Assembly (NCBI RefSeq): GCF_022808935.1
Contig: NZ_JAKZFR010000002.1
Span: 1 to 64,000 of the forward strand
Origin: Geothrix sp. SG200
GTDB lineage: Bacteria > Acidobacteriota > Holophagae > Holophagales > Holophagaceae
Length of the DNA: 64,000 nucleotides
Direction: 5' to 3'
Part shown: positions 1 to 64,000 of the stretch, in pieces
Position numbering within the stretch: position 1 is the first letter of the stretch
Layout of the letters: every line of letters begins with the position of its first letter
Notes under the pieces: generated by a model
Database searches by the model: none
The model's input: the letters and a program-made list of their open reading frames with translations, nothing else
Told to the model about the DNA's origin: nothing
Program-made: the position numbers and the translations under genes

Positions 1-1
1 C

Positions 2-27
2 GGGGACAGCCCCGGGGGGCTGTCCCC
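2..27. repeat. Perfect 12-bp palindrome at the window edge
   Basis: Arms GGGGACAGCCCC and GGGGCTGTCCCC are separated by two bases. No T-run follows on either strand, so it is not a classical terminator. It resembles the other long GC-rich palindromes in this window (21.9 kb, 54.4 kb). The neighbouring gene on the left is outside the window. Confidence 0.6.
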
Positions 28-116
28 GGCGGTCTGGCGCAGCCGGAGGCCCGTGCGCAGCCAGCCCTGCGGCCTCCGCGTCACCCACAGGATGACGTGA
101 AGGGAATCCTTCCTCC

Positions 117-638
117 CTAGGCCGCGTCGTGAGGTCCGACCGGAGGGTGGAAGGACCGCGAATCGTTCCAGACTTTGATGAGATGGGGCTTGGCGTGCTG
201 GTACCAGTAGCGGATCAGGTCGGTCCTCCGGCGATCGGATTCACCGGCCAGGAAGGCCCCGTCGGCCATGGCGAAGGAGGCGTCGACGCCCGGACCCAGG
301 ACGTGGAAGCGGGAAGCCCCGCGTTCATCCAGCCCGATCACGATCCGCAGGCCGCTCACGGCGCCCGCGGTGCCCTGCCCAGCCAACAGCAGAGGCTCCG
401 CGCCATCGAAGAACACGCACACGCCGCTGTTCAGCACCGTGGCGAGGTGCTCCTCGAACGCCTCGAAGCTGCAGAGCTCCGGCAGCCGATCGAACCGGAG
501 AACCCGCCTGGCCTCCTCTGCCGCGGTCCCCGCCAGGGGGACCTGCCACCCCGCCCGCTTCGGCCTGAGCCACGGGGCGTAGGCCGCCACGCGCGCGGGC
601 GCCGGATGCGGCTGGAGGTCACTGGAAAGGAATGGCAC
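117..638 (-). CDS. Hypothetical protein, 173 aa
   Basis: I do not recognise the family. The start is GTG with a GAGGAG Shine-Dalgarno about 8 bases upstream. The protein is soluble-looking, with no signal peptide or membrane span, and alternates hydrophobic and charged stretches in a way that suggests a small alpha/beta domain. The C-terminal part carries a stretch reading HAKPHLIKVWND. It is GC-rich like the core chromosome, unlike the cassette genes further right. No neighbour suggests a function. Confidence 0.6.
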   Translation of the reverse strand: MPFLSSDLQPHPAPARVAAYAPWLRPKRAGWQVPLAGTAAEEARRVLRFDRLPELCSFEAFEEHLATVLNSGVCVFFDGAEPLLLAGQGTAGAVSGLRIVIGLDERGASRFHVLGPGVDASFAMADGAFLAGESDRRRTDLIRYWYQHAKPHLIKVWNDSRSFHPPVGPHDAA

Positions 639-692
639 GGGGTGGGCTCCTCGCGGGACTCACCCATGAAACCGGACCTGAGGTCGGTCAGC

Positions 693-765
693 AGCAGAAA
701 CCGCCGAACGGTCGTTTCTGGGGGCCGAATGGTTGAAACGGCCTGAAGCCTGCCGCAGGTTCAGG
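693..765. repeat. Two hairpins between hypothetical and ankyrin genes
   Basis: One hairpin has arms CAGAAAC/GTTTCTG. The second, at 742-765, pairs CCTGAAGCCTGC with GCAGGTTCAGG and contains the ankyrin stop codon. No T-run follows. They may act as 3'-end structures for the ankyrin gene; a degenerate integron attC was considered for the second but is too short. Confidence 0.4.
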
Positions 766-1261
766 CGTGCGCCCCATGTCGGCGCAGGGCGTCGACGCCC
801 ATGGAATGTCCAAACCGCTGCCCTTCCTCGAGCGGCGTGGCGTAATGATCGATGCGGGTCCGGGCGGAAGCATCCGCGCCTCGGGAAAGCAGGAGCGTCA
901 CCGCGTCCCCATCGTCGTTTGAGACGGCAAAGTGCAAGGGGGTGTAATCGTTCACCCCCCGCTGCTGGATATCTGCGCCGAAATCGAGAAGCAGCTGGAT
1001 TCGACTGCATCGATCCTGGTGATTGGATGTGAGCGCGGCAAACAAGGATGGAAAACCAGAACCCGGGTAATTCGGGTCAGCCCCTAATTGTAAAAGTTCC
1101 TTCACCAGAGATATCGGTGAATGATAGAGCGCGTAATCAAGGCAGTAATCCCCACATTCACCCCATGGTGAGTTGGGGAAGTCGACAGGGTCCCCGAGCT
1201 CGCTGCGAATCGCCCGCAGGTCACCTTCAAGAAAAGCAGAATGAATTCGGTTGTGGTTCAT
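761..1261 (-). CDS. Ankyrin-repeat protein
   Basis: A 166-aa protein with about three ankyrin-type helical repeats, seen as LLQLGADPN, LLLDFGADI and LLLSRGADASA, each followed by hydrophobic helices and a TPLHFAV-type start. Ankyrin repeats mediate protein-protein contact; the partner is unknown. There is no signal peptide. Base composition is intermediate between the cassette genes to its right and the GC-rich chromosome. A degenerate attC-like stretch lies just upstream of its 5' end, so it may be a third, older cassette gene, but no attC is evident at its 3' end. Confidence 0.75.
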   Translation of the reverse strand: MNHNRIHSAFLEGDLRAIRSELGDPVDFPNSPWGECGDYCLDYALYHSPISLVKELLQLGADPNYPGSGFPSLFAALTSNHQDRCSRIQLLLDFGADIQQRGVNDYTPLHFAVSNDDGDAVTLLLSRGADASARTRIDHYATPLEEGQRFGHSMGVDALRRHGAHA

Positions 1262-1340
1262 GTCTGGGTGATGGTGGATGTCGGACGAAGGAGATTCATG
1301 GAATCGCTCGTATCAAGATTCTGAACGGAAACAAGTAAAT

Positions 1341-1400
1341 GATTAACTTAGACAGAGTTAGGCAATACAGACAGGGGCCCTGTTGAGCGAAGGGTTAGGC
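1341..1400 (-). other. Degenerate or partial attC-like site
   Basis: Read on the minus strand this begins GCCTAAC (1400-1394), then GCTCAAC after a 5-base spacer, matching the R'' and L'' boxes of the well-formed attC at 1949-2071. A second GCCTAAC lies at 1363-1357 and the far end is GTTAATC, a poor R' box. It sits 14 bases after the stop of the 168-aa gene, where a cassette attC belongs. The second half is not convincing. Confidence 0.5.
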
Positions 1401-1414
1401 CCGGTGTTCACGAC

Positions 1415-1921
1415 TCAGAACAAGGATTGATAATCTTGTTTGATTGAAGCGATAAGGAGATCGTAGTTGCGGTGAATACTTTGTTCAATCGATCTGTCAC
1501 CAGAAATATTTGCCTCGATTGCGGTCGGAACACTTTGCAGTGAAAGCAAGAAAATGTGAGCGCAATTGGATGAGTTTGTTAGGCCAAGGATGTCTAATTG
1601 AAACCCGATAGACATTGACTCTTTCCACCTAGAGTCAAAATTTGCTTCAGCGGTTGAGTAGCGGTTCATATCTTTATGAATAGGCGTGGATGAACCAACC
1701 ACAAGATAGTTGACTATGGACGCGTGAAGTTTTCCAAGAATGTCTACAATTTCAAATATTTTCTTTCGATATTCTTCTTTTTTGGATTTTTGCATGAGTT
1801 GATTCTGGACATACCGTTGGGTAAAAAAACTTATGGTGCCACCGATTAAGGCACCAAGTCCGATTTTGATTGCGCTGTCTATCACCTGGATTGAGGTCAG
1901 TGGCTGAGCGTCCATCATCAT
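1415..1921 (-). CDS. Cassette-borne membrane-anchored hypothetical protein
   Basis: About 168 aa. Residues about 12-32 form one hydrophobic segment (SAIKIGLGALIGGTISFF), followed at once by a charged, Lys/Glu-rich coiled-coil-like helix and a soluble helical C-terminal domain. This suggests a single-pass protein with a cytoplasmic helical body. I do not recognise a family. Three ATG codons follow each other; the first after the AAGGTGAT Shine-Dalgarno is chosen. It is the second gene of the cassette array and is AT-rich, so probably acquired. Confidence 0.65.
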   Translation of the reverse strand: MMMDAQPLTSIQVIDSAIKIGLGALIGGTISFFTQRYVQNQLMQKSKKEEYRKKIFEIVDILGKLHASIVNYLVVGSSTPIHKDMNRYSTAEANFDSRWKESMSIGFQLDILGLTNSSNCAHIFLLSLQSVPTAIEANISGDRSIEQSIHRNYDLLIASIKQDYQSLF

Positions 1922-1948
1922 CAATCACCTTTGGATAGGTTGGGTAAG

Positions 1949-2071
1949 GCCTAACGAAGGAAGCTAACCGGCCCCGCCTGCACCGGGGCAATGAGCGGAG
2001 TCGAGGAAGCAGGAAGCTGAGAGAGAGCGAAAGGCAATGCAGGCGGGTCCGAGTTGAGCGAAAGGTTAGGC
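1949..2071 (-). other. Integron attC recombination site
   Basis: On the minus strand the 123-nt site opens with R'' GCCTAAC (2071-2065), a 5-base spacer and L'' GCTCAAC (2059-2053). It closes with L' GTTAGC (1968-1963), a spacer and R' GTTAGGC (1955-1949). Inner arms ACCCGCCTGC and GCAGGCGGGG pair. L'' is one base longer than L', giving the extrahelical base typical of folded attC bottom strands. The stop codon of the upstream 215-aa gene lies inside R'', a common cassette arrangement. Confidence 0.85.
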
Positions 2072-2713
2072 TTCTGGCATTTGTTTTATGTATGATTTTG
2101 AAAGATGGTCTATTTCAATCCAGTTGGTAGTTAATTTAATAAGATTTACAAGATCATCAATGTCATGTGATTCCCATTTCCTCAAATAGTGAGTTTCATC
2201 ATTACCGAGCCACAAAGATCGTTTGGCCACAGCCTGAATCCTTGGATCAGGAATGTAATCGTTCACTACGGCACCCGAAAATTTTGTTTTAATTTCTGCG
2301 GCCTTTTCTGGAGCGAGTGAGATTGCATAGTCCTTGATTAAAAATTCAAAAGATTTTCGGTAACCAGGGCCCGCGATCTGTGTGAGCCCAATTTGAAGAG
2401 CTTCCTCCGATTCATTAAAGATGCTTATAAAAAGCGGTGATAACTCAATAATACATTCTGGAAATGAGGATGAATTAGGTTTGATAGGTGATGTTCGAAT
2501 AAGTGTCGGATCACCGATTTTGCTGTAATAGCCGAAAAAGAATTGTCGACAATTTTGATATGCACATCGATAAATGACCTGAACACCCTTTCCAGAATCA
2601 ATGAGATCTGCCCGAGTAACTTCGATCTCACTGTGTCTGTGGCAGATTGGGCAGGGATCTGGTGCATCAACCTGGTACCCGTGATTGGCGAAACTGATTT
2701 GGCGTTTGATCAT
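2066..2713 (-). CDS. Cassette-borne zinc-finger protein, DUF4145-like
   Basis: A 215-aa protein. Residues about 19-56 form a zinc-ribbon-like module with CPIC near the start and a second Cys pair in RCAYQNC. The C-terminal half has the helical pattern and an LGNDETHY motif resembling the conserved GN-x2-xH motif of DUF4145, a domain seen alone and fused to restriction or helicase proteins. The match is by eye only. It ends inside the attC site and starts 16 bases after a GTTAGGC box, so it fills one cassette exactly. AT-rich relative to the chromosome. A role in phage defence is possible but unproven. Confidence 0.65.
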   Translation of the reverse strand: MIKRQISFANHGYQVDAPDPCPICHRHSEIEVTRADLIDSGKGVQVIYRCAYQNCRQFFFGYYSKIGDPTLIRTSPIKPNSSSFPECIIELSPLFISIFNESEEALQIGLTQIAGPGYRKSFEFLIKDYAISLAPEKAAEIKTKFSGAVVNDYIPDPRIQAVAKRSLWLGNDETHYLRKWESHDIDDLVNLIKLTTNWIEIDHLSKSYIKQMPEA

Positions 2714-2729
2714 TCGGCTGACTCCAGAT

Positions 2730-2736
2730 GCCTAAC
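2730..2736 (-). other. attC/attI half-site (GTTAGGC) at outer cassette border
   Basis: GTTAGGC on the minus strand lies 16 bases before the ATG of the zinc-finger gene, preceded by AATTTGCA. It could be the R' box of a lost attC or of an attI site. No matching R'' or L'' was found upstream. Confidence 0.5.
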
Positions 2737-2904
2737 TGCAAATTGGACGGCGATCTTATTCAGTTTCGAAATCACCTAATTTTATTGCGAGATAACCGTT
2801 AATATCGAAATAACCACGAATTCAGGAAACAAGCATGGTGAGATGGGCACCTGAATGGCCTAGATGGTTGTGGATGACTGCAGGTTTGGAATAGCAATGC
2901 CGGT

Positions 2905-2934
2905 TAAAGGAGGCCAAGAGGGCCCGAGGCCCTC
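2905..2934 (-). terminator. Probable terminator after PEGA kinase gene
   Basis: On the minus strand, arms GAGGGCC and GGCCCTC with a 3-base loop lie about 15 bases after the kinase stop, followed by TTGGCCTCCTTTAA. The T-run is weak. Confidence 0.45.
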
Positions 2935-2948
2935 CCTCCTTCCCTCGT

Positions 2949-4850
2949 TCACAGCGGGAACCTCAACCCCTTGTCTCCCCGCACCTCCACGGTCTCGCTC
3001 TTGGTGCCTTTGGGGCCCCGGACGGTGACGGTGTGGCGGCCTTCGGCGAGCTTGACGCCGCTGCCGTCGCTTTCGATGCCGGTGTCCTGGCCGTCCACGA
3101 GGACTTTGCCGGTGCCGGGGAAGGTTTCAACGGTGAGGGTGGCGAGGGCGGGCAGGTTCAGGGGCAGGGTCTGGCCGGCGGTGACGCTGAGGTTTCGGCT
3201 GTCCCTGAAGTAGTGCCGGGCGCTGGACAGCTCCACCTTGTGGGCGCCGGGAGGCAGGGGCAGCTTGGCGCCGGGAGCCAGGTCGCCCATGTCCTTGCCA
3301 TCCACCTTCACGCGCACGCCGAAGCCGCCGGCCAGCTTCAGGTTCCCGGGGGCGTTGGGGTCCAGGGCCGGCTCCTGGCGGGTATCGGCGGTGGTGGCCT
3401 CCTTCAATTCGAAGGCACGGCCGGCCGGAACCTCGCCGGGGGCGAAGTCCGAGGCGAAGCCCAGCTGCTCCTTGGTGAGGGTCAGGCGGTGGGGCTGGCC
3501 CTGGTTCCAGCGCACCTTCAGCGGCGTCACGCCCTCCTGGGCCTTCTCATCCAGCACCACCGTGGCCCCGGAAGGCACGGAATCGATGACCTCCTCGCTG
3601 ATGATGGCCTCCAACGGAAAGACGGGCGGGGCCTCGCCGGGCTTGAAGGCATAGGTCAGAGGCCGGAAGCCCTTGAGCTCGAGCCGCAGGGTGTCGCCTG
3701 CCTGGAGCGGCTGGTTCATGGGCGTGGCGCCCACGGCCAGATCGTTCACGAAGACCTTGGCGCCCGTGGGCTGGGAATTGATCTGGAGGCGGGCGGCCCT
3801 CGGGCCCCGGAACAGGAGCCAGCCGCCCACGGCCAGGGCGGCCACGGCGGCTGCGGCGATCCAGATCCGGCCGGTGCCGCGGGGCTCGGGACGGGCCACC
3901 ACCATGGTCTCGTCGTAGGCGGTGGAGCGGATCGCGGGAATGGGCGCCTCGCCGTTCATCTTGAGGATGCCCAGGAGCTCGCGGCGGTCCTCCTTGGCGA
4001 TGTCTGTCACCGCGTCCAGCAGGTCGCGCACGAAGGCCGTGCAGGTGGGGTGGCGCTCCTCGGGGCGCTTGGCCAGCACCCTGTCGAAGACCCGGTGCCA
4101 GCCGTCGGGCAGGACGCCCAGCACCGGCGGCTGCACCTCCGCGGGCGGCTCGTTGACGATGCGGTAGAGGATGGTGTTGATGGAGGTGCCGGGGAACGGG
4201 GACTGGCCGCTCATCAGCTCGAAGGCCAGCACGCCGAAGCTGAAGATGTCCGAGCGGCTGTCCACCTTGCCTTCGCGGATCTGCTCAGGGCTGGCGTAGC
4301 TGGGCGTGCCGAGGAAGGTGCCCGTCTGGGTGAGGCTGGCGTCCTCGCGCTTGGCGATGCCGAAGTCCATGAGCTTGGTGCGTCCGTCCTCGCCCACCAT
4401 GACATTCCCGGGCTTCACGTCCCGGTGGACGATGCCCTTGGCATGGGCGTGGTCGAGCGCTTCGGCGATGCCCGCGGCGATGCGGAGCTTCTCCTTGTTC
4501 GGCAGCGGGCCGCCTTCCTTCATCAGCCCGTCCAGGGGCTTGCCGGGCACGTACTCCATGGCCAGGAAGGGTCCGTGGCCCTCCTCTTCGCCCACGTCAT
4601 AGATGGCCACGATGCCGGGATGGTTAAGCAGGCCGGACACCTCGGCCTCGCGCTGGAAGCGCATCAGGTGCTCGTGCTGATCGGCCTCGGTCCGCACCGC
4701 GTCCAGCTTCATGAGCTTGATGGCCACCTTGCGCTTGATGCGGGGATCCTCGGCGAGCACCACGCTGCCCATGGCCCCCGAGCCCAGGAGGCGGAGGACC
4801 TGGTAGCGACCGATGGTCCTGGGGAGGTTCAAGTTGTCGAGATCGGCCAT
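2949..4850 (-). CDS. Serine/threonine protein kinase with C-terminal PEGA repeats
   Basis: 633 aa. Residues about 15-280 are a Hanks-type kinase: glycine loop GSGAMGSV, catalytic Lys45 in VAIK, HRDVKPGN and DFGIAK are all present, so it should be active. A Pro/Arg-rich linker leads to one membrane span near residues 330-350 (IWIAAAAVAALAVGGWLLF). The outside part carries about four PEGA-type beta repeats, with sequences such as SQPTGAKVFVND and SVPSGATVVLDEK, a domain thought to bind surface components. The layout is that of a transmembrane sensor kinase; its signal and substrates are unknown. It is divergent from the GT2 gene, and the terminator-like hairpin after its stop suggests a single-gene unit. 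Confidence 0.93.
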   Translation of the reverse strand: MADLDNLNLPRTIGRYQVLRLLGSGAMGSVVLAEDPRIKRKVAIKLMKLDAVRTEADQHEHLMRFQREAEVSGLLNHPGIVAIYDVGEEEGHGPFLAMEYVPGKPLDGLMKEGGPLPNKEKLRIAAGIAEALDHAHAKGIVHRDVKPGNVMVGEDGRTKLMDFGIAKREDASLTQTGTFLGTPSYASPEQIREGKVDSRSDIFSFGVLAFELMSGQSPFPGTSINTILYRIVNEPPAEVQPPVLGVLPDGWHRVFDRVLAKRPEERHPTCTAFVRDLLDAVTDIAKEDRRELLGILKMNGEAPIPAIRSTAYDETMVVARPEPRGTGRIWIAAAAVAALAVGGWLLFRGPRAARLQINSQPTGAKVFVNDLAVGATPMNQPLQAGDTLRLELKGFRPLTYAFKPGEAPPVFPLEAIISEEVIDSVPSGATVVLDEKAQEGVTPLKVRWNQGQPHRLTLTKEQLGFASDFAPGEVPAGRAFELKEATTADTRQEPALDPNAPGNLKLAGGFGVRVKVDGKDMGDLAPGAKLPLPPGAHKVELSSARHYFRDSRNLSVTAGQTLPLNLPALATLTVETFPGTGKVLVDGQDTGIESDGSGVKLAEGRHTVTVRGPKGTKSETVEVRGDKGLRFPL

Positions 4851-4973
4851 GCCAGCATCCTACCGGACGCATCGGGATGAAGTGGTAGATTGTCATGTTT
4901 TTCGTGGTTTTTCCGACTCTCCATGGCACAATAACGGCAGGTCCGCTGGCCCGGGCCCTGGGAGGCTTATTCC

Positions 4974-6500
4974 GTGATGGAAGTCGTCAAGACCATCGTG
5001 CTCGGCACCTACTTCACGCTGCTCACCATCCTGAGCATCTACGGGGCGCACCGCCTCTGGATGCTGCTGCTCTACTACCGCCACAAGAAGGACGTGCCGC
5101 AGCCCGTGGGCGACGCGACCTACCTGCCGGTGGTCACGGTGCAGCTGGCGGTGTTCAACGAGATGAACGTCATCGAGCGCCTCATGGACCACGTCGTGAA
5201 GATGGACTGGCCCAAGGAGAAGCTCGAGATCCAGGTGCTGGACGACTCCACCGACGAGACCGTCAAGGTGGCCAGCGCCGTCTGTGACCGCTACAAGGCC
5301 CTGGGCTTCGACATCCACTACCTGCACCGTACGGATCGCACGGGCTTCAAGGCGGGCGCCCTCTCGGAAGGCCTGAAGGTCGCCAAGGGCGAGCTGGTGG
5401 CCATGTTCGACGCCGACTTCCTGCCCACGGAGGACTTCCTCCGCAAGGCCGTGCCCCACTTCGCCGACGGCAAGGTCGCCTTCGTCCAGGGCTGCTGGGC
5501 CCACCTGAACCGCGAATTCTCCCTGCTGACCCAGGTGCAGGCCATCCTGCTCGACGGCCACTTCGTCTTCGAACACACGGCCCGTCACCGGTCCCACGCC
5601 TTCTTCAACTTCAGCGGCACCGCCGGCATGTGGCGCGTGGCCGCCATCGCCGATGCGGGCGGCTGGGAGCACGACACCATCACCGAGGACGCCGACCTGT
5701 CCTACCGCGCCCAGCTCAAGGGCTGGAAGGGCGTCTACCTCAAGGACCTCGTCGTCCCCGCCGAGCTGCCCGTGGAGGTCAACGCCTTCAAGAGCCAGCA
5801 GCACCGCTGGGCCAAGGGCAATGCCCAGGTCATCCGCAAGCTCATGAAGACCATCTGGAAGTCCGACGAGAGCCTGCACACCAAGCTGGAGTGCTGGTTC
5901 CACCTGACCGCCAACTGCAACTACATCCTGATGGTGATCCTCAGCATCATCATGGTGCCGAGCATGATCTTCCGGGCCGGGACCCCCGTGCACGTCCTGC
6001 TGCTCACGGACGGTCCCTTCTTCCTGCTCAACGCGGTGAGCGTGGGCCTCTACTTCGGCCTCTCCCAGAAGGAACTTACCGACAACACCGGCTGGAAGAC
6101 CCGCCTCAAGTACATCCCCGGCCTCATGGGCCTGGGCATCGGCCTCGCCCTGAACCAGGCCAAGGCCGTGATGGAAGGCTTCTTCACGGACGACAAGGAA
6201 TTCAAGCGCACCCCCAAGTACGGCGTGGACGCCAACGGCAAGTCCGTCACCAAGCGGGCCTACAAGGTGCCCAAGAGCCTGCTGACCTTCCTGGAGCTGG
6301 GCTTCGCGGTCTACTACTTCGTCGCCCTCTTCGTGGCCATCTACATCCGCAAGTGGGCCTCGGTGCCCTTCCTCTGGCTGTTCTTCAGCGGTTTCGCCTA
6401 CATGAGCATCCTGTCCCTGGCCGACGTGAAGCTGTTCCGCCGCCTGGCCATGGATGAGCCTGTGGACGACGCCCAGAGCGCCTCGAACTTCGTCCAGTAG
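4974..6500 (+). CDS. Membrane glycosyltransferase family 2, cellulose-synthase-like
   Basis: 508 aa. A transmembrane helix at about residues 7-35 precedes a GT-A domain with AVFNEMNVIERL, LDDSTDE, FDADF (DxD), TEDADL and QQHRWAKG (QxxRW), the full set for processive beta-glycan synthases. Several further helices follow after residue about 310. The polymer is unknown; no BcsB/BcsC-type partners are nearby, so a short glycan or glycolipid product is equally possible. GTG and ATG start codons are adjacent; GGAGG lies 8 bases before the GTG. Confidence 0.9.
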   Translation: MMEVVKTIVLGTYFTLLTILSIYGAHRLWMLLLYYRHKKDVPQPVGDATYLPVVTVQLAVFNEMNVIERLMDHVVKMDWPKEKLEIQVLDDSTDETVKVASAVCDRYKALGFDIHYLHRTDRTGFKAGALSEGLKVAKGELVAMFDADFLPTEDFLRKAVPHFADGKVAFVQGCWAHLNREFSLLTQVQAILLDGHFVFEHTARHRSHAFFNFSGTAGMWRVAAIADAGGWEHDTITEDADLSYRAQLKGWKGVYLKDLVVPAELPVEVNAFKSQQHRWAKGNAQVIRKLMKTIWKSDESLHTKLECWFHLTANCNYILMVILSIIMVPSMIFRAGTPVHVLLLTDGPFFLLNAVSVGLYFGLSQKELTDNTGWKTRLKYIPGLMGLGIGLALNQAKAVMEGFFTDDKEFKRTPKYGVDANGKSVTKRAYKVPKSLLTFLELGFAVYYFVALFVAIYIRKWASVPFLWLFFSGFAYMSILSLADVKLFRRLAMDEPVDDAQSASNFVQ

Positions 6501-6615
6501 CGCGAGCTTTCGAGCTGGGGCCCTGCCCCGCCCCGGGTCCTCGTTCCGGTCCGTGCCGGAGGCGTCCCCGGGGCGAGCCCATCCACCTGGTACCCACCCA
6601 TCTCCCTGGCACCCA

Positions 6616-7467
6616 TTGATCGATCTCCACTGCCACACCCTCCACTCGGACGGCACTGATACGCCGGAGCGCCTGGCGCTGCTTGGCGAGGAGGCCGGGC
6701 TGGCGGCCCTCTGCCTCACGGACCACGACACCCTGGGCGGCATCCCGGAGTTCCTGGCCATGCAGCCGAAGGTGAAAGTTCGCCTCCTGGTGGGCACCGA
6801 GCTGAGCTGCCGCTTCCTGGGCCGCTCGTTGCACGTGCTGGGCCTCCTGGTGGATCCCGCCGACGCCCGGTTCCAGGGGCGCCTGGACGAGCTGCGGCTG
6901 CGCCGGGATGACCGCAATCGCCGCATGCTCGCCCGCCTGGCCGAGCTGGGCTGCCCCATCACCTACGACGATGTCCAGGCCCAGGCCGAGACCCCCCTCA
7001 TCTCCCGGGTCCACTTCGCCAAGGCCCTCGCGGCCCGGGGCTTCGTCAAGCGGGCGCCAGAGGCCTTCGAGCGCCTCATCGGAGACGACTGCCCGGGCTT
7101 CGTGCCCCGGGAGGAGCTGAGCCCCGCGGAGGCGGCGCGCTGGATCCGCGAGGCCGGCGGCGTGCCCGTCGTGGCCCATCCGGGACGCTTCGCGGGCGGT
7201 TCCTTCCGCTGGGACGAAGCCATGAAGGATCTCCAGCACGAAGGCATGGAGGGCCTGGAGGGCTACTACGGCGAATACCGGGCGGCGGAGCAGAAGCACT
7301 TCGTGGCCTTGGCGGCGCGGCTTGGCATGGTGGTCACCGGCGGCAGCGACTACCACGGCGCCAACAAGCCGGGTCTGCGCCTGGGTTCGGGCCGCGGCGG
7401 GCTCAAGGTGCCGGACAGCCTCCTGGACACCCTGGAAAGACAGCAAAAAGAGGGCACTTACCACTAA
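6616..7467 (+). CDS. PHP-domain phosphoesterase
   Basis: About 283 aa from a TTG start, chosen because it yields the usual family N-terminus MIDLHCHTLHSDGTDTPERL; a longer reading would only add a low-complexity stretch overlapping the glycosyltransferase gene. Metal-binding motifs are visible: HCHTLHSDG, LTDHDT, an internal H-rich segment and SDYHG near the end. Related proteins hydrolyse 3',5'-nucleoside bisphosphates or trim short RNA 5' ends (YciV/RnaAM type), which is a reasonable guess here. No Shine-Dalgarno is obvious, so the start is uncertain. Confidence 0.85.
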   Translation: MIDLHCHTLHSDGTDTPERLALLGEEAGLAALCLTDHDTLGGIPEFLAMQPKVKVRLLVGTELSCRFLGRSLHVLGLLVDPADARFQGRLDELRLRRDDRNRRMLARLAELGCPITYDDVQAQAETPLISRVHFAKALAARGFVKRAPEAFERLIGDDCPGFVPREELSPAEAARWIREAGGVPVVAHPGRFAGGSFRWDEAMKDLQHEGMEGLEGYYGEYRAAEQKHFVALAARLGMVVTGGSDYHGANKPGLRLGSGRGGLKVPDSLLDTLERQQKEGTYH

Positions 7468-7498
7468 TTGCCGATAGGCTGGTGCAAACGAGGCAGCC

Positions 7499-7897
7499 AT
7501 GGCAGAGCGAATCCTCCTGGTGGAGGACGACCCGATCAACATCAAGTTCATCCAGACCGTGCTGATCAAGAAGGGCGGTTACGAGGTGCTGGTGTCGGAG
7601 GAGGTTGATGAGATCCTCCGGCTCGCCCGGGAGGCCGACCTGAAAGCCATCATCATGGACGTGAGCCTCTCCCGCTCGAGCTACCAGGGCCAGAAGGTGG
7701 ACGGGATCTTCATCACCAAACTGCTCAAGACCGACGAAGCCACCCGTCGGATCCCCGTGCTGCTGGCCACCGCCCACGCCATGTTCGGAGACCGGGAGAA
7801 GTACCTGGAGCTGACGGGCGCGGAAGGCTACATCTCGAAGCCGATCCACGATCCCGCGACCCTCATCGAGGCGGTGAAATCCGTCGCCGGAGCCTGA
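7499..7897 (+). CDS. Single-domain response regulator (CheY/DivK-like)
   Basis: 132 aa, receiver domain only. Acidic pocket ED9D10, phospho-acceptor Asp in IIMDVSLS (about residue 54), Thr/Ala switch in LLATAHAM and the conserved Lys in SKPIHD are all present. With no output domain it must act through protein contact or a phosphorelay. No histidine kinase is adjacent. It ends two bases before truA, so the two are probably co-transcribed. Confidence 0.92.
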   Translation: MAERILLVEDDPINIKFIQTVLIKKGGYEVLVSEEVDEILRLAREADLKAIIMDVSLSRSSYQGQKVDGIFITKLLKTDEATRRIPVLLATAHAMFGDREKYLELTGAEGYISKPIHDPATLIEAVKSVAGA

Positions 7898-7899
7898 CG

Positions 7900-8730
7900 G
7901 TGGCCGCGAAACCCGTGCCCTACACCGCATTCCGCCTGCTGGTGGAATACGACGGCAGCCGCTTCCACGGCTGGCAGAAACAAGGCCCCAAGCAGACCCG
8001 CGAGGGGGTTCGCACCGTGGCGGGCAGCCTGGAGCACGCGATCCACGAGGCGGGCCTGCGGCTCGTCTACCTGGGCGGCGCGGGGCGCACGGATGCCGGC
8101 GTGCACGCCCTGGGCCAGGTCGCCCATCTGCACCTGGAGACCAAGGGCGCGCCGCGGCCCGGCGAGCTGCGCAGGATCTTCGACGCCACCCTCCCCCAGG
8201 ACATCGCCATCCGTGACGTCCGATCCTGCGCGCCGCGCTTCCACGCCAGGTTCGACGCCGTCGACCGCACCTACCTCTACCAGATCAGCCGGCGGCGGAG
8301 CGCCTTCGGCAAGCCCTGGATCTGGTGGGTGAAGCGCAGCCTGGACCTGGACCGGCTGCGGAAGACCTGGACCGCCTTCGAGGGCGACCAGGACCTGGGC
8401 TCCTTCGCGGACCTGGATGCCGAGGAGGATGGGCTGAGCCGGATCCTCCGCTGCGAGGTCGCCGAATCCGGATCCCTCGTGCTGTTGCGGGTCCGCGCCA
8501 CCCACTTCTTCCGTCGTCAGGTGCGGCGCATGGTCGGCGCCTCAGTGGCCTGCGCCCTGGGCGAAGAGGAACCCCGTCGGGTGCTGGAGGATCTCCATGC
8601 GCCCACCGAGGCGGCGAACCTGTACTGGGCGGCCAAGGCGGCCCCGGCCTCGGGGCTGTTCCTGGAGTCCGTGCGCTATCCCGGGGATCCCGAACCCGCG
8701 CCGCTCAGCCCGGCCATCCCCATCTACTGA
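7900..8730 (+). CDS. truA: tRNA pseudouridine(38-40) synthase TruA
   Basis: 276 aa with GTG start, two bases after the response-regulator stop. YDGSRFHGWQKQ near residue 20 and GRTDAGVHALGQVAHL carrying the catalytic Asp identify TruA, which isomerises uridines 38-40 in the tRNA anticodon arm. The C-terminal FFRRQVRRMVG motif is also typical. Length matches the family. Confidence 0.96.
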   Translation: MAAKPVPYTAFRLLVEYDGSRFHGWQKQGPKQTREGVRTVAGSLEHAIHEAGLRLVYLGGAGRTDAGVHALGQVAHLHLETKGAPRPGELRRIFDATLPQDIAIRDVRSCAPRFHARFDAVDRTYLYQISRRRSAFGKPWIWWVKRSLDLDRLRKTWTAFEGDQDLGSFADLDAEEDGLSRILRCEVAESGSLVLLRVRATHFFRRQVRRMVGASVACALGEEEPRRVLEDLHAPTEAANLYWAAKAAPASGLFLESVRYPGDPEPAPLSPAIPIY

Positions 8731-8738
8731 GGCCTGTG

Positions 8739-9296
8739 ATGCTCACCCGCGACGAAGCCTGGACCCTGCTCTGCCAATGGACGCCCTCCGAGAAGTTGCG
8801 GACCCACGCCCGGGCCGTGGAGCTGGTGATGCGCGACCTCGCGGAGAAGCTGGGAGATGATACCGGGCGCTTCGGCCTGGCGGGCCTGCTGCACGACGCG
8901 GACTACGACAGCTGGCCCGAGGAGCACCCCAAGCGCATCGTCGCCTGGCTCCGCGAGCGGGGCGAGACAGAGCTGGCCCACGCCATCAGCGCCCACTACA
9001 CCCGCTGGAACGTCCCCTACGACCATCTGTTGGACAAGGCCCTGCTGGCCTCGGACGAGATCACGGGCTTCGTCATGGCCTGTGCCCTGGTGCGCCCCAC
9101 CCGCACCGAGGGCCTGGAGCCGAAGAGCGTGAAGAAGAAGCTCAAGGACAAGGCCTTCGCCGCGGGCGTGGACCGCTTCGAGGTGGCCGAAGGTTTCCGC
9201 ATGCTCCTGGAGGCCGTGGGAGGCACCGAGGAGGAGCACCTGGCCCGCATCATCGCCGTGCTGCACGAGAACCGGGCTGAACTGGGACTGGGCTAG
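8739..9296 (+). CDS. HD-domain protein
   Basis: 185 aa starting at ATG eight bases after truA. RTHARAVE near residue 22, LLHDADYD (the HD pair) and AHAISAHY supply the metal ligands of an HD phosphohydrolase. Proteins of this size are often annotated as HDIG-domain hydrolases; substrate unknown. It meets the CapA-like gene tail to tail, with the two stop codons overlapping. Confidence 0.88.
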   Translation: MLTRDEAWTLLCQWTPSEKLRTHARAVELVMRDLAEKLGDDTGRFGLAGLLHDADYDSWPEEHPKRIVAWLRERGETELAHAISAHYTRWNVPYDHLLDKALLASDEITGFVMACALVRPTRTEGLEPKSVKKKLKDKAFAAGVDRFEVAEGFRMLLEAVGGTEEEHLARIIAVLHENRAELGLG

Positions 9297-10513
9297 CGGA
9301 CGAACGCCTCGCCCAAGGTCTCGGTGATCCGCCGGCGCCGGAGGATGAGTGTCCTGAGGTATTCCTGCTTCTCCAGCAGCGCTGCCCGTCGAGCCTGGGC
9401 CTCCGGGCCCTCCTGAGGCGTCGAGAGGGCTTCGACCTCGGCCCGGGCCCGGGCCTCGGCCGCAGCCACGCGGATGACGCGGATCTCCCGCTTCGCGGCG
9501 GGGGCTCCCCAGTTGTTCTCGGTCCACAGAGGCTCGAAGGAGGCCTCGGACAGGGCCACATGCGTCCGCCCATCCAGGTCCCGGCGCTGCTCGAAGATGG
9601 CCTGGAGCGCCGCGCCGTCGCGGCTATCGCCCCCCGCCACCGGGAACAGGTCGGCCCGGTACATGCGGTCCTGGTTGCTGATGAAGTTGCCGAGGGAATA
9701 GGCCACCAGGGCCTTGCGGCCGCCTGCCTCCAGGATTTCCGCGGGCTGAAGAACGTGGGGGTGGTGGCCCAGCACCAGGTCGCAGCCCGCCTCCACCAGC
9801 CGCCTGGCGATGTCCCGCTGGCGCTTGGTGGGCTGGCGTTGGTACTCGTTGCCCCAGTGGACGCTCACCACCACCAGGTCGGCCCGGGAACGCGCGTCCC
9901 GCACAGCGGCCATGGCAGGTTCCAGGTCCAGGGGGCGCACCCAGGGTTCGGTGGCCTTGCGGTCGAGGTTCACGTTGAAGATGTCCGTGAAACCCAGGAA
10001 CGCCACTTTCAGCCCCTGCCGTTCCACGATCTGGAGCGCCTCCGCCCTGGGCCGGTCCTCCCCGCTGCCCACCGCGAGCAGCTGCTCGGCCCGCAGTCGG
10101 TCCAGGGTCTCGCGAACGCCCTTCGCCCCCTGATCGAAGGCATGGTTGTTGGCCGTGGAGAGCACGGTGAACCCGCTCGCCCGAAGGGCGCCCGGCAGGG
10201 CCGCCGGGGCATTGAACTGGAAGGGCACGCCAGGGCGGCCGGTGGTGGGCGCCACGGGCGTCTCCAGGTTGCCGAAGGCCAGGTCCGCGTCTCGGAAGAG
10301 GGGCACAAGATCTGCCCAGAGCGCCGGAAAGCCCTGCGGCGCATGCTCTGCGGAGGCCTTGACGTCCTGGTGCATGAGGATGTCCCCCACGGCCACCAGG
10401 CGGAGGCGCGGCGGGGGTGGTGGTGGGGGGGGCGTGCGGCGGGACCGGCAGCCCACCAGGCTGCCCAGCCCCGCCGCCAGGAACGCGGCAGCGAATGGCC
10501 ATCGGGAGCGCAT
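9293..10513 (-). CDS. CapA-family lipoprotein (metallophosphatase fold)
   Basis: 406 aa. A lipoprotein signal with LGSLVGC near residue 22 is followed by a run of eight prolines and then the CapA/PgsA domain: AVGDILMHQD, GNLETPVA, TANNHAFDQG and VSVHWGNEY, ending in GHHPHVLQ. The family includes poly-gamma-glutamate capsule proteins and is related to calcineurin-type phosphatases. No capsule ligase genes accompany it, so its real role may differ. Its ATG overlaps the stop of the radical SAM gene (ATGA), indicating an operon. Confidence 0.9.
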   Translation of the reverse strand: MRSRWPFAAAFLAAGLGSLVGCRSRRTPPPPPPPPRLRLVAVGDILMHQDVKASAEHAPQGFPALWADLVPLFRDADLAFGNLETPVAPTTGRPGVPFQFNAPAALPGALRASGFTVLSTANNHAFDQGAKGVRETLDRLRAEQLLAVGSGEDRPRAEALQIVERQGLKVAFLGFTDIFNVNLDRKATEPWVRPLDLEPAMAAVRDARSRADLVVVSVHWGNEYQRQPTKRQRDIARRLVEAGCDLVLGHHPHVLQPAEILEAGGRKALVAYSLGNFISNQDRMYRADLFPVAGGDSRDGAALQAIFEQRRDLDGRTHVALSEASFEPLWTENNWGAPAAKREIRVIRVAAAEARARAEVEALSTPQEGPEAQARRAALLEKQEYLRTLILRRRRITETLGEAFVR

Positions 10514-11391
10514 CAGTCCCAGGCCTCCGGCCCGTAGTAGACCTCGATCGGCAGGCTGGGCAGCCGGGCGCTAACCTGCGCCGCGAGGTCGTCCATCTCC
10601 TGCCGGGACAGGGGGCGGGCCTCGGCTTCCGGCGTGGGCCGGGCCACCGTGTAGAGCTGGATGGCCCGGAGCCGGCCGCCCTGGGTCTGGATGGCCTCCA
10701 GCCGGTCGCAGTAGGCGGCCACCTCGGCGGCGGAGGGTCCCTGCCCCTTCCAGCTGAGGAAGAGGGTCTGGATGAGGATGGGCCAGCGCCGGGCCGTGGC
10801 CAGGAGGTTGTCGAGGATCTTCTGGAAGGGCACCTGGCTGCGGCAGATCTCCCGGTAGAAGGCTTCGGTGCCTGCGTCGAGCTTGGCCCAGATCTCGCCC
10901 TGGTTCGCCATGAGCGTCTCCAGGCCCTTCACCACCTCGGGGGCCTGCAGGCGGCTCGAATCCGTGATGAGCACGAGCTTCACCAGGTCGAGACCGCGCT
11001 GCTTCTTGCGGCTGGCGACCCTCGCCACCACCTCGGCGAACTCGCGGGCCGTGGTGGGTTCGCCGTCGCCGCTGAAGGCGATGTCGTTGAGCCGCCGCTG
11101 CTCCGGGCGGGCTGAATCGAAGGGCGGGATGTCATAGATCTCGCCGCTGGTGGCCAGGTCCAGCAGCAGGCCCAGCTCCTTGTCCAGCAGGTCCAGGTCC
11201 AGATCCTTCCGCTTGGGGGGCGTGAGCCGGTCCACCTCGCAGTAGACGCAATCGAAGTTGCAGACCTTGTCCGGGTTCAGGTTCACACCCAGGCTCACCC
11301 CACGGCTCCGCCGTGAAATCACAGGGTAGCAATAGTCGAAATCCCGCCAGACGCGGCGGTGGTCCAGATGGGCCTTGATGAGATCCGTCAT
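10513..11391 (-). CDS. Radical SAM protein
   Basis: 292 aa. The motif CNFDCVYCEV (CxxxCxxC) after residue about 45 binds the [4Fe-4S] cluster; FSGDGEPTTA is the glycine-rich SAM-binding strand. Similar proteins are called conserved radical SAM enzymes without a proven reaction; the C-terminal part has no extra cluster motif that I can see. It is translationally coupled to the downstream CapA-like gene. Confidence 0.9.
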   Translation of the reverse strand: MTDLIKAHLDHRRVWRDFDYCYPVISRRSRGVSLGVNLNPDKVCNFDCVYCEVDRLTPPKRKDLDLDLLDKELGLLLDLATSGEIYDIPPFDSARPEQRRLNDIAFSGDGEPTTAREFAEVVARVASRKKQRGLDLVKLVLITDSSRLQAPEVVKGLETLMANQGEIWAKLDAGTEAFYREICRSQVPFQKILDNLLATARRWPILIQTLFLSWKGQGPSAAEVAAYCDRLEAIQTQGGRLRAIQLYTVARPTPEAEARPLSRQEMDDLAAQVSARLPSLPIEVYYGPEAWD

Positions 11392-11409
11392 GGCACCAGG
11401 ATACGCCCT

Positions 11410-11826
11410 TCAGGCCTGGCCGCTCCGGGCCTGGTGGGCCTCCGCGGCGGCCAGGACCGCCTCGGGTTTCCACAGGATGGGCTCGGGATGCTGCCCTTCG
11501 TCCACGGCCACCATGACGAATTCGCCGCTGGTGACGGCCCGCCGGGCATCAGACACGGGCTGGTAGACCTGCACCTCGATCTGGAGCGTCATGCTGGTGC
11601 GGCCCTGCCGGGCGACCGCTACGTAGAACTCGATGATCTCCCCGGCCCGCACGGGGCTGTGGAAGACCAGCTCGGAGACCTTGAGGGTGAGGAATCGGCG
11701 GTTCCGGGACATGAGCGAGGCGGTGATCCCCGCCACCTTGTCCATGCGGGACATCATGTCGCCGCCAAACAGCGTGGCGTTGAGGCCGATGTCCTGGTCC
11801 AGGACCATCTCTCTGGATATCAGCAT
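11410..11826 (-). CDS. Acyl-CoA thioesterase, hotdog fold
   Basis: 138 aa with the YciA/BACH pattern: NATLFGGDMMSRMDKVAGI near the N-terminus holds the catalytic Asp, FHSPVRAGEIIEF forms the next strand, and TSGEFVMVAVD follows. Such enzymes hydrolyse acyl-CoA thioesters. The start follows a GGAGGGT Shine-Dalgarno. Confidence 0.9.
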   Translation of the reverse strand: MLISREMVLDQDIGLNATLFGGDMMSRMDKVAGITASLMSRNRRFLTLKVSELVFHSPVRAGEIIEFYVAVARQGRTSMTLQIEVQVYQPVSDARRAVTSGEFVMVAVDEGQHPEPILWKPEAVLAAAEAHQARSGQA

Positions 11827-11853
11827 GAACCCTCCGTCCCCAGCATAGCGGCG

Positions 11854-12510
11854 CTACCACGCCCTGGAGGCGACGAGGATGGCCGTGGCCAGACCACCCA
11901 GGGCCAGGCTGGCGGACAGGAGGCGCGGGCCCGCCAGCCGGGTCCAGAGCAGCGTCCCGCTCAGGGCAAGGAAGACCAGCGCCCCGGCGAAACAGTCCGT
12001 GAGCAGGATCCAGCCAGCCTGTCCGGCCTCGGCCTTGTGCAGCCGCTGGAAGGTCTCGACGAGGTTCGCATCGCTCCGCTCCACCTCCACCGTCCGGTTG
12101 CCCGGCAGGTAGATGGCGCGGGAAAAGTGGGCGTGGCCGCCCACCTGGATCAGCCACTGGACGGGGGCCTTCACGTCCTGGCCGCCGAACCGCGCGGGTC
12201 TGGGAGGCAGCACCCGCGAGCGGATGCGGCTCATGGGAACCCCGAACCGGGTGGCCAGGATGCCCGCCAGGTCCTCGATGGTCGCCGGCGGCTGATCCAG
12301 CTCCAGCTGCACCTTGTGAGCCTCCACCTGCCCGGCCTCGATCCTCATGACGGCGCGGTGGTTCTGGAGGAACCCCGTCAATCCGAACAGCAGGCCGAAG
12401 GCCGCTCCGCTCAGGCCCACCCAGGCATGGAAGCGGCGGAGATGGCGCAGAAACGCGCTCCGACGGGATTCGGATCGGGAACCGGTGATTGGCGTCATGA
12501 CAGTCATCAT
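11854..12510 (-). CDS. PepSY-associated membrane protein
   Basis: 218 aa. An N-terminal span (WVGLSGAAFGLLFGLTGFLQNH) preceded by RRFHAWVGL and C-terminal spans around residues 165-215 flank a periplasmic PepSY-like region (DQPPATIEDLAGILATRFG). The HAWVGL and RLHKAE segments place conserved histidines as in PepSY_TM proteins, some linked to iron-siderophore reduction. No siderophore genes are near. Confidence 0.85.
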   Translation of the reverse strand: MMTVMTPITGSRSESRRSAFLRHLRRFHAWVGLSGAAFGLLFGLTGFLQNHRAVMRIEAGQVEAHKVQLELDQPPATIEDLAGILATRFGVPMSRIRSRVLPPRPARFGGQDVKAPVQWLIQVGGHAHFSRAIYLPGNRTVEVERSDANLVETFQRLHKAEAGQAGWILLTDCFAGALVFLALSGTLLWTRLAGPRLLSASLALGGLATAILVASRAW

Positions 12511-12543
12511 GCAGCCACCGGACCCGCTCCGTGAAGGCGCAAT

Positions 12544-12574
12544 AACAAGGCGGCCTCCGGGAGGCCGCCTTGTT
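12544..12574. terminator. Terminator after sucD
   Basis: Fourteen-base perfect arms (AACAAGGCGGCCTC and GAGGCCGCCTTGTT) with a 3-base loop. On the minus strand it follows sucD by 18 bases and ends in TTGTTATT. It separates sucCD from the PepSY gene. Confidence 0.8.
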
Positions 12575-12592
12575 CCGGTCAGGATCGAAGGG

Positions 12593-13465
<873 letters not shown>

Positions 13466-13508
13466 GTCATACCTCTCGAAAATGTGATTCCGGGTTCCGT
13501 GGATGGAC

Positions 13509-14666
13509 CTACTTGATGGAGGCGACCACCTTCTCGGCGGCATCCCTCAGGTCGGCTCCGACAATGAGGTTCAGGCCGCTTTCCGCCAGGATCTTCTTGC
13601 CCTCCTCGACGTTGGTGCCCTCGAGGCGCACAACCACCGGCACCTTGATGCCGATCTCCTTCGCGGCGTTCACGATGCCGGAGGCCACGATGTCGCAGCG
13701 CATGATGCCGCCGAAGATGTTCACCAGCACGGCCTTCACGGACTTGTCCTGGAGGATGATGCGGAAGGCGTTCTTCACCGCGTCCTCGGTGGCGCTGCCG
13801 CCCACATCCAGGAAGTTGGCCGGGGAGCTGCCGCAGTACTTGATGATGTCCATGGTGGCCATGGCCAGGCCCGCGCCGTTCACCATGCAGCCGATGCTGC
13901 CGTCCAGCTTGATGAAGTTCAGGTTGTACTTGCTGGCTTCCACTTCTTCTTCCGCTTCCTCGTTGAGGTCGCGGTAGGCCAGGACATCCGGGTGACGGAC
14001 GAGGCCGTTGTCATCGAAGCCGATCTTGGCGTCGAGCGCAGTCACATCGCCCTGCTTGGTGACGACCAGGGGGTTGATCTCCACCATGGAGCAGTCCTTC
14101 TCCACGAAGAGCCGGTAGAGGTTCTGGAGGAAGACCACGCCCTTCTTGAAGGCGTCGCCTTCGAGGCCCAGGGCGAAGGCCACCTGGCGTGCCTGGAAGC
14201 CGCTGAGGCCCAGGGCCGGATCGATGGCGACCTTGACGATCTTCTCGGGAGTCTTCTCGGCCACTTCCTCGATTTCCACGCCGCCTTCGGTGGAGGCCAG
14301 GATGGTGACCCGGCTGGTGACGCGGTCCACGAGGAAGCTCAGGTAGAGTTCGCGCTCGATGTCGATGGGCTTGGAGATGAACACCGTGCGGACCTTGCGG
14401 CCTTCGGCGCCGGTCTGCTTGGTGACGAGCTGCATGCCGATCATGGCCTTGAACAGCTCCGCGGCCTTGTCGGGATCCGTCGCGAACTTCACGCCACCGC
14501 CCTTGCCACGGCCGCCCGCGTGGATCTGCGCCTTGACGACGCTGGCCCCGCCGAACTCCTTGGTGATCATGCGGGCTTCTTCAGCGTCCTGGGCGACCTT
14601 CCCATCGGGCGTGGCCACCTTGTACTGCCGCAGCAGCTCTTTGGCTTGGTATTCGTGGATATTCAT
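13509..14666 (-). CDS. sucC: Succinyl-CoA synthetase beta subunit
   Basis: 385 aa. Starts [15 protein letters not shown], the family signature, after a GGGAGTG ribosome site. ATP-grasp elements ([34 protein letters not shown]) are intact. It forms the nucleotide- and succinate-binding half of the complex with SucD. First gene of the sucCD operon and divergent from the PilT-like gene. Confidence 0.97.
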
Positions 14667-14766
14667 GCTCACTCCCGAAAAGGTCGCCTTCCAGTCTACC
14701 GCCCGGGCCGGCGCCGCCGAACCCTGAAGGCTGTGACTCGTGGCATCCTTTAAGCAGGAGCTGTCC

Positions 14767-16248
14767 ATGCCCCAGATCGACCGGCTGCTGTCCCACGTCA
14801 TCGCTCGCGGAGGTCGCCGCCTCCACCTGGTGGCCGACCAGAAACCCCACCTCGAGCTCAAGACCGGCGAGGTCATGGACCTTCTGCCCAACGCCCTCCC
14901 CGCGCTGATGGTGGAGGTTCTGGCTGGCGAAGTGGTTCCCGGGGACCTCAAAGCCTCCTGGCAGATGGAAGGAAAGGCCCAGTTCCAGCACGAACTGGAC
15001 GGCCAGATCTTCGGAATCCGGCTCGATCGGGAAGGCGGGATTCCGGTCCTCATCGCGGAATGGCAGGGCCCGGTGTCTCCCCGTCCATCCACCCCCCCGC
15101 CCGCTTCAGCGGCCTCGCCCCTGCGGACCGAGCGAGGCCAGGGCCATCCCCTGGCGGAACGCCTGTTCTCGGCGCTTCTCTCGAAGCAGGGCTCCGACCT
15201 CCACTGCACGTCCATGGAGCCCCCCCTGGTCCGCGTCCATGGGGACATGAAGGAAATCGAGGGCTTCGATCGCCTGGAACCCGCCACCCTGCTGGAGATG
15301 ATGGAGGCCCTGGCCACGCCGGCGGCCTGGCATCACTTCCAGGAACACCACGATGCGGACTTCGCGTATGCCTACGAGGCGGGCGGCTGCCGCCTGCGCG
15401 TGAACTACTTCATGGATCGCGTCGGCCCTGGTCTGGTCTGCCGCGTCATCCCGAACCAGCTCCCCGACCCCGACAAGCTGGGCCTTCCGGACCCCGTGCG
15501 GCGCCTCTGCGACCTCTCCAAGGGGCTGGTGCTGGTGACCGGTCCCACAGGCAGCGGCAAGTCCACCACTCTGGCGGCCATCATCGACCTGGCCAACCAG
15601 AAGCGCCATGACCACATCCTCACCATCGAGGACCCCATCGAGTTCGTGCATCCCCGCAAGGGTTGCCTGGTGAACCAGCGCGAAGTGGGGACTCATACGG
15701 ACGGGTTCAAGAACGGCCTTCGTGCGGCCCTGCGCGAGGATCCCGACATCATCCTCGTGGGCGAGATGCGCGACCTGGAGACCATCGCCATCGCCCTGGA
15801 GACCGCCATCACGGGCCACCTGGTCTTCGGCACCCTGCATACCAGCAGTGCCATCGGCACCATCGACCGCATCGTGGACCAGTTCCCGGCGGACCGGCAG
15901 CAGCAGATCCGCGTGATGCTGGCGGATGCCCTCAAGTGCGTGGTGAGCCAGACTCTGCTCAAGAAGATCGGCGGGGGCCGCATCGCCGCCCTGGAGACCC
16001 TCTTCATCAGCCCCGCCATCGCCAACCTTATCCGCGAGGGCAAGAACTTCCAGATACCCAGCGCCATGCAGACGGGCCGGAGCTACGGCCAGAGGCTCAT
16101 GAACGATGCCCTGGTCGAGCTCATCAAGGACAAGAAGGTGGAGCCCATGGAGGCCTACCTCAAGTGCCCCGACAAGGAGAGCTTCATCGCGGCCTGCAAG
16201 CGGGCCGGGATCCCGTTCGATCTGCGGTTGGGGGAAGTCGAGAGCTAG
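14767..16248 (+). CDS. PilT/PilU-type retraction ATPase with extra N-terminal domain
   Basis: 493 aa from ATG with AGGAG 6 bases upstream. Residues from about 125 onward are a complete type IV pilus retraction ATPase: Walker [19 protein letters not shown] (Asp box), [11 protein letters not shown] (Walker B) and [17 protein letters not shown] (His box). Before this lies a roughly 100-residue domain and a Pro/Ser-rich linker ([14 protein letters not shown]). That domain starts [21 protein letters not shown], which looks like a second, degenerate copy of the PilT N-terminal domain. Typical PilT is about 350 aa. No other pilus genes are nearby. Confidence 0.92.
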
Positions 16249-16300
16249 AACCAGCCCCTTGCGCGGCTGACCCTGCATCCCATGCTGGATACCACCTGCG

Positions 16301-16414
16301 GGTGAGGGTGCGTGTGTCCATCCACCTCGACCTCCGGTTTCCGATCCCGCCGACGGGGACACGCCAAAAGTCTTTTCTATTCACAATGATGCATCCGGGA
16401 AGCCGCACCCTCAC
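16301..16414. repeat. Distant 11-bp inverted repeat in intergenic region
   Basis: GTGAGGGTGCG near 16,303 and CGCACCCTCAC near 16,404 flank an AT-richer stretch with TCTTTTCTATTCACAATGAT, a possible promoter for the TPR gene. Nothing else is evident in the gap between the two genes. Confidence 0.3.
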
Positions 16415-16442
16415 GCCATGACATCCGCCCTGGAGGTGGAAC

Positions 16443-17798
16443 ATGACCCTGCACCTGGGCAAGTCCCCCCGTTCGTATGGATCGGCCGCCGCGAAGGGCT
16501 CCCTGCTCCATCCGAAAGCGCGAAGAGGATTGGCGGTGGTCGCGGTCCTGCCCTTCCTGAATCCGCGACCGGATGGTGTCGACGACCACCTCGGCGAGGG
16601 CACCGCCGATGAGGTGCTTCAGGGCCTCAACCGGATCGAAGGTCTCCAGGTCCTGTCCCGGACCACCTCCTTCCGGTATGGAGACTCACCCTTCTCGCCC
16701 GCGGAGGTCGGCCGGCGGCTGCACGCCACCGCCATCCTGGCCGGCTCGCTCATGCAGGAAGGGACCCTCCTGACCCTGAACACGACCCTGGTGGATGTGA
16801 AATCGGGCAAGGTGGCCTGGGCCAAGCCCTATGTCTTCAGCCGCCAGGAGCTTTTCGCCACCCTCGACGATGTCATCCGGTGCGTGGCCTCGGCCCTGCA
16901 TGTGCCCTCTCCCGGGCAGGCCAGGCACGCGGTGGGACTGGACGCCTACGACTACTACCTGAGGGGCCGCCAGTACTATTTCCGCTTCAGCCGCCAGGGC
17001 ATGGGTTTCGCGGCGCAGATGTTCCGGCATTCCCTGGACCTGGATCCGGCCTTCCCCTCCGCCTGGGCAGGTTTGGCCAACTGCGCGGCCTACAGCTACA
17101 TCTACCTCGATCGTGCCGAGACGCAGAGGGAGTTGGCAGAGTCCTGCAGCCGGAAGGCCCTGGAGCTGGATCCCGGCCTGGCTGAGGCCCATGCTTCCCG
17201 GGGAGTGGCTCTCTCGGCAGCCGGCCTGGCTGACGAGGCGGAGGAGGCCTTCGAGACGGCCCTCCGGCTGGATCCCAACCTCTACGAGGCGGCCTATTTC
17301 TACGCCCGCCACTGTTTCGCCAACGGCAAGCCGGAGCGGGCCATCGAGTTCTTCGAATGGGCGGCGGCCCTCCGCCCGGAGGACTTCCAGGCCATCCTGC
17401 TCGTGGCGCAGGTCTACCACAGCCTGGGCCTGGAGGATGAGGCGGAACGCGCCCGCAGGGCCGGCCTCGCCCTCGTGGAGGAGCGCCTGGAGCGGGTGCC
17501 CGACGATGTGCGGGCCCGCTACCTGGGGGCCAACGCCCTGGTCGCGCTGGGCGATCGGGAGAAGGGCCTGGCCTGGGCCCGGATGGCCAGGAGCCTGGAC
17601 CCCGACGACCCCATGCTCCTCTACAACCTGGGCTGCATTCACGCCCTGGCTGATGCCTCGGAGGAGAGCCTGGACTGCCTTGAACGCGCGGTGGCCGGGG
17701 GGCTGACCCAGAAGGGCTGGTTCCTCCACGACGGCGACCTGGACTCCGTGCGGTCGCACCCGCGGTTCCAGGCCCTGATGGTCCGCCTCGGGAACTGA
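16443..17798 (+). CDS. TPR-repeat protein with TolB/FlgO-like N-terminal domain
   Basis: 451 aa. Residues about 28-155 match the small alpha/beta domain often attached to CadC- and adenylate-cyclase-type regulators: VVAVLPFLNPRPDGVDDHLGEG, TSFRY, ATAILAGSLMQEG. Residues about 160-430 are tetratricopeptide repeats (for example ALELDPGLAEAHASRGVAL). In other proteins this combination follows a DNA-binding or kinase domain; here none is present, so this is a free-standing adaptor. There is no signal peptide. GGAGGTGGA lies just before the ATG. Confidence 0.85.
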   Translation: MTLHLGKSPRSYGSAAAKGSLLHPKARRGLAVVAVLPFLNPRPDGVDDHLGEGTADEVLQGLNRIEGLQVLSRTTSFRYGDSPFSPAEVGRRLHATAILAGSLMQEGTLLTLNTTLVDVKSGKVAWAKPYVFSRQELFATLDDVIRCVASALHVPSPGQARHAVGLDAYDYYLRGRQYYFRFSRQGMGFAAQMFRHSLDLDPAFPSAWAGLANCAAYSYIYLDRAETQRELAESCSRKALELDPGLAEAHASRGVALSAAGLADEAEEAFETALRLDPNLYEAAYFYARHCFANGKPERAIEFFEWAAALRPEDFQAILLVAQVYHSLGLEDEAERARRAGLALVEERLERVPDDVRARYLGANALVALGDREKGLAWARMARSLDPDDPMLLYNLGCIHALADASEESLDCLERAVAGGLTQKGWFLHDGDLDSVRSHPRFQALMVRLGN

Positions 17799-17808
17799 GC
17801 GGGGAGCC

Positions 17809-18804
17809 TCACATGCTCCGCGACAGAAGGGCTTCGGGGATCTCCCGCAGCAGGGCCCCGGTGGCCTCGTCCCCCTTCACGGCCGACACCTGGACCACGG
17901 CGTTCCGGGAGGCCTTGAGCGCCAGCTCCCTCGTTTCGGAGAGCGCGTCATGCCGCGTGATGAGATCCCGGAGCCGGGCCTCCTCGTCGGGCGGGATGGG
18001 CACTTCCTCGCCCCGATCCCAGATGGTCCGGACCAGGGATCGGGCCTCGTCCGGTGCCTTCTCCAGCAGGGTGAGCATGGGCAGGGTGAGCTTGCCCTCG
18101 CGCAGGTCGCTGAAGGCCGGCTTGCCCAGCTGCTCGCTGGTGGCGGTGTAGTCCAGGAGGTCATCCACCAGCTGGAAAGCCCGGCCCACTTCAAGGCCGT
18201 ACTGGCGCATGGCGACACATTCCTCCTGGCTCCGGCCCGTGAGGACGGCGCCGGTCTCGGTGCAGCCGCTGAACAGCAAGGCGGTCTTCCGCTCCTGGAT
18301 GTCGAAGTAGTCCTTGCGGCTGGTGTCGAGCTTGAAGAGCACATCGTTCTGGATCAGCTCACCCTCGATCATGCGGGTGGTGACCTCCGCGAAGATCTCC
18401 ATCATCCGCCAGCTGCGCCCGGCGATGGCCTCGCTCATGGCCACCAGGTAGAGCAGGTCCCCGAAGAGCACCGTCAGCGTGTTGCCCCAGAGGCGGTTGA
18501 GGGTGGGCATGCCCCGCCGGAGCTGGGCGTGGTCGATGACGTCGTCATGCACCAGGGTGGCTGTGTGGATCAGCTCGAAGACGGCGCCGAAGCGCACGTC
18601 TTCGTCGTTGGGCACGCCGCAGAACCGGGACGACAGCATCACCAGGGCTGGCCGCAGGCGCTTCCCCTGCCCTCCCCGGACGTGGTCGGCCAGCTTCTGG
18701 ACCACCTCCACGTCGCTCTGGAGGATGCGCTGGAGCTCCGCCTCCACGCCCGCCAGCTTGGGGGCGATGGGGAGGAAGTAGCGGGAGAGGTCGAGTCGGC
18801 TCAA
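17809..18804 (-). CDS. Polyprenyl diphosphate synthase
   Basis: 331 aa. Both aspartate-rich motifs are present: LVHDDVIDHAQLRRG and FQLVDDLLDYT. GGQGKRLRPALVML is the IPP-binding region. The enzyme condenses IPP units into an all-trans polyprenyl diphosphate, most likely for the quinone side chain (IspB/HepT type); chain length cannot be read safely. It is 10 bases downstream of the YajQ gene on the same strand. Confidence 0.93.
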   Translation of the reverse strand: MSRLDLSRYFLPIAPKLAGVEAELQRILQSDVEVVQKLADHVRGGQGKRLRPALVMLSSRFCGVPNDEDVRFGAVFELIHTATLVHDDVIDHAQLRRGMPTLNRLWGNTLTVLFGDLLYLVAMSEAIAGRSWRMMEIFAEVTTRMIEGELIQNDVLFKLDTSRKDYFDIQERKTALLFSGCTETGAVLTGRSQEECVAMRQYGLEVGRAFQLVDDLLDYTATSEQLGKPAFSDLREGKLTLPMLTLLEKAPDEARSLVRTIWDRGEEVPIPPDEEARLRDLITRHDALSETRELALKASRNAVVQVSAVKGDEATGALLREIPEALLSRSM

Positions 18805-18814
18805 CGAAGAACTC

Positions 18815-19312
18815 CTAGCCCCGGTAGTTGGTGAACTGCAGGTCCAATCCCTGATCGTCCTTCTTGAAGAGGGCGATGACTTCCTGCAGGTCGTCGCGGC
18901 TCTTCCCGCTCACCCGGAGCTGGTCGCCCTGGATGCTGGCCTGGACCTTGATTTTCGAATCCTTCAGCGCCTTGATGAGCCCCTTGGCCTTCTCCACGGG
19001 AATGCCCTGCTGGATGGTGACCTCCTGGCGGACGGCGCCTTTCGCGGCGGGCTCGATCTTGCCGTAGGTCATGCTGCGAATGCTCACGCCCCGCTTGTGG
19101 AGCTTGGTCTGGAGCACGTCGATGACGGCCTTGAGCTTCACCTCGTCATCGCTGGTGAGCACCAGCACCTTGTCATCCTTGAGCTCGATCTTCGACACCG
19201 AACCCTTGAAGTCGTAGCGCTGCCCGATCTCCTTCATGGCCTGGGACACGGCGTTCTTCACCTCGTCCAGGTCCACCTTGCACACCACGTCGAAAGAGCA
19301 TTCGCTGGCCAT
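18815..19312 (-). CDS. YajQ-family nucleotide-binding protein
   Basis: 165 aa. MASECSFDVVCKVDLDEVKN opens the protein and RYDFKG, KIEPAAKGAVRQE and FTNYRG complete the family pattern of two tandem ferredoxin-like folds. Some members bind cyclic di-GMP; that is not shown here. The ATG is preferred over an in-frame GTG two codons earlier because AGGAG sits five bases before it. Confidence 0.95.
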   Translation of the reverse strand: MASECSFDVVCKVDLDEVKNAVSQAMKEIGQRYDFKGSVSKIELKDDKVLVLTSDDEVKLKAVIDVLQTKLHKRGVSIRSMTYGKIEPAAKGAVRQEVTIQQGIPVEKAKGLIKALKDSKIKVQASIQGDQLRVSGKSRDDLQEVIALFKKDDQGLDLQFTNYRG

Positions 19313-19386
19313 GGGCACTCCTCACAGGGATACACCTTTCAGACTAGCGCCTTGGCCGAACCCAGGAAAAGGCGGAGACCGGGTTC

Positions 19387-19452
19387 ACCGGATGAAAAGC
19401 CGGATTAACAGGATGAGCGGGGCGCTGAACTTCGTTCGAACCCTGTTAATCC
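19387..19452. repeat. Intergenic inverted repeat carrying GGATTAACAGG
   Basis: GGATTAACAGG (19402-19412) pairs with CCTGTTAATCC (19442-19452). The left side begins TTCACCGGATG. The right arm supplies the TAA stop of the Nudix gene. Elements of similar sequence are common in intergenic regions of several bacterial phyla (recalled, not searched). Confidence 0.6.
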
Positions 19453-20075
19453 TGCCTGCGCTTTTCGGCCGAGGCCTCCAGCACCCCGAGCAGCGCGGGC
19501 CAGCCCTCCCAGAGGGACAGGAGCTGGAAGGCCGCCAGCACCAGGGCGTGGTGGATCTCCCCATGGGCCATGCGGGCGCGCCACTCAGGCCAGGCGCAGG
19601 CCCAGACCTGCAGTTCCTCGGCGGGATCCAGCGCCAGGGCTCCCTCCGGGTCGCAGTCCAGGGCCAGGAAGGTGTGGCAGCGATTGTTCTGGGTGGCCGG
19701 ATTCGGGGTGCACGAGCCCAGGGAGACCCAGTGGTCGGATCGGAATCCCGTCTCCTCCCGCAGCTCCCGCCGGGCCGCCGACTCCGGGGCCTCCCCCGCA
19801 TCGCAGCCCCCGCCCGGGATCTCCAGCGTCGGGGCATCGATGCCGTGCCGGAACTGCTCCACCACCAGCAGGTCGCCCTCCCGCGTGAAGGCCACCACGT
19901 TCACCCAGTCCGGGCCCTGCAGGCGGTAGAACGCATGCTGCCGCCCTGTGTGGGGACTGCGCCGCTGGGCCACGATCTGCCGGAATAGCCGGGAATCCTG
20001 ACGCACGCTCTCGGACTCCTGGGTCCAGGCTGCGTTCGGATCGAACCCCTCCGGATGACGGTGAAGCAACCGCAT
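19446..20075 (-). CDS. Nudix hydrolase (ADP-ribose pyrophosphatase-like)
   Basis: 209 aa. The Nudix box reads GGCDAGEAPESAARRELREE and continues TGFRSD, preceded by TLEIPGG. N-terminal residues QHAFYRLQGPDWVNVVAFT and EQFRHG resemble ADP-ribose pyrophosphatases. It likely hydrolyses a nucleoside diphosphate derivative. ATG overlaps the rhodanese stop (ATGA). Its last codons and stop come from an intergenic repeat. Confidence 0.9.
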   Translation of the reverse strand: MRLLHRHPEGFDPNAAWTQESESVRQDSRLFRQIVAQRRSPHTGRQHAFYRLQGPDWVNVVAFTREGDLLVVEQFRHGIDAPTLEIPGGGCDAGEAPESAARRELREETGFRSDHWVSLGSCTPNPATQNNRCHTFLALDCDPEGALALDPAEELQVWACAWPEWRARMAHGEIHHALVLAAFQLLSLWEGWPALLGVLEASAEKRRQD

Positions 20076-20392
20076 CAGTACCTCGGCACGGAAGGATCCA
20101 TGAGGCTGTAGGCGTCGATGCCTCCGGCCAGGTGCGCGATGTCCGTGAAGCCCGCTCCATGCAGGAACCGGAGCGCGTGGAGGCTGCGGGAGCCGTGGTG
20201 GCAGTAGGCGGCCACGGGACGGAACGGATCCAGCTCGCCCAGGCGGCTCGCCAGTTCGCCAAGCGGGATGAGGGTGGCGCCTGGAAGGTGGGCCAGGTCG
20301 TACTCCCACCGCTCTCGCACATCCAGGCGCTGCACGGTTTCAGGGAGGTCGCGGTAGCTCTCGGGAGAAAGGTGGATGCCGTGCTCAAACAC
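20075..20392 (-). CDS. Single-domain rhodanese
   Basis: 105 aa. LDVRERWEYDLAHLPGA and the active-site loop AAYCHHGSRS with the catalytic Cys identify a small sulfurtransferase like GlpE. The GTG start overlaps the end of udk by eight bases, with GGGAG ten bases upstream; a longer frame would only read through udk. Sulfur acceptor unknown. It is the middle gene of an overlapping three-gene run. Confidence 0.9.
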   Translation of the reverse strand: MFEHGIHLSPESYRDLPETVQRLDVRERWEYDLAHLPGATLIPLGELASRLGELDPFRPVAAYCHHGSRSLHALRFLHGAGFTDIAHLAGGIDAYSLMDPSVPRY

Positions 20393-21038
20393 GATGAGGG
20401 TCTCCCTGGTCCAGCACGCGGCTGAAGATGTGGTGGGTGATGACGTCCAGCGCCGTGCGGTTCTCCACCCCCGTCGGGACAATGAGATCCGCCCAGCGCT
20501 TGCTCGGTTCCACGAACTCCAGGTGCATGGGACGCACGCTCTGTTCGTACTGGTCCATGACGCTCTCAAGGCTGCGGCCCCGCTCCTTCGTGTCCCGCCG
20601 GATGCGGCGGAGAATGCGGATGTCGGCGTCCGTGTCCACGAACACCTTCATGTCTAGCTGGTCGCGCAGTTCCGGCAGGGCAAAGAGCAGTAGGCCCTCC
20701 AGGATGACCACCTGCCCCGGCGGAAGCGGGTCGCCCCAGCCGGTCCGGTCAGAGATGGTGAAGTCATAGATCGGCTTGCGGATGCTCTCCCCGCGGCGCA
20801 TGGCAGACAGGTGCGCAGCCATGAGCTCCAGGTCGAAGGCATGGGGGTGGTCCCAGTTCACGGGCAGGCCATCGAATCGGGATTTCACCAGTTCCAGTGG
20901 GGCGTAGTAGGCGTCCATGTCCAGCAGGAGTGTGGCCACTGACCGGCGCTTCAGCCGCTCCACCAGCTCCGCCGCGACAGACGTCTTCCCGCTGCCTGAC
21001 CCCCCTACGATGCCCACCAGCATCGGCCTGTCGATCAT
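20385..21038 (-). CDS. udk: Uridine kinase
   Basis: 217 aa. P-loop GIVGGSGSGKTS at about residues 9-20, DMDAYYAPLE, DHPHAFDLEL and RRIRRDTKERGRS match uridine/cytidine kinases of the pyrimidine salvage pathway. ATG at MIDRPML is preferred; another ATG lies seven codons upstream. First gene of the udk-rhodanese-Nudix run. Confidence 0.93.
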   Translation of the reverse strand: MIDRPMLVGIVGGSGSGKTSVAAELVERLKRRSVATLLLDMDAYYAPLELVKSRFDGLPVNWDHPHAFDLELMAAHLSAMRRGESIRKPIYDFTISDRTGWGDPLPPGQVVILEGLLLFALPELRDQLDMKVFVDTDADIRILRRIRRDTKERGRSLESVMDQYEQSVRPMHLEFVEPSKRWADLIVPTGVENRTALDVITHHIFSRVLDQGDPHRV

Positions 21039-21093
21039 GTGCCCCCCATATCCTTCCATCCTACCGTCCCGCGCCTCTGCTAAGGTTCATGCC

Positions 21094-21717
21094 ATGAACC
21101 GCGCGCGTTTCGTCCCTGCCCTGGCCCTTCTTGCCCTGCTCGCCGGATGCAGCTCCGAGGACCCCAGGCTCCCCGGGAACCTCTACGAAGAAGCCCGGAA
21201 GCTGAACCTGGAGGGCCGGAGCCTCGAAGCCCGGGCCATGATGAAGCAGCTGGTGGATCGCTACCCCGACTCGGACGCCGCCCACCAGGCCACCAAGGAC
21301 CTCTTCCTCATCGAAGCCTTCGTGAGCCGCGACCTGGCCGACCGCCAGAAGCAGGTCCGCGCCGCCCTCAAGCGCATCACGGATGCCCTGATCCGTTACA
21401 AGGCCAAGACCGGCGAGTACCCCGAGACCCTGCAGGGCCTCGTGCCCGAATACCTCGACCAGGTTCCTGAGGCCCCCTGGGGCCATCCGTTCCTCTACCG
21501 CCCCTATGTCGCCCGACCCATCGAGGACGTCCAGGTGAAGCGGGGTCCTGCGCGGCAGAAGTTCAACACCAAGCTGGATGGCTACTACCTGGCCTGCCTC
21601 GGCACCGACGGCCTGCCCGGTGGCGAGGGGCTGGCGGGCGACATCCTCATCAAGGACGGCGCCCCCTGGACCGACGGCCCCTACCCGCCCATCCCCCAGC
21701 CTCAGCCCGTGCGCTGA
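21094..21717 (+). CDS. Lipoprotein with pseudopilin-like C-terminal domain
   Basis: 207 aa. Signal peptide ending LLALLAGC gives a lipidated Cys near residue 19. A helical, TPR-like part (residues about 30-85) leads to a domain resembling the C-terminal half of type II secretion GspG pseudopilins: KTGEYPETLQGLVPEYL, PEAPWGHPFLYR and LGTDGLPGGEG. It lacks the N-terminal prepilin helix, so it is not itself a pilin; a role at the inner face of the outer membrane or in the periplasm is likely. Confidence 0.85.
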   Translation: MNRARFVPALALLALLAGCSSEDPRLPGNLYEEARKLNLEGRSLEARAMMKQLVDRYPDSDAAHQATKDLFLIEAFVSRDLADRQKQVRAALKRITDALIRYKAKTGEYPETLQGLVPEYLDQVPEAPWGHPFLYRPYVARPIEDVQVKRGPARQKFNTKLDGYYLACLGTDGLPGGEGLAGDILIKDGAPWTDGPYPPIPQPQPVR

Positions 21718-21746
21718 GGTGCTTGCGCGCTTCGCGCGCAAGCACC
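21718..21746. repeat. Perfect 13-bp hairpin directly after stop codon
   Basis: GGTGCTTGCGCGC and GCGCGCAAGCACC flank a TTC loop immediately after the lipoprotein stop. There is no T-run. It may act as a 3'-end stabiliser or weak terminator. Confidence 0.6.
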
Positions 21747-21797
21747 GGAAATGCGGCGGCATGACCGCTTTTCGCCGTTATGTCGGGCCGGGAGGAG

Positions 21798-21879
21798 CTA
21801 CTTCACACCCCAGTCCAGGATCACCTTCCCGCTCTGGCCGCTCCGCATGGCGTCGAAGCCCTTCTGGAAGTCGTCGATG
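21798..21879 (-). repeat. Duplicated 82-bp copy of the tdh 3' end
   Basis: This segment repeats the last 82 bases of tdh, including its TAG, with one mismatch (A for G in CTTCAC[A/G]CCC). It is not attached to an open frame of its own. The two copies are separated by 106 bases containing palindromes. Confidence 0.92.
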
Positions 21880-21893
21880 TCCCGACCGCCGGG

Positions 21894-21975
21894 TGACGGA
21901 GCAGAGCCCGGTGGGCTCTGCGGAGTCGGGCCCCGGCGAGGAGGGAATCAGTCCCGAGTGGGTCGAAACCCAGCT
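21894..21975. repeat. Palindromic element between the two tdh ends
   Basis: GCAGAGCCC-GGT-GGGCTCTGC at 21901-21921 is flanked by CGGA and GGAG. A second hairpin CCGAGTGGGT / ACCCAGCTCGG with loop CGAA follows. The first palindrome and its flanks recur near 54,363-54,383. Confidence 0.75.
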
Positions 21976-21985
21976 CGGAGCCGTC

Positions 21986-23017
21986 CTACTTCACGCCCCA
22001 GTCCAGGATCACCTTCCCGCTCTGGCCGCTCCGCATGGCGTCGAAGCCCTTCTGGAAGTCGTCGATGCTGAAGCGGTGCGTGATGACGGGGGTGATGTCC
22101 AGGCCGCTCTGCACCATGGCGGCCATCTTGTACCAGGTCTCGAACATCTCGCGGCCGTAGATCCCCTTCAGAATCAGCCCCTTGAAGATCACCTGGCTCC
22201 AGTCGATGGCGCAGTCGCCGGGGAGGATGCCCAGGAGGGCCGCCCGGCCGCCGTGATGCATGGCTTCCAGCAGGGACTCGAAGGCGTTGCGATTGCCGCT
22301 CATCTCCAGGCCCACATCGAAGCCTTCGGTCATGCCCAGATCCTTCATGACCTCGGGCAGGCCCTTCTTCATGGGGTTCACGGCCACGGTGGCGCCCATC
22401 TTCCGGGCCAGGTCGAGGCGGTACTCGTTCACGTCGGTGATGACCACGTGCCGGGCGCCCACGTGCTTCGCGATGGCCACGGCCATGATGCCGATGGGGC
22501 CCGCGCCGGTGATCAGCACGTCCTCGCCCACCATGTCGAAGCTGAGGGCCGTATGCGTGGCGTTGCCGTAGGGATCGAAGATGGAGGCCACCTCGTCCGG
22601 CACGTTGTCCGGCACCTTGAACACGTTGAAAGCGGGGATGGAGAGGTACTCGGCGAAGGAGCCCGTGCGGTTCACACCCACACCCACGGTGTTCCTGCAC
22701 AGGTGGCGCTTGCCGGCGCGGCAGTTCCGGCAGTGCCCGCAGGTGATGTGGCCCTCGCCGCTCACGCGGTCGCCGGGTTTGTAGCCCTCGACCTCGGCGC
22801 CCACCTTCTCGATGACGCCGTAGTACTCGTGGCCCACGACCATGGGCACAGGGATGGTCTTCTGGGCCCAGTCGTCCCAGTTGTAGATGTGCACGTCGGT
22901 GCCGCAAATGGCGCTCTTGTGGACCCTGATGAGCACGTCGTTGGGGCCCATCTCCGGCATGGGCACCTCGCCCATCCAGATGCCTTCCTCCCGCTTGGTC
23001 TTCAACAGGGCTTTCAT
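21986..23017 (-). CDS. tdh: L-threonine 3-dehydrogenase
   Basis: 343 aa, the standard length. Catalytic zinc ligands lie in SAICGTDVH and GHEYYG; the structural zinc loop is [26 protein letters not shown] is the NAD-binding strand. The enzyme oxidises threonine to 2-amino-3-ketobutyrate, which Kbl (25.7 kb) cleaves to glycine and acetyl-CoA. The last 82 bases are duplicated just downstream. It is divergent from the asnB leader. Confidence 0.97.
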
Positions 23018-23079
23018 GGCGCCTCCAACCGCACCATTTCACCATCAAGAGCAACACGGACCAACTTCCGCATCCGCCC

Positions 23080-23109
23080 TTGACGATTCGTGAAACCAGC
23101 CGCTAAGGT
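23080..23109 (+). promoter_or_regulatory. Candidate promoter for asnB leader
   Basis: TTGACG (23080-23085), 18-base spacer, TAAGGT (23104-23109). Transcription would start near 23,116, very close to the leader ATG, which makes this assignment tentative. Confidence 0.35.
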
Positions 23110-23124
23110 GCTTGCAGGCGGCCC

Positions 23125-23214
23125 ATGACCTTCCCCTCTCTGCGGACCAACCGCAACTTCAATAATCCGCTCCCTCGCGCGAATCGCGCGTGGGCCGGAG
23201 AGGGTCTCACCTAG
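23125..23214 (+). CDS. Asparagine-rich leader peptide of asnB attenuator
   Basis: A 29-codon open frame (ATG to TAG) ending 75 bases before asnB. Residues 9-14 read NRNFNN and residue 20 is also Asn: five Asn in 29, with three AAT codons, which look unusual for so GC-rich a sequence. It is placed like the leader peptides of trp, his or thr attenuators, just before an intrinsic terminator. AGG lies six bases before the ATG. Translation would sense charged tRNA-Asn and so regulate asparagine synthetase. Seen: codons and hairpins. Inferred: translation and attenuation. It is too short to be called by usual gene finders. Confidence 0.75.
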   Translation: MTFPSLRTNRNFNNPLPRANRAWAGEGLT

Positions 23215-23271
23215 ACACCTGAATTCCCGGACCACCCCCGATTCGCGACAGCGGATCGGGGGTTTTTCTTT
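23134..23271 (+). promoter_or_regulatory. Transcription attenuator of asnB (protector, antiterminator, terminator)
   Basis: Protector stem: CCCTCTC (23134-23140) with GAGAGGG (23198-23204), enclosing a CGCGCG/CGCGCG hairpin (23176-23190). Antiterminator: CGCGAATCG (23178-23186) is perfectly complementary to CGATTCGCG (23239-23247), which is the left side of the terminator stem. Terminator: 23235-23262 then TTTTTCTTT. Stalling at the Asn codons (23149-23166) would open the upstream pairings and free 23178-23186 to block the terminator. Confidence 0.7.
23235..23271 (+). terminator. Intrinsic terminator in asnB 5' leader
   Basis: Twelve-base stem with one G-T pair (CCCCCGATTCGC with GCGGATCGGGGG), loop GACA, then TTTTTCTTT. 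It precedes the asnB start by about 20 bases, so it would stop transcripts before asnB unless prevented. Confidence 0.9.
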
Positions 23272-23289
23272 ATCCCCAACGGAGCTCCC

Positions 23290-25029
23290 ATGTGCGGCAT
23301 CCTCACCATCCTCGACATCGATCCCTCGCGCTCGAACGCGGCGGAGCTCCGGCGCCAGGCCCTGGCCATGGCCCGCAAGATCCGCCACCGGGGCCCGGAC
23401 TGGAGCGGCATCTACAGCGACGGCCGGGCCATCCTCGTCCACGAGCGCCTCTCCATCGTGGACGTGGAGCACGGCGCCCAACCCCTCGTCGACACCCTCC
23501 AGGGCACCGTGCTGGCCGTGAACGGCGAGATCTACAACCACAAGGACCTGAGGCGAGGCCTGCGGGAGGCCCACGACTTCCAGACCCTTTCGGACTGCGA
23601 GGTGATCCTCTACCTGTACGACGAGCTGTCGCCCAGGGACTTCCTCAACCGCATGAACGGGATCTTCGCCTTCGTGCTCTACGATCCCAAGCGGGAGACC
23701 TACCTCATCGCCCGGGATCCCATCGGGGTCATCCCTCTCTACCTGGGCTGGGACCGGGAGGAGCGGCTCTACGTGGCCTCGGAGATGAAGGCCCTCGTGG
23801 GCCACTGCGAGCGGATCCGCGAGGTTCCCCCGGGCCACTACTACCTGGCCCATGAGGCGGACAAGGGCTTCCAGCGCTACTACGAGCCCGACTGGGCCCA
23901 GCCCGGCTATGTCCCCCAGGAGCCCTACGAGCCGGCGAAACTCCGCGGGGCCCTGGAGGCCGCGGTGCGGCGGCAGCTCATGTGCGACGTGCCCTACGGC
24001 GTGCTGATCTCCGGGGGCGTGGATTCCTCGCTGGTGGCGGCCATCGCCGCCCAGTACCGGGACGGCCGCGTGGAGGAGGGGGGCGCCACGCCCGCCTGGT
24101 GGCCCCGGATCCACAGCTTCGCCGTGGGCCTGAAGGGCGCGCCGGACCTGGCTCCCGCCCGCCTGGTGGCGGACCACATCGGCGCCATCCACCACGAGAT
24201 CCACTTCACGGTCCAGGAGGGGCTGGATGCCCTCTCGGACGTCATCCACCACCTGGAGACCTTCGACATCACCACGATCCGGGCCTCGACGCCCATGTAC
24301 CTCATGATGCGAAAGATCCGGGCCATGGGCATCAAGATGGTGCTGTCGGGCGAAGGTGCCGACGAGATCTTCGGCGGCTACCTCTACTTCCACAAGGCGC
24401 CGGACGGTCCGGAGCTGCATGCCGAGACCGTCCGCAAGCTCCAGAAGCTGCACCTCTACGACTGCGCCCGGGCCAACAAGTCCAGCGCGGCCTGGGGCGT
24501 GGAGGCCCGCGTGCCCTTCCTCGACCGGGAGTTCCTGGATGTGGCCATGCGGCTGGATCCCGCCGTGAAGCTCCCCCGGAACGCTCCGCGGCCCAGGCCC
24601 ATCGAGAAGTACCCGCTGCGCCAGGCCTTCGACGGCCTCATCCCGGACGAGGTGCTCTGGCGGCAGAAGGAGCAGTTCTCGGATGGCGTGGGCTACGGGT
24701 GGATCGACAGCCTCAAGGCCACGGCGGAGCGCGAGATCAGCGACGCCATGATGCGCGGGGCGGCGGAGCGCTTCCCGGTCAAGACTCCGGAGACCAAGGA
24801 GGCCTACTTCTACCGCCAGATCTTCGAGCACCACTTCCCCAGCGCCACGGCCGTGAACTGCGTGCCCTTCGAGCGCAGCGTGGCCTGCAGCACGGAAACC
24901 GCCCTGCGGTGGGATGCATCATTCGCCAACCAGGCTGACCCCTCCGGGAGGGCCGTGACCGATGTCCACCTTCAGGGCCATGGCTCCGCGCTATCATCAC
25001 CGGGCCAGCCGAACCCGGAAGCCCATTGA
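23290..25029 (+). CDS. asnB: Asparagine synthase (glutamine-hydrolysing)
   Basis: 579 aa. Cys2 in MCGIL is the glutaminase nucleophile; RHRGPD, ERLSIVD and NGEIYNH complete the class II amidotransferase domain (residues 1 to about 190). The synthetase half has SGGVDSSLVAA near residue 240 and LSGEGADEIFGGY. It makes asparagine from aspartate, glutamine and ATP. GGAG lies 6 bases upstream of the ATG. A leader peptide and terminator in front suggest control by asparagine supply. The TGA overlaps the ATG of the PilZ gene (TGATG). The C-terminus is about 25 residues longer than E. coli AsnB. Confidence 0.96.
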   Translation: MCGILTILDIDPSRSNAAELRRQALAMARKIRHRGPDWSGIYSDGRAILVHERLSIVDVEHGAQPLVDTLQGTVLAVNGEIYNHKDLRRGLREAHDFQTLSDCEVILYLYDELSPRDFLNRMNGIFAFVLYDPKRETYLIARDPIGVIPLYLGWDREERLYVASEMKALVGHCERIREVPPGHYYLAHEADKGFQRYYEPDWAQPGYVPQEPYEPAKLRGALEAAVRRQLMCDVPYGVLISGGVDSSLVAAIAAQYRDGRVEEGGATPAWWPRIHSFAVGLKGAPDLAPARLVADHIGAIHHEIHFTVQEGLDALSDVIHHLETFDITTIRASTPMYLMMRKIRAMGIKMVLSGEGADEIFGGYLYFHKAPDGPELHAETVRKLQKLHLYDCARANKSSAAWGVEARVPFLDREFLDVAMRLDPAVKLPRNAPRPRPIEKYPLRQAFDGLIPDEVLWRQKEQFSDGVGYGWIDSLKATAEREISDAMMRGAAERFPVKTPETKEAYFYRQIFEHHFPSATAVNCVPFERSVACSTETALRWDASFANQADPSGRAVTDVHLQGHGSALSSPGQPNPEAH

Positions 25030-25400
25030 TGAGCACGACTCCCGACCAGCGACAATACCCCCGCGTTCCCATCGCCTATCGCGTGAAGGTGGTGACCCCC
25101 GAACGCATCATCGCGTTTCCGTCCGCCATCAACATCAGCATGGGCGGCATCCTGATCGGCGGCCCGGATCGGCTGCCCGTGGGCACAGCCTGCGGCGTGG
25201 CCATTCTGCTCGAGGAGGCGGAGGCCGGCAGGCGGGTGGTGACCCGGGGAACCGTCGTCCGCTCCGATCCCAATGGGATGGCCATCCAGTTCTCGCGGGA
25301 GCTCGAGCCGAGTGGCGTCGACGCGCTGAGGGCCCTGATCCGGTCCGTCTCCCCCGAGGCCGACCAGGCCTTCGAAGCCCGGAACCATCCCCAGGGATAG
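25029..25400 (+). CDS. PilZ-domain protein
   Basis: 123 aa. QRQYPRVPI supplies the RxxxR motif and NISMGGI the (D/N)xSxxG motif of c-di-GMP-binding PilZ domains, so binding is likely. No other domain is present. The ATG overlaps the asnB stop, which predicts translational coupling and therefore shared control by the asnB attenuator, although the functional link is unclear. Confidence 0.9.
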   Translation: MSTTPDQRQYPRVPIAYRVKVVTPERIIAFPSAINISMGGILIGGPDRLPVGTACGVAILLEEAEAGRRVVTRGTVVRSDPNGMAIQFSRELEPSGVDALRALIRSVSPEADQAFEARNHPQG

Positions 25401-25451
25401 CCGTTCCGCCTCGAACCGCCCTCCTGTCCGAACTGATCGCCCGGAGCCTCC

Positions 25452-25697
25452 ATGTCGACACCCGAAGCCGCGTTGGCGCGCCTGCTGGAGTACATCAAGC
25501 CAGGATCCGCCGCCCGGGGGGCCGGAGGCGAAACCTGGGCGCCGCCCGCCTTCGAGCGCTACGAAGACATCCGGGAGTGGCTGAAAGAGTCTGTGCTGAG
25601 CGCCACGATGTACGAACGCTACCCGGACGGCCGCTGGACCATCCAGCTCCTGCTGAAGGAGCAGGAGCCGGGGATCTACCGGTACATCGTGCTGTAG
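25452..25697 (+). CDS. Small hypothetical protein, 81 aa
   Basis: Family not recognised. A Shine-Dalgarno (GGAG) precedes the ATG. The sequence is mainly soluble with an amphipathic C-terminal half (YPDGRWTIQLLLKEQEPGIYRYIVL region). It ends two bases before the kbl stop on the other strand and may be the last gene of the asnB-PilZ unit. Confidence 0.65.
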   Translation: MSTPEAALARLLEYIKPGSAARGAGGETWAPPAFERYEDIREWLKESVLSATMYERYPDGRWTIQLLLKEQEPGIYRYIVL

Positions 25698-25698
25698 G

Positions 25699-26892
25699 TC
25701 AGGCGATCACCTTCAATTCGCGCCCCACCTTGGTGAAGGCGGCGATGGCGTGGTCCAGATCGGCCTTCGTGTGGGCGGCGCTCATCTGGGTGCGGATGCG
25801 GGCCTGGCCCTTGGGCACCACGGGGAAGAAGAAGCCGATGACGTAGACGCCTTCGTCCAGCAGCCGCTTGGCAAACTCCTGGGCCAGAGGCGCGTCGTAG
25901 AGCATGACGGGCACGATGGGGTGCTCGCCCGGAAGCAGCTTGAAGCCGGCCTTCTCCATGCCGGCGCGGAAGTAGCGGGCGTTCTCGTGGACCTGCTTGA
26001 TGAGGCCCTGGCTGTTCTTGAGCAGATCGAGCACCTTCAGCGTGGCGGCCACGATGGCGGGAGCCACGGAGTTGGAGAACAGGTAGGGACGGGCCTTCTG
26101 CCGCAGCCAGTCGATGGCCACCTGCTTGCCGGCGATGTAGCCGCCCGAGGCACCACCCAGGGCCTTGCCGAACGTTCCCGTCATGAAGTCCACGCGGCCC
26201 ATGGCACCGCAGTGCTCATGGGTACCCCGGCCATTGGCGCCCATGAAGCCCACGGCGTGGCTGTCGTCCACCATCACCATGGCGCCGTACGTCTCGGCCA
26301 GATCGCAGATCTCCGCGAGCTTGGCGATGTAGCCGTCCATGCTGAAGACGCCATCGGTCACCACCAGCTTGAACCGCGCCCCGGCAGCGTCGGCGGCCTT
26401 GAGCTGGGCCTCCAGGTCGGCCATGTCGGAATTGGCGTAGCGGAAGCGCTGGGCCTTGCAGAGGCGGATGCCGTCGATGATGGAGGCGTGGTTCAGCGCG
26501 TCGCTGATGATGGCGTCCTCCTCGCCCAGGAGCCCTTCGAAGATGGCGCCGTTGGCGTCGAAGCATGAGGAATAGAGCTGGGTGTCCTCGAAGCCGAGGA
26601 AGGCCGCCAGCTTCTGCTCCAGCTCCCGGTGGATGTCCTGGGTGCCGCAGATGAATCGCACCGAGGCCATGCCGAAGCCGTGGCCGTCCATCACGGCCTT
26701 GCCGGCCGCGATCACCTCGGGATGATTCGCCAGGCCCAGGTAGTTGTTGGCGCAGAGGCAGACCACATCCTTGCCGTTCGCCTTCATCTGCGGCTGCTGG
26801 GGCGAGGTGATGACGCGCTCGGTCTTGTAGAGCCCAGCCTCCTTCAGCTGCTCGATCTCGCGGGTCAGGTGGGCCAGGTAGGCAGGGTTCAC
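25699..26892 (-). CDS. kbl: Glycine C-acetyltransferase (2-amino-3-ketobutyrate CoA ligase)
   Basis: 397 aa from GTG with GAGGAG upstream; length agrees with the family. [27 protein letters not shown] and the PLP-lysine region [13 protein letters not shown] are typical alpha-oxoamine synthase features. It cleaves the Tdh product with CoA into glycine and acetyl-CoA. It is not adjacent to tdh; asnB, PilZ and a small gene lie between, on the other strand. Confidence 0.96.
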
Positions 26893-26992
26893 GGCGGTCT
26901 CCTCAGCATTCAGAGCCCCATAGGATACTGCGAGGTTGCGTGACAGGCGCCCGGTTGTGTCACCATCCTTGCGAACTGGAAAGGATCCATCC

Positions 26993-27538
26993 ATGCGCCC
27001 TGCCCTGCTCCTGCCCGTTCTCCTCCTGACGCTGGCCTGCAGCTCCAGGCTGGAGCGGGCGAAGGCCGAAGACCTGATCCGCAAGGGCTACCCCGTGGTG
27101 GTGCCTGTCACGGTGCCCGAGAAGGCCTCCGCCGAGAAGGGCAGCCCCGAGCACCTGCGCCTGGTGACGTTGAAGGAGAATCTGGACAAGACCGGCTGGT
27201 TTGACAGCGCTGTCCAGGCCGAGGGTGGCCGGGAGACCTTCACCTTCCGCCTGAAACCATCCGCTCCGAAGGACATCAAGGCGGCGCCCAAGGGCTTTTC
27301 CATGCCCGCGGCCGAGGCTGTCTTCGTGCGCGCGGTCCGCATGGAGCCCACCCGCGAGGGCGCCCGCGTGACCTACGAGATCCGCCTGGACAAGCCCACC
27401 GCCCAGTTCCCGATCTTCCAGTCCCTGCACCCGGACGCCCCGATCGGCCAGACGAAGCAGCGCCACGCCACCTTCGAGCGGCGCCGGGGAGGCTGGGAGC
27501 TGACGGGCACCGACGAGGCCTTCCGAAAGGCGGAGTGA
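26993..27538 (+). CDS. Putative lipoprotein, 181 aa
   Basis: Signal peptide [16 protein letters not shown] with lipobox LTLAC gives a lipidated Cys16. The rest is a soluble beta-rich domain without a family I recognise; [18 protein letters not shown] near the end suggests a strand pair. A GGAAAGGA ribosome site precedes the ATG. Confidence 0.8.
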
Positions 27539-27607
27539 TCCCCGTTACATCCTCGTTGCTTGGGTCCCGGTGGGCCCTCCATTACCCTTGAAGGCATCGA
27601 GGTTCCC

Positions 27608-28966
27608 TTGGATCACAGTCCCGCCTTCCGCTTCCGCCGGTTCCTGAACTGGTTCCCCCTGGGACTGACCTACGCGGCCATGTACATGGGCCGCTACAAC
27701 TTCAACATCGTGAAGAACGACATCGGCGCCTGGTACCACCTGGACAAGGCGCAGATGGGCCTCATCGCCTCGGCCGGCTTCTGGACCTACGGCCTGGCCG
27801 TGGCCTTCAACGGGCCGCTGGCCGACCGCATCGGCGGACGCAAGGCCATCCTGGTGGGCGCTATCGGCGCGGCCCTCCTGAACCTGATGATCGGGTTCAT
27901 GTTCCTGAACAACCATGTCACGCAGATCCTGCTGAGCATGAGCCTGCTCTGGAGCCTGAACATGTACTTCCAGAGCTTCGGCGCCCTCTCCGTGGTCAAG
28001 GTGAACAGCACCTGGTTCCACGTCAGCGAGCGCGGGGTCTTCGGCGGCATCTTCGGCATCATGATCAGCTCGGGCTACTTCCTGGCGACGACCATCGGCG
28101 CCTGGCTGCTGGCCAGCTTCCGCAGCTGGACGGTCATCTGGTTCGTGCCCGCCGCCGCGATGGCCTTCATGTTCTGCGTGGACTGGTTCCTCGTCAGGAA
28201 CCGCCCCAGCCACGCCGGCCACGCGGACTTCGACACTGGCGACGGCTCCAATGCCGGCTCCGCTGACGAGACGCCCCTGCCCCTCGGGGACCTCATGCGG
28301 AAGGTCTTCCACAATCCCATCGTCGTCTCCCTCATCTTCGCGGAGTTCTGCACGGGGTTCGTCCGCCAGGGCGTCATGCTCTACTTCACCGAGTACCTGC
28401 AGGAGGTCTACCACCTCGGGAAAAAGGACCACCTCTTCTGGTGGACGGGCATCGCCTTCATGGGAGGCGGCATCCTGGGCGGCCTGCTCTGCGGCTGGAT
28501 GAGCGACAAGCTGTTCCAGTCGCGCCGCCCGCCGGTGGCCTTCCTCTTCTACCTGGTGCAGGTGGTGATGCTGGGGCTGCTTGGCATGGCGCTGGGCCAG
28601 GGCACCTGGGGCGGCCAGGTCTGGGCGGTGGTGCTGCTGGGACTCACGGCCATGTTCATCTTCGGCGTCCACGGCATGCTCAGCGGCACGGCCAGCATGG
28701 ACTTCGGCGGGCGCAAGGCCGCAGCTTCGGTGGCCGGCGCCCTGGACGGCATCCAGTACATCGGCTCGGGCCTCACGGGTTTCGGCCTGGGGTGGATCCT
28801 CAAGACCTACGGCTGGGACGGGACGCCGCTGGTCCTCGCAGGGGCGGGCGCCGCCGGCCACCAGCCCGGCCACGCCTGGGTGTGGGTCGGCTCCATCATC
28901 CCCTTCAGCCTCATCGGCGCCTTCATCATGACCCGCATCTGGCACGCCAAGGCCGGCGCACACTGA
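27608..28966 (+). CDS. OPA-family transporter (GlpT/UhpT-like)
   Basis: 452 aa, about 12 membrane spans. TYAAMYMGRYNFNIVKNDI near the N-terminus and FGGRKAAASVAGALDG near residue 380 are characteristic of organophosphate:phosphate antiporters. Substrate may be glycerol-3-phosphate or a hexose phosphate; the sequence does not decide. TTG start with GAGG five bases upstream is preferred over an earlier TTG. A repeat palindrome follows the stop. Confidence 0.88.
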   Translation: MDHSPAFRFRRFLNWFPLGLTYAAMYMGRYNFNIVKNDIGAWYHLDKAQMGLIASAGFWTYGLAVAFNGPLADRIGGRKAILVGAIGAALLNLMIGFMFLNNHVTQILLSMSLLWSLNMYFQSFGALSVVKVNSTWFHVSERGVFGGIFGIMISSGYFLATTIGAWLLASFRSWTVIWFVPAAAMAFMFCVDWFLVRNRPSHAGHADFDTGDGSNAGSADETPLPLGDLMRKVFHNPIVVSLIFAEFCTGFVRQGVMLYFTEYLQEVYHLGKKDHLFWWTGIAFMGGGILGGLLCGWMSDKLFQSRRPPVAFLFYLVQVVMLGLLGMALGQGTWGGQVWAVVLLGLTAMFIFGVHGMLSGTASMDFGGRKAAASVAGALDGIQYIGSGLTGFGLGWILKTYGWDGTPLVLAGAGAAGHQPGHAWVWVGSIIPFSLIGAFIMTRIWHAKAGAH

Positions 28967-28975
28967 AACGAGTTC

Positions 28976-29045
28976 ACCGCAGAGGACACAGAGGGCACAG
29001 AGAAAAAATACAGATCTCCTCCGCGCCCTCAGTGTCCTCTGCGGT
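28976..29045. repeat. Intergenic inverted repeat, CCGCAGAG family, copy 1
   Basis: Arms of 21 bases (ACCGCAGAGGACACAGAGGG... and its complement ending CCTCTGCGGT) match at 20 of 21 positions, with a 28-base AT-richer loop. It lies between two convergent genes. Related copies are near 33.7 and 58.3 kb. Confidence 0.85.
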
Positions 29046-29055
29046 TAGAGCCTTT

Positions 29056-30045
29056 TCACTTCTTCGCCAGCTGATCGAAGGCTGATTTGAGGCCGCCATG
29101 GATGGCCTGGACGTCCTCGGGCTTCCAGAGCTTCTGGTCTTCGCGGACGAAGGTGGTCAGGTCACTCCGGTTGTCGAAGCGGGCCACGGGCAGGTGGTAG
29201 ACCTTGGTCTCGTGGCGGTCGCCGGCGGGAATGACTCGCTCCACGCGGATGGTGCCGGGCCGGTCGCTCTGCTCCATGAGCCAGGCCATGTCGTCCGTGC
29301 CGTACTGGCCCAGCATGACCTCCATGGGGACGCTGTGGTGCAGGATGCTGCCCTGGCCGTTCGGCCGCCCGCGCTCGATGTTCTTGCGGCGGCTCTCGGA
29401 GGGATCCACCCACACATAGAGCACGGCGGCCTTCTCGAGGATGGCGGGATCCAGGGTCTGGAAGGCGGTCTCGTAGCCGTGGGGTGGGCACAGGGGGAAG
29501 GCCGAGCCATGGGCTCCGCCCCGGGCGGCCTCGATCACCAGGGTGCGGCCGGCCTTGTCCTGGGCGTTCTGGCGATTGAGGGCGTCCAGCTCGGCTCGGC
29601 ACTCGGCCTCGAGGGCCTCGGCCATGCGCACGCGGATGCGGTGGGGGAGGTCGCCCAGGTACTCGGGCAGGCCCACCTTGGCGTGGGCGGCGTCCAGGCG
29701 GTCGAAGAGGTGCTGGGCCGCGCTGGCCGCTTCGATCTGGCGGCTGGCCATGAGGTTCGCGTGGTCCTCGTTCAGCAGCTCGATGAGGACGGCCCAGGTC
29801 CAGTTGTCGCGGAAGGGGCGGCTGGGCCCGTGGTAGTAGGCGTAACCCAGGCCATTCGCCTTCAGCTCGTCGTCGATCCGGTGCATGAGGTGGACGTAGG
29901 GGTAGTCGTCCAGCTGCAGGGTGGGGCCCATGCGGAAGTCGTTCCGGCACTGGTCCGGCGTCAGGCTGGCCAGGTAGCGGCGCACCTCCGACTTGCCGGA
30001 GGCCGGCAGGCTGAAGAGGAGAATCGTGTCGAGGAGCTGGCTCAT
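29056..30045 (-). CDS. P-loop NTPase-like hypothetical protein
   Basis: 329 aa. LLFSLPASGKSEVRRYL near residue 12 looks like a Walker A loop of nucleotide-kinase type with Ser in place of the first Gly. No firm Walker B is seen, although LYVWVDPSE and TLVIEAARGG are candidate strands. Family not recognised; it may be a kinase or nucleotide-binding protein acting on an unknown substrate. ATG at MSQLLDT is chosen; a longer GTG start is possible. Confidence 0.65.
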   Translation of the reverse strand: MSQLLDTILLFSLPASGKSEVRRYLASLTPDQCRNDFRMGPTLQLDDYPYVHLMHRIDDELKANGLGYAYYHGPSRPFRDNWTWAVLIELLNEDHANLMASRQIEAASAAQHLFDRLDAAHAKVGLPEYLGDLPHRIRVRMAEALEAECRAELDALNRQNAQDKAGRTLVIEAARGGAHGSAFPLCPPHGYETAFQTLDPAILEKAAVLYVWVDPSESRRKNIERGRPNGQGSILHHSVPMEVMLGQYGTDDMAWLMEQSDRPGTIRVERVIPAGDRHETKVYHLPVARFDNRSDLTTFVREDQKLWKPEDVQAIHGGLKSAFDQLAKK

Positions 30046-30113
30046 GGGATTCACCGTGCGAATCCTCAAGCATGCCACGCCATTTTCCGCCGTGCTCGTG
30101 ATATGCCTGGTAC

Positions 30114-31853
30114 ATGCGTGACCGCGAGATCGTCGAGCGCGTCCGGGACGCGACGGACCTGCTGGCCCTGGTGGGCCAGGCGGTGAAGCTGCGCAAGCAG
30201 GGCTCAGCCTTCGTGGGCCTCTGCCCCTTCCACGCCGAGCGCAGCCCCAGCTTCCAGGTGGTGCCCAACCGCGGCTTCTACCACTGCTTCGGCTGCGGCA
30301 AACACGGGGATGCCTTCGCCTGGCTCATGGAGCGCGAGGGCATGACCTTCCCCGAGGCCCTGGAGCAGCTCGCCCGGGCCGCGGGCATCGACCTGCCCCA
30401 GCGCCGAGAGCGACCGGCAGCCGAGGTGGACCTGGAGACCCGGCTTCGAGCTGCCCTGGAAGCCGCCCAGGCCTTCTACGAGCGGCAGCTGGACCGCCAC
30501 GAGGCGGCCCGGGCCTACCTGCGCCAGCGGGGCTACGAGGGGCCCTTCGTGACGGAGGCCGGCTTCGGGATGGCGCCGGACGGCTGGGACCCCCTGGTGA
30601 CCCACCTGCGCGGCCTGAACTTCTCCGGCGAGCTGCTGGAGCAGGCGGGTCTGGCCAGCCGCAGTGAGCGCGGCACCCAGATCGACTTCCTCCGCAACCG
30701 ACTGACCATCCCCATCCACGATGCGCGGGGCCGGCTGGTGGCCTTCGGCGGCCGGATCATGGGGGAGGGCCAGCCCAAGTACCTCAACACCCGAGACACG
30801 GCCCTCTTCCACAAGGGCGAGACCCTCTTCGGCTTCCATCGGGCCAAGGGCGCCATGAAGGAAGGGGCCCTGGTGGTGGAGGGCTACTTCGACGTGCTGC
30901 AGCTCCACCAGCACGGCATCCACCAGGCCGTGGCGCCTCTGGGCACGGCCCTCACCGAAGAGCACCTCAAGGCCCTGGGCCGCTTCACCCGTCGGGTCAT
31001 CCTCTGCTTCGATGGCGACGCCGCCGGCCGCCGGGCCATGGAGAAGAGCCTGCGCCTGGCCCTGCCTCTGGGCTTCGAGGTGCGCCTGCTCGAGCTGCCC
31101 CAGGGCGAGGACCCCGACACCTGGTGCCTCAAGCTGGGCGGCGAGGCCTTCCAGGACCTGCTGCGGACCGCGCCGGACTGGACGGCCTTCATGATCGACC
31201 GGGCCATGGAAGGCAAGGACCTGCGCCGCATCTCTGATCGCATGGGTGCCTTCAAGGATCTGCTGGACTTCCTGCCCTACCTGCCCCGCACCACCGAGAG
31301 CCGAGACCTCTTCTCCAGCCTGGCCCACCAGCTCCAGGTGCCCCTCCAGGAACTGGATCGGGCGGTGCGTGGCCGGCAGGCTTCGGCGGGAGAAACGGAG
31401 CAGGCCCCAGCTGGCGCCGCCCCCCTGCCCGTGATGGACGACCTGATCCGCAGCTTGCTGCTCCTCAGCACCGCCGGCCACTGGCACCGGGTGCAGGAGC
31501 TGCCACCCACGTGGTGGGAAGGATTGGACGGGGCCCCCCTGCTCCAGGCTCTGCTGGATGCCGAGGGGGACCCGGCCCGCCTTCCCGAGGGGGCGTTGGC
31601 GGCGATCCGGCACCTGGAAGCTCAGGCCAGCCGGCAGGACGAGGCTGGTCGTGACGTCGATGCGCTCTTTACCAGGCTGGAGACCCGGTACGTCGATCGG
31701 GAGCTCCAGGCCAACAACCGCCTGCTGCAGGATCCACGCACCCTGGTGGATGCCGCCCTCACCAATCGGATCATGGCTCGCCAGAACGAGCTGCTGGCCC
31801 GCCAGAAGGACCTCGCGCGCCGCCGGCGGGGGGCGATGGGGGGACAGCCCTGA
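30114..31853 (+). CDS. dnaG: DNA primase
   Basis: 579 aa. Zinc-binding domain CPFH ... YHCFGCGKHGDAF at residues about 40-66, RNA-polymerase core with FGGRIMGEGQPKYLN, and TOPRIM motifs VVEGYFDVL and CFDGDAAGRRAM. The C-terminal helicase-binding part is present. DnaG lays down RNA primers for replication. It is followed directly by rpoD, as in the widespread dnaG-rpoD arrangement; no rpsU precedes it. Confidence 0.97.
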   Translation: MRDREIVERVRDATDLLALVGQAVKLRKQGSAFVGLCPFHAERSPSFQVVPNRGFYHCFGCGKHGDAFAWLMEREGMTFPEALEQLARAAGIDLPQRRERPAAEVDLETRLRAALEAAQAFYERQLDRHEAARAYLRQRGYEGPFVTEAGFGMAPDGWDPLVTHLRGLNFSGELLEQAGLASRSERGTQIDFLRNRLTIPIHDARGRLVAFGGRIMGEGQPKYLNTRDTALFHKGETLFGFHRAKGAMKEGALVVEGYFDVLQLHQHGIHQAVAPLGTALTEEHLKALGRFTRRVILCFDGDAAGRRAMEKSLRLALPLGFEVRLLELPQGEDPDTWCLKLGGEAFQDLLRTAPDWTAFMIDRAMEGKDLRRISDRMGAFKDLLDFLPYLPRTTESRDLFSSLAHQLQVPLQELDRAVRGRQASAGETEQAPAGAAPLPVMDDLIRSLLLLSTAGHWHRVQELPPTWWEGLDGAPLLQALLDAEGDPARLPEGALAAIRHLEAQASRQDEAGRDVDALFTRLETRYVDRELQANNRLLQDPRTLVDAALTNRIMARQNELLARQKDLARRRRGAMGGQP

Positions 31854-31864
31854 AGATCCGGGCC

Positions 31865-31892
31865 TTGCCTGAACGTACAGATCTCCTATACT
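31865..31892 (+). promoter_or_regulatory. Promoter upstream of rpoD
   Basis: TTGCCT (31865-31870), 16-base spacer, TATACT (31887-31892), within the dnaG-rpoD gap. It would give rpoD its own transcript. Confidence 0.6.
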
Positions 31893-32000
31893 GAAAAGTT
31901 CCGGACTCGGCCCGGTACATTGGCCGTGTTCTGTTTTCCCCTCGGCCCCGGGTTCCCCCGCCCCACTGGCCCGATGCATGCAGCGCTCTTTGAGGTCCGA

Positions 32001-33722
32001 ATGGTTCCGACGCCACCACGCGATGCCTACTACGCCCTGACCAAAGCCCTGATCTCCATCGGAAGGAAAAACGGATTCCTGCTGGTCGACCAGCTCAATG
32101 ACTTCCTCCCCGATACCGCTTCCAGCCCCACGGACCTGGAACAGGTCATGGGTCTGTTCGCCCGTCTGGGCGTCGGCATCGGCGCCACGGAGGAGGAGGC
32201 CCAGGCCGCCCGCGAGGCCATCGAGCCCGAATTCGTCATGGTCGAGGGCGGCAAGGGCGACAAGGACCTCGAGATCGAGATCGACAGCCCCGACAGCGAC
32301 AAGTTCAATGACCCGGTCCGCATGTACCTCAAGGAGATGGGCACGGTGCCCCTCCTCAAGCGCGAGGACGAAGTCGAGATCGCCAAGCGCATCGAAGTCG
32401 GCGTCCGCAGCGTCATGCGCGCCCTCTCCCGCAGCCGCCTGGCCGCCAGCCTGCTGATCGACATCGGCAAGATGCTGAAGGAGAACCCCGGCAAGATCCG
32501 CGAGGTGGTGGGCCTTTCCGACGAGGTGGATGACGACGAGGATGCCGAGAGCACCTCCGCCACCCAGCACGTGCACCACCAGTTCGAGAAGCTGCTGGTC
32601 TACGACCAGGCGCTCCAGGACCTGCTGGAGGTGAAGTCCCAGGTGGACGCCGGGACCAAGACCCTGCCCAAGAAGCGCAAGCTCGACCGCGAGATCCTCC
32701 AGGCCCGCGGCCGCCTGTCCCGCCAGATCCGCAAGCTGGGGCTCAACAGCCTGGCCGTCACGCGGCTCATCGACAAGATCACCCACCAGCACAGCCAGGT
32801 GATGGCCGGCGAGCGGAAATGCCGCGAGCTGAGGGACCGCCTCAAGAACCCCGCCTTCGCCAAGCTCAAGGACCGCTACAAGGACGAGCTGGCCCACATC
32901 GAGAAGACGCTGGAGGATTTCTTCGCCAAGTACGAGACCACCAGCGACAACTTCCACAAGGACTTCAACGGGCTCAAGGCCGCGGAGAGCATCAGCCGCG
33001 CCGCCAAGGCCGAGCTCATCGAAGCCAACCTCCGCCTCGTGGTCAGCATCGCCAAGCGCTACACCAACCGCGGCCTGCAGTTCCTGGACCTCATCCAGGA
33101 GGGCAATATTGGCCTCATGAAGGCCGTGGACAAGTTCGAGTACAGCCGCGGCTTCAAGTTCTCGACCTACGCCACCTGGTGGATCCGGCAGGCCATCACC
33201 CGCGCCATCGCGGACCAGGCCCGCACCATCCGCATCCCCGTCCACATGATCGAGACCATCAACAAGCTCATCCGCACCCAGCGCGAGCTGGTGCAGAAGC
33301 TGGGCCGCGAGCCCTCCAGCGAGGAGATCGCCCACGCCATGGACATGCCCGTGGGCAAGGTCCGCAAGGTGATGAAGATCGCGCAGGAACCCATCTCCCT
33401 CGAAACGCCCATCGGCGAGGAGGAGGATTCCCACCTGGGCGACTTCATCGAGGACAAGACCGTCGTCTCCCCCGTGGAGCAGGTCGTCCAGCAGCGCCTC
33501 AAGGAGACCGTCCGCAACGTGCTCAACACACTCAGCGAGCGCGAAGAGCGCGTCCTTCGCATGCGCTTCGGGGTGGGCGACGACGGTTCGGAGCACACCC
33601 TGGAAGAGGTGGGCAGCGAGTTCGCCGTCACCCGCGAGCGCATCCGCCAGATCGAGTCCAAGGCTCTGAGAAAGATCCGCCACCCGCGGTATTCCAAGAC
33701 CCTGAAAGCCTTCTTGGGTTAA
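32001..33722 (+). CDS. rpoD: RNA polymerase primary sigma factor
   Basis: 573 aa. ATG with TGAGG five bases upstream is preferred over in-frame starts 9 or 27 codons earlier. Region 1.1 at the N-terminus, 1.2 ([11 protein letters not shown]), region 2 ([33 protein letters not shown]) and region 4 ([24 protein letters not shown]) are all complete. It directs housekeeping transcription. A consensus-like promoter lies in the gap after dnaG. Confidence 0.97.
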
Positions 33723-33727
33723 GAACA

Positions 33728-33820
33728 CACGCCGAGGGCGCGGAGACAGCGGAGGGTCGCAGAGGAAGAAAACATGTCGTTTTCCTCTGCGACCCTCCCC
33801 TTTCCCTGCAGCCTCTGCGA
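33728..33820. repeat. Intergenic inverted repeat, CCGCAGAG family, copy 2
   Basis: Inner arms GAGGGTCGCAGAGGAA and TTCCTCTGCGACCCTC are perfect over 16 bases; outer parts (GCCGAGGGCGCGGAGACAGC and CCTGCAGCCTCTGCG) are weaker. It lies after the rpoD stop and could end that transcript, though no T-run follows. Confidence 0.8.
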
Positions 33821-33855
33821 GTGTTTTCCCTTCATTCTGTGAGCAGCCTTAGCCC

Positions 33856-35475
33856 GTGACCGAGTCCAAAAGCGCCTTCGCCCCGCTCCGCAGCCGCATC
33901 TTCTTCGCGATCTGGATCGCGGCCATGGCCTCGAACGTGGGCACCTGGGTGCAGAGCGTCGGCGAAAAATGGCTCATGGGAGAGATCACACGGTCTCCCC
34001 TGCTCATGAGCCTCATCGAGACGGGCGCCACCCTGCCCATGCTGGTCCTCTCCATGCCGGGCGGCGCCATCGCCGACATCGTGGACCGGCGCCGGATGCT
34101 CCTGGCCACCCAGGCCTGGATGCTGCTGGCCGCGGCTGCCATGGCGGTCCTGTCGGCCCTCCACCTGGTCACGCCCGGCGTGCTCATCGGCATGTCCCTG
34201 CTGCTGGGGGTGGGGGCGGCCCTCAACTCGCCCGCCTGGCAGGCCTCGGTGCCCGACCTGGTGCCGAAGGAGCAGATCGCGGCGGGCGTCGCGCTCAACA
34301 GCGCCGGGTTCAATGTGAGCCGGGCCGTGGGTCCGGCTCTCGGGGGCCTGGTGGTGGGGTGGCTGGGGGCCACCTGGGCCTTCGCCCTCAACGCCGTCTC
34401 CTTCGTCGGGGTCCTCCTGGTCCTCAAGGGATGGAAGCGCCAACCCGTCACCACGGATCTGCCCGCGGAGCGGTTCAGCGCGGCCATGAAGGTGGGCCTG
34501 CGCTACGCCTGGCACAGCAAGCCGCTCCAGGTGATCCTCCTGCGGGGCGGCGGTTTCGTGTTCTTCGGCGGCCCGATCTTCTCGCTGCTGCCGACACTGG
34601 CCATCCACCGGCTCAACCTCGGTTCCACGGCGTTCGGCCTCCTGCTGGGCTGCACCGGGGCCGGGGCCGTGGGCATCACCCTGGTCCTCCCCGGGCTCCG
34701 CCGGCGCTTCACTCCCAACAAGCTGATGGCCCTCGCCACGGCGACCTTCGCGGCGGGGCTCCTCGCCCTCGCCTTCCTCAACCATGCCCCCGCCGTCGGC
34801 CTGGTGCTCCTGGTGGGCGGGGCCGGCTGGCTGACCGTGCTGAGCACCTGCAACACCGGCGTCCAGCTCTCGGTGCCGTCCTGGGTGCGGGCCCGGGCAC
34901 TCGGGGTTTACATCACCGTCTGGGGCGGGGCCATGGCCGGAGGGGCCGCTTTCTGGGGCGCCGTGGGCGAGCGCTGGGGCATCCACGTCGCCTTCGCCGG
35001 CGCGGGCATCGGCATGCTGCTGATGCTGCTGGCCACGGCCCGCCTGAAGATCCAGGCCCTCCACCAGCCCCTGGACTTGAGCCCCCACCACCTCCAGCCC
35101 CATTCCCCCGGCCCCATTGACCCCCACGAGGGCCCCATCCTCACGGTGCTCGAGTACCGGGTCCCCGAGCCGAACAAGGTCGCCTTCCGTGAGGCCATGC
35201 GCGAGGTTCGCCGCATCCGCAACCGGGATGGCGCCGTGCGGTGGTCGCTCTTCCAGGATCTCGTGCCGCCCGATCCGGGCCAGGTGCGGTTCGTGGAGAG
35301 CTTCCTCAGCTCCAACTGGGGCGAACACCTGCGCCAGCACCACCGTGCCACCGTGGAGGACCGTGCCTTCCTGCGCAGAGCCTACAGCCTATGCGTGGAG
35401 CCGAAGCCGAGAGTCCGCCACCTCACCGCCGCCTGGGAAGGGCGGGACTCCATCCTGGACCGCATCCTGGAATAG
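33856..35475 (+). CDS. MFS_3-type exporter with C-terminal soluble domain
   Basis: 539 aa from GTG. About 11-12 membrane spans in residues 10-400 with [18 protein letters not shown] and [17 protein letters not shown], typical of the EntS-like MFS_3 group. A C-terminal cytoplasmic domain (from about 425, [10 protein letters not shown] ... [17 protein letters not shown]) resembles the ferredoxin-like antibiotic-monooxygenase fold often attached to this group. Substrate unknown. Confidence 0.88.
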
Positions 35476-35528
35476 GATTCGCAGTCCATTTCGGTCATGC
35501 TGGTTCCATCGCTTCGGAGCCCGCGCCC

Positions 35529-36503
35529 GTGCTTTCCAAGGACCAGACCCTGGGGAAATACCAGATCCTGGACCGCCTCGGCTCGGGCGGTTTCGGAGCT
35601 GTCTATCTGGCCATGGACACCTGGGTGAACCGCAAGGTGGCCCTGAAGGTGCCGCACCAGCAGCAGGACGAGATCGTGGACCTGCTCAAGGAACCGCGCA
35701 TCATGGCGGGCCTGAAGCATCCGAACATCGTCGAGCTCATCACCGTGGAGCGGAAGAACGGGATCTTCTTCATGGTCCTGGAATACGTCGAAGGCGAGAG
35801 CCTCGACCGCATGATCCGGCGGGAACGCACGCTGCCGCCCACCCGGGCCCTGGAGATCGGCCTCGATGTCTGCAGCGCCATCGCCTTTGCCCACGGCCAC
35901 CAGATCCTGCACCGGGACCTCCGCCCCGCCAACATCCTGGTGAACCGCGAGGGTGTGGCCAAGGTCACCGACTTCGGCACCTCCCGCGTGCTGGAGCTGC
36001 AGCACGTGCCCTACGCGCCCACGCGCATCGGCTCTCCCCCCTACATGGCGCCCGAGCACTTCCGCGGCCGGGCTGTGTTCCAGTCCGACCTCTGGTCTCT
36101 GGGCATCACCCTCTACGAGATGCTCACGGGCACCGTGCCCTTCTACGACGCGGATCCCCTCAAGATCGCCCAGGCCTTCACCAGCCAGCAGATCACGGCC
36201 CCCCACCTGCGCAACCCCGTGGTCCCCAAGGCCTTCTCCGAAGTCGTCATGAAGGCCCTGGCTGTGAACCTCGGCGAGCGCTACCTGTCGGCCCAGGCCT
36301 TCCTGGAGGCGCTGCGCCGGCTCCGGGACAGTGTGGCCAGAGAGACCCGGCCCCTGGGCACCGCCGTGCTCTCCACAAACAGCTCCGGCCCGCATCCGAC
36401 CCTTCGCGCCACCACCCAGGCCCAGCTCTGCCCCTACTGCTTCCGCCAGCTGCCCCGCATGGCCAAGAGCTGCCCCAGCTGTCGCGAAAAGATTGAACGC
36501 TGA
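35529..36503 (+). CDS. Serine/threonine protein kinase with C-terminal zinc ribbon
   Basis: 324 aa from GTG with GGAG about 9 bases upstream; upstream in-frame sequence is the MFS gene in another frame. Kinase motifs: GSGGFGAVYLAMD, VALKVP, LHRDLRPANIL, TDFGTSR, APEH. The HRDLRPAN loop has Arg in place of the usual Lys after HRDL, a departure from the bacterial Hanks consensus HRDxKPxN. Residues about 300-318 hold CPYC and CPSC, a zinc ribbon. No membrane span is present, so it is cytosolic. Its TGA overlaps the ATG of the TamB-like gene. Confidence 0.88.
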   Translation: MLSKDQTLGKYQILDRLGSGGFGAVYLAMDTWVNRKVALKVPHQQQDEIVDLLKEPRIMAGLKHPNIVELITVERKNGIFFMVLEYVEGESLDRMIRRERTLPPTRALEIGLDVCSAIAFAHGHQILHRDLRPANILVNREGVAKVTDFGTSRVLELQHVPYAPTRIGSPPYMAPEHFRGRAVFQSDLWSLGITLYEMLTGTVPFYDADPLKIAQAFTSQQITAPHLRNPVVPKAFSEVVMKALAVNLGERYLSAQAFLEALRRLRDSVARETRPLGTAVLSTNSSGPHPTLRATTQAQLCPYCFRQLPRMAKSCPSCREKIER

Positions 36504-39500
36504 TGGTGTGGCATCCCACCAAGGAAGCCGTGCAGCGACTCTGGGGTCGCCGCTGGGTACGGAGGATCTCCTACGTCCTGGTGGCCGGCGTCGCCACCGT
36601 GACCATCGTCCCCTGGGTGGCCACCCGGCCCGTGGTGCTGCGCTGGGCCATCTCGAAGCTGGATGGGCTGGTGCGAGAGGAGACAGGGCTCTCCCTGGAA
36701 GTGGGCCAGCTGGAGCTGCATCCGCTATTCGGATCCGCCTCCATGCGGGACGTGCGCCTGGGTGGAGACCTCCTGACGGTCCAGCGCGTGGAGGTCCAGG
36801 CGAACCTCACCTCCCTCCTCGCCCCCACGCACCGCATCTTCTCGATCCGGGTGGAACATCCCCACCTGCGCCTGACGGAGGCCGGTCTGGCGGCCATCCA
36901 CCTCAAGGAGCACCCGCCCCGCAAAGGTCCCCTGCCCCAGGTGCGTCTGGACCTGCTCAGCATCACCGGGGGCGAGATCGACATTCCTGAACCGCTCCGG
37001 GGCCTGCCACCCATGCAGTACCGGTTCGAGGTGAAGGCCACTGGGACGGCTCCCAACCAGCTCCGCGTGGACGTGGCGGGTCCGCAGTGGATGGTGAAGG
37101 GTCCGAACGGATGGGAGAAGGGGCGCCTGGACCTGAACGGCGAAGTCGCCGAACAGTTCGTGGTCCTGAAGGAGGGCTACTTCCGCCTGGGGGAGAGCCA
37201 GATCCGGCTGCATGGCCGCTTCGACGTGAAGAAGCCCGGCTCCCCAGAGCGCCTGGACGCCCGGGCGACCGGCGTCATGGCCCTGGCCCAGGCGGCCCAC
37301 TGGGGCGGCATGAAGCGCCCCCCGCTCACCGGCGACCTCGACCTGGACGTCTCCGCGCGAGGAACCTTCTCGGACCTCCGTTGGACCGTGAGCGCCGACG
37401 GCGCGGGGCTGCGGCCCTCGGATGGCGCCCTGGCGCCAGGCAACCTCGATCTTCGCGGCAGCGGAAACCTCGAGGGTTTCCAGCTGAGCCACCTCCGCTG
37501 GCTGTCATCCCAGGGCGACCTCTCCCTGGAAGGCGGCTGGTCCCGGAAACAGCCAGCCAAGGGCACGTTCACGGGACAGGACCTGGACCTGGAAGTTCTG
37601 GGGCGGCTCCTTCGGCTGCCGGAGCTCCAGGGGCTCCGTGGCAACCTCAAGGCCCAGGTGGAGGGGCCTGCGGATCCCGAGGTGCTCCGCCGGCCGGATC
37701 GCTGGCAGGGAACGGTCCAGCTCGGCCTAGCCCAGCACGGCCTCGAGGCCGGTAACCTGCACGCCACCCTCCGGAACGGCCAGGCCACATTGGACCAGCT
37801 CCACCTGGACCTGGAAGCCCTCAAGGCCGATGGCGCTGGATGGGCGCAGCTCGGGCCTCGTGGCCTGATCCAGCTGGAGGCCGATGGCACGGTGGAGGTC
37901 GGGGCGGGCCAGGTGGCCCAGGCCCTCCGCGCCTGGAAGGTGGTGGACCTCGACATGGAAGGCCAGACCCGGGCCAAGGCCAAGGTGCGCTGGAGCCGCG
38001 GCACCGGCCTGGAGCTGGACGGTTCCGGGGAGGTCACCCATCCGCGCTGGCACGGGGCCCGGGCCGACAGTGTCGAGGCGAAGATCCAGATCCGGGACAC
38101 GGAGCTGCGCGTCACGGACATCGACCTGAAGAAGGACGAAGGCCGCGGAGGCGGCGACTTATGGCTCACCTGGGCCCGGACCGCCCCGGGCCAGAAGCAG
38201 ATGGACATGTGCTACACGGCCTTCCGCCTCCCCGTGGCCGAAGGCCTCCGGGCGGCGGATGTGAAGGACGCCGACGGCCGGGAGCTGCCCATCACAGGGC
38301 TCGGCGGGGGGTGGGTCCGCCTCCAGGGCCCGTTCGATCACATCACCATGAACGGATCCGCCCAAGTCGAGTCAGGTGAAGTTTATGGGATTAAAGTTCC
38401 AGCGGCTTCCTCGGACTTCTCCATGGACCTCGACCGCCTTCGGCTGCGGCTCGATGATGTGCGCATCGGCGAACGGCTGGACCTGCTGGGCGGGCCCGGC
38501 GCCGAGCCTGAGGGAGCCCTCGCCCTGGCGGGCAAGGCCGACATGGACTTCAAGCGCTGGACCTGGTGGGTGGACCTGGCCGGGCGCCTGGACTCGCAGC
38601 TCCTGAATCTGCCCGGACCCCGGGTGCAGGCCCAGGTGGAGTCGCGCCTGCTGGGTCCCATCACAAGCCCCTTCGGCTCCCTGGATCTGCCCGAGGGCCG
38701 GGTCACGGTGAGCCGGGGCCGCATGTTCTTCGGCGGCCGCAGCCTGGAGGGCCTCGAGGGCTCCCTGAAGCTGGAGCGGGGCCACCTGGAGGGCCGGCTC
38801 GGCATCGAGGGCATGGCCCGTCCCGTGGTGGAGGCCCAGGTCCGGCGGGACGGCCCGAATCTGGCGGGCCACCTGGCCCTGACCATCGCCTCGGACAGCG
38901 CCCGCACGGACACCCTTGCGCGGAGCCTCACGGAGGATCTGCTGGAGGACCTGACCCTCGAGGCCACGGCTGATGGGCGCTGGGATGGGCGCGCCCTGGC
39001 GTGGACGGGCACCCTGAACCGGCTGGCGGCCCAGTTCAACGTCTTCGAGCTGCATCAGGCGCAGCCTTCAGCCCTTCGTGGCGATGCGGCCGGGGCAGAA
39101 GTGGACATCAGCCTGGAGGGCGGCGCACGGATGCCCGCGGACGCCTCCCAAGCCCAGGCCGCGGGGCTGCGCCTATCGGGCACCCTGCCCTTCTCCGTGG
39201 CCTCGCCTCTCGGTCTCCGGGCCCAGGGCGGGGCGAACCTGGCCCACCTCAAGACCATCTTCGATCGCGTCATGGAGGTCGACGAGTACAGCCTGCTTTC
39301 CGAAGTCCGGATCCAGGGGACGAGCCGCTTCGACCTCCTGGTCCATGGGACCTATGGCGACCCCCTGATGGATGGCCGGCTCGCTCTGGAGAAGGGGCGG
39401 CTGAACCTGAGGGGCTACCAGGGTGTCGAGGACCTCTCGGCCGAGGTGATGTTCAAGGATCACACCATCTCCATCCCGGCCGAGAAGCCCCTGCAGGGCA

Positions 39501-40600
39501 CCCTCGCCCACGGCGACCTGAAGGTATCCGGCGGGGTCACCTGGAAGCTGGGCGGCCTGGACACTTATGCCCTGAAGGCTTCCCTGGCCAATTTCCAGCT
39601 CCGCGATGTGCCCGAGGGCCTGGAGATCCAAGGCACCCTGCGCGCCACCCTGGATGGCGACGAGGACGGGGGCGTCCTCAAGGGCCGGCTGCGCGCGGAC
39701 CGGCTGAACTACCAGACCGAGGTGAAGCTGGCGGACCTCATCCTCCGCAGCGCCCTCAGCGACAGCGGTGGGCTGACGGGTCTGGACCTGGACGATCCCC
39801 TGGACCGCATCCGCCTGGACCTGGACCTGGACCTCCGGAACCCGTGGAGCTTCAACACCAACCTCCTGAAGCTCGACGGGCGCACCGAGGGCCCCTTCCA
39901 GGTGGTGGGTACCCTGGCGCACCCCATCCCCAAGGGCATCCTGCTCTTCCAGCCCGGGGGACGGGTCACCAACATCTTCCCCGCCGGCGACATGGTGGTG
40001 GACCGGGGCTCGCTGACCTTCTCCGAACTGCGCCCGCTGGACCCCGTCATCAGCCTCCAGGGCAGCGTGACCTCCATTCCCGGGTATACGGTGAACCTGG
40101 ACATCCACGGCACCCTCAGCAACCTGGCCATCGTGCCCAGCTCCACGCCGAGCCTGCGCCAGGACGAGATCGTGGCCATCCTCATCAACCCCGGCAACGC
40201 CGCGAACGTGGGCACCGCCAGCGCGTCGTCCGGCGCCACCCAGGGCGCCATCACCTCGGGCCTGGCCAGTGCGGGCTCGGGCCTCATCTCCACCCTGGCC
40301 TTCGCGCCCTTCCAGGAGCAGCTGCGCCGCACCCTGGGCCTGGATCGCGTCAACGTGGCCGTGCGCACCACCAGCCTCGGCACCACGGAGACCGAGGTCA
40401 CCATGGGCAAGAGCATCAACCTGTTCGGCCAGCGCAGCGCCTTCGTGGTCTCCCACAAGAAGAGCGGGAACCTGAGCATCACCTCGGGCCAGGTGGAGTG
40501 GCGCTTCGGCAACTTCATCCTCCAGCTGGGCGCCAGCAAAGGCGGCGGCGCCGGCCTGACTCCCTCGGGCGAGATCCGGCATTCCTGGAGTCCGAACTAG
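36503..40600 (+). CDS. TamB-like / AsmA-family translocation protein
   Basis: 1365 aa. One N-terminal span (ISYVLVAGVATVTIVPWVA) anchors a very long beta-rich periplasmic body with repeated LxG-xL strands, ending in the TamB (DUF490) C-terminal domain with FQPGGRVTNIFPAGDMVVD and TLGLDRVNVAVR. TamB-like proteins bridge inner and outer membranes and help move lipids or outer-membrane proteins; the TamA partner is not in the window. It is coupled to the kinase gene (TGATG). Confidence 0.88.
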   Translation: MVWHPTKEAVQRLWGRRWVRRISYVLVAGVATVTIVPWVATRPVVLRWAISKLDGLVREETGLSLEVGQLELHPLFGSASMRDVRLGGDLLTVQRVEVQANLTSLLAPTHRIFSIRVEHPHLRLTEAGLAAIHLKEHPPRKGPLPQVRLDLLSITGGEIDIPEPLRGLPPMQYRFEVKATGTAPNQLRVDVAGPQWMVKGPNGWEKGRLDLNGEVAEQFVVLKEGYFRLGESQIRLHGRFDVKKPGSPERLDARATGVMALAQAAHWGGMKRPPLTGDLDLDVSARGTFSDLRWTVSADGAGLRPSDGALAPGNLDLRGSGNLEGFQLSHLRWLSSQGDLSLEGGWSRKQPAKGTFTGQDLDLEVLGRLLRLPELQGLRGNLKAQVEGPADPEVLRRPDRWQGTVQLGLAQHGLEAGNLHATLRNGQATLDQLHLDLEALKADGAGWAQLGPRGLIQLEADGTVEVGAGQVAQALRAWKVVDLDMEGQTRAKAKVRWSRGTGLELDGSGEVTHPRWHGARADSVEAKIQIRDTELRVTDIDLKKDEGRGGGDLWLTWARTAPGQKQMDMCYTAFRLPVAEGLRAADVKDADGRELPITGLGGGWVRLQGPFDHITMNGSAQVESGEVYGIKVPAASSDFSMDLDRLRLRLDDVRIGERLDLLGGPGAEPEGALALAGKADMDFKRWTWWVDLAGRLDSQLLNLPGPRVQAQVESRLLGPITSPFGSLDLPEGRVTVSRGRMFFGGRSLEGLEGSLKLERGHLEGRLGIEGMARPVVEAQVRRDGPNLAGHLALTIASDSARTDTLARSLTEDLLEDLTLEATADGRWDGRALAWTGTLNRLAAQFNVFELHQAQPSALRGDAAGAEVDISLEGGARMPADASQAQAAGLRLSGTLPFSVASPLGLRAQGGANLAHLKTIFDRVMEVDEYSLLSEVRIQGTSRFDLLVHGTYGDPLMDGRLALEKGRLNLRGYQGVEDLSAEVMFKDHTISIPAEKPLQGTLAHGDLKVSGGVTWKLGGLDTYALKASLANFQLRDVPEGLEIQGTLRATLDGDEDGGVLKGRLRADRLNYQTEVKLADLILRSALSDSGGLTGLDLDDPLDRIRLDLDLDLRNPWSFNTNLLKLDGRTEGPFQVVGTLAHPIPKGILLFQPGGRVTNIFPAGDMVVDRGSLTFSELRPLDPVISLQGSVTSIPGYTVNLDIHGTLSNLAIVPSSTPSLRQDEIVAILINPGNAANVGTASASSGATQGAITSGLASAGSGLISTLAFAPFQEQLRRTLGLDRVNVAVRTTSLGTTETEVTMGKSINLFGQRSAFVVSHKKSGNLSITSGQVEWRFGNFILQLGASKGGGAGLTPSGEIRHSWSPN

Positions 40601-40645
40601 CTGGAGGCGAGCGGCTGGAGGCGCTAGCGTGGAGGTGGAGGCTCC

Positions 40646-40867
40646 ATGATCACGGTGAAGTGCTTCGCCCGGTACCGCGCCCTGCTGGGCTTCAGCGACC
40701 TCAGCCTGCCCGCGCCGTCCACCCTGGGCGACCTGCTGGCGGATCCGCGCTTCGCGGCCCTGCCCAAGGACGCCCTCCTGGCGGTGAACCAGAGCTTCGC
40801 GGACCGGAGCACCGTCCTGGCGGACGGTGACGAAGTGGCCCTCATGCCCCCCGTGTCGGGCGGCTGA
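40646..40867 (+). CDS. MoaD/ThiS-family sulfur carrier
   Basis: 73 aa, ubiquitin-like fold, ending MPPVSGG. The C-terminal Gly-Gly is adenylated and thiocarboxylated to donate sulfur, in MoaD for molybdopterin. No moaE, moaA or thi genes are near, so the pathway is unproven. It is tail to tail with dnaX without a gap; 45 bases separate it from the TamB-like gene. Confidence 0.88.
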   Translation: MITVKCFARYRALLGFSDLSLPAPSTLGDLLADPRFAALPKDALLAVNQSFADRSTVLADGDEVALMPPVSGG

Positions 40868-42490
40868 TCACCCCTCGCGCCGGATCTCCAGCACTTCGCC
40901 CCCACTGAGCCGCAGCAGGTCCTGGAAGCCGGGCTCGCGCCGCAGCCGGTCCTCGGGGCGCTCGGGCTGGGCTTCCGCCGGCTCCTCGTCGAAACGGATC
41001 TCCAGTTCCCGCAGCCCCGGAAGCACGGCCGCCAGCGCGGCGAGCACATGGGGATTCGCCCGCTCGCGCTCCAGGTCCTGGAGGGTCTGCCGCACGTTGC
41101 CGGGGAAGCGGAGGCGCAGGACCGGCGGATCCCAGCGCAAATCCGTGGCCATCTGCGGGGCGGTGCCAAGGGAACGCAGCCCGGGCAATCCCCGCAGCGC
41201 CTCGCTGCAGGCCATGCGCAGCTGGGGCGGAGCAGACGGGTCCTGGGCCAAGGCAGCGGCCGGGCCCGGGGATGCGGCCCGGACGCGTGCAGAGGCAGGG
41301 ATCTGCGGGGAGGCCGGCGTGGGCCTGCGGGGCCCCTCAGGCGCCGGCGCGGCCTGGGGACCCTTGGAAGGGACCGGCGGCGGCCCAGCCGCTGGGGTCG
41401 AAGGGCGGGCTGGAGCGCCCGACACGAGGGCATCGAGGGGCGCCAGGTGGGGCAGCTGGGCCGCGGTCACCAGGGCCAGCTCCACCACCACCCGCGGCAG
41501 GCTGCTATCCCGCAGGTCTCGCTCCCGGCTCAGCAGCAGCTGGAGCATGCGGGCCCAGCGCAGCAGGTCCTGGGGGCCGCGGGCAGCGCGAGCCTCCTGC
41601 TCCAGCCGGTCCCGGAAGGCCAGCACCAGCTCGCGCCAGAACGTGGCCCAGTCGGCGCCTTGCTCGTTCAGCTCACGGCAGGCCTCCACCAGGGCCGCCG
41701 TGTCGCCGATGGCCAGGGCGGACATCACGCCCTGAACCAGGTGAGCGCTGACGATACCCAGCTGCTCGCGGACGGACTCCTCCAGCACCTTCCCATCCCC
41801 GGCGGCGATCACGCGGTCGAGGATGGTGAGCGCATCGCGCATGGAGCCCTGCCCTGCCTCGGCCACCAGCCGCAGGCTGCCGCCCTCGGCCTCGACGCCC
41901 TCCTGCTCGCAGACGTGCTTGAGGCGGCCCTCGATGAGCCCCACGGGGATCAGCCGGAAGGGGAAGATCTGGACGCGGCTCTTGATGGTGTCCGGAACGT
42001 CCTGCAGCTCCGTCGTGGCCAGCACGAAGATGGCGTGGGGCGGCGGTTCCTCGATGACCTTCAGCAGGGCGTTGAAGGCCTCGGTGCTGAGCATGTGCAC
42101 TTCGTCGATGATGTAGACCCGGTAGCGGCAGAAGGCGGGGCGCGTTTGCACCTGCTCCCGCAGCGCCCGGGCATCGGCCACGGAGGCCCGGCTGGCCGCG
42201 TCGATCTCGACGATGTCCAGGTTCTGGTCCGGCTGCTCCGCGGCCCGGCAGGGGTCGCAGACGCCGCAGGGCGTGGCCGTGGGGCCCTCCACGCAGTTCA
42301 GCGCCCGGGCCAGGATGCGGGCCGTGCTGGTCTTGCCCGTGCCCCGCACCCCGGCGAACAGGTAGGCCTGGTGGATCCGCCCGCTCTCCTTCGCCCGCTT
42401 CAGGGCATTGGCGAGCGCCTTCACGCTCCCCTCCTGCCCCACCAGGTCGGAGAGCAGGCGCGGGCGGTACTTGAGGGCGAGGGTGGTCAT
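40868..42490 (-). CDS. dnaX: DNA polymerase III subunit gamma/tau
   Basis: 540 aa from ATG at MTTLALKYRP. Walker A GVRGTGKTSTAR at about 47-58, zinc module with CGVCDPCRAAE and DEVHMLST. The clamp-loader ATPase domains fill residues 1-360; a Pro/Ala-rich hinge and a small tau-like domain follow. No slippery AAAAAAG sequence was noticed, so a short gamma form by frameshift is not predicted. Confidence 0.96.
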   Translation of the reverse strand: MTTLALKYRPRLLSDLVGQEGSVKALANALKRAKESGRIHQAYLFAGVRGTGKTSTARILARALNCVEGPTATPCGVCDPCRAAEQPDQNLDIVEIDAASRASVADARALREQVQTRPAFCRYRVYIIDEVHMLSTEAFNALLKVIEEPPPHAIFVLATTELQDVPDTIKSRVQIFPFRLIPVGLIEGRLKHVCEQEGVEAEGGSLRLVAEAGQGSMRDALTILDRVIAAGDGKVLEESVREQLGIVSAHLVQGVMSALAIGDTAALVEACRELNEQGADWATFWRELVLAFRDRLEQEARAARGPQDLLRWARMLQLLLSRERDLRDSSLPRVVVELALVTAAQLPHLAPLDALVSGAPARPSTPAAGPPPVPSKGPQAAPAPEGPRRPTPASPQIPASARVRAASPGPAAALAQDPSAPPQLRMACSEALRGLPGLRSLGTAPQMATDLRWDPPVLRLRFPGNVRQTLQDLERERANPHVLAALAAVLPGLRELEIRFDEEPAEAQPERPEDRLRREPGFQDLLRLSGGEVLEIRREG

Positions 42491-42621
42491 GGGACGTCCA
42501 GTCTCCCACAACGTCCAGGGGACCGTCAGGGGCTATAAGCGCGCCTGATAACTCCATACGGCGTTTCAAAGGCACAGGCGTTCTGATTCTCGTTAGGATG
42601 GCTTGATCCCGAAAGGAAAAG

Positions 42622-45600
42622 ATGATGCTTGAGGGATCGCGATCCGAGCACAGCGCATGCGGGGTTGGCTTCATCGCCAGCCGGACCGGCACGGCCAGCC
42701 GCGACATCCTGGAGGACGCCCTCCACGCGCTGAAGTGCGTGGAGCATCGCGGCGGCTGCGCGGCGGACCAGGTCAGCAGCGACGGGGCTGGCGTCATGGC
42801 CGACATCCCCTTCGAGATGCTGGGCCACCAGCCTGGCGACATCGCCGTGGCCAGCCTCTTCATGCCCCAGGATCCGGACCGCCTGCGCCGGTCCATGGAG
42901 ATCTTCGAATCCACCCTCGCTTTCTTCGACCTGGATGTCCTGGCCTACCGCGAGCTGCCCGTGGATCCCTCCGTCCTCGGCGAGGAGGCCCGGCGGTCCA
43001 TGCCCTCCATGCGCCAGGCCGTTCTCCGACGCCCGGTGCAGTGCCGGACGGATGCCTCCTTCGACAAGCTGCTCTACTCGGCCAAGCAGGTCCTCCGGAC
43101 CAAGCTGGTGGAGCAGGGCATCCAGAACGAGTTCTTCTTTGCCTCCCTCTCGGCGCGCACCATCGTCTACAAGGCCCTGACTCGCGCCGCAGACCTGGAT
43201 CGCTTCTACCTGGACTTGCAGGATCCCCGGTTCGTCACGCGCTTCGCCATGATCCACCGGCGCTTCAGCACCAACACCCGGACGTCCTGGGACAAGGCTC
43301 AGCCCTTCCGCCTCATCGCCCACAATGGCGAGATCAACACCATCGCGGGCAACCGGTCCCGCGCCATCTCGCGCGAGATGTCCATCGGCCTCAAGGCCGA
43401 TCAGCTCGTGACCCACGGCTCCATCAGCGATTCCGGCAGCCTGAACGAGATCGCCGAGGCCCTGCACTACCGCAGCAGCATCCCGCACATGGAGGACATC
43501 CTCGCGATCATGATGCCTCCCGCCGAGGGGCAGAGCGCCTTCTACACGTTCTGGAGCCGCGCCATGGAGCCCTGGGACGGCCCGGCGTTCCTGGTCTTCT
43601 CCGACGGAAGCAGCGTGGGGGCGCGCCTGGACCGCAACGGCTTCCGTCCGGCCCGGTGGGCCATGACGGACGACCGCTTCTACCTGGCTTCCGAGGCCGG
43701 CTCCTTCCCCGTGGACGAAGCCGCCGTCCGCCGCAAGGGCATCCTCTACGCCGGAACCGGCGTGTCGCTCGACCTGGCCAGCGGCAGGATCCACTTCCGC
43801 GACCCGGGCCGCTCCCGCGAGCACCGGGACGCCACCTTCGACGCCCGCACCCGGCCCATCGGATCGCTCCCGGGAACCGATGTGCCCGGCCCGGTCAGCG
43901 CCTTCAAGAAGACCCTCTTCACCTGCTCCCGCGAGGAGCTGGAGAAGATCCTCTATCCCATGGCCGTCACCGGCAAGGAGGCCATCGGTTCCATGGGCGA
44001 CACCGCCCGGCCCAACGTGTTCTCCTCCGAGCCGCGGCCCTTCTTCGACTACTTCTACCAGCACTTCGCGCAGGTCACGAACCCGCCCCTGGACTACATC
44101 CGGGAGGGCAACATCACCGACCTCCGGGTGTTCCTCGGCCGGGCGCCGAACATCTTCTTCCCCAAGGACCTGGTGCCCCTGAACGAGGCCCTGGAGCTGC
44201 CGCGGCCCATCCTCGACCTGGGCCAGATGCGCTTCCTGGAGCGGATGCAGAGCCTGCGTCCCTCGGAATCCCACATCATCCCCCGCACCTTCCCCATGGT
44301 CTTCCGGCGGGAGGACGGCGTGGCCGGGTTCCATGCGGCCATCGAGCAGCTGGCCGCCGACGTGCGGAAGGCCGTCGAACAAGGCACCAGCGTCATCATC
44401 CTCAGCGACCGGGAGGCCAGCGTCGAGCGGCCGCCCATCCCGGGCCTCATCGCCCTGCGGGCCGTGGTGCACACCCTCAACGAATCGGGGCTGCGCCTCA
44501 ACGCCTCCATCGTGATGCACACCGGCGAGGCCCGCACCTCCCACCACCTGGCCGCCCTCATCAGCTTCGGCGCCTCGGCGGTCTGCCCCTACCTGGCTCT
44601 GGAGATCGCCCGCCAGGACCAGCACCCCAGCTTCGGGAGCCTGACGCCGGACCAGCGCGAGAAGCATTTCGTCGGAGCCCTGGAATCGGGCCTCCTCAAG
44701 ATCATGGCCAAGAGCGGGATCTCGGTGGTGCAGAGCTACATGAGCGCCAAGCTCTTCACCGCCATCGGCCTGGGGCCCGAGCTGATGGAGACCTTCTTCC
44801 CGGGCCACGCGAGCCCGCTGGGCGGCATCGGCTACGAAGAGCTGGCCGGCGACGTGCTTCGGAAGACCAGCCTGGCGGCCCAGGCCGGCTTCATGGACCG
44901 CCTGCTCCACACCCACCAGTTCCGGGAATCACCCCGGCCCGGCGAGGGCGAACACCATGGGCTCACCTCCGCGCGCGCGAGGCTGCTCCATCGCCTGGTG
45001 GAGCTCGATCCCGGGACGGAGGAAGCCGGGAAGCTCTACAGCGAGTACCTCGCCTCCCTGAAGGCCGATGAGCCCATCAACCCGAGGCACCTGCTGGCCT
45101 TCCGGATCGCCGCGACGCCCCTGCCCCTGGAGGCGGTGGAGGATGCCTCGGCCATCCTGCACCGCTTCGGCGCAGGCGCCATGTCCTTCGGGGCCGTCAG
45201 CGCGGAAAGCCAGCGCGACCTGATCCTGGCCATGGAGGCCGTCGGCGGACGCAGCAACAGCGGTGAAGGCGGCGAGAATCCCTTCTACTGGACCGACGGC
45301 ATCACCGCCTCCACCAAGCAGGTGGCCTCCGCCCGCTTCGGCGTCACGGCGGAGTACCTCGTCTCCGGCGAGGAGATCCAGATCAAGGTGGCCCAGGGCG
45401 CCAAGCCTGGTGAGGGCGGCCAGCTCATGCGGGTGAAGGTGGACGCCACCATCGCGAAGGCCCGGTTCTCGCTGCCTGACGTGGACCTCATCTCCCCGCC
45501 GCCCCTGCACGACATCTACAGCATCGAGGATCTCAAGGAGCTCATCCACGAGCTGCGGCAGGTCCATCCCGGCGCGAAGATCAGCGTGAAGCTGGTGTCC

Positions 45601-47022
45601 GGCACGGGCATCGGCACCATCGCCGTCGGCGTCGCCAAGGCCGGGGCGGACATCATCTACGTGGCCGGCGGCGACGGCGGCACGGGCGCCGCCACGCTGG
45701 GCTCCATGAAGCATGCGGGCCTCCCCTGGGAGTTCGGCCTCATCGAGGCCCACCAGGCCCTGCGGGAGAATCAGCTCCGCGGCCAGGTGGAGCTGCGCGT
45801 GGACGGCGGCCTCCTCACGGGCAAGGACCTGGTGACCGCGGCCATCCTGGGCGCCGAGGGGTTCGAGTTCGGCAAGCTCCTGCTCGTGGCCGAAGGCTGC
45901 ATGATGGCCCGCATCTGCGAGAAGAACACCTGCCCCGCGGGCATCGCCACCCACGACCCGAAGTTCAAGGCCCGCTACACGGGAAGTCCCGAGGCGGTCC
46001 AGCGCATGCTCGTCCACCTGGCGGAGGATGCGCGCCGCCACCTCGCCTCCCTGGGCGTCCGCTCCCTTTCCGAGCTGCAGGACCGCGTGGAGCTGTTCCA
46101 GGTGGCCCCCGAGCATGCGACCTTCGTCAGGGATCGCAAGCTGGACTTGTCGGGCTTCCTGGAGCCCCGCCCCGCGACGAACGGGGCCTCCCCGATCCCC
46201 TTCAACCAGGAGGGAGTCGCCCCTCTGAACCAGCAGGTCCTGGCGGCTGCGGAGCCCTTCCTCGCCGGAGGGGGCGCCCACCACCACCGCTACGCCATCA
46301 CCACCGGCGATCGGGGCATCCTGGCAACCCTGGCCGGAGCCATCGCCCGCCAGGTGCGCGAGCGGCGCCGGCAGGGCGAGGATCCGACAGTTCCCGGCCA
46401 GCTGCGGCTCGACTTCACCGGCAGCGCAGGCCAGGGGTTCGGCGCCTTCCTCACCGAGGGGCTCGACGTCCGCCTGCAGGGCGAGGCCAACGATTCCGTC
46501 TGCAAGTCCATGTCCGGCGGCCGGGTCATCCTCGTGCCTCATCCGGAAGCCTCCTATACCCCCGAGACCAACGCCATCGTGGGCAACGGCGCCCTCTACG
46601 GCGCCACGGGCGGAACGCTGCTGGTGCTCGGCCTGGCTGGCGACCGCTTCGCGGTGCGCAACAGCGGCGCCTCGGCCGTGGTCGAAGGCGCGGGCCACCA
46701 CGCCTGCGAGTACATGACCCGCGGGGCCGTGGCCATCCTCGGCCCCGTCCTCACCAATGCCGGAGCCGGCATGACCGGCGGCTGCCTGTTCCTGCGGCGG
46801 GAGCGCGGCGACCAGGTGAACCGCGACTACCTCGCCCCCATCGCCTGGCGGCCCGAAGAGGAAGCCCTCTTCCGCGACCTCCTCGAAGCCCACGCCGCCG
46901 GTACCGGGAGCCGCACCGCCGAGGCCCTGCTCGAGGATTGGCCCGCGGCTCTTGCCGCCTTCTCGCCCTTCGTGCCCGTGGCTGTGGCGAAGGCCGCCAG
47001 CCCCCAGGCCCAGGTTCTCTAG
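42622..47022 (+). CDS. gltB: Glutamate synthase large subunit
   Basis: 1466 aa. Cys13 in SACGVGFIA becomes the N-terminal nucleophile after propeptide removal; the class II amidotransferase domain ends near 420. The FMN and 2-oxoglutarate domain follows (residues about 820-1200), with [3Fe-4S] cysteines in CMMARICEKNTCPAG near 1093-1104, and a beta-helix C-terminal domain (GGRVILVPHP). It makes two glutamates from glutamine and 2-oxoglutarate. The small subunit gltD is not adjacent. AAGGAAAAG precedes the ATG; divergent from dnaX. Confidence 0.97.
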   Translation: MMLEGSRSEHSACGVGFIASRTGTASRDILEDALHALKCVEHRGGCAADQVSSDGAGVMADIPFEMLGHQPGDIAVASLFMPQDPDRLRRSMEIFESTLAFFDLDVLAYRELPVDPSVLGEEARRSMPSMRQAVLRRPVQCRTDASFDKLLYSAKQVLRTKLVEQGIQNEFFFASLSARTIVYKALTRAADLDRFYLDLQDPRFVTRFAMIHRRFSTNTRTSWDKAQPFRLIAHNGEINTIAGNRSRAISREMSIGLKADQLVTHGSISDSGSLNEIAEALHYRSSIPHMEDILAIMMPPAEGQSAFYTFWSRAMEPWDGPAFLVFSDGSSVGARLDRNGFRPARWAMTDDRFYLASEAGSFPVDEAAVRRKGILYAGTGVSLDLASGRIHFRDPGRSREHRDATFDARTRPIGSLPGTDVPGPVSAFKKTLFTCSREELEKILYPMAVTGKEAIGSMGDTARPNVFSSEPRPFFDYFYQHFAQVTNPPLDYIREGNITDLRVFLGRAPNIFFPKDLVPLNEALELPRPILDLGQMRFLERMQSLRPSESHIIPRTFPMVFRREDGVAGFHAAIEQLAADVRKAVEQGTSVIILSDREASVERPPIPGLIALRAVVHTLNESGLRLNASIVMHTGEARTSHHLAALISFGASAVCPYLALEIARQDQHPSFGSLTPDQREKHFVGALESGLLKIMAKSGISVVQSYMSAKLFTAIGLGPELMETFFPGHASPLGGIGYEELAGDVLRKTSLAAQAGFMDRLLHTHQFRESPRPGEGEHHGLTSARARLLHRLVELDPGTEEAGKLYSEYLASLKADEPINPRHLLAFRIAATPLPLEAVEDASAILHRFGAGAMSFGAVSAESQRDLILAMEAVGGRSNSGEGGENPFYWTDGITASTKQVASARFGVTAEYLVSGEEIQIKVAQGAKPGEGGQLMRVKVDATIAKARFSLPDVDLISPPPLHDIYSIEDLKELIHELRQVHPGAKISVKLVSGTGIGTIAVGVAKAGADIIYVAGGDGGTGAATLGSMKHAGLPWEFGLIEAHQALRENQLRGQVELRVDGGLLTGKDLVTAAILGAEGFEFGKLLLVAEGCMMARICEKNTCPAGIATHDPKFKARYTGSPEAVQRMLVHLAEDARRHLASLGVRSLSELQDRVELFQVAPEHATFVRDRKLDLSGFLEPRPATNGASPIPFNQEGVAPLNQQVLAAAEPFLAGGGAHHHRYAITTGDRGILATLAGAIARQVRERRRQGEDPTVPGQLRLDFTGSAGQGFGAFLTEGLDVRLQGEANDSVCKSMSGGRVILVPHPEASYTPETNAIVGNGALYGATGGTLLVLGLAGDRFAVRNSGASAVVEGAGHHACEYMTRGAVAILGPVLTNAGAGMTGGCLFLRRERGDQVNRDYLAPIAWRPEEEALFRDLLEAHAAGTGSRTAEALLEDWPAALAAFSPFVPVAVAKAASPQAQVL

Positions 47023-47069
47023 AGGGTCGCCTTGGAACGGAGATCCCCGTCCGTCCGCCCCATACCGCC

Positions 47070-47957
47070 TTAGCCCACCCGGTCGAACAGCCCGGGCTGG
47101 CGGATGGGTGGCGGCGGGGGCGGCGCAGGCTTCACGGGCCGCTCGCGAACGCGCCGCCTGGCCGGGAACGCCGCCTGGAACGCCTCCCGGATGCCTTCCG
47201 CATAGGTCGGATCCAGCACCTTCAGCCAGCCATGATCCGCCAGCACCTTGTAGAAAGGATCCTGCTTCAGGAGCCGGAGGCCGCCAACCCAGGCGCCGGA
47301 AGCTCCGCTGGCCTTGGCCCGCCGGGCGAAGGCCTGGGCATCGTGCACCGCCATGAGGGGGGTCACGGCCACGGTCACCCCGATGCCCGCGGCGGCCAGG
47401 CGCTCGACGGCGGCCCATCGGCTGGGGATGGCGGGAGCATGGGGTTCCACCGCCTGTCGCACGGTATCGTCATCCGTGGGGATGGACAGGCCCACGGTCA
47501 GCCGGTCACCGAAGGCCCGCAGCAGGTCGAGATCCTGAAGCACCAGGGGCGACCGGGTGTGGACGATCACATCGGTGGTGGGGCAGAGCAGCAGCACCTC
47601 CAGGCAGCGGCGACTGAGGCGGTATTGCCGCTCCAGCGGCTGATAGGGATCGGTGGCTGAGGCCATGAAGACCCGCTCGCCGTGCAACCGGTGCCGCTGG
47701 GACCAGAGCAGCTCCGGGGCGTTCAGCTTGGGCGTCACCCAGTTGCCCCAGTCCTCGGGCCGGTGCAAGGCATTGGGGTACTCGCGGACATAGCAGTAGC
47801 GGCAGCCATGGCTGCAGCCGCGGTAGGGACTGAGCGCGAAGCCGAAGCCGTAGCGCTCATCCTTCTGGGGCCGCAGGATGGATCGCGCTTCTTCGGGCTC
47901 CACCAGCAGGCCCTGGAAGAGAGGGGGCGGTTCCGAAGGCAGCGGCAGCGGCGTCAT
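47070..47957 (-). CDS. Radical SAM protein (SPL-like family)
   Basis: 295 aa. Motif YRGCSHGCRYCYVREYPNAL near residue 45 has the CxxxCxxC cluster site. Organisation resembles the PA0069-type proteins related to spore photoproduct lyase; the reaction is unknown. A Pro-rich tail (PAPPPPPPIRQPGLF) near the end is unusual. Confidence 0.88.
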   Translation of the reverse strand: MTPLPLPSEPPPLFQGLLVEPEEARSILRPQKDERYGFGFALSPYRGCSHGCRYCYVREYPNALHRPEDWGNWVTPKLNAPELLWSQRHRLHGERVFMASATDPYQPLERQYRLSRRCLEVLLLCPTTDVIVHTRSPLVLQDLDLLRAFGDRLTVGLSIPTDDDTVRQAVEPHAPAIPSRWAAVERLAAAGIGVTVAVTPLMAVHDAQAFARRAKASGASGAWVGGLRLLKQDPFYKVLADHGWLKVLDPTYAEGIREAFQAAFPARRRVRERPVKPAPPPPPPIRQPGLFDRVG

Positions 47958-47987
47958 GCCTTCAGTTTTCGCTTTTTATTCGTCAAG

Positions 47988-48509
47988 TCAAGGGGTGCCT
48001 GGCGGTTTGGGGATCACGTTGATGCGGCCGTTGGTTTCGAGGATGGCCACCCGCACGTCCGCGAGATCCGCCACGCCTGCCTGCCGGACCGCCGCCATGA
48101 GCTCATGGTGGGTGATCCGCTCGGCGGCGAGCATGGCCTCGTCCGGGACGCCGTGATGCACGAGGATCTGGGGCCTGCCTTCCAGGAAGGTCTCCGCCCG
48201 CTTGCTGCGCCAGGTGAGCCAGGCCATCAGGGCGTTCAGCACCAGGAGGGTGCCCACCAGGATGAAGCCCGCCGACACGGTGTTGTCGCCGGCGTTCATG
48301 CTGTTCTGGACGGCATTGCTCAGGACCAGCAGCATCACGAAGTCGAAGGGGGCCAGCTGGCCCACCTGGCGCTTGCCCGTGAGGCGCAGCATCACCATCA
48401 GGAATCCGTAGACCAGCAGGGCCCGGAGGACGAATTCCCACCAAGGCTGCGCGAGGCGCCACATGGAAGAGCCCACAGGCAGGGCGTCGATGAGCGCGGC
48501 GACGGGCAT
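47988..48509 (-). CDS. DUF421 (YetF-like) membrane protein
   Basis: 173 aa. Three membrane spans (FVLRALLVYGFLMVMLRLTG, FDFVMLLVLSNAVQNSM, ILVGTLLVLNALMAWLTW) then a small soluble domain with ILVHHGVPDEAML and DVRVAILETNGRINV. RLTGKRQVGQLAPFDFV is a DUF421 hallmark. GGAGGAG precedes the ATG. Function of the family is poorly defined. Confidence 0.9.
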   Translation of the reverse strand: MPVAALIDALPVGSSMWRLAQPWWEFVLRALLVYGFLMVMLRLTGKRQVGQLAPFDFVMLLVLSNAVQNSMNAGDNTVSAGFILVGTLLVLNALMAWLTWRSKRAETFLEGRPQILVHHGVPDEAMLAAERITHHELMAAVRQAGVADLADVRVAILETNGRINVIPKPPGTP

Positions 48510-48582
48510 GGCTCCTCCCACACGAAGGGGCGGTGCCAGGCACGGCACCGCCCTCGTCGGATCTCAGGATCGAGGCTGCTTC

Positions 48583-48990
48583 CTACTGGATCTCGACGGT
48601 GAACTCCGCCTTGCCCAGTTCCGCCCCGTCCGCACCCAGCACTTTCACCGTCCAATCACCGGCATCGCCGGCCCGGAACGTGCGATAGGCGTTGGTCCGA
48701 TAGGGCGAGCGGGGCACCTTAAGCTCCTGCTTCGAGGTGCGCTCGCCCTTGCTGAACACCACCGTGACCGTACTTTCGGCGGCGCCGGCGACCTTCGTCC
48801 AGGCATAGATCTTCGTGCCGGCGGGCACCTTGAACGAGGTGGACTCGCCCTGGATCTCCATCTTCTCCACGCCGGTGCCGACCTTGACCTCGGCGCTGGC
48901 CTTGGCTTCGGCCCTGGTTTCGGCCTTGGGGGCGGGCGCCTGGGCGACCAGGGCCGCACAGGCAAGCAGGGGGAGGAGGACCTTGCGCAT
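48583..48990 (-). CDS. Secreted DUF2914-like protein
   Basis: 135 aa. A signal peptide (MRKVLLPLLACAALVAQA) is followed by a beta domain with YAWTKVAG, TVTVVFSKGERTSKQELKV, DAGDWTVKVL and GKAEFTVE, the pattern of DUF2914. Probably periplasmic. AAGGAG precedes the ATG. The family match is by eye. Confidence 0.75.
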   Translation of the reverse strand: MRKVLLPLLACAALVAQAPAPKAETRAEAKASAEVKVGTGVEKMEIQGESTSFKVPAGTKIYAWTKVAGAAESTVTVVFSKGERTSKQELKVPRSPYRTNAYRTFRAGDAGDWTVKVLGADGAELGKAEFTVEIQ

Positions 48991-49049
48991 GGGAAAGCTC
49001 CTTGGAAAGGAAAGACGCCCCATTCTGCTCCCGGCCGCCGCGGATGTCA

Positions 49050-49913
49050 TCAGAAGGTGATGACCAGGGAGGTGGTGAACACGGTGTCGGTCTTCTTCAA
49101 CTGGAAGGGCACCTCGCCCAGGATCACCGGCGGTGTGGACACCGGTGTCTGGACCACGGGCACCCCCACGAAGGCCGGCTTGTTCTTGTAGGTCATGTCG
49201 TAGCCCACTTTCAGGGCCAGCCTCGAGGAGAGGCTGGTGGTCAGGGCGTTCCGCCACACGCCAAGGTAGTTCTGCGAGTCCTTGAAGCTGTCGGAGATGC
49301 TCAGCTCGGAGGTGAACGTCGAGGTGTCGAAGAGTTTCTTCTCGAACTTCGCCCCCACCCGGAACGTGGCGAAGCGGTCATCCGTGCCCGCCGGGCGGAA
49401 CACCAGGTTCTCCTTGGTGTAGCCCACGCCCGCGTCCGTGAAGAACTTCGTCCGGTCCGCCTTGATCCACCAGTAGCCCAGCCCGCCCAGCCCGGTCATG
49501 CGGGCCTCCAGCCCGGCGGGGATGTTCCGCTCCCAGCCCGCCGCTCCGAACCACTGAAGCCGGTCCGTGATGTTGTGGTCGTAGCGGAGGTTCGCGTAGT
49601 ACGTCTCCGTGCTCGTCTTGGTGGTTCGGGTCTCGACGACCGTGGCGGCGCCGAGGCTGGGCCCCGAAGCCGTGCGGTCGATGGTGGTGGTGGACACGCG
49701 GACGCCTCCCGCGTTGAAGGCGAAGGTCGCGTCGGTCCAGAGGTACTTGTACTCGTTCGAGAATCCCAAGCTCTGACTGGAGGCGTTGCCGCCCACGGCC
49801 ACGTAGCTCAGGGCCGCCTTATCCGACCAGGGTCGCTTGGGAGCCGCCTCCTGGGCCCAGGAAGGGACGAGAAGGCTCGACGCCAGAAAGACCGGGAGAC
49901 AGGCATGACGCAT
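49050..49913 (-). CDS. DUF481 (YdiY-like) outer-membrane beta-barrel
   Basis: 287 aa. Signal peptide cleaved after LLVPSWAQ; then alternating amphipathic strands, ending in FTTSLVITF with the terminal Phe typical of BAM substrates. SLGFSNEYKYLWTDATF and LRYDHNITDRLQWFG are characteristic of DUF481. Likely integral in the outer membrane; ligand unknown. Confidence 0.85.
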   Translation of the reverse strand: MRHACLPVFLASSLLVPSWAQEAAPKRPWSDKAALSYVAVGGNASSQSLGFSNEYKYLWTDATFAFNAGGVRVSTTTIDRTASGPSLGAATVVETRTTKTSTETYYANLRYDHNITDRLQWFGAAGWERNIPAGLEARMTGLGGLGYWWIKADRTKFFTDAGVGYTKENLVFRPAGTDDRFATFRVGAKFEKKLFDTSTFTSELSISDSFKDSQNYLGVWRNALTTSLSSRLALKVGYDMTYKNKPAFVGVPVVQTPVSTPPVILGEVPFQLKKTDTVFTTSLVITF

Positions 49914-49957
49914 ACTTCCTCCTGGAAATAAGCGACCATACCACCCTTCTGGACCTC

Positions 49958-51217
49958 TTAGCCGATCCAGGCCTCCAGCCCCTCCAGGATGTCACGCACC
50001 CCGGGTCCGAAGCGGGCGTTGCTCAGCCAGTCCACGCCGGCGGGCAGGCCCTCCAGGGCCGTCCGGACCCGCGCGCGGTGGCCCAGTTCGGGGCGCGGAA
50101 TGGCCCGCTCGGCCCGTTCGTGGCGCACGGCCGCGGGGTCGCTGAGGGTGGGGACCCAGTGCTTGAGGCGGGCGTATACACCCTCCCAGGCCTCCAGGTC
50201 CGCCGGCTTGCCGAAGGCTCCGCCGATGAAGCTGCGGAGCTGCATGGCGCCTTCCGGTGCGCTCTGGGGATCCATCCAGGAGGGCACGAGGGAGCCCAGG
50301 TAGCCGCGCCCTTCGGGTGGATGGATGAGGAAGCCGAAGCTGTCCTTCAGGGCGGGCAGCGGCGCGTGGCGGCTGTGCCAGAGGTCCACGGAGGTGTAGG
50401 GGATGGCCGCCAGCGCCTCGGCGCTCGTCGGCGCCACGGGCCCAAGGAGGGCCGCCGCCTCGTAGGCAGGCAGCGCCAGCACCACGCGATCCGCCTCGCG
50501 CACCTCGCCCCCGCCGCTCACGCGCCAGCGGCCTTCCGGCAGGGCCTCCAGGCGCTCGGCCCGCAGGCCGGCCCGCACGGCGGCGAGCTTCGAAGCCAGC
50601 CGGATGGGCAGCTGCCCCATGCCGCCCTCGGGCACCACCATGTGGCTCACGCCGCCCTTGCGGATGCCGTTCACCAGGCTGCCGGTGGCCTCCCACTGGC
50701 GCAGCTTGGGGATGGCGTCCACGGAGAGGATCTCCGCGGGCGCGGCCAGGACGCCCGCGATCATGGACGGCAGCAGCTCCGTGGCCACGCCCTTGCCCAG
50801 GCGGCGCTCGATGAAGGCCGACAGCCCTTCCTCGGGCTCACCTTGGCGCACGGGCTGGAAGGGTTCCAGCATCATCCGCAGCTTGGCGCCGATGGACATC
50901 AGCGGCGAGGTCATCAAGCCTACGGGTGAAGCAGGTACAGGAATGAGGCGCCCGCCCTTCCCCACCCAGCGGGCGCCAGTGCCCGGCGACTTGAAGGGCA
51001 GGTCGATGGCGCTGAAGAGGCGGTCCACGGCCGTGCCCTTCTGCCACAGCACGCCCTGCGGCCCCGTCTCGAAGTGGCCGCCCTCCCAGGGCAGGGTCTT
51101 CATCCAGCCGCCCACAGAGGCCGCGGCTTCCCACACTTCGACGGACTCGCCCTTCCGCTGCAGATGCCAGGCCGCGGCCAGGCCCGTCACGCCGCCGCCG
51201 AGAATGAGGGTGCTCAT
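49958..51217 (-). CDS. hemG: Protoporphyrinogen oxidase (HemG/HemY-type, FAD)
   Basis: 419 aa. FAD-binding Rossmann motif TLILGGGVTGLAAAWHL at the start and VEVWEAAASVGGWM are typical, and the C-terminal region matches oxygen-dependent protoporphyrinogen IX oxidases (HemY type). The enzyme performs the penultimate heme step. ATG overlaps the hemH stop, so they are translationally coupled and act in sequence. Confidence 0.9.
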   Translation of the reverse strand: MSTLILGGGVTGLAAAWHLQRKGESVEVWEAAASVGGWMKTLPWEGGHFETGPQGVLWQKGTAVDRLFSAIDLPFKSPGTGARWVGKGGRLIPVPASPVGLMTSPLMSIGAKLRMMLEPFQPVRQGEPEEGLSAFIERRLGKGVATELLPSMIAGVLAAPAEILSVDAIPKLRQWEATGSLVNGIRKGGVSHMVVPEGGMGQLPIRLASKLAAVRAGLRAERLEALPEGRWRVSGGGEVREADRVVLALPAYEAAALLGPVAPTSAEALAAIPYTSVDLWHSRHAPLPALKDSFGFLIHPPEGRGYLGSLVPSWMDPQSAPEGAMQLRSFIGGAFGKPADLEAWEGVYARLKHWVPTLSDPAAVRHERAERAIPRPELGHRARVRTALEGLPAGVDWLSNARFGPGVRDILEGLEAWIG

Positions 51218-52161
51218 GGGAGGATCTCCAGGACGCGCCGCGTCAGGCAGCGGATGTAGGCCGGATCGGTACCCGGCGTGGGCACGCGCCGGTAGGTGCG
51301 GATGCCCGCCTGGTCGGCCACGTGGCGGTATTCGATGTCGAGCTCGTGCAGGGTCTCGATGTGCTCGCTCACGAAGCTCATGGGCACGACGATCACGTCC
51401 TTGCCGCCCATGGTCTCCAGGACGTCCTTCAGCGGCGGCTCCAGCCAGCGCACGGGGCCCGTGCGGCTCTGGTAGGCCTGGAGGTAGCCGCCGGGGATGG
51501 GGCCGATGCGGGCGATCAGGGCTTCGCGGGTGGCCGCGATCTCCTTCTCGTAGGGATCGCCGGCTTCGATCTGGCGCACGGGCAGACTGTGGGCGCTGAA
51601 GATCACGGTGGCTTCGGGCAGGTCCTCCAGCGCCGCGCGCAGGGGCCGTTCCAGAGCGTCCAGGTAGTCGGGGTCCGTGGCGTAGTGCTCAATCCCCGGC
51701 AGGATCTCGATCCCCGCCTTCGCCGCTTCCACAACCAGCTCGCGCAGGCTGGAACCCGTGGTGGCGCGGCAGTCGTGGGGATACAGGGTCACAGGCACCA
51801 CCTTGCGGACGCCATCGCGCTTCAGGGCCTTCAGCAGGCCCTCGGCCCGTGGGGCGGCATAGCGGAAGCACAGCTTCACCAGCTCGGGACGGCCGGCGGC
51901 GCGGAGGGCGGCGCGGAGCTCCGCGGCCTGGAGGGCGCTCTCCCGGAGCAGCGGCGAGCCGCCCCCGATCTGCCCGTAGCGGACCTTCGCGCCGGGAGCC
52001 CGGAGCCGGGCGATGAGTCTCGACAAGGGGCCCTGGAGCCAGGCCGGCCCGGGCAGCCGGATCAGGTCCCGGTCGCCGAACAGGGCTGCGAGGAAGGGTT
52101 CGACCTGGTCCAGGTTCACTGGACCGCCGAGGTTCAGGAGCAGGATCGCGGTATCTCGCAT
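51214..52161 (-). CDS. hemH: Ferrochelatase
   Basis: 315 aa. MRDTAILLLNLGGPVNLDQV at the N-terminus, YGQIGGGSPL and SAHSLPVRQIEAGDPYE (with the catalytic His) identify HemH, which inserts ferrous iron into protoporphyrin IX. GGAAGGTG immediately precedes the ATG. Upstream in-frame sequence is noncoding. First gene of hemH-hemG. Confidence 0.95.
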   Translation of the reverse strand: MRDTAILLLNLGGPVNLDQVEPFLAALFGDRDLIRLPGPAWLQGPLSRLIARLRAPGAKVRYGQIGGGSPLLRESALQAAELRAALRAAGRPELVKLCFRYAAPRAEGLLKALKRDGVRKVVPVTLYPHDCRATTGSSLRELVVEAAKAGIEILPGIEHYATDPDYLDALERPLRAALEDLPEATVIFSAHSLPVRQIEAGDPYEKEIAATREALIARIGPIPGGYLQAYQSRTGPVRWLEPPLKDVLETMGGKDVIVVPMSFVSEHIETLHELDIEYRHVADQAGIRTYRRVPTPGTDPAYIRCLTRRVLEILP

Positions 52162-52272
52162 CACCTTCCACCTTACGCGAGACATGGAGGAACTTTCGTC
52201 ACGGAAACCCGGACTCGGCATGACGACGGCATGGCCGGCATCCCATAAACTGTTCTGACACTGGAGTCCGCC

Positions 52273-52788
52273 ATGGCCACCCCCGCCTCCCTGTCCGCCT
52301 TCGCCGCCCTGCCCGACGAGGCCCGGCTCTGGCTCGTGGCCTTCGACCGGCCGGTGGACGCGGCGCTCCTGGCCCCGGACATGGACGCGCTCATGGGTCG
52401 TTGGCGCCACAAGGGCGTCCAGTACCAGGGAATCTGGACCCTGCTGGAGGATCGCATCCTGGCCATCGCAGAACCGACCCTGGCTTCGAACCCCTCGGGC
52501 TGCGCCATCGACGGCATGCTCCGGAGCGTTGGACAGGCGGCTGGGCGCCTGGGGCTGGGCCTCCTCGACCCCCAGACCGTCGTCGCCCGCGTGTCAGGCG
52601 ACGTGCGCACCTTCGCTCGCACGGACCTGGAAGCCCGCCTGGCGGACGGCACCCTGGACGCAGGCACGCCCATCCTGGACCTCGCCCTGCTCACCCTCGG
52701 TGACCTCCGGAGCGGTCGCTTCGAGCGCCCCCTGGCCGCCACCTGGATCGGACGGAAACACCTGCGGACTGCCTCTGCACAGGCTTGA
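52273..52788 (+). CDS. Conserved hypothetical protein, 171 aa
   Basis: Not recognised with certainty. Features: DEARLWLVAFDRP, GRWRHKGVQYQGIW, NPSGCAIDGMLRSVG. The WxxxG and SGCxID pattern reminds of a small family in Bacteroidota often misnamed ABC transporter ATPase; no Walker motifs exist. Cytosolic. A bidirectional terminator follows. Confidence 0.7.
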   Translation: MATPASLSAFAALPDEARLWLVAFDRPVDAALLAPDMDALMGRWRHKGVQYQGIWTLLEDRILAIAEPTLASNPSGCAIDGMLRSVGQAAGRLGLGLLDPQTVVARVSGDVRTFARTDLEARLADGTLDAGTPILDLALLTLGDLRSGRFERPLAATWIGRKHLRTASAQA

Positions 52789-52815
52789 GACTCGGGGCGA
52801 CCGCCCCGCGGTACG

Positions 52816-52845
52816 AAAACGAGGCGGCAGAGCCGCCTCGTTTTT
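52816..52845. terminator. Bidirectional terminator between convergent genes
   Basis: Thirteen-base arms AAAACGAGGCGGC and GCCGCCTCGTTTT, loop AGA, T-run on the plus strand and A-run on the other side. It serves the 171-aa gene and the opposing 147-aa gene. Confidence 0.92.
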
Positions 52846-52861
52846 CATGAATGGATTGAGC

Positions 52862-53305
52862 CTAGAAGATCGATTCGCCCGGCTTGCGGCGCCAGGCTTC
52901 GGAGCGCTTGGGACTGTCGGTCTTGGGCTTGGCGTCCTTGGCGGCAGCCAAGGTCTGCAGCAGAGAGCCGCCCACCTTGGAGGCCACGCTCTTGGCCAGG
53001 GCCGGAGCGGCGGGGACCGCCGGGGCGCTCACCGGGCCAGCGGCGGGGGCTTCAGGAGCGGCGGCCTTCGCCGTGATCTCCTTCAGGCGCTTCTCGTACC
53101 AGACCTTCCGCTTGGGATCGATGGTCCGGGTGTTCGCGGCCTTCTCTCCCTTCTTGAGAACCTTGGGCTTGGGCTTCTCGCGGTCTTCACGCAATACGGA
53201 ATCGGGCTTTGCTGCTTCTTCGAGGATTTTCGCCAGGTTTCCAAGGCCACGCAGGTTCATCATGTGCGGTTGCTTCTCCAAATGGGGCCACGGGCCACCG
53301 TTCAT
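52862..53305 (-). CDS. Hypothetical protein with Ala/Pro-rich middle
   Basis: 147 aa. LRGLGNLAKILEEAAKP and KPKPKVLKKGEKAANTRTI are charged and likely helical; an Ala/Pro-rich linker follows, then LLQTLAAAKDAKPKTDS. No family recognised. An internal ATG at residue 15 or 16 is an alternative start because no clear ribosome site is seen. Confidence 0.55.
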   Translation of the reverse strand: MNGGPWPHLEKQPHMMNLRGLGNLAKILEEAAKPDSVLREDREKPKPKVLKKGEKAANTRTIDPKRKVWYEKRLKEITAKAAAPEAPAAGPVSAPAVPAAPALAKSVASKVGGSLLQTLAAAKDAKPKTDSPKRSEAWRRKPGESIF

Positions 53306-53399
53306 CAGGATAACGGCAACGCATTTGCTTACATAGTGATTTTAGACACGTGGTGCGGTTTTTTGCCGCCAACGGCCGCCTGCTGGGACACTGGACGGA

Positions 53400-54272
53400 A
53401 TGGGAACCTCGCGAGCCACCCTGAAAGCCCGCCTCGACGGCCTGTGCGAGCGATATGACACGGCAGGGGCCCTGGCCAAGGATCCCCTCTCCGTGGCCCT
53501 GGCCTATGACGCGCCGCTGGACCAGGAAGTGGCCGCGTTCGTGGCGGCCCATCTCGCCTACGGTCGGGTCGCCCCCATGATCCGGGCCGTGCAGGCCGCG
53601 TTGGCGCCTCTTGGCCGTGAGCCGGCCGCCTGGCTCCGCGAGCGGTCGGAGGCCGAGCTCGGGCGGAGCCTGAACGGCTCGCTGGCCGGTTGGGCCTGGC
53701 GGTTCCATACGGCCGACGACCTCGCGGCCTGGCTGTTGGCCTGGAAGCGGCTGGACGCGCAGAGCGGGAGCGGCCTGGAGGCCCACCTCCAGCCCCAGCC
53801 CAGCGAAGATCCCGACCTCGCGCTCTCTCGACTGGTGCAGCGCCTCCGGACCGAGCTGCCGGATTCCTACGGATCCCGGTTCTCCCTGCCCGACCCATTG
53901 GAAGGCGCCGCCTGCAAGCGCTGGCGCATGTTCCTGCGCTGGATGGTCCGCCCAGGCTGGCCCGACCTCGGCCTCTGGACCCGCTATCCGGCCCACCAGC
54001 TGGTCATCCCGCTGGACACCCACGTGGCCCGCGTGTCGCGGTTCATCGGCCTCACCCGCCGCGCCACCCCCGACGGCAGAATGGCCCGGGAGATCACCGA
54101 GGCCCTGCGCCGCCTTGATCCCGTCGACCCTCTCCGCTACGACTTCGCCCTCAGCCACCTTGGCATCCTGGGCGATTGCCCCGGGGTGCGCCACCGGAGC
54201 ACGTGCGCGGAGTGTCCGCTGTACACGGTGTGTCGTGCCGGCTCGGAATCCGCTGCGCGGATTCCGAGATGA
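53400..54272 (+). CDS. TIGR02757-family protein
   Basis: 290 aa. YDTAGALAKDPLSVAL, AAHLAYGRVAPM and LDTHVARVSRFIGL match this family, which is predicted to be related to HhH-GPD DNA glycosylases; C-terminal Cys residues (CAECPLYTVC) may bind an Fe-S cluster. A hairpin CGGAATCCG/CGGATTCCG lies in its last codons. Activity unproven. Confidence 0.88.
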   Translation: MGTSRATLKARLDGLCERYDTAGALAKDPLSVALAYDAPLDQEVAAFVAAHLAYGRVAPMIRAVQAALAPLGREPAAWLRERSEAELGRSLNGSLAGWAWRFHTADDLAAWLLAWKRLDAQSGSGLEAHLQPQPSEDPDLALSRLVQRLRTELPDSYGSRFSLPDPLEGAACKRWRMFLRWMVRPGWPDLGLWTRYPAHQLVIPLDTHVARVSRFIGLTRRATPDGRMAREITEALRRLDPVDPLRYDFALSHLGILGDCPGVRHRSTCAECPLYTVCRAGSESAARIPR

Positions 54273-54300
54273 TAAAAACATAAGTTATCTTTTTATAGGC
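54244..54300. repeat. Hairpin and AT-rich stretch at TIGR02757 3' end
   Basis: CGGAATCCG-CTGCG-CGGATTCCG overlaps the last codons, then GATAAAAACATAAGTTATCTTTTTAT forms a weak stem with a T-run, a possible terminator. Bases stay within core-gene composition except this AT-rich patch. Confidence 0.45.
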
Positions 54301-54325
54301 TCTTGCGATCGTTGGAACCGAAGGC

Positions 54326-54338
54326 CGGGCTTGCCATG
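54326..54338. repeat. Copy of SRP RNA 3' end
   Basis: GCCGGGCTTGCCA is the complement of the 3' end of the SRP RNA (GGCAAGCCCGGC) and recurs at 54480 onward; an inverted copy is at 54446. Confidence 0.7.
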
Positions 54339-54339
54339 T

Positions 54340-54395
54340 GCGCGACCCAAGTGGGTCGCGGAGCAGAGCCCTGGGGGCTCTGCGGAGCGGGGAGC
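54340..54395. repeat. Palindromes GCGACCC/GGGTCGC and GCAGAGCCC/GGGCTCTGC
   Basis: GCGACCC-AAGT-GGGTCGC is followed by CGGA-GCAGAGCCC-TGG-GGGCTCTGC-GGAG. The second unit with its flanks matches the one between the tdh copies at 21.9 kb. Confidence 0.75.
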
Positions 54396-54445
54396 CACTG
54401 GAAGCGTAGGCCAGTGTCGATTCGCGAAGGCGCAGCCTGAGCGAT

Positions 54446-54491
54446 GGCAAGCCCGGCCCTTTTGCGCAGGCGCAAAAGGGCCGGGCTTGCC
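54446..54491. repeat. 22-bp perfect inverted repeat overlapping SRP RNA 3' end
   Basis: Arms 54446-54467 and 54470-54491 are perfect over 22 bases with a 2-base loop; central part TTTTGCGC/GCGCAAAA. Right arm includes the 3' end of the SRP RNA gene. On the minus strand the hairpin CCTTTTGCGC/GCGCAAAAGG follows the RNA and may process or terminate it. Confidence 0.9.
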
Positions 54492-54574
54492 ACGGCACTC
54501 GGGGGAACGACTTAGGGCTGCTTCTTCCGACCTGACCCGGTTCATCGCACCCCGATGCATGGGGCCCGGCTTGG
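54480..54574 (-). ncRNA. ffs: Bacterial small signal recognition particle RNA
   Basis: On the minus strand the core GATGAACCGGGTCAGGTCGG is directly followed by AAGAAGCAGCCCTAAG, which is the conserved apical region bound by Ffh (GGAA tetraloop, AGCAGC asymmetric loop). The ends GCCGGGC (5') and GCCCGGC (3') pair as the terminal stem, giving about 95 nt. SRP RNA with Ffh targets membrane proteins. Exact ends are inferred from the stem. The 3' end overlaps an inverted repeat. Confidence 0.9.
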
Positions 54575-54856
54575 GTACAGGGTAGTCCGGAAGGGGGAGG
54601 TCGCGCCAGGGAAAGGGGCCACCGCGGAGGCGCACCGGCCCTCGAAGTGACGGATTTCATGGGGTTTTTTAATTGCTGGAAAAATCCGGTGGGGCGCCCT
54701 TGACACCCCCACATGTTGGGGCCATCCTTTTCTCCCGGCACAACCCATAGAGGTCACCCCCCAAAGCGCCCCGGTACAGGGGACGGCTCTGCGCGCCTCC
54801 GGGAAAGCCTTCTCCTCGAACCGCTCCCCCCCCCACCCCGACCCCCAGGACCGACC
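54575..54856. promoter_or_regulatory. Intergenic region upstream of nrdJ and ffs
   Basis: 282 bases. Contains a T-run TGGGGTTTTTT near 54,660, then TTGACA at 54700-54705 overlapping the palindrome CCCCA-CATGT-TGGGG (54707-54721), which could be an operator for nrdJ. The matching -10 (CATCCT after 17 bases) is weak. No cobalamin riboswitch consensus was found. Confidence 0.35.
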
Positions 54857-58261
<3,405 letters not shown>

Positions 58262-58269
58262 TAGACGCC

Positions 58270-58301
58270 AACCGCAGAGAACGCGGAGAACGCAGAGAAA
58301 G
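58270..58301. repeat. Intergenic repeat, CCGCAGAG family, copy 3 (single arm)
   Basis: AACCGCAGAGAACGCGGAGA and following AACGCAGAGAAA match the left arm of the copy at 28.98 kb. No second arm is present. Confidence 0.65.
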
Positions 58302-58305
58302 ACGG

Positions 58306-58331
58306 AAGGGCGGGAGCGATCCCGCCCTTTG
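58306..58331. terminator. Terminator after nrdJ
   Basis: Arms AAGGGCGGGA and TCCCGCCCTT, loop GCGA, then TGCTTT. Could also act on the opposite strand for nudC. Confidence 0.75.
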
Positions 58332-58332
58332 C

Positions 58333-58367
58333 TTTCATCCGTGTGAATCCGTGTTCATCTGTGGCTG
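58333..58367. repeat. Repeat TTTCATCCGTGTGAATCCGTGTTCATCTGTGG
   Basis: This direct-repeat-like sequence (two TCCGTGT units and CATC-TGTGG) overlaps the nudC stop. Similar elements occur in intergenic regions of other bacteria (recalled, not searched). Confidence 0.5.
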
Positions 58368-59117
58368 ATCCGTCTTTCCCGCCACGGCCGCATCCAGCAT
58401 CCACCTCGCGATGCTGAGGGGGGCGGGCAGGTCGGGGAGGGCATCGAGGCGGAACCAGCGGGCGTCCTCCAGTTCGGCGGGATCGGGCCGCAGCTCGCCG
58501 TCGAGGTGGTCGGCCAGGAAGGCCACCATGAGGCCGTTGGGGAAGGGCCAGGGCTGGCTGCCGAAGTAGCGCAGGCGGTGGACGCGGATGCCCAGCTCCT
58601 CGGCCACTTCGCGGTGGACGGCCTGCTCCAGGGATTCGCCGGGCTCGGTGAAGCCGGCGATGGCGCTGTACACGCCGGGCTTGAAGTGGGGCGAGCGCGC
58701 CAGGGCCAGCTCCCGCGCCGCCCCTGCCCCGCGCTGGATGAGCACGATGATGGCCGTGGCGTTGGAGGGGAACACTGTCCGCCCGCAGGCCGGGCAGCGG
58801 CGGCCATGCCCTGCCTCGGGCCCTTCGCAAGGCTCCAGGGCCGTGGCGCAGCTCCCGCAGAAGCGGTGTCCCGCCGCCCACTCCAGCCACTGGCTGGCCC
58901 GGCCCGCCCGGGCCCATGCCTCCGGGTCCATGCGCGGGAAGGCATCGCGCAGGCCCACGGCCTCCACGCCCTCGGGCACCGGATGATCCTCGGCCACCCT
59001 CAGCGCCAGATGTCCCTCCGGCAGGCGGAGCTGAAGCTCCGCCTCGACCTCGGGAAGAACCGCCTCTGGCGCAAGCCAGAGGCGGTTCCCCTGGAAGATG
59101 ATCCGCCGTTCGCTCAC
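58335..59117 (-). CDS. nudC: NADH pyrophosphatase
   Basis: 260 aa. Zinc-binding four-Cys module (FCGSC and CPACG) at about residues 87-111, Nudix box GFTEPGESLEQAVHREVAEE, and SQPWPFP, the NAD-specific motif. Hydrolyses NAD(H) to NMN(H) and AMP, possibly also removing NAD caps from RNA. The last residues (TDQPQMNTDSHG) and stop are encoded by an intergenic repeat, so the C-terminus may be a late extension. Confidence 0.95.
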   Translation of the reverse strand: MSERRIIFQGNRLWLAPEAVLPEVEAELQLRLPEGHLALRVAEDHPVPEGVEAVGLRDAFPRMDPEAWARAGRASQWLEWAAGHRFCGSCATALEPCEGPEAGHGRRCPACGRTVFPSNATAIIVLIQRGAGAARELALARSPHFKPGVYSAIAGFTEPGESLEQAVHREVAEELGIRVHRLRYFGSQPWPFPNGLMVAFLADHLDGELRPDPAELEDARWFRLDALPDLPAPLSIARWMLDAAVAGKTDQPQMNTDSHG

Positions 59118-59141
59118 GCCGCCTCTCTCCGGGATCAGGCC

Positions 59142-59375
59142 TTAGTGCCGGTCACGCCCCTTGCGCTCCCGCCCCTCGCGCTTCTGGTGACCTTTGTGCT
59201 TGCTGTGGTCCCGCTCACGGCTGGGCCTCCGCTCGGCTCGGCGGCCGTCCCGGCTCGGCGCGGGGCTCTTGGAGAGGCCCAGGGGATCCGGCAGGCCCAG
59301 GGGGTTGGGGAGCTGCGCCATCAGCAGGGTGCCGCCGAACATCAGGGCGGCCAGGGTGCGGGCCATTCGGGTCAC
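59142..59375 (-). CDS. Small exported basic protein
   Basis: 77 aa from GTG with GGAG upstream. Hydrophobic signal (LAALMFGGTLLMAQ) then a mature part rich in Arg, Lys, His and Asp (RERDHSKHKGHQKREGRERK). Exported, probably periplasmic; polyanion or metal binding would be a guess. No family recognised. Confidence 0.6.
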   Translation of the reverse strand: MTRMARTLAALMFGGTLLMAQLPNPLGLPDPLGLSKSPAPSRDGRRAERRPSRERDHSKHKGHQKREGRERKGRDRH

Positions 59376-59437
59376 GGATTCTCCGGGAAGCGGCGGGCGG
59401 AGGGTCCGCCGCGCCAGTCGTCCATGGTACCCGGCCG

Positions 59438-60544
59438 CTACACGAACAGCACCGCATGCACCGGCGGCAGGTGCTCCGCGAGCGTGATCCAGTCATCGCC
59501 GCTGTTCTCGCTGATCCACACGGAACCCGTGGTGGAGCCGAAGGCCAGGCGCTCGCCGCTGTCGTCGAGATCCAGCCCGTGGCGGTAGACCAGATCGTAG
59601 GCCCAGGATTCGGGCAGCCCGCGACCCAGCGTCTCGAAGGTTCGGCCGCCGTCGCGGGTGCGGTTCACCACCACGCGGCCCTCCACGGGGATGCGGCGCT
59701 CATCCTTGATGGCGGGCACGAACCAGGCCGTGTCGGGATCCTTCGGATGCACCACCACGGGGAAGCCGAAGACCGAGGGCTTGACGTTCTTGATCTCGGT
59801 CCAGGTCATGGCGTCGTCCGTGCTGCGGAAGATGCCGTTGTGGTGCTGGACCCACCAGACGTTCGGCGCCCCGGGGCACTGCACCATGCGATGCGGGTCC
59901 TGGGATTCCGGCGCCTCCACCAGCTCCGGCGGCGCGTAGTCGGCGCGCATGCCCTTGGTGTGGGCGGTCCAGGTCTTCCCCAGGTCCTTCGTGCGCCACA
60001 CGCCGCCGCTGGAGACGGCCACCGCCACGCGGTTCCCGTCCCGGGGGTCGACGAAGATGGAGTGGATGCCGGGCGAGTCGGCGCCCCCGCCGGCCCACTT
60101 GCGGCGCTCCGGCATGTGCCAGAGCGATTCCACCAAGTGCCAGGTGGCGCCGGAATCCTCGCTCCAGAAGAGGCCGCCCGGCAATGTGCCCGCCCAGAGC
60201 AGGCCCGGTTGCGAGGCCAGCCCCGGGGTGAGGCACCAGAACCGGATGAGGCGCCAGGGGATCTCCCGGCCCAGGAAGTCCTTCTCCACATGGCCCTCGG
60301 GCGGGGTGGGATAGGCGGGCACGCCGACCTCCTCCCAGCTAGCGCCGCGATCCTTCGATCGGTGCAGCTTGGCCCCGAAGTGGCCGTGGTCCAGGGCCGC
60401 GTACCAGGCGCCGTCGCGGGGATCCTGCATGGCCAGGGAGACGTTGTCGCCCAGGAAGGACACGGATTCCAGGTCCCAGACACCCCGCTGGGTGCGGCGG
60501 GCGGAGAAGAGCCCCTTTCGGGTGGAGATCAGCAGCTGGTCCAT
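59438..60544 (-). CDS. BNR-repeat beta-propeller protein (exo-alpha-sialidase-like)
   Basis: 368 aa from ATG. At least five bacterial neuraminidase repeats are visible as S-x-D-x-G-x-(T/S)-W (SKDRGASWEEV, SEDSGATWHLV, TKDLGKTWTAH, TDDAMTWTEI, SENSGDDWITL). No signal peptide, so probably a cytosolic propeller; true sialidase residues are not evident. It begins one base after the MoaD-like gene stop, a tight pair known in other bacteria (recalled). Confidence 0.85.
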   Translation of the reverse strand: MDQLLISTRKGLFSARRTQRGVWDLESVSFLGDNVSLAMQDPRDGAWYAALDHGHFGAKLHRSKDRGASWEEVGVPAYPTPPEGHVEKDFLGREIPWRLIRFWCLTPGLASQPGLLWAGTLPGGLFWSEDSGATWHLVESLWHMPERRKWAGGGADSPGIHSIFVDPRDGNRVAVAVSSGGVWRTKDLGKTWTAHTKGMRADYAPPELVEAPESQDPHRMVQCPGAPNVWWVQHHNGIFRSTDDAMTWTEIKNVKPSVFGFPVVVHPKDPDTAWFVPAIKDERRIPVEGRVVVNRTRDGGRTFETLGRGLPESWAYDLVYRHGLDLDDSGERLAFGSTTGSVWISENSGDDWITLAEHLPPVHAVLFV

Positions 60545-60545
60545 C

Positions 60546-60815
60546 TCAGCCTCCGGAAAGGGCCTGCATGACGTAGATCTCGCTGGCCTCGGACACGGAA
60601 TCGCTGAGCCCCCAGCGATCCGTGATGGGCGCGCCATCCACGAAGACGGCCATGTGGAACCTCAGGGCGCCATGCTCATCCAGCACGTAGCCCCGCAGCC
60701 TCGGATACAGGGTGAAGGCCGCCTCCAGGCTCTCCCGCACCGTGCCGCCCACCACCGCGCATGGCGGGCAGGCCACGTGGCGCTGGAGGTTGCGGGTGAA
60801 GGCGACATGGGCCAT
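60546..60815 (-). CDS. MoaD/ThiS-like ubiquitin-fold protein with C-terminal Gly-Gly
   Basis: 89 aa ending VMQALSGG. Pattern VRESLEAAFTLYPRLRGYVLDE and FVDGAPIT... matches small sulfur carriers. It is directly upstream of the BNR propeller gene and likely expressed with it. No E1-type adenylylase, moaE or thi genes are near. Confidence 0.8.
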   Translation of the reverse strand: MAHVAFTRNLQRHVACPPCAVVGGTVRESLEAAFTLYPRLRGYVLDEHGALRFHMAVFVDGAPITDRWGLSDSVSEASEIYVMQALSGG

Positions 60816-60877
60816 GCGAATCCTGGAAGCCCGGCCACTGTCCTCCAGGGATTTCTACCTGTCAAGACACGAAAGGT

Positions 60878-61096
60878 CTAGTCGAACCAGTCCGGATCAT
60901 CTTTCGGTTCGCCTTTCCTGGCGGACTTCCTCCTGGCCGCCTCGAGTTCGGCTTGGGCGGCCACGAATTCCTCGTCCTCCAGCCGCGTGGGATCAGGCAG
61001 GGGGTGTCCGGCCAGATCGTGCAGCGGCGCCGCCCGCCGCTCCACTCCGACGATCCGGCTCCAGGGCTTCTTGCGCCGTTCGACCTGTTCGATCAT
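60878..61096 (-). CDS. Hypothetical protein, 72 aa
   Basis: Starts at MIEQVERRKKPWSR with GGAGGTG upstream; an upstream in-frame extension is unlikely. Charged, helical, Asp/Lys/Arg-rich, ending EPKDDPDWFD. No family recognised. Confidence 0.6.
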   Translation of the reverse strand: MIEQVERRKKPWSRIVGVERRAAPLHDLAGHPLPDPTRLEDEEFVAAQAELEAARRKSARKGEPKDDPDWFD

Positions 61097-61150
61097 GGTC
61101 CACCTCCGGCTCAAACCAAGCATAGGTTCCAGACCCCGGTTCGCCATTGT

Positions 61151-61184
61151 AAAAAAGCGCAGGGGGATCGCTCCCCCCGCGCTT
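61151..61184 (-). terminator. Terminator after mdh
   Basis: On the minus strand arms GGAAGCGCGGGGGGAGC-like and its complement (core AAGCGC/GCGCTT with GGGGG/CCCCC) are followed by TTTTTTAC. Clear intrinsic terminator. Confidence 0.9.
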
Positions 61185-61213
61185 CCACTTGGTTTCCCTG
61201 CTGAAGGGGATTC

Positions 61214-62203
61214 CTACTTGACCAGGCCCAGGTCCTTCACAGCCTGGCGCTCCTCTTCGAGCTCCTTGGCGGTGGCGTCCATCTTGGCGCGGCTGAAGGC
61301 ATTGATCTCCAGGCCCTTCACGATCTCCACCTGACCGTTCTTCACGGTGACGGGGAACCCGTAGACCAGGCCCTCGGGCACGCCGTAGCTGCCGTCGGAG
61401 GGGAAGGCCATGCTGGTCCAGTCGCCTTCGGGGGTGCCCAGGGCCCAGGAGCGCATGTGGGCGATGGCGGCGCTGGCGGCGCTGGCGGCGCTGCTGAGGC
61501 CGCGGGCCTCGATGATGGCGGCGCCGCGCTTGGCGACGGTGGGGATGAAGGTCTTCTCGTACCACTCGTGGTCATTGACCAGCTCGTAGGCGTTCTTGCC
61601 GTCGACGGTGGCGTGGTAGAGGTCTGGGAACTGGGTGGTGCTGTGGTTGCCCCAGATGGTCATCTTCTGGATGGCGGTGACGGGCTTGCCGGTCTTCTCG
61701 GCGAGCTGGGAGATGGCACGGTTGTGGTCCAGGCGCACCATGGCGTGGAACTGGCTGGGCTTGAGCTTGGGCGCGTTGGACAGCGCGATCAGGGCGTTGG
61801 TGTTGGCGGGGTTGCCCACCACCAGCACCTTCACGTTGCGGCTGGCCACTTCGCTCAGGGCCTCGCCCTGGGGCTTGAAGATGCCGCCGTTGGCGTTCAG
61901 CAGGTCGCTGCGCTCCATGCCGGCCTTGCGCGGCAGGGCGCCCACGAGCAGCGCGTAGTCCGCATCCTTGAAGGCGACCTTGGGATCATCGGAGGTGACG
62001 ACGCCCGCCAGCAGGGGGAAGGCGCAATCCTTGAGTTCCATGACCACGCCGTTCAGCGCCTTCAGGGCCGGGGTGATCTCCAGGAGCTGCAGGATCACCG
62101 GCTGGTCCTCGCCCAGCATCGCGCCACTGGCAATGCGGAAGAGGATGCTGTATCCAATCTGGCCGGCTGCGCCGGTCACGGCCACGCGAACGGGGGGCTT
62201 CAT
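61214..62203 (-). CDS. mdh: Malate dehydrogenase
   Basis: 329 aa. [19 protein letters not shown] (NAD site), [24 protein letters not shown] and WGNHST (catalytic His) mark a cytosolic-type MDH. It oxidises malate to oxaloacetate in the TCA cycle. AGGAGG precedes the ATG. Single gene with its own terminator. Confidence 0.97.
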
Positions 62204-62379
62204 GAGATTCCTCCTGAAAGATGGTTCATTCTATACCTCGCGCTGACACTGAAAACCGACAGGTCGGGAATCCGTGATCTAGATCCCCCCACTGGTCAGT
62301 CCCATGGAAAGATTCGGCCATCCCACCAATAGGAAAGATCCGGCGTCCATCATCCGATAGGATGGAATCTGACCGTTCC

Positions 62380-64000
62380 ATGCGCCTCCTCCTCCACCTC
62401 GCCCGCCTCCTCCTGCTCGCCAGCCTCGCGCTGGACGCTCCGGCTGCAGGCCTTCCCGTCTCCGGGCGGATGGTCTTCCGAAGCTACGGCCCGGCGGAGG
62501 GCCTGGAGCACACGAGCCTCAGCACCATCGCCCAGGACGCGGAGGGCTTCCTCTGGGTGGGGACTGAAGGCGGCGCCTACCGCTTCGATGGCACGGGCTT
62601 CCGCTTGTGGAGCCTCCCCGAAGGCCTGCCCTCGGCCTGGGTCCGTGCGTTCGGCCCCAACGAGGACGGCAGCCTCTGGATCGGCACCCGAGCAGGCCTC
62701 TGCCTGCTGCGCCAGGGCCAGATCCAGACCCTCGACCCCGCAGATCCCCTGGCCAGGGCGCAGATCCACCAGATCCTGCTCGACACCCAGGGCAGCGTCT
62801 GGGTCGCCGCGGAGTCGGGGCTGTTCGAGAGCGAGGATGGCGAACCCCACTTCAAGCCGGCCCCAGGCTGGCCGGGCGGCCCAGCCTATTCGCTGGGCCT
62901 GGACGGCGAGACCCTCTGGGTGGGCGGATCATCCGTCCTCTACCAGCGCGGCGGAGATGGCACCTGGAAGGCCTGGTCGGCCCACGAAGGGGTGCCCGCC
63001 GAGCAGGTGAAGGCCCTGCTGAAGACCCGCTCGGGCACCCTGTGGGTTCGGACTCCCAGCCAGCTGCGCGTGCTCGCCCCCAAGGGCACGCGCCTGACCC
63101 TTCCGGCTCTGGGTCTCCCACCCCTGGGCGTCAGCTTCTACGAGGAGTCCCTCTGCCCCGACGGCGACGGCGGCGTGTTCGTCCCCACCGCCAAGGGCCT
63201 GCTCCACTTCACCGATCGCTCCTGGAGGATCCTGGACGAAAGCCGCGGGTTGCCCTCGGGCTGGGCCAACCAGGCCTTCGTCGACGCCGCGGGCAACCTC
63301 TGGGTGGCCAGCCTGGGGCTGCACCGTCTCCTCGGCCGTGGCGCCTGGGAGAACTTCACGCGGCTGGACGGCCTGCCGGCGGACAACATCTGGGGCCTGC
63401 TGCGGGACCGCTCCGGCGTGCTCTGGGTCGACACCAGCGGCGGCCTCGCCCGCATAGAGGCCAAGGGCCCGGCACCCTTCCCCGCAGCGGCAGGGCTGGT
63501 GCTCTACGCGCTCAGGGAAAGCGCGGATGGGTCCATCTGGGGGGCCGGTGAGCACCCCTTCCTGGTCCGCATCAGCCCGGATCGGTCACGGCTGACGCGG
63601 ATCCAGCTGCCTCCCTCGAAGGCTCCGGCGCTCCCTGTGGCACTGCTTTTCGACCGGCACGGCGACCTGTGGGTGGGAACCACTCATGACGGCCTGTGGC
63701 GCGTCTCGGATCCCGCCGGTCATCCCGAATTCCACCGGGCGGAGATCCCCGGGACCACCGCGGAGGACGCCATCACCGCCCTTCACGAGGACGCCCAGGG
63801 CCGCCTCTGGGCGGCGACAGGACAAGGACTGGCCCGCCAGGACGGCGACACCTGGCGGACCTGGGGGCCAGACATCGGCCTCCGGCCAGCCCCCCTCGCC
63901 GCCCTGGCGCCCCTGCCCGACGGAACCGCCTGGGTGGCCTACCGGGAGCCCATGGGGCTCACGCTCGTGGACCTCCGGGGCGAGGCACCCAGGGTGGTGC
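62380..64000 (+). CDS. Propeller-type sensor protein, 5' part (runs off window)
   Basis: Open frame from about 62,362 or 62,380 to the window end. Signal peptide (MRLLLHLARLLLLASLALDA) then repeated strands of the two-component-regulator propeller type: GFLWVGTEGGAYRFDG, GSLWIGTRAGL, GNLWVASLGL, GVLWVDTSGGLARIE, GDLWVGTTHDGLWRV. In the family this propeller senses ligands outside and is followed by a Y_Y_Y domain and a histidine kinase or diguanylate cyclase; those lie beyond the window. The second ATG is preferred because it begins the signal peptide. Confidence 0.88.
   Translation, partial: MRLLLHLARLLLLASLALDAPAAGLPVSGRMVFRSYGPAEGLEHTSLSTIAQDAEGFLWVGTEGGAYRFDGTGFRLWSLPEGLPSAWVRAFGPNEDGSLWIGTRAGLCLLRQGQIQTLDPADPLARAQIHQILLDTQGSVWVAAESGLFESEDGEPHFKPAPGWPGGPAYSLGLDGETLWVGGSSVLYQRGGDGTWKAWSAHEGVPAEQVKALLKTRSGTLWVRTPSQLRVLAPKGTRLTLPALGLPPLGVSFYEESLCPDGDGGVFVPTAKGLLHFTDRSWRILDESRGLPSGWANQAFVDAAGNLWVASLGLHRLLGRGAWENFTRLDGLPADNIWGLLRDRSGVLWVDTSGGLARIEAKGPAPFPAAAGLVLYALRESADGSIWGAGEHPFLVRISPDRSRLTRIQLPPSKAPALPVALLFDRHGDLWVGTTHDGLWRVSDPAGHPEFHRAEIPGTTAEDAITALHEDAQGRLWAATGQGLARQDGDTWRTWGPDIGLRPAPLAALAPLPDGTAWVAYREPMGLTLVDLRGEAPRVV

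Follow-up and report, generated by a model that had tools for sequence, protein, structure and literature searches.

A predicted asparagine-sensing attenuator upstream of asnB in Geothrix sp. SG200, and homologous leaders with exchanged sensor codons in Holophagaceae

We analyzed a window of 64,000 nucleotides from Geothrix sp. SG200 (genome size 3.36 Mb), in which asnB lies on the forward strand at positions 23290–25029. Its product is a full-length asparagine synthase B of the glutamine-hydrolysing type (Pfam PF00733 and PF13537; NCBIfam NF006949, 819 bits). A PilZ-domain gene follows on the same strand at 25029–25400 (PF07238, E = 5.7e-11), and the overlap of the two genes, described in an earlier note on this DNA, was confirmed as one base at the asnB stop codon (TGATG, 25027–25031). 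The gene upstream of the asnB leader belongs to the zinc-type alcohol dehydrogenase family and is oriented away, so a terminator on the forward strand cannot serve it and lies within the asnB transcription unit. Elsewhere in the window, a bacterial small SRP RNA (RF00169, 65.6 bits) was found at 54476–54571 on the reverse strand.

All leader features of asnB are on the forward strand. A probable promoter was read from the sequence at 23080–23109 (TTGACG at 23080–23085, an 18-nt spacer and TAAGGT at 23104–23109); it did not reach the cut-off used in the consensus scan and is only inferred. Relatives keep a TTGAC box and a TAAGGT-, TATGAT- or TATCAT-like box upstream of the leader. A possible ribosome-binding site, AGGCGG, was inferred by the same kind of reading at 23116–23121, a position where AGG is common in relatives. 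Translation of 23125–23214 gave a leader ORF of 29 codons, MTFPSLRTNRNFNNPLPRANRAWAGEGLT followed by a stop, with Asn at codons 9, 11, 13, 14 and 20 as the earlier note had it. An Asn-rich ORF near the transcript start (the start itself being only inferred) is what would be expected of an attenuator. Asn accounts for 1.99% of codons in the long genes of the window, and only 3 of the 332 ORFs of 15–60 amino acids in the window were comparably rich in it; at a frequency of 2.5%, the probability of at least five Asn in 28 residues is 0.0006.

A terminator scan recovered the terminator previously claimed to precede asnB, as a stem at 23234–23263 followed by the U-rich tail TTTTCTTT (whole feature 23234–23272). 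This was the sole terminator-like site in 22900–23400 (shuffled sequences averaged 0.3), and it sits between the leader ORF and asnB, the first gene, as an attenuator requires. The region 23100–23300 folded with z = -3.2 (1/200 shuffles folded as well).

Three pairings compete within this region: a local hairpin (1:2), CGCGCG-AAT-CGCGCG, at 23176–23190; an antiterminator (2:3) between 23178–23198 and 23227–23247; and the terminator hairpin (3:4) at 23234–23263. The antiterminator, supported by folding, shuffles and covariation, has nine, four and four pairs. Region 2 supplies CGCGAATCG (23178–23186), GTGG (23190–23193) and CCGG (23195–23198), and region 3, which can partner either region 2 or the right terminator arm, supplies CCGG (23227–23230), CCAC (23232–23235) and CGATTCGCG (23239–23247). 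The nine-nucleotide complementarity described in the earlier note is that of CGCGAATCG with CGATTCGCG, and it is perfect. The note had also proposed an enclosing protector stem, CCCTCTC/GAGAGGG, which fits Geothrix sp. SG200 but is only moderately conserved. A better conserved register of this long-range helix (23127–23207) pairs GACCTTCCCC at 23127–23136 with GGAGAGGGTC at 23198–23207; it forms 9 of 10 pairs here and usually 7–10 of 10 in relatives, failing in several.

Pairing was compared over 55 distinct scaffolds, comprising asnB, aroF and asnA-type copies (the latter two are described below). The antiterminator varies at its central pair, which was A-U, G-U or G-C in all 55 and never mismatched. 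Each position of the 1:2 hairpin was paired in 50–55 of the 55, with a two-sided exchange from G-C to A-U in four. As the sequences are related, these counts are not independent events. The asnB leaders taken alone are too conserved to be informative here: relative to the commonest pair none had changed on both sides, and covariation was not above that of shuffles; adding the aroF and asnA copies gave some.

To place the leader in its family, asnB was located across 120 relatives and 47 upstream regions, all from the same family, were read. An Asn-rich leader with a terminator was present in 44 of them, and the U-tract was kept. In 40 the scaffold and the Asn-rich frame were homologous to those of Geothrix sp. 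SG200, and the remaining four, all from sister genus g5, had a shorter Asn-containing leader of different scaffold sequence. The proposal of the earlier note was to fall if homologous regions conserved neither the frame nor the terminator, and it has survived that comparison. The element was missing at asnB of three genomes (G040, G054 and G062). In G040 (L035), a similar promoter is followed at once by asnB, without an intervening leader or terminator, which represents a natural loss of the attenuator. Around 75 more distant asnB genes (from Aeromonas, Prevotella, flavobacteria and others) had no Asn cluster and terminator of the Geothrix kind. A contig labelled Gemmatimonadetes (L156, JACPFW010000012.1) encodes an 83% identical AsnB behind the same attenuator (MTSATLRQSRNNNGNPRANRAWDGAGV); either a mislabelled bin or transfer would explain this.

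Alignment on the PRA[ND]RAW anchor allowed 35 distinct leaders to be compared. The last sensor codon, six before the N/D codon, encoded Asn in 35/35 (AAT in 31, AAC in 4), two further positions did so in 31/35 and 28/35, and the positions beside them varied between Thr, Pro, Ser, Phe and Leu. AAT makes up 12% of Asn codons in the long genes, and its dominance at the key codon despite this usage agrees with the bias in regulatory-codon choice treated elsewhere (PMC1183508). Codon 20 was Asp in 23 of the 35 leaders and sits inside the antiterminator strand, suggesting that it is part of the RNA pairing and probably not a sensor. Of the five Asn codons, those retained as sensor codons are codons 9 (AAC, 23149), 11 (AAC, 23155), 13 (AAT, 23161) and 14 (AAT, 23164), spanning 23149–23166.

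The effect of ribosome position was modelled by masking some 28 nt around each codon and folding a transcript cut short immediately upstream of the right arm of the terminator. With the leading edge set at P+13, the antiterminator probability, as a mean of 40 leaders, was 1.00 for a ribosome on the last Asn codon or on the codon after it; it fell to 0.58 one codon later and to 0.04 at the following codon, then stayed at 0.00 until far beyond the sensor. Leading edges of P+11 and P+15 moved the switch point by about one codon. The computed switch point accordingly falls just after the last Asn codon. When the segment after the last sensor codon was shuffled, 0/60 sequences reached the drop observed for the Geothrix sp. 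SG200 asnB leader, and across all leader classes 12 of 15 test leaders had no more than 3/60 (exceptions L043, L132 and L136). As far as computation can tell, the antiterminator and the terminator exclude each other, and a ribosome waiting on the sensor codons leaves the antiterminator free to form.

Full-length equilibrium folding was uninformative for scaffold-type leaders, as the terminator won at every ribosome position, and it was replaced by the truncated-transcript scan; the mechanism therefore needs the antiterminator to form while the right arm of the terminator has yet to be transcribed. In the sister genus, the leaders of G066 and G059 lost the terminator around the Asn codons even at full-length equilibrium, and those of G050 and G071 only in the truncated-transcript scan, so that the same switching behavior was computed from a different scaffold sequence. 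A ribosome at the leader stop codon gave an intermediate antiterminator value (0.55). The 1:2 hairpin at 23176–23190 is kept, yet truncated RNA without any ribosome often favored the antiterminator (mean 0.75), so that shut-off of an untranslated leader is at best tentative.

These data make it very probable, in our judgement, that the leader is a ribosome-mediated transcription attenuator, responding to how much charged Asn-tRNA is available and acting on asnB and probably on the PilZ gene that overlaps it. Co-regulation of the latter, as the earlier note suggested, is plausible from the overlap and remains an inference. RNA polymerase would start just upstream of the leader ATG, with a ribosome trailing behind. 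With Asn-tRNA plentiful, the ribosome would pass the Asn codons and cover the antiterminator strand (23178–23198) while the terminator is made, so that the hairpin at 23234–23263 could form and transcription would end ahead of asnB. With Asn-tRNA scarce, it would stall at codons 9–14 and leave that strand free to pair with 23227–23247, occupying the left terminator arm and permitting read-through into asnB. The gene downstream makes the amino acid that is putatively sensed, and the genome encodes AsnRS, so that the charging of Asn-tRNA can reflect free asparagine.

The trp/his-type reading of the earlier note is therefore supported by conservation, antiterminator covariation, the switch-point scan, the presence of AsnRS and the match of codons to pathways reported below. 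Judged from sequence and modelling, every computable defining feature of such attenuators is present, apart from shut-off without translation. What the analysis shows is the layout of the element, how well it is conserved, where the modelled switch falls and that homologous leaders carry codons matching the pathway downstream; that the leader ORF is translated, that the ribosome stalls, that transcription ends early in vivo and that asparagine elicits a response are inferred. The absence of expression data, a promoter and ribosome-binding site that are themselves only inferred, the folding results for full-length and ribosome-free RNA given above, and the three genomes lacking the element count against the proposal.

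A DNA search of the same genome revealed a second copy of the scaffold at C1:187123-187227 (76% identical, E = 6e-10; leader L002, G000:C1:187129-187227, minus strand). Its frame, MTPRFHRYYWSPRADRAWHGEGPA followed by a stop, lies ahead of a DAHP synthase gene (aroF; family assigned through the near-identical relative L103) and has the aromatic codons F/Y/Y/W (FHRYYW) where the asnB leader has Asn. A covariance model of the scaffold, run on 120 genomes, matched 51, all Holophagaceae. Leaders with F/Y/W codons preceded aroF in 16 relatives, and a scaffold tree grouped all 17 aroF copies in a single clade with support 1.0, separate from the Asn types, indicating that the aroF and asnB scaffolds are long-separated sister copies. 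In three genomes (L109, L118 and L126) NNRNN leaders preceded a divergent gene whose product matches archaeal asparagine synthetase A (PDB 3p8t, E = 2e-7). This protein had no Pfam match and matched the NCBIfam asparagine synthetase A models only below their cut-offs, so its name is likely and not certain. G055 and G063 carry this gene without a good asnB match. That an Asn leader is found at an unrelated asparagine-synthetase-like gene in genomes lacking asnB suggests that the switch is bound to the pathway and not to the gene.

More diverged leaders carried other codons. Phe-rich leaders of the SFSFFSF type preceded pheA (L123, L125, L129, L132 and L136), a Phe/Tyr-rich leader (SFYYFGF) preceded a class II DAHP synthase gene (L130), and Pro-rich leaders with terminators preceded proB and proC (L134, L135, L137-L139; L124, L127, L128, L131), with TLNPPPSQP in the proB leader and TPRPSLPPPGAP in the proC leader. 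Geothrix sp. SG200 itself has weak matches at pheA (L142, G000:C5:104827-104919) and proB (L141, G000:C1:524534-524631, minus strand). We are less sure that the pheA, proB, proC and class II leaders share descent with the asnB scaffold, as they are more diverged (E of about 1e-6 to 0.04). Leader specificity appears to follow the codons, other codons preceding genes for the matching amino acids; the classes in this residue comparison were assigned after the downstream genes had been read.

In one genome, G066, an ammonium transporter is preceded by a QQQQ-containing leader of a related scaffold (L122/L280, G066:C1:4418543-4418641). No Gln leader was present at the ammonium transporters of nine other genomes, and a general Gln class is not claimed. 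A match at carA (L133) lacked a leader peptide. A further scaffold (L117, G058:C114:3867-3955, minus strand) carries the leader MSLVHPQIKRNTNLPRVDRAWAG before a protein with a GDTATGKS nucleotide-binding motif, of unknown family and without a Pfam or NCBIfam match. On balance we favor, with some reserve, a Holophagaceae attenuator family that was duplicated and re-targeted by exchange of sensor codons. The asnB/asnA-like (Asn) and aroF (Phe/Tyr/Trp) leaders would share one scaffold, and diverged members would respond to Phe (pheA), Pro (proB and proC) and possibly Gln (the ammonium transporter of one genome).

The scaffold is conserved in sequence beyond the demands of pairing, for example in GTGGGCCGG and its surroundings. 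This would suit a terminated leader RNA, of about 150 nt, or a leader peptide that acts also, or mainly, in trans, and the trp leader peptide of Sinorhizobium has been reported to do so (PMC7298713). The cis layout and the codon-pathway match are explained without any trans role, and we regard one as improbable. The same conservation, together with the strong structure, could point to direct sensing by the RNA, as a T-box, a riboswitch or the target of an RNA-binding protein, with the Asn-rich frame incidental. We give this still less credence, as the sensor codons switch with the downstream pathway while the scaffold is unchanged. A T-box or known riboswitch was also rejected, since no Rfam family, T-boxes and riboswitches being in the library, matched above threshold in the window or in 23050–23320; the best sub-threshold match was NsiR1 (24.7 bits against 39), covering the terminator only. 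That three genomes do without the element might suit a plain partial terminator which constantly lowers asnB expression behind a leader frame of no regulatory role, but this is scarcely tenable given Asn in 35/35 leaders at one position with synonymous exchange, the pathway-matched codons of homologous leaders, and a switch point whose link to the sensor codons shuffles do not reproduce.

The attenuator that we propose resembles those of the trp/his type in its short leader ORF with codons of its own pathway, its mutually exclusive antiterminator and terminator, and a downstream gene of the same pathway. It differs in that asparagine would be sensed, in its Acidobacteriota host, and in a homologous scaffold shared by leaders of different specificity in one genome. 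T-box riboswitches of Firmicutes likewise report the charging of one tRNA, and a codon change in their common scaffold can shift specificity. In the asnB leader, by contrast, the codons would be read by the ribosome; if true, the re-targeted Holophagaceae family would be a ribosome-read counterpart of T-box specifier-codon exchange. The asnB and aroF copies constitute a natural codon-swap experiment, with one scaffold and two specificities in one genome.

Attenuators outside enteric bacteria have similarly been inferred by computation for Trp, ilv, leu and cys leader peptides of Actinobacteria (PMC1262725) and for uORF motifs of cysS and aroF (PMC8632094). One of these also precedes aroF, but they belong to other phyla and no asparagine, proline or asnB case appears in the text of either paper. 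In line with the earlier note, the open literature searched (subscription papers being mostly outside its scope) described no leader-peptide attenuator for asparagine or asnB. If the proposal is confirmed, leader-peptide attenuation would extend to asparagine, and through the related leaders to proline, and a mechanism would be supplied for attenuators of Acidobacteriota, of which almost none of those predicted in Acidobacteria had an associated function (PMC2965389). Asparagine supply might also be linked, by way of the PilZ gene that overlaps asnB, to cyclic-di-GMP-type signalling, although this is an inference.

Other loci served as controls. No Leu leader was found at leuA in eight genomes (a negative control), and no Asn leader at asnS in the six genomes read. 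At trpE, a conserved Trp leader of the AWWWR type with a terminator was present in 13/13 Geothrix-type genomes (L234-L246). This leader shares its genus and its leader-and-terminator layout with that of asnB but has an unrelated scaffold sequence, suggesting that leader-peptide attenuation is a habit of the genus.
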